A stretch of 12,090 nucleotides of DNA from assembly GCA_003154555.1 (NCBI GenBank), contig PMDT01000380.1:1-12090 (forward strand), read 5' to 3'. Source of the DNA: Spirochaetaceae bacterium. GTDB lineage: Bacteria; Spirochaetota; Spirochaetia; SZUA-6; Fen-1364. Shown one piece after another: positions 1 to 12,090 of this stretch. Each line of letters opens with the position of its first letter. Within the stretch, counting starts at the first letter, position 1. The notes under the pieces are model-generated. The model was not told where the DNA came from. It worked only from the letters and a program-made list of their open reading frames with translations, and did no database searches. Position numbers and translations under genes: made by a program.

Positions 1-867
1 AGCCCCGTCGGTGTGGGCACGAACTCGTGGGGCGCGAAGAATGAGCGCGATCCCGGCAAGCGCGCCACATTCGAGGCGCTGATGAACGCGGGCATCACCC
101 TGTTCGACACGGCGGAGATCTACACCGGCGGCCGCTCGGAGCGCACGCTCGGGCAGTGCATCAGGGACACCGGGAAGGCGCCCGTGGTCCTCACGAAGTT
201 CTTCTCGCTGCCCTGGCGGCTGCGCGGCCCTGCCCTGACGTCCGCGCTCAAGGCGAGCCTCGCGAGACTCCAGCTCCTACGCGCGGATGTCTACCTGCTG
301 CATTTCCCTTTGCCGCCCGTTGCTCTGGAAACCTGGGCTGCGTTTCTTGCGGATGCGGTCAAGGCGGGGCTCACGAAATCTGTCGGCGTCTCCAACTGCT
401 CGCCCGCCCAGATGCGCCGCGCCCACGCTGCGCTCTCTGCACGCGGCGTGCCGCTTGCCTGCAACGAGGTGGAATACAGTCTCCTCAAACGGGCGCCGGA
501 AAAAACGGGCCTCCTGAGCCTCTGCAGGGAAATGGACGTGACCTTGATTGCGTACCGGCCGCTCGCCCAGGGCATGCTTTCGGGCAGATACTCTCCCGAG
601 CACCCGCCGGCAGGAGTCCGCAAGCTGCTTTATGGAAAAAAGTTTCTGTCGCAGGCGGCCCCTGTCGTCGAGGCGCTTCGAAGGATCGGTGCAAAGCACG
701 GAAAGACTGCTTCCCAGGCCGCCATCAACTGGATCATCTGCAAAGGCGCGCTTCCGATACCGGGCGCAAAGGACCCGCAGCAGGCCCGAGAAAACGCCGG
801 CGCCATGGGATGGCGCATGGCCCCCGAGGACATCGCCGCGCTGGACGCCCTGGGCGCGGGGGCCTGA
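1..867 (+). CDS. Aldo/keto reductase, 5'-truncated by window edge
   Basis: NAD(P)H-dependent carbonyl reductase of the AKR superfamily, presumably cytosolic; substrate unknown. The frame is open from base 1, so the GTG at 13 is an internal Val and the true start lies upstream. Counting from base 1, the classic tetrad is visible: Asp36 and Tyr41 (in FDTAEIYTGG), Lys66 (VVLTKFF) and His101 (YLLHFPL). A C-terminal cofactor-binding stretch follows (ALPIPGAKDPQQARENAGAM). The 288 visible residues make it nearly full length, with only about 10-20 residues missing. The last 121 codons including the stop (505-867) align without gaps to a truncated copy at 3278-3640, and the last 20 codons again to 10591-10650. 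Just past the stop lies a decayed minus-strand acyl-CoA ligase tail. The family call is firm. Confidence 0.93.
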   Translation, partial: SPVGVGTNSWGAKNERDPGKRATFEALMNAGITLFDTAEIYTGGRSERTLGQCIRDTGKAPVVLTKFFSLPWRLRGPALTSALKASLARLQLLRADVYLLHFPLPPVALETWAAFLADAVKAGLTKSVGVSNCSPAQMRRAHAALSARGVPLACNEVEYSLLKRAPEKTGLLSLCREMDVTLIAYRPLAQGMLSGRYSPEHPPAGVRKLLYGKKFLSQAAPVVEALRRIGAKHGKTASQAAINWIICKGALPIPGAKDPQQARENAGAMGWRMAPEDIAALDALGAGA

Positions 868-875
868 CGGCTGTC

Positions 876-926
876 CTACGACACGCCGAACAGGCGCTTC
901 AGCGTCACCGTCGACCCGCGAATAAG
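876..926 (-). pseudogene. Remnant of acyl-CoA ligase C-terminus
   Basis: Read on the minus strand, 926 down to 876 gives about 16 codons ending VTLKRLFGVS and a TAG stop. This resembles the end of the ligase at 10657, which finishes ETLKRLFSLS. The upstream ends match less well: RGST here against REGSTTENERNR there, as if seven codons were deleted. At DNA level the last 34 bases align without gaps with 28 identities to the junction at 10654-10687. An in-frame TGA sits at 927-929, so nothing more of the gene survives. The converging order AKR then ligase tail is the same as at 10591-10700, which supports shared ancestry. The match is short, so chance is not fully excluded. Confidence 0.5.
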
Positions 927-934
927 TCAGGCGG

Positions 935-970
935 AAAAAGAGGCCGGAGAGCGTGTGCCACTTCCCGGCC
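935..970 (-). terminator. Rho-independent terminator of the lipoprotein gene
   Basis: On the minus strand, 25 bases after the stop of the lipoprotein gene, GGCCGG (970-965) pairs with CCGGCC (947-942). The loop contains a further GTG/CAC pairing, and the stem is followed by TCTTTTT (941-935). GC stem plus T-run at the expected place make this a good intrinsic terminator. Confidence 0.75.
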
Positions 971-995
971 ATCATCCTCAATCGCGGAGGTCTTT

Positions 996-2918
996 TCAGA
1001 ATCTTGTCTGCACCACCTTGACATAGGCTGGTGCCGATCCAGCCGTTGCATACGTCGCAACTGCCTGGAGGGCACCGCTCGTCGGATCAATAGAGAAGAG
1101 ACCGACGCTGTTGTCATAGTAATCTGCCGTATAAAGATACTTTCCCGAGGGGTCGACGCAGACGGAATAGGTCGGCGTCCCAATCGAAAAGGGCGAACCG
1201 CTCACGGTCGACAAAGTGCCATCCAAAGCAATCCTGTATGCATATACAGAATGGGAGCTCATGCTCCCCACGTAAAGGAACCGGCCCGTTGGGTCGATAT
1301 CGAGCCCCTGCGGATCAGCACCAACGGCAACTGGAGTACCGACGGGGCTCAGTGCTCCGCTCGGGCTGGTAATTGAAAATGCGGCCACGGTATTGGTTCC
1401 GCAGTTCGCGCAGTACAAGAAAGGGCTCCTCGGATGCGCCGCAAGCGCCTGAGGTGCCGTCCCTGTTCCAGAAGGAAAGGCACCTACCGGGGTCAAGGCG
1501 CCTGTGGCGTTGTCGATAGTATAAGAGGATACAGTGCTGCTCCCGTTATTCCCCGTGAAGAAGAAGCTTCCCGTTGAATCCACGGCAGCGCCATACTGAT
1601 TAAGACCTTGTCCGGCAAACTGGTACGCAGGACCGGAGATAGGGCTGAGGTAGCCGGTGCTTTTGTCCATGTCGTAGACCGAAATCCAGTTCGAGGTGCC
1701 GGTACTGACGCAGTACAGGCGATTGTCCTTCTGGTCCACGGCAAGACTGTAGGGTTTTGCCGCCGTACCATAGGGCGAGGTCAAGACAGTCGTCGGCTGC
1801 CCCGTGGTGCGATCGACCCCCAAAGCGGAAATCGTATTTCCCGCATAATTTGCAGCGTAGAGAAACCTGCCCGATTGTGCCGACGCGATGTAACACGGGA
1901 GTGAGAAGCCGCCAATAGGGGAGCCGCTCAGGATAGATAGCCTGCCCGTATCAGGGCTCACGGAGAACATGGCCAGCGAATCCGAGCCGCAATTCCCAAT
2001 GTAGACGAATTCCTGCGCGAAGTTCGCCTGGATCGTCGCGGCTCCTCCGGTCAGCGTCACCGTGGTGGTGGCACTGTTTGCATCGGCAAAGCTCACGTTC
2101 GTCCCGGACGAGACCGTCCAATTCACGAAGAAGTAGCTGGAATTTGGAGTGGCGGTGAGTGCAACAGGCACGCCTTGCGTGCACTCTATCGTGCCCGCAG
2201 GGGAGGTTATCCCACCTCCGGGGCAGACCACTGTCAGCCCGTAGGCACCTGCGACGGTGAGATTCAACGTGCCTGCGTTGGCCGTGTTCCCCGCGGTGAC
2301 GGAGATATTTGGAACGTTTGCTGAATTGTAGCCCTGCATGCTGGCGTACACCGTGTACGTGCCCACCGGCACGGAGCTGATGGTGAATGCCCCTGCGTTG
2401 TCGGAGAGCGCCGCATACGAGGTGCCCGCAATGTAGACAACTATTCCGAGGTTGCCGCTGACCGCACCGTTCAGGGTCGCGGTGCCGGAGATCTGTCCCG
2501 TGGGGGTGAGCTGCAGATCAGAGGCCGTGACATCCTTGCCCGCTTCCACGGTCACGCCGGTTGCGACCGCCTTCTCCAGCGAGTCCCTGCTGCTGGCATA
2601 GACAGTGTATGTCCCGGCTGCGAGCCCCGTCAGCGCATACGCTCCACTTGCGTCGGTTGTGGCTTGCGCGGCAATCGCCCTGCTCCCGACGGTGCCTTTG
2701 GCGATAGCCTGCCTGACTGCAATGGTCCTGCCGGCGCCATCGACGCTTTCCGCCCCGATGATGATGCCGCTGTGGTCCGACTGACCGATGAACCGGGCAG
2801 TCCCGTTGATGCCACCGGTGGATGAGCCAATTGGCGGTTGACAGGAGAGAAGCAGAAGAAGGGTGGTGCCGACCAGGAACAACAGGCGCGATGCGAACCT
2901 CGACGAAAGGTGGGACAT
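996..2918 (-). CDS. Lipoprotein with regulatory-like Ig-fold domains and seven-bladed beta-propeller
   Basis: A 640-residue exported lipoprotein; function unknown. The signal peptide ends in a lipobox (LLLLSC) with Cys26 as the lipidation site. Residues about 37-138 and 141-222 are two carboxypeptidase-regulatory-like beta-sandwiches, each with a G-T-Y-T-V-Y-A-S motif. Residues about 226-300 resemble glycine-rich bacterial-Ig/InlB-type modules (TSPAGTIECTQGVPVALTAT, VNW). Residues about 303-640 hold seven repeats of the type Y-x-x-N-x-x-x-N-S-V-x-x-F-S-x-D-x-x-T-G-x-L, matching the lactonase (YncE-like) propeller family. No catalytic function can be read from this, since such propellers are often binding scaffolds. 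The ATG at 2918 is fixed by AGGAGG six bases upstream. It is a monocistronic unit with a sigma70-like promoter and an intrinsic terminator. Confidence 0.92.
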   Translation of the reverse strand: MSHLSSRFASRLLFLVGTTLLLLLSCQPPIGSSTGGINGTARFIGQSDHSGIIIGAESVDGAGRTIAVRQAIAKGTVGSRAIAAQATTDASGAYALTGLAAGTYTVYASSRDSLEKAVATGVTVEAGKDVTASDLQLTPTGQISGTATLNGAVSGNLGIVVYIAGTSYAALSDNAGAFTISSVPVGTYTVYASMQGYNSANVPNISVTAGNTANAGTLNLTVAGAYGLTVVCPGGGITSPAGTIECTQGVPVALTATPNSSYFFVNWTVSSGTNVSFADANSATTTVTLTGGAATIQANFAQEFVYIGNCGSDSLAMFSVSPDTGRLSILSGSPIGGFSLPCYIASAQSGRFLYAANYAGNTISALGVDRTTGQPTTVLTSPYGTAAKPYSLAVDQKDNRLYCVSTGTSNWISVYDMDKSTGYLSPISGPAYQFAGQGLNQYGAAVDSTGSFFFTGNNGSSTVSSYTIDNATGALTPVGAFPSGTGTAPQALAAHPRSPFLYCANCGTNTVAAFSITSPSGALSPVGTPVAVGADPQGLDIDPTGRFLYVGSMSSHSVYAYRIALDGTLSTVSGSPFSIGTPTYSVCVDPSGKYLYTADYYDNSVGLFSIDPTSGALQAVATYATAGSAPAYVKVVQTRF

Positions 2919-2924
2919 ACTTTG

Positions 2925-2930
2925 CCTCCT
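2925..2930 (-). promoter_or_regulatory. Ribosome binding site of the lipoprotein gene
   Basis: A perfect AGGAGG on the minus strand lies six bases before the ATG at 2918. It fixes the start and is followed at once by an SPII signal sequence. Confidence 0.85.
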
Positions 2931-2969
2931 GATGCTTTTTGGAATGCAGCTTTTATTATTGGACGGATA

Positions 2970-2997
2970 ATTCTAGCCGCAGAACAGCATCTGTCAA
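2970..2997 (-). promoter_or_regulatory. Sigma70-type promoter of the lipoprotein gene
   Basis: On the minus strand, a consensus TTGACA (2997-2992) is separated by 16 bases from TAGAAT (2975-2970, five of six consensus positions). Transcription would start near 2962, giving a leader of about 45 bases before the ATG at 2918. Confidence 0.7.
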
Positions 2998-3029
2998 GAG
3001 GGGGGTCATTTGAACGTGCCGATGCTACG

Positions 3030-3088
3030 GCGGGAGGCTCGCGCGCCTGTGCACCATGGCATGGCCGACAGGCCGCCGAGCCTCCCGC
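3030..3088. repeat. Long inverted repeat (hairpin)
   Basis: A perfect 12-bp inverted repeat, GCGGGAGGCTCG (3030-3041) against CGAGCCTCCCGC (3077-3088). After a symmetrical 3x3 mismatch it continues as an inner 6-bp stem, GCCTGT (3045-3050) against ACAGGC (3068-3073), leaving a 17-base loop. No T-run follows on either strand, so it is not an obvious terminator. It lies between the lipoprotein promoter and the transposase remnant and may be a mobile-element end or a palindromic intergenic repeat. Confidence 0.6.
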
Positions 3089-3131
3089 GCCCACGAATGC
3101 CCCCAAGCATCAACACGTCAGCACGCCTTCC

Positions 3132-3290
3132 AGCAGGAAAGCCCGGGCACGGCTACTGGCCAAGGTGTACGAACTGGACATCATGGCCTGTCTCCTATGC
3201 TGAAGCAAGATGGAAGTGATCGCTGTGATTTTCGATCCAGCCGAGACCCGCAAGGTAAAGGTCATCATCTGCCTGGCACGGGCCTCCTGA
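3132..3290 (+). pseudogene. Decayed 3' end of an IS91-like transposase
   Basis: Read in the frame of 3132, the translation runs SRKARARLLAKVYELDIMAC, then L-L-C, a TGA stop (3201-3203), then SKMEVIAVIFDPAETRK. This resembles the C-terminal tail of IS91-family (Y2-type) transposases: an arginine-rich stretch before [AR]RLLxKV[YF]E, a C-P-x-C-G-x-x-M zinc-knuckle-like motif, and an [IV]A[VF]I-x-D-P tail. Here the knuckle is damaged (CLLC with a stop where Gly is expected). The reading frame runs out at 3290, overlapping the point (3278) where AKR homology begins in another frame. The N-terminal catalytic part is absent. The assignment rests on recalled family motifs, not a search. Confidence 0.6.
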
Positions 3291-3640
3291 GCCTCTGCAT
3301 GGAAATGGGTGTGACCCTTGTCGCCTACCGACCGCTCGCCCAGGGAATGCTGTCCGGCAAATGCTCGGCGGAGAATCCCCCGACCGGCATACGCAAGCTG
3401 CTCTATGGAAAAAGGTTTCTGTCGCAGGCAGCCCCCGTCGTCGACGCGCTGCGAAGGATCGGTGAAAAGCACGGAAGGACCGCTTCCCAGGTCGCGGTCA
3501 ACTGGGTCATCTGCAAAGGGGCGCTTCCCATCCCGGGCGCAAAGGATCCGCAACAGGCGCGCGAGAACGCCGGCGCAATGGGCTGGCGTCTGGCCCCTGA
3601 GGACATCGCCGAGCTGGATGCGCTGAGCGCCGGAGACTGA
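3278..3640 (+). pseudogene. Truncated second copy of the aldo/keto reductase (C-terminal third)
   Basis: These 121 codons including the stop align gap-free with 505-867 of the first AKR, from TGLLSLC to the end. They keep AYRPLAQGMLSG, LLYGK-FLSQAAPVV and ALPIPGAKDPQQARENAGAM. The N-terminal half, with the catalytic Asp, Tyr, Lys and His, is missing, so the fragment cannot be an active reductase. The frame stays open upstream to 3056, but that part shows no AKR similarity. At the left edge, AKR homology begins abruptly inside the transposase remnant in a different frame, marking a recombination breakpoint. The 3' end plus 25 bases beyond the stop is repeated at 10591-10675. Confidence 0.85.
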
Positions 3641-3665
3641 TCCGTCTTATGACAGGCTGAAAAGC
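3581..3665 (+). repeat. Direct repeat, left copy (AKR end / ligase end junction)
   Basis: These 85 bases match 10591-10675 without gaps at 80 positions. All five mismatches fall in the AKR codons; the final 29 bases (3637-3665) are identical. The repeat covers the last 20 AKR codons, the AKR stop, and the final five codons plus stop of the minus-strand ligase (TAA at 3649-3647, reading LFSLS). Similarity ends sharply after base 3665. Confidence 0.85.
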
Positions 3666-4026
3666 ACCCACGGCTTCGGACACCGCGGAAATATCCACGG
3701 CAGCAATTATTGGGTTGGCCAGTTTGGCGATGCGGCTGCTACCAGAGTCACCTGTTCTGCGAGAAACGGGCTTGGCTGCATATCTCTTGCGATTTTTTCG
3801 CTTACCGTGATGCTTCTTCGAGCATCTTTAAGGGCGTCGGTACCCTTCAGCTTCTGGCTATATTCACACCCCCGCAACTTCGTCCATTCTCCATCATCAT
3901 GCCATGCCTGCGAAGGCTCAGGGGACGACAGTCGAGCCGAGTCCGCCTCTTGCCACGCCCGTCCGTGGCCGGCGCGGGGCCCACGTTCTTGCCGTTTAAC
4001 CAGAACGGGAGCCGTAGTAGTTGCTG
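3666..4026. other. Gene-poor stretch with one unexplained open frame
   Basis: No gene is supported here. The minus strand holds one frame with no stop from about 4024 down to a TAA at 3709-3707, about 105 codons. Its second half reads like protein (LKGTDALKDARRSITVSEK), but there is no ATG or GTG start and I do not recognise it. A weak 6-bp hairpin (GATGCT 3809-3814 / AGCATC 3821-3826) is present without a proper T-run. This may be decayed coding DNA left of the exported-protein gene. Confidence 0.35.
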
Positions 4027-4554
4027 TCAGTTATAGTAGTAATAGTCGCCTGAGCCCTGGCCCCCGCCCATCCATGAAACATAGCCTTCAAGGTCTGCCT
4101 CAAAGCCTTTCCTGGAATAACCAACCGATGCCTCTGCGTCGATTGCAAGGTCATTGACCAGGAAATCTGATTTATAGAGATTCAAGGGTATCAGTTTTAT
4201 GCCTGAAACAAGACTGAGCATGTAGTTGGGGCCGTCATCGCCATCGTCACGCAGGAGGCTGGCCCTGAGCTTTATCGGAATGACAAAATTGGAATCAGGC
4301 TGCGGATCCAGATAGTACAAGGCCTCAAAGCCAATCAACACTCTATGTCCGAAATTGAAGGTCAACCCGCCGCCGAACTTGCCCGTGCCGAAAACTTCCA
4401 GTTCCCAGATAATCGATGGTCGTATGTCTGGAAGTGTAAATGTCACGCCAACTCCCGTTCCCACTCCGCCATATTGGGTGTACAGGGGATCAAGAGCGAT
4501 GGCTCCCGGGACACAAGAAAAAATGATCAGGCAAGCAAAGACAAACCGTTTCAA
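4027..4554 (-). CDS. Exported protein of unknown function, possible outer-membrane beta-barrel
   Basis: About 175 residues with an N-terminal signal peptide (KRFVFACLIIFSCVPGAIA, cleavage probably after Ala20). The mature part is rich in Gly and aromatics, with alternating strands such as GGGLTFNFGHRVLIGFEALY and KGFEADLEGYVSW, as in small outer-membrane barrels. It ends in YYYYN rather than the usual terminal Phe. An ATG at 4587 in the same frame would add 11 charged residues before the signal peptide and has no RBS. The TTG at 4554 has GGAGG six bases upstream and gives a conventional signal peptide, so I prefer it. Just past the stop, another frame reads SNYYGSRSG and a stop, as if the Gly/Tyr-rich tail once continued. 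It diverges from the caspase-like pair. Confidence 0.72.
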   Translation of the reverse strand: MKRFVFACLIIFSCVPGAIALDPLYTQYGGVGTGVGVTFTLPDIRPSIIWELEVFGTGKFGGGLTFNFGHRVLIGFEALYYLDPQPDSNFVIPIKLRASLLRDDGDDGPNYMLSLVSGIKLIPLNLYKSDFLVNDLAIDAEASVGYSRKGFEADLEGYVSWMGGGQGSGDYYYYN

Positions 4555-4560
4555 GATGGA

Positions 4561-4565
4561 CCTCC
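4561..4565 (-). promoter_or_regulatory. Ribosome binding site deciding a TTG start
   Basis: GGAGG on the minus strand lies six bases before TTG 4554-4552. The competing ATG at 4587-4585 is preceded by TATACT and no Shine-Dalgarno sequence. Confidence 0.6.
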
Positions 4566-4587
4566 ATGGTTTTTGTTCATCTGTCAT

Positions 4588-4593
4588 AGTATA
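4588..4593 (-). promoter_or_regulatory. Possible -10 element of the exported-protein gene
   Basis: TATACT on the minus strand matches the -10 consensus at five of six positions. It would place transcription start near 4581, inside the longer ORF, consistent with the TTG start. No good -35 is seen at 16-18 bases, so this is tentative. Confidence 0.3.
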
Positions 4594-4791
4594 CCGAAAC
4601 GGCTTGAAATCCCATGCAGGAGAGCGCGGTTCTGCGACGATTGCATTTGACCCGGTTCCGTAAACAGGTTTGAAACAAGCTGAGCTTGAGGGGCTGGGGT
4701 TCTATCGCAAGTGCTTGCAGCTGGGGATTCCGCCGTTGTCTTGGTTTGCGAGTGGCGGCCACTGACGGCTGTCCTGCGGCTTGCGGCGATC

Positions 4792-4820
4792 TTGACACCG
4801 ACGCACGTGTGTCATAGGTT
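4792..4820 (+). promoter_or_regulatory. Sigma70-type promoter of the caspase-like gene pair
   Basis: A perfect TTGACA (4792-4797), a 17-base spacer, then TAGGTT (4815-4820), which keeps the first T, the A and the last T of the -10 box. Transcription would start near 4827, about 20 bases before the ATG at 4846. This argues against the in-frame GTG at 4807 as the start. Confidence 0.5.
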
Positions 4821-4845
4821 TTTCGCGAACGTTTATTCAGGAAAG

Positions 4846-6219
4846 ATGGACGCAGGAATGGATCCCATTCTCAAGTACGCGATGCTCGTTGTCTTTGCCG
4901 CGGTTATGTTCAGCACAGCGCCCAGCGTGCCTGCGCACGCCGCGGACTATGGACTTGTCATAGTCGAAAGCAGCTATGCCGACATGAATCTTCCAGAAGC
5001 CGTCGAAGAAGGCCGGCTCATGGAGAAGGCGCTCACGCAAGACGGTTTCCAGGTTGTCTTCAAGCAGAATCTTGGACGACGGGAGCTGGTCGATCTCATT
5101 CAATCGTTCGAGGAGCGCCCCACCCCTGCCGACAGGGTGTGCATCTTCTATTCGGGAGTCGGATTCTCTTACGAGGACGTGAACTATCTTCTCCCTACGA
5201 GCGCGCTCATCCGCTCCGGCGCCGATATCGAGTTCGAAGCCATGCCGCTCGACCGGCTCTGTGCAGGATTGTCTGCAAAGGGTGTAGCTCTTGCAGTCTT
5301 CATCGATGGGAATCGCAGGCACCCGGTACTCTCCATCGACAAAGTCAGCCCGGGCTTTTCTCTCACAGGAGGACTTCCCAACACATTGATGCTGTACGCA
5401 GGTGGTGTCGGTGAAAGCCGAGCCATTGATGGGCAGGTTGGCGTCTTTGCAAGGACTCTGGCAACCATGCTGAGGGTTCCTGGCCTGGAGCTGAACCAGA
5501 TCATCAACAGCGTCCGCAAAGCATCTCTGGCTAGCTCCCGCCTCGTGCCCGTAGCGACGAATGCGCTTCTCGGCGACTGGTATTTCCTTCCCGGTCCTAA
5601 CTCCGTAGCGCTCGCAAAAGGAACGTTTTCCTTTTCCGTCCGCACCACCCTGGAAGGGCTCCAGGTCTTTGTCGACGGAGTGCGGGCGGGCGTGGCACCC
5701 CTCGAGCTGGAGCTTTCCGCGGGATCGCATCATATCCTCTATCGTCATCCTCTCAAGGAAAGCCTGGAGGAAGACGTGATCGGGATTCCCTCTCAGAGCA
5801 TCGTATCGACGCCGCAGTTGCTGCCCAATCGGAACTTTCGCATCTCGGAGCTCCTTGTCGAAAAGCAGGATCTTATTCTCAAACGCAGTGCATTCATCTC
5901 TTCCCATCTGCTCGTGAGCGGCGCGAAGGAAGTGTCAATGGACACGTTCTGGGGAGGACTTGCGACAGGCGCAGCCCTCGTGGCCTGGACAGGAATCATC
6001 TGGAACGTGGAAACCAATGGCAATCCTTCTGATCCGAACTATCCCATGCGCGGGGTCACCTCCGGCGATATGGCGGTTGCGGCAGGCATTTCGTTGGGGA
6101 TTGGCGCTGTCGCCGGACTTGGGTATCTCTTGTTCGCTCCCAAGGCAAGCACAAAGGCCTATGACGAACGGCTTGCAGCCATCGATGCGGAGATCGCCGA
6201 GTTGGAAAAGACACGATGA
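4846..6219 (+). CDS. Caspase-like pseudoenzyme with PEGA-like domain and C-terminal membrane hairpin
   Basis: A 457-residue exported paralogue of the next gene. A signal peptide (cleavage near AHA-AD, residue 32) precedes a caspase (peptidase C14) fold at about 34-248. The fold is recognisable from VNYLLP and the strand order, but both catalytic positions are lost. Where the partner has AGHG this protein has SGVG (His to Val105), and where the partner has LDACRDNP it has IDGNRRHP (Cys to Asn156). It is therefore probably not a protease. A PEGA-like beta-domain follows (about 262-303, VFVDGVRAGVAPLELELSAG), then a helix, two hydrophobic segments (about 366-387 and 407-430) and a short charged coiled tail. 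The ATG at 4846 is preferred from promoter position; the ATG at 4858 is also possible. Its TGA overlaps the next ATG. Confidence 0.85.
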   Translation: MDAGMDPILKYAMLVVFAAVMFSTAPSVPAHAADYGLVIVESSYADMNLPEAVEEGRLMEKALTQDGFQVVFKQNLGRRELVDLIQSFEERPTPADRVCIFYSGVGFSYEDVNYLLPTSALIRSGADIEFEAMPLDRLCAGLSAKGVALAVFIDGNRRHPVLSIDKVSPGFSLTGGLPNTLMLYAGGVGESRAIDGQVGVFARTLATMLRVPGLELNQIINSVRKASLASSRLVPVATNALLGDWYFLPGPNSVALAKGTFSFSVRTTLEGLQVFVDGVRAGVAPLELELSAGSHHILYRHPLKESLEEDVIGIPSQSIVSTPQLLPNRNFRISELLVEKQDLILKRSAFISSHLLVSGAKEVSMDTFWGGLATGAALVAWTGIIWNVETNGNPSDPNYPMRGVTSGDMAVAAGISLGIGAVAGLGYLLFAPKASTKAYDERLAAIDAEIAELEKTR

Positions 6220-7586
6220 GCAGGATCCGTTTGAATCGGGGCGGACCGTTCCCCGTTGCCGCGCTCTTGATTGCAGTCATATTGTTTTCAGCCGCGCCAT
6301 TTGCCGGAGCCGACTCAGGCCGCAAGGCTCTTGTCATCGGCAATTCTGCTTATCCCACGGCCCCGTTGGCGAATCCGGAAAACGACGCCCGGGACATGGC
6401 CTCCACGCTCACGTCTCTAGGGTTCGAGACAACACTGCTTGTGAACGGCGCGCAAGGAGTCATGCTCGCATCTATTGATGAGTTTGCCGCCTCGCTCCAG
6501 GCCGGTGATACCGCCCTTTTCTATTTTGCCGGGCATGGAATCCAGATCGACGGCGTGAACTATCTCATCCCGATCGACCTTGCACCTCAAATGCCGGATG
6601 ATGTAAAGGCAAAGGGCATTGCCGTGGACGGGATCCTGGGGCGCGTGAGTGCCGCGCATCTCAAAAGCGCGTTCCTCATATTGGACGCGTGCAGGGACAA
6701 CCCCTTCACGCGTACAACCCGTTCTTTGAGCCGCGGGCTTACGATTCAAAAGACGCAGCTTTCCACCATGGTCGTCTTCTCGACCGGTCCCGGGCAGGTG
6801 GCGAGTGATGGCTCAGGGCGCAACGGCTTGTTTACTGAGACGCTTTTGAAATACATCCGCACTCAGGGCCTGGAGATCAATTCCCTTCTCAATCAGGTCA
6901 GACGAGACGTTGCGTCCGCAACAAATGAGCTGCAAGTGCCTTTCGTCTCAAGCTCGCTCACTGAAAACTTTTACTTCACCCCAACCGCTGATCAGTCAAA
7001 AAAGGAGCTTGCTGCTTCAGCCGATGCATTCATACTTAGCATTCAAACGAAAACTGCCGGGATGGATGTATCTATTGATGGTCTTCAAATTGGGGTGAGC
7101 CCGTTGTCCGTGAGTCTTCCGCCGGGTGCCCATATAATCGGCCTCAGCCATCCTGATTTCGACCCCTCCAACCAACGCATTGAGGGGGTGGGAGGTGCAG
7201 TCGTTCTCTACGCTCCTGACTTGCAGCCCAATCGCGCGGCCCGGAGAGCAACCCTTCTTGCCGAGGAAACGCAAGCATCGTTGGAGGTTGCTCTTGCGCA
7301 CAAGAATATAGGCGACGCGAAGATCAGGGGCGCGCGGGCATTGGGCAATACAATATACTGGGGTGGCATTGGCGCAGTATTTGTCTACATCGGTGGGATG
7401 TTCCAGCAAGATACCGTGCCCAGGGCTGTTTTCCAGGACGAGGGCTGGGCGATGTTGGGAATCGGAGGCCTTATCGGAATACTGGGCGTGATTCAATTCG
7501 CGGTCATCCCCAGCATGCCAGAGCCCAAGACGGATCGTCTGACGGACATAGAGGCTCAATTAAAAGCACTTGACGCATCGCCGTGA
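6216..7586 (+). CDS. Exported caspase-like (C14) cysteine peptidase with PEGA-like domain and membrane hairpin
   Basis: A 456-residue protein with signal peptide (cleavage near AGA-DS, residue 32) and a caspase-like domain at about 36-255. The catalytic dyad is intact: His107 in YFAGHGI and Cys159 in LDACRDNPF, with the usual V-I-G-N-x-x-Y start and a later STGPGQ strand. The family cleaves after basic or acidic residues depending on subgroup; specificity cannot be read here. A PEGA-like domain (about 273-315, VSIDGLQIGVSPLSVSLPPG), a linker helix, two hydrophobic segments (about 379-396 and 411-433) and a coiled tail follow in the same order as in the upstream paralogue. The ATG overlaps the upstream TGA (ATGA at 6216-6219), so the two are probably translationally coupled. 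The domain faces the periplasm if the signal peptide works as predicted. Confidence 0.9.
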   Translation: MSRIRLNRGGPFPVAALLIAVILFSAAPFAGADSGRKALVIGNSAYPTAPLANPENDARDMASTLTSLGFETTLLVNGAQGVMLASIDEFAASLQAGDTALFYFAGHGIQIDGVNYLIPIDLAPQMPDDVKAKGIAVDGILGRVSAAHLKSAFLILDACRDNPFTRTTRSLSRGLTIQKTQLSTMVVFSTGPGQVASDGSGRNGLFTETLLKYIRTQGLEINSLLNQVRRDVASATNELQVPFVSSSLTENFYFTPTADQSKKELAASADAFILSIQTKTAGMDVSIDGLQIGVSPLSVSLPPGAHIIGLSHPDFDPSNQRIEGVGGAVVLYAPDLQPNRAARRATLLAEETQASLEVALAHKNIGDAKIRGARALGNTIYWGGIGAVFVYIGGMFQQDTVPRAVFQDEGWAMLGIGGLIGILGVIQFAVIPSMPEPKTDRLTDIEAQLKALDASP

Positions 7587-7649
7587 ACAGGCGCGGGGAG
7601 AACGCCGCCTTCCCATGATGCAAGAAGAGCTTTACACTTCCCAGCCAGA

Positions 7650-8690
7650 ATGCGGCAAGTACGAATGGGCATCACGGGTTCCGGATACATGGCGCGGACG
7701 CACGCCGAGTCCATTCTGCGGCTGGGGTCAGCGGGGAAACTGGTGGCGATCTGGGGCGGAAGCCGCGCACCGGAGCTTGCTGCACGCTTTGGAGTCGACT
7801 GCGAGGCAACCGTGGAGGCCCTGGCGAAGCGCGCCGACATCGACGCCATCGTCGTCACGACCCCGCAACAAGTGCATGCCCGCGATACCCTGCTCGCACT
7901 CGAAGCGGGGAAGCATGTCCTGGTGGAAAAGCCGATGGCGACGACGCTTTCCGACTGCGATCGGATGGTGGACGCCGCTGCACGGCGCGGCCTGGTGCTG
8001 GCCGTGGGATACACACTTCGGTTTCGCGTCAACGCTCCGCGCGCGAAAGAGCTGATCGCGGCCGGCGCCATCGGGCGCGTGCTCACCATGCACTATTCGA
8101 TGATCCGACGGATGGACGACAACTTCGGCGGGAACAAGCTCGCATGGATGAACGCCCCGGAGGCCGTTGGCTTCGTTCTCGACGGCCTTCCCCATGGCAT
8201 CGACATGATCCGATGGCTGACAGGCGCGGAGGCCCGGACCGTGGCGGGGTTCAGCCGGACATTTCTTCCCGGCCGTCCGGTGGAGGATTCAACGGTGGGG
8301 GTGATCGAGCTCTCGAATGGCGCGATCTGCTCGGTGAACGTCACGAATGCGGCGGCCGGACCGTATCCCGGAGAGGAGGCGCGGCTGAGCATGATCGGCA
8401 GCGCCGGCATCATCGACCTGAACGCGTTCGGCGATATGCATCTCTCCGACCGCGCAGAGGGCTGGCGGGTCATTTCGAGCCAGCCGCCCGTGCCGTTCGC
8501 GGATCCTGACGCTGCCTTCACGGCAGTCGAGCGCATGCAGGCCTTCTGGGACCAGATGAAGTCGTTCGTCGATGGCATCAACGGGAAGCCAATGCAGATG
8601 GGTACCGGCGCCGATGGCCGCGCAGGCGTCGCGGTGTCCCTGGCCCTGCTTGCTTCGTCCCGCGAGCACCGGCTGATCACACTGACATAG
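7650..8690 (+). CDS. Gfo/Idh/MocA-family oxidoreductase
   Basis: A 346-residue NAD(P)-dependent dehydrogenase of the glucose-fructose oxidoreductase/inositol dehydrogenase family, cytosolic. The N-terminal Rossmann motif is GITGSGYMA (residues 7-15). The family EKP motif is at 93-95 (HVLVEKPMA), with the Lys expected to be catalytic. HGIDMIRWL (182-190) matches the C-terminal substrate-domain motif with conserved His and Asp. Length is typical. The substrate is probably a sugar, cyclitol or related acid but cannot be named. No strong RBS precedes the ATG. It lies 63 bases after the caspase-like pair with no terminator seen between, so read-through is possible. It converges on the hydroxyacid dehydrogenase with only six bases between stops. 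Confidence 0.92.
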   Translation: MRQVRMGITGSGYMARTHAESILRLGSAGKLVAIWGGSRAPELAARFGVDCEATVEALAKRADIDAIVVTTPQQVHARDTLLALEAGKHVLVEKPMATTLSDCDRMVDAAARRGLVLAVGYTLRFRVNAPRAKELIAAGAIGRVLTMHYSMIRRMDDNFGGNKLAWMNAPEAVGFVLDGLPHGIDMIRWLTGAEARTVAGFSRTFLPGRPVEDSTVGVIELSNGAICSVNVTNAAAGPYPGEEARLSMIGSAGIIDLNAFGDMHLSDRAEGWRVISSQPPVPFADPDAAFTAVERMQAFWDQMKSFVDGINGKPMQMGTGADGRAGVAVSLALLASSREHRLITLT

Positions 8691-8696
8691 CGCTTC

Positions 8697-9716
8697 TCAA
8701 GGCTCCGGAAGCTCAGCCCAGGGCTTGAGGGGGTGGCGGGGTTTGACATCCCTGTTCACGGGAAACGGCGGCCAGTAGCCGCGGGCAATCGCTCCAATCG
8801 ATTTGACGACCGTCGCGACGCTCTCCGCCCTGGCCTCGATGGAGCCCGCCCCGTGGTGGGGCGTGAGCGTGACATTGTCGAGCTCCCGAAGCGGGCTGCC
8901 CGCAGGCAAAGGCTCCACCGCGAAGACGTCGAGTGCTGCCCCGGAAAGCCGGCCTTCCCGCAGCGCACGCACGAGCGCGCTTTCGTCGATGACCGGACCC
9001 CGGCTCGTGTTGACAAGGATCGCAGAGCTCTTCATGAGGCGGAGCTGCGCTTCCCCTATCATCCCGTGCGTCTGGGGGGAGAGCGGCACATGAATGGAGA
9101 TAAGGTCGGACTGCTGTAAGAGCGTCTCCAGCGTCACCCGCTCCATTCCCGCCGGGACGCTGCCGGGCGGCAGGAAGGGATCCGCCACAAGGATCCGCAG
9201 ACCGAATGATGACATCTTGCGCGCTGTCGCCCGCCCTATCCTCCCCAGTCCCACCAGGCCCAGGGTCATGCTTCTGACACGGCGGATTCCGGAGGCTTGA
9301 GGGAAATCCGACCACCCTCCTCCCCTGATGTGCCGATCCATGGCCACGATGCGTCGCGCGCCGGCGAGCAGGAGCGCGACGGCGTGATCCGAAACATCCT
9401 CCGTGCAGTAGTCCGGAGCGTTGCAGACAACGATTCCCTGCCGGGTCGCCTCTGAAAGGTCGACGTTCTCCACTCCGACCGAGTACTTGACGATTGCCCG
9501 ACAGCGCGCCAGCCCCTGTATGACCCGCGAGGTCACCGGGGTGGCCGCGTGCTCCAGCAGAACGAAGTCAGCGTCCACGCAGGCGGTGATGATCGAGTCT
9601 TCCGTCTGGGCGAGGCGGAAGACCAGGTCGACGCCAAGGGACGGGAGATGCTCCTTTTCATACCGGTAGTCGCCGCGTGCGCAATCGACATCGATCACCC
9701 GGAGGCGCGGTTCCAC
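8697..9716 (-). CDS. D-isomer-specific 2-hydroxyacid dehydrogenase (PGDH/CtBP-like)
   Basis: A 339-residue NAD-dependent dehydrogenase interconverting a 2-hydroxyacid and 2-oxoacid. The dinucleotide motif GLGRIG follows TLGLV (Gly156-x-Gly158-x-x-Gly161), and Asp179 (LVADP) favours NAD over NADP. The catalytic triad of the family is present: Arg239 (NTSRGPVIDE), Glu268 (DVFAVEP) and His287 (TPHHG). It could be a phosphoglycerate dehydrogenase homologue, but no ACT regulatory domain is present and the context favours a catabolic hydroxyacid. The start is GTG 9716-9714, six bases after the TGA of the upstream aldolase gene, so the two form an operon; the Shine-Dalgarno is weak. Confidence 0.93.
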   Translation of the reverse strand: MEPRLRVIDVDCARGDYRYEKEHLPSLGVDLVFRLAQTEDSIITACVDADFVLLEHAATPVTSRVIQGLARCRAIVKYSVGVENVDLSEATRQGIVVCNAPDYCTEDVSDHAVALLLAGARRIVAMDRHIRGGGWSDFPQASGIRRVRSMTLGLVGLGRIGRATARKMSSFGLRILVADPFLPPGSVPAGMERVTLETLLQQSDLISIHVPLSPQTHGMIGEAQLRLMKSSAILVNTSRGPVIDESALVRALREGRLSGAALDVFAVEPLPAGSPLRELDNVTLTPHHGAGSIEARAESVATVVKSIGAIARGYWPPFPVNRDVKPRHPLKPWAELPEP

Positions 9717-9722
9717 GTGGAC

Positions 9723-10526
9723 TCAGCCGTCGGCCGTTCCGCCGAGCGCATCGGCGAAGTCATGGCCGTATCGCGCCACCATCTCGGTGACCGCCGCGTA
9801 ATCGCCTCCACGGAGGATGAACCGCGCGCCGGCAGCCACCAGCGTGCGGATATCCGCCGCGCTCGTGCCGGGCCTGCCCCATGCAATGCCGTTCCGGGCC
9901 GCGGCGGCCGCCATGCGGGCGTGCGCATCGCGCATCGGTGGATCGTCCCAGCGGTCGAAGCAGTGCAGACGGAGGGAAAGGTCCGCCGGACCCATGTAGA
10001 GCGCGTCGACCCCGCGCACAGCGGCGATCTCGTCGATGCACGCGATCGCCTCCGGTGTTTCAATCATGGCGACAATCACCGTCTGCTCATTCGCGGCGCT
10101 CATGTAGTCGATGACCGAATTGCCCCAGGTATATCCATTGTCAAACGCGGGTGCGCTCAGACCCCGTTCACCGAGAGGCGGAAACTTCAGGGCCCTTACA
10201 AGCGCCCGCGCTTCCTCGGCGCTGTTCACCATCTGGAACAGGAAGCCGGTCGCCCCGTCCTCCAGCAGGTGATAAAGATCCGGCGGGTTGCGATTGGCGG
10301 GGCGGATCAGGCAGTCGATGCCCGCGGCATGATGAAGGGCAATCATGCGCTGTATCTCGCGGCGGTCCCAGCTTGCGTGCTCGTTGTCGAGCAGCACGGC
10401 ATCGAAGCCGGCCCGCGCGGCGTGGGACGGCATGACATCGGTCGGGTACATGAGGCTGATGAACCGGACCACCTTGTTCTGCCGAAGTCGGGAGCGAATC
10501 AATGACATGCGCATGGAAGATATCAT
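9723..10526 (-). CDS. HpcH/HpaI-family class II aldolase
   Basis: A 267-residue metal-dependent aldolase that splits 2-oxo-3-deoxy or 4-hydroxy-2-oxo acids to pyruvate (or a related oxoacid) and an aldehyde. Expected residues are in place: His50 (LLDNEHASWD), Arg75 (LIRPANRN), and the metal ligands Glu156 (AMIETPEA) and Asp182 (MGPADLS). Length matches the family. It is the first gene of a minus-strand operon with the dehydrogenase, which could oxidise or reduce the acid partner. Three in-frame ATGs (10526, 10514, 10508) compete and none has a clear RBS, so the exact start is open. The promoter region is very short because an AKR 3' fragment begins at 10591, so upstream control sequences may have been altered by that rearrangement. 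Confidence 0.9.
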   Translation of the reverse strand: MISSMRMSLIRSRLRQNKVVRFISLMYPTDVMPSHAARAGFDAVLLDNEHASWDRREIQRMIALHHAAGIDCLIRPANRNPPDLYHLLEDGATGFLFQMVNSAEEARALVRALKFPPLGERGLSAPAFDNGYTWGNSVIDYMSAANEQTVIVAMIETPEAIACIDEIAAVRGVDALYMGPADLSLRLHCFDRWDDPPMRDAHARMAAAAARNGIAWGRPGTSAADIRTLVAAGARFILRGGDYAAVTEMVARYGHDFADALGGTADG

Positions 10527-10590
10527 CCGCGAAAGAGGAGGAAGACTTCAAGAGGTCGCTGCATCGCGTGTCGAACATCACGGAGCGGCA

Positions 10591-10650
10591 GGCTGGCGTC
10601 TGGCCCCTGAGGAGATCGCCAAGCTGGATGCACTGAGCGCGGGAGCCTGA
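10591..10650 (+). pseudogene. Third copy of the aldo/keto reductase 3' end (20-codon stub)
   Basis: Reading GWRLAPEEIAKLDALSAGA and a stop, this matches the last 20 codons of the AKR fragment at 3581-3640 with five base changes, and those of the first AKR (808-867) less closely. Nothing upstream of 10591 resembles AKR. It cannot be expressed as a reductase and marks a recombination or insertion boundary. Confidence 0.8.
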
Positions 10651-10675
10651 TCCGTCTTATGACAGGCTGAAAAGC
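10591..10675 (+). repeat. Direct repeat, right copy (AKR end / ligase end junction)
   Basis: Matches 3581-3665 at 80 of 85 positions with no gaps; the last 29 bases (10647-10675) are identical. Here the sequence continues into the intact ligase gene, so this side looks like the resident junction, while the left copy carries more of the AKR. Confidence 0.85.
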
Positions 10676-12090
10676 CGCTTCAGCGTCTCCCGATTCCGCT
10701 CGTTCTCGGTCGTGGATCCTTCCCTGGTATACGCGTACTCGATCAGGTCGCGATGCGCCTCCACGACCTTGTGGCGTACGAGCTTCATCATGGAGTTGAC
10801 GGTGCCGTTTTTCTCATTGAAAGGTTCCGGCACGATCTGGAAAACGGAAGGCACCCATGCGGACTGCACCTTCTTCGCCCTCGGATCGTTGCGGAACCTG
10901 TACATCTCTTCCTTGAAGAGCCGCAGGAGATCGTCCGCGGTCGTGATGCCGCGCTCCTTCACGAGCCGCTCCACCTTTGCCGTGTCCAGCGTGACAAGGG
11001 CGATCGTGGACTTGCAGTGGTCACAGTAGGCCATGATCTGGTCGATGAGGTCCGTGGAAGTGGTGACCGCCTCCTCGATGTCTTCCGGGCTGTATTTTTC
11101 CCCGTCCTCCGCGATGAGCAGCGCCTTCTCCCTGCCGACCACGACAAGAAAACCGTCCTTGTCCATGAAGGCAAGATCCCCCGTGTACAGCCAGCCGCCG
11201 CGCAGCGCTGCCGCGGATGCCTCGGGGTTGTGGAAGTACCCCTTCATGACGTTGCCGCCCCGTATGACGATCTCCCCCGTCTCTCCGGTCTGCGCCTCGG
11301 ATCCATCAGGCTTCATGATCCTGCATTCGATGGACTGCATGAGAATGCCCGACGTGCCGAACTTGTGCCTCGGAGGGGTATTCACGCTGATGACGGGCGC
11401 CGCCTCCGTGAGGCCATAGCCCTGGTACACCGGTACTCCCAGCGCGGCGAAGAACTCCTGCTGCTTCACGTCCAGCAGGGCGCCGCCGCCCACGCAGAAC
11501 TTGATGCTTCCTCCGAACACCTTCTTCCTGATGGTCTTGAAGACGATCAGCCTCGCCAGGAACCAGGGGATGAAACTTTTCAGCCGCACGTCTCGCGCCG
11601 GGCGGTCGAACCCGTTTCCATTCCACGAAATGCCGGCTGCAATTCCCGCCTTGAAAACCCTTTCGATGATGCCCCCTTTCTCCTCTACGCCGGCAATGAT
11701 CTTTTTCATGAGGTTGCCCGAGAGGGAAGGGACGGTGAAGAGAAAGTCCGATTGGACTTCCAGCAGGTTGATCGGGATGCTGCGCAATGTCCCGATCCCC
11801 CCGCCCCGCGAGTCGACGAAATACAGCGAGATCCCGCAGACCAGGGCGGTATACAGCCCGGCGGTGTGGGCGAAGGAGTGGTCCACGGGGAGGATGATGA
11901 GGCTTTTCCATCCCGGCGGGATGTCGATTGCCTTCACCGCGTCATGGCAGTTCGTCCAGTAGTTCAGGTGCGTGAGCATGATGCCCTTCGGGTTGCCCGT
12001 GGTGCCCGAGGTGTAGCAGATGGTGACCGTATCGTCTTCCTCTACCCGGGCCGCAATGCCATCCAGCTCGGGGCCGAGCCTGCCCAGGGC
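10657..12090 (-). CDS. AMP-dependent acyl-CoA synthetase (long-chain fatty-acid ligase type), 5'-truncated by window edge
   Basis: ATP-dependent adenylate-forming enzyme that activates a fatty or other carboxylic acid to its CoA thioester. The frame is open to base 12090; the ATG at 11979 is internal. Of 477 visible residues, 26-36 are the P-loop (YTSGTTGNPKG), about 224-230 the A5 motif GYGLTEA, about 302-305 YTGD and about 318-322 GREK. A membrane-proximal basic helix (WFLARLIVFKTIRKKVFGG) precedes FCVGGGALLD, as in long-chain acyl-CoA synthetases. The C-terminal subdomain is complete and ends KRLFSLS with TAA at 10659-10657. The N-terminal region, roughly 150-200 residues, lies outside the window. 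It converges on the AKR stub. Substrate chain length cannot be told. Confidence 0.93.
   Translation of the reverse strand, partial: ALGRLGPELDGIAARVEEDDTVTICYTSGTTGNPKGIMLTHLNYWTNCHDAVKAIDIPPGWKSLIILPVDHSFAHTAGLYTALVCGISLYFVDSRGGGIGTLRSIPINLLEVQSDFLFTVPSLSGNLMKKIIAGVEEKGGIIERVFKAGIAAGISWNGNGFDRPARDVRLKSFIPWFLARLIVFKTIRKKVFGGSIKFCVGGGALLDVKQQEFFAALGVPVYQGYGLTEAAPVISVNTPPRHKFGTSGILMQSIECRIMKPDGSEAQTGETGEIVIRGGNVMKGYFHNPEASAAALRGGWLYTGDLAFMDKDGFLVVVGREKALLIAEDGEKYSPEDIEEAVTTSTDLIDQIMAYCDHCKSTIALVTLDTAKVERLVKERGITTADDLLRLFKEEMYRFRNDPRAKKVQSAWVPSVFQIVPEPFNEKNGTVNSMMKLVRHKVVEAHRDLIEYAYTREGSTTENERNRETLKRLFSLS

Follow-up and report, generated by a model that had tools for sequence, protein, structure and literature searches.

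The window, the whole 12,090-nt stretch of DNA that was analysed, derives from a draft Spirochaetota genome (3.47 Mb, 69% complete). It contains two adjacent open reading frames (ORFs) on the forward strand, here termed gene 1 and gene 2, which matched the caspase-like Peptidase_C14 family (C14, PF00656) and overlapped at the four bases ATGA, as the preliminary description of this DNA had reported. The features of the pair were as follows:

4846..6219, + strand: gene 1, pseudo-caspase with an export-signal-like N-terminus, 457 aa (ORF; PF00656, 41 bits)
4879..4935, + strand: signal-peptide-like hydrophobic segment of gene 1, residues 12-30 (hydropathy 1.76; helix 7-23 in the model)
4936..5592, + strand: predicted caspase-fold domain of gene 1, residues 31-249
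5158..5160, + strand: Val105 at the catalytic His position of gene 1 (alignments; codon GTC)
5311..5313, + strand: Asn156 at the catalytic Cys position of gene 1 (alignments; codon AAT)
5623..5808, + strand: PEGA-like beta domain of gene 1, residues 260-321 (PEGA score below cut-off; strands in the model)
5938..6216, + strand: hydrophobic helical hairpin (365-430) and C-terminal helix (436-456) of gene 1 (hydropathy; helices in the model, hairpin at low confidence)
6204..6210, + strand: Shine-Dalgarno-like GGAAAAG within gene 1, just 5' of the gene 2 ATG (sequence)
6216..6219, + strand: ATGA start/stop overlap of genes 1 and 2 (sequence)
6216..7586, + strand: gene 2, caspase-like, dyad intact, export-signal-like N-terminus, 456 aa (PF00656, 136 bits; PEGA, 34.8 bits)
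6321..6980, + strand: caspase domain of gene 2 (HMM match; Foldseek to the MALT1 caspase domain 3v4o)
6534..6536, + strand: catalytic His107 of gene 2 (alignments; codon CAT)
6690..6692, + strand: catalytic Cys159 of gene 2 (alignments; codon TGC)
7032..7211, + strand: PEGA domain of gene 2, residues 273-323 (Pfam; strands to 332 in the model)
7350..7583, + strand: hydrophobic region and C-terminal helix of gene 2 (hydropathy 413-431; helix 440-453, the model around it poor)

The lengths of 457 and 456 residues given previously held for the two ORFs, with the correction that gene 1 may start at ATG 4858, which would yield a protein of 453 aa, the length of the database form. Gene 1 was present on three contigs in the protein database, the longest of 31,242 bases, and is therefore unlikely to be an assembly accident. 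Genes 1 and 2 were the only C14 matches on their contig, with two others elsewhere in the genome, and they formed an isolated two-gene unit. The 5' neighbor was a 186-aa ORF on the opposite strand without a Pfam match; on the 3' side were, in order, a Gfo/Idh oxidoreductase, a hydroxyacid dehydrogenase, an HpcH/HpaI aldolase and an AMP-binding enzyme. Pfam assigned a clear family to six of the seven neighboring ORFs scanned, and five of these six were metabolic enzymes. A scan for promoters and terminators around the two genes found nothing exceeding shuffled sequences.

Analyses of gene 2 indicated a caspase domain. Its Peptidase_C14 score was far above the Pfam cut-off of 21.4, and its model matched the MALT1 caspase domain (3v4o) in Foldseek with an E-value of 2.5e-15 and a TMt of 0.78. 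The His and Cys expected of an active orthocaspase were both found, in the motifs FAGHG (H107) and DACRDNPF (C159). Alignment also showed that the acidic residues D57 and D157 were retained; in MALT1 both have a role in the S1 pocket. Cleavage after Arg or Lys is an orthocaspase trait, as is the lack of a p10 domain. Based on the intact dyad, gene 2 probably encodes an active caspase-like protease. Hydropathy placed its N-terminal hydrophobic segment at residues 14-32, and the model had a pLDDT below 50 at 376-436.

Gene 1 also scored above the curated cut-off for Peptidase_C14, and the core of its domain was predicted with high confidence by AlphaFold. At the dyad positions its motifs were YSGVG and DGNRRHPV, showing that His had been replaced by Val and Cys by Asn, so that only the second gene of the pair retains the dyad, as had been proposed. 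The changes went beyond the dyad, as the positions of D57 and D198 were altered too. Gene 1 kept 35 of 87 conserved columns, compared to 73 for gene 2 and a reference median of 84 (reference lowest 35), the columns being those with 80% conservation or more across 125 active reference domains and thus picked on that same reference. In the VIA-align comparison, which covered gene 1 only, its model aligned with the whole MALT1 caspase domain (340-562). The preliminary description had made its proposal dependent on a caspase fold in gene 1, and a MALT1-like fold was indeed predicted. By its modelled structure, then, gene 1 is a pseudo-orthocaspase, a caspase fold without the dyad.

The two proteins were paralogous (BLASTP, 119 of 458 positions identical, E 5e-40), and the common architecture claimed for them was supported, with a correction to the hydrophobic segments. 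The PEGA-like domain scored 34.8 bits in gene 2 against a cut-off of 20.8 and 18.3 bits, below it, in gene 1, and AlphaFold modelled beta-strands at high confidence in this region of both proteins. Two C-terminal hydrophobic segments passed the threshold in gene 1 (367-385 and 411-429, in a region, 361-430, where the model was poor at a pLDDT of about 47-59) and one in gene 2 (413-431), the threshold being a crude one that also flagged a stretch inside a folded domain of each protein (135-153 in gene 1, 292-310 in gene 2). The full arrangement of caspase domain, PEGA domain, hydrophobic segments and tail was rare among the matches listed; apart from the members already known, these included no caspase-PEGA-hairpin protein covered over its full length.

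Genes 1 and 2 are probably exported. By simple hydropathy, which is not a signal-peptide predictor, 120 of 120 Met-starting C14 proteins (from 123 proteins, genes 1 and 2 included) had 12 consecutive residues of strong hydrophobicity ahead of the domain or at its beginning. Envelope placement would thus be ordinary for the C14 family examined, and the idea that the exported placement of the pair is unusual, a periplasmic novelty among cytosolic systems, was rejected.

To be a decaying copy, gene 1 would have had to drift at length without acquiring a stop codon. In simulated neutral branches leading from gene 2 to 63% identity, at least one stop arose in 200 of 200 runs (mean 4.7) and none kept an intact frame, and the actual divergence of the two genes exceeds the one simulated. 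In addition, nucleotide identity between the genes peaked at second codon positions (0.50) and was lowest at third positions (0.31). These data indicated that constraint acted on gene 1 through much of its past, and with its frame of 457 codons open we judged it unlikely to be a pseudogene.

A tree built on the full length of 23 proteins placed gene 1, gene 2 and the database proteins P0005, P0007, P0010, P0011 and P0014 in one group (99/98), in which gene 1 was a long branch beside P0014 (84/77), so that a sister relationship with gene 2 was unsupported. Gene 1 was extremely diverged, with an end branch of 4.5-4.9 changes per column, and its best local BLAST score, 145 bits, was to the dyad-intact P0014, slightly above the 135 bits for gene 2. 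This position and score suggest, at the level of sequence, that the duplication may be old. The database matches included no relative of gene 1 that lacks the dyad; the search with gene 1 was short-ranged, and because it missed both P0014 and gene 2, its near-empty result is weak evidence. Matches to gene 1 were obtained in 3 of 26 genomes of the order, and the five outside its own genome (G001, G015) all had intact dyads. Among the matches listed for 392 genomes of the phylum, with mostly at most four candidates scored per genome, the window's two genes were the only ones with the full-length architecture. The expected conservation of the pair side by side in relatives, on which the preliminary description had also made its proposal depend, was therefore not borne out in either the order or, among the matches listed, the phylum.

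We surveyed C14 domains in other bacteria with an HMM built from 133 related domains, reading the dyad in fetched loci and leaving out before counting domains shorter than 120 aa or gapped at a dyad column (19 rows from sets one and two together, 14 from the third). The phylum set (L122-L230) comprised 29 loci and 80 regions, of which five came from another search and two were sub-stretches of others; the named-genome set comprised 80 loci, 30 loci and 80 regions. The samples of 29 and 30 loci were drawn from lists of at least about 150 rows each, part of which were fetched, and the search that yielded the 30 took in 33 of the first 80. These two sets held 236 distinct domains, 233 with His and Cys and three without the dyad: L192 (Tyr/Cys at the two positions, fused to an intact domain), L293 (Tyr/Cys) and L076 (Gly/Asp, from Spirosoma terrae). 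An intact C14 domain, either part of the same ORF or at most 4 kb away on that strand, accompanied three of three dead domains and 34 of 233 active ones (Fisher p 0.0036, a value that rests on three dead domains, on regions picked from high-scoring rows and on 80 loci whose centering on active motifs favors finding dead domains beside active ones).

A parallel in layout was L293, in which a dead gene of 347 aa lies upstream of an intact gene of 556 aa and overlaps it by 11 nt (taking the first ATG as the start); the window has its dead and intact genes in this order too. The N-terminal hydrophobic stretch of the dead protein ends in LILSC, which is lipobox-like. The deltaproteobacterial genome that carries this pair (G454, 3.4 Mb) had 20 C14 matches. 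L076 has two intact C14 genes, with the dead gene downstream and one gene away from the second of them. In L192 an upstream stop cuts the first domain, so the fused ORF may be broken or misassembled.

A third set (L371-L458) was biased, as its queries were dead proteins and tandem regions were chosen, and it was kept outside the Fisher test. It held 78 distinct domains, eight of them without the dyad, and three of the eight were the earlier three again; in L371, one of these three, a short flank left the partner out of view, and this gene is partnered in L076. All five new dyad-less domains were partnered: L439 (His/Asp) immediately 3' of an intact gene, L442 (Thr/Cys) adjacent downstream, L445 (His/Thr) adjacent upstream, and L444 (Phe/Cys) and L397 (Met/Ser) each fused to an intact C14 domain. 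Four of the eight (L192, L293, L444, L442) have lost the His only, and since they keep the Cys they are presumed to be inactive. In the protein database list, four of nine proteins with two C14 domains had one domain without the Cys (Asn, Ser, Ala and Gly) and a fifth had a truncated one. Gene 1 was the only one of 131 single-domain proteins without the dyad, in a list seeded with an active query and so biased against stand-alone dead proteins.

In the wide tree, the eight dead rows need eight changes, at least seven of them forced by well-supported branches, the bootstrap not having settled; in the Bacteroidota tree, the best topology needs three changes, only one of them forced, for six dead rows. 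In the wide tree, the dead domains of L192, L293 and L076 each grouped with a C14 domain of their own locus (100/99, 100/97 and 100/67). Those of P0009, P0012 and P0016 lay apart from the other domain of their own protein, and the placement of P0017 was ambiguous. The dead domains of L444 and L442 were sisters (100/100) and 78% identical, with a dN of 0.13, a dS of 0.69 and a ratio of 0.19 (bootstrap 0.12-0.28), as measured on these Bacteroidota homologues, a different lineage from gene 1. On these rates, their His-less caspase domain is kept as a protein under purifying selection. The comparison of L076 with L439 was saturated in dS.

Several other C14 clusters were observed in these loci. 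In L076 the C14 genes alternate with repeat proteins (by eye, one kelch-like and one PQQ-like) and membrane-segment genes, which looks like the duplication of a whole unit in a Spirosoma-family C14 cluster; L439, from such a cluster, likewise has three C14 genes. In six further Spirosoma-family loci (L384, L385, L389, L390, L391, L393), a C14 ORF (motif FWDACR or LWDACR) lies next to a divergent ORF that is also caspase-like and has the motifs Y[TS]GHGYN and GDCCN, or shares a stop-to-stop overlap with it; in this recurrent pair both partners keep the His and Cys at the aligned positions. A genome of the same class as ours carries six dyad-intact C14 genes on one strand within 15 kb (L151 1-17000, G395:C22).

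We compared the pair with known systems, drawing for bacterial caspase homologues on excerpts of Klemencic et al. (PMC6426788) and Asplund-Samuelsson et al. (PMC3501461). The PF00656 domain and the HC dyad of gene 2 are those of orthocaspases and bacterial Peptidase_C14 proteins; the difference is that gene 2 is paired with an overlapping, dyad-less paralogue of like architecture. In the excerpts of PMC3501461, 46 of 398 sequences with a metacaspase domain only have an N-terminal helix, maybe a signal peptide, the dyad is conserved in 89% in Spirochaetes, and 20 operons with more than one metacaspase were found, none of them in Spirochaetes. Gene 1 resembles the YS, YN and QC types of pseudo-orthocaspase in having a caspase fold without the dyad, and differs from them in having Val/Asn, rather than the YS replacement of the cyanobacterial type, and in overlapping the gene of an intact paralogue. 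The excerpted part of PMC6426788 describes an export-signal-like N-terminus on the YS type, ties the YS, YN and QC types to photosynthesis and considers them independent of the active enzymes; it also states that prokaryotic pseudo-orthocaspases whose host organism has true ones as well are most likely not regulators of the latter.

MALT1 paracaspase, an animal protein, was the nearest solved structure, for gene 2 by sequence (10 of 10 matches) and for both genes by fold, and shares with them a caspase domain followed by a beta-sandwich domain; it differs in being a signalling protein with death and Ig domains. Unlike the pair here, c-FLIP(L), a human pseudo-caspase, is cytosolic and based on death-effector domains. 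The likeness to c-FLIP(L) and caspase-8, which is one of analogy rather than membership, lies in a dead paralogue, with the caspase fold common to gene 1; c-FLIP(L), itself dead, has active caspases as paralogues and regulates one of these (PMC7586951, in the part cited). The VMAP ternary conflict systems have inactive caspase domains in the effector position, in contrast to the VMAP-associated peptidase domains, and the relevant section of Kaur et al. (PMC7159879) proposes that they may be dominant-negative or peptide-binding domains. They differ from the pair in their vWA/MoxR operons, of which the window holds no component. Among the matches listed, no title or abstract opening described paired dead and active exported caspases.

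The best explanation, held tentatively and at slightly less than an even chance, is that genes 1 and 2 form an operon that encodes a caspase-like protease, exported and anchored at the envelope, together with a non-catalytic partner of its own. We base it on the overlap, the paralogy, the broken and intact dyads, the predicted fold of gene 1, its open frame of 457 codons and the hydrophobic N-termini, from which we infer co-translation, export, anchoring, gene 2 activity, binding and regulation. Ribosomes finishing gene 1 would reinitiate on gene 2, whose ATG lies in the overlap, and both proteins would thus be made together. An N-terminal signal would export both, and the PEGA domain, hydrophobic segments and helical tail would keep them side by side at the envelope. 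The gene 2 product would be the protease; that of gene 1, having kept the caspase scaffold and lost the active site, would pair with it most likely via the caspase domains, in the style of c-FLIP(L) and caspase-8, and set the timing or target of its action. Recurrence in other phyla suggests a strengthening of this idea: given similar dead/active pairs in distant bacteria, the dead member may be a working partner and not junk. Against it, the pair itself was not seen elsewhere in the order, phylum and database searches, among the matches listed, and gene 1 is extremely diverged and closer in score to P0014 than to gene 2. A contrary view also has weight: 34 of the 37 partnered domains were active, so a tandem duplication with relaxed constraint on one copy could likewise produce the association of dead with active domains, and the argument of PMC6426788 on pseudo-orthocaspases speaks against a regulatory role.

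That divergence (35 of 87 columns kept, with the dyad, D57 and D198 positions changed), the long branch, which places it closer to P0014 than to gene 2, and the small cyanobacteria that have a pseudo-variant alone, according to the excerpts of PMC6426788, would fit an independent role for gene 1, such as peptide or envelope binding on a caspase scaffold, with the shared operon due to duplication only. We consider this unlikely, as the 4-nt overlap has been retained and dyad-broken relatives in other phyla remain beside active ones. Gene 1 could also be a tandem-duplication relic under relaxed constraint, on its way out and without a present function; C14 genes with a C14 neighbor are common (37 of 236 domains) and provide the raw material, and the database matches held no dyad-less relative of gene 1. 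An intact frame at such divergence, which no neutral simulation reproduced, the conservation of second codon positions, the confidently predicted domain core and the purifying selection on the related dead clade L444/L442 make this quite improbable.

The remaining reading, an anti-phage defence module of the caspase-type abortive infection or EACC1-like kind, was rejected as the main one, and we would give it very little weight. Gene 2 did have weak matches to the PADLOC 'caspase' model (50 bits) and the EACC1-associated caspase model NF047832 (58.3 bits), and inactive forms reportedly make up some 70% of the caspase domains found in the vWA 'effector position' (Kaur et al., PMC7159879, in part). 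However, the NF047832 score is far below its cut-off of 140, the seven neighboring ORFs included no EACC1, STAND, vWA/MoxR or toxin family by Pfam and were mainly metabolic, and both proteins have export-signal-like N-termini.

If the protease-partner operon is correct, it would bear on the role of exported bacterial caspase-like proteins, which the excerpts of PMC3501461 leave open. Animals offer a known case of a dead caspase controlling an active one, that of c-FLIP(L); the excerpted text of PMC6426788 mentions such control for trypanosomes and judges it unlikely for bacteria. With recurring overlapping or fused pairs and one dead clade under purifying selection, pseudo-caspase regulation in bacteria is now a testable question. 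We speculate, while rating it less likely than not, that exported bacterial caspase-like proteases have repeatedly gained a dead partner, whether encoded by a gene that overlaps or adjoins their own or fused to them as a second domain, that this has happened at least in Spirochaetota, in Bacteroidota and in one deltaproteobacterium, and that these would be selected, FLIP-like regulatory pairs outside the cytoplasm, against the published view.

Elsewhere in the window, a 640-aa protein on the reverse strand (996-2918) had carboxypeptidase-regulatory-like repeats, an Flg_new_2 domain and a lactonase-type beta-propeller. The 3' ends of aldo/keto reductase genes were repeated at 505-892, 3278-3665 and 10591-10675. 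The long ORF at 1-867 matched Pfam Aldo_ket_red and a second ORF (3056-3640) shares 300 nt with it at 84%, while the 85-nt tail at 10591-10675 is 94% identical to 3581-3665, a match that extends beyond the stop. The caspase pair sits between the last two of these copies.
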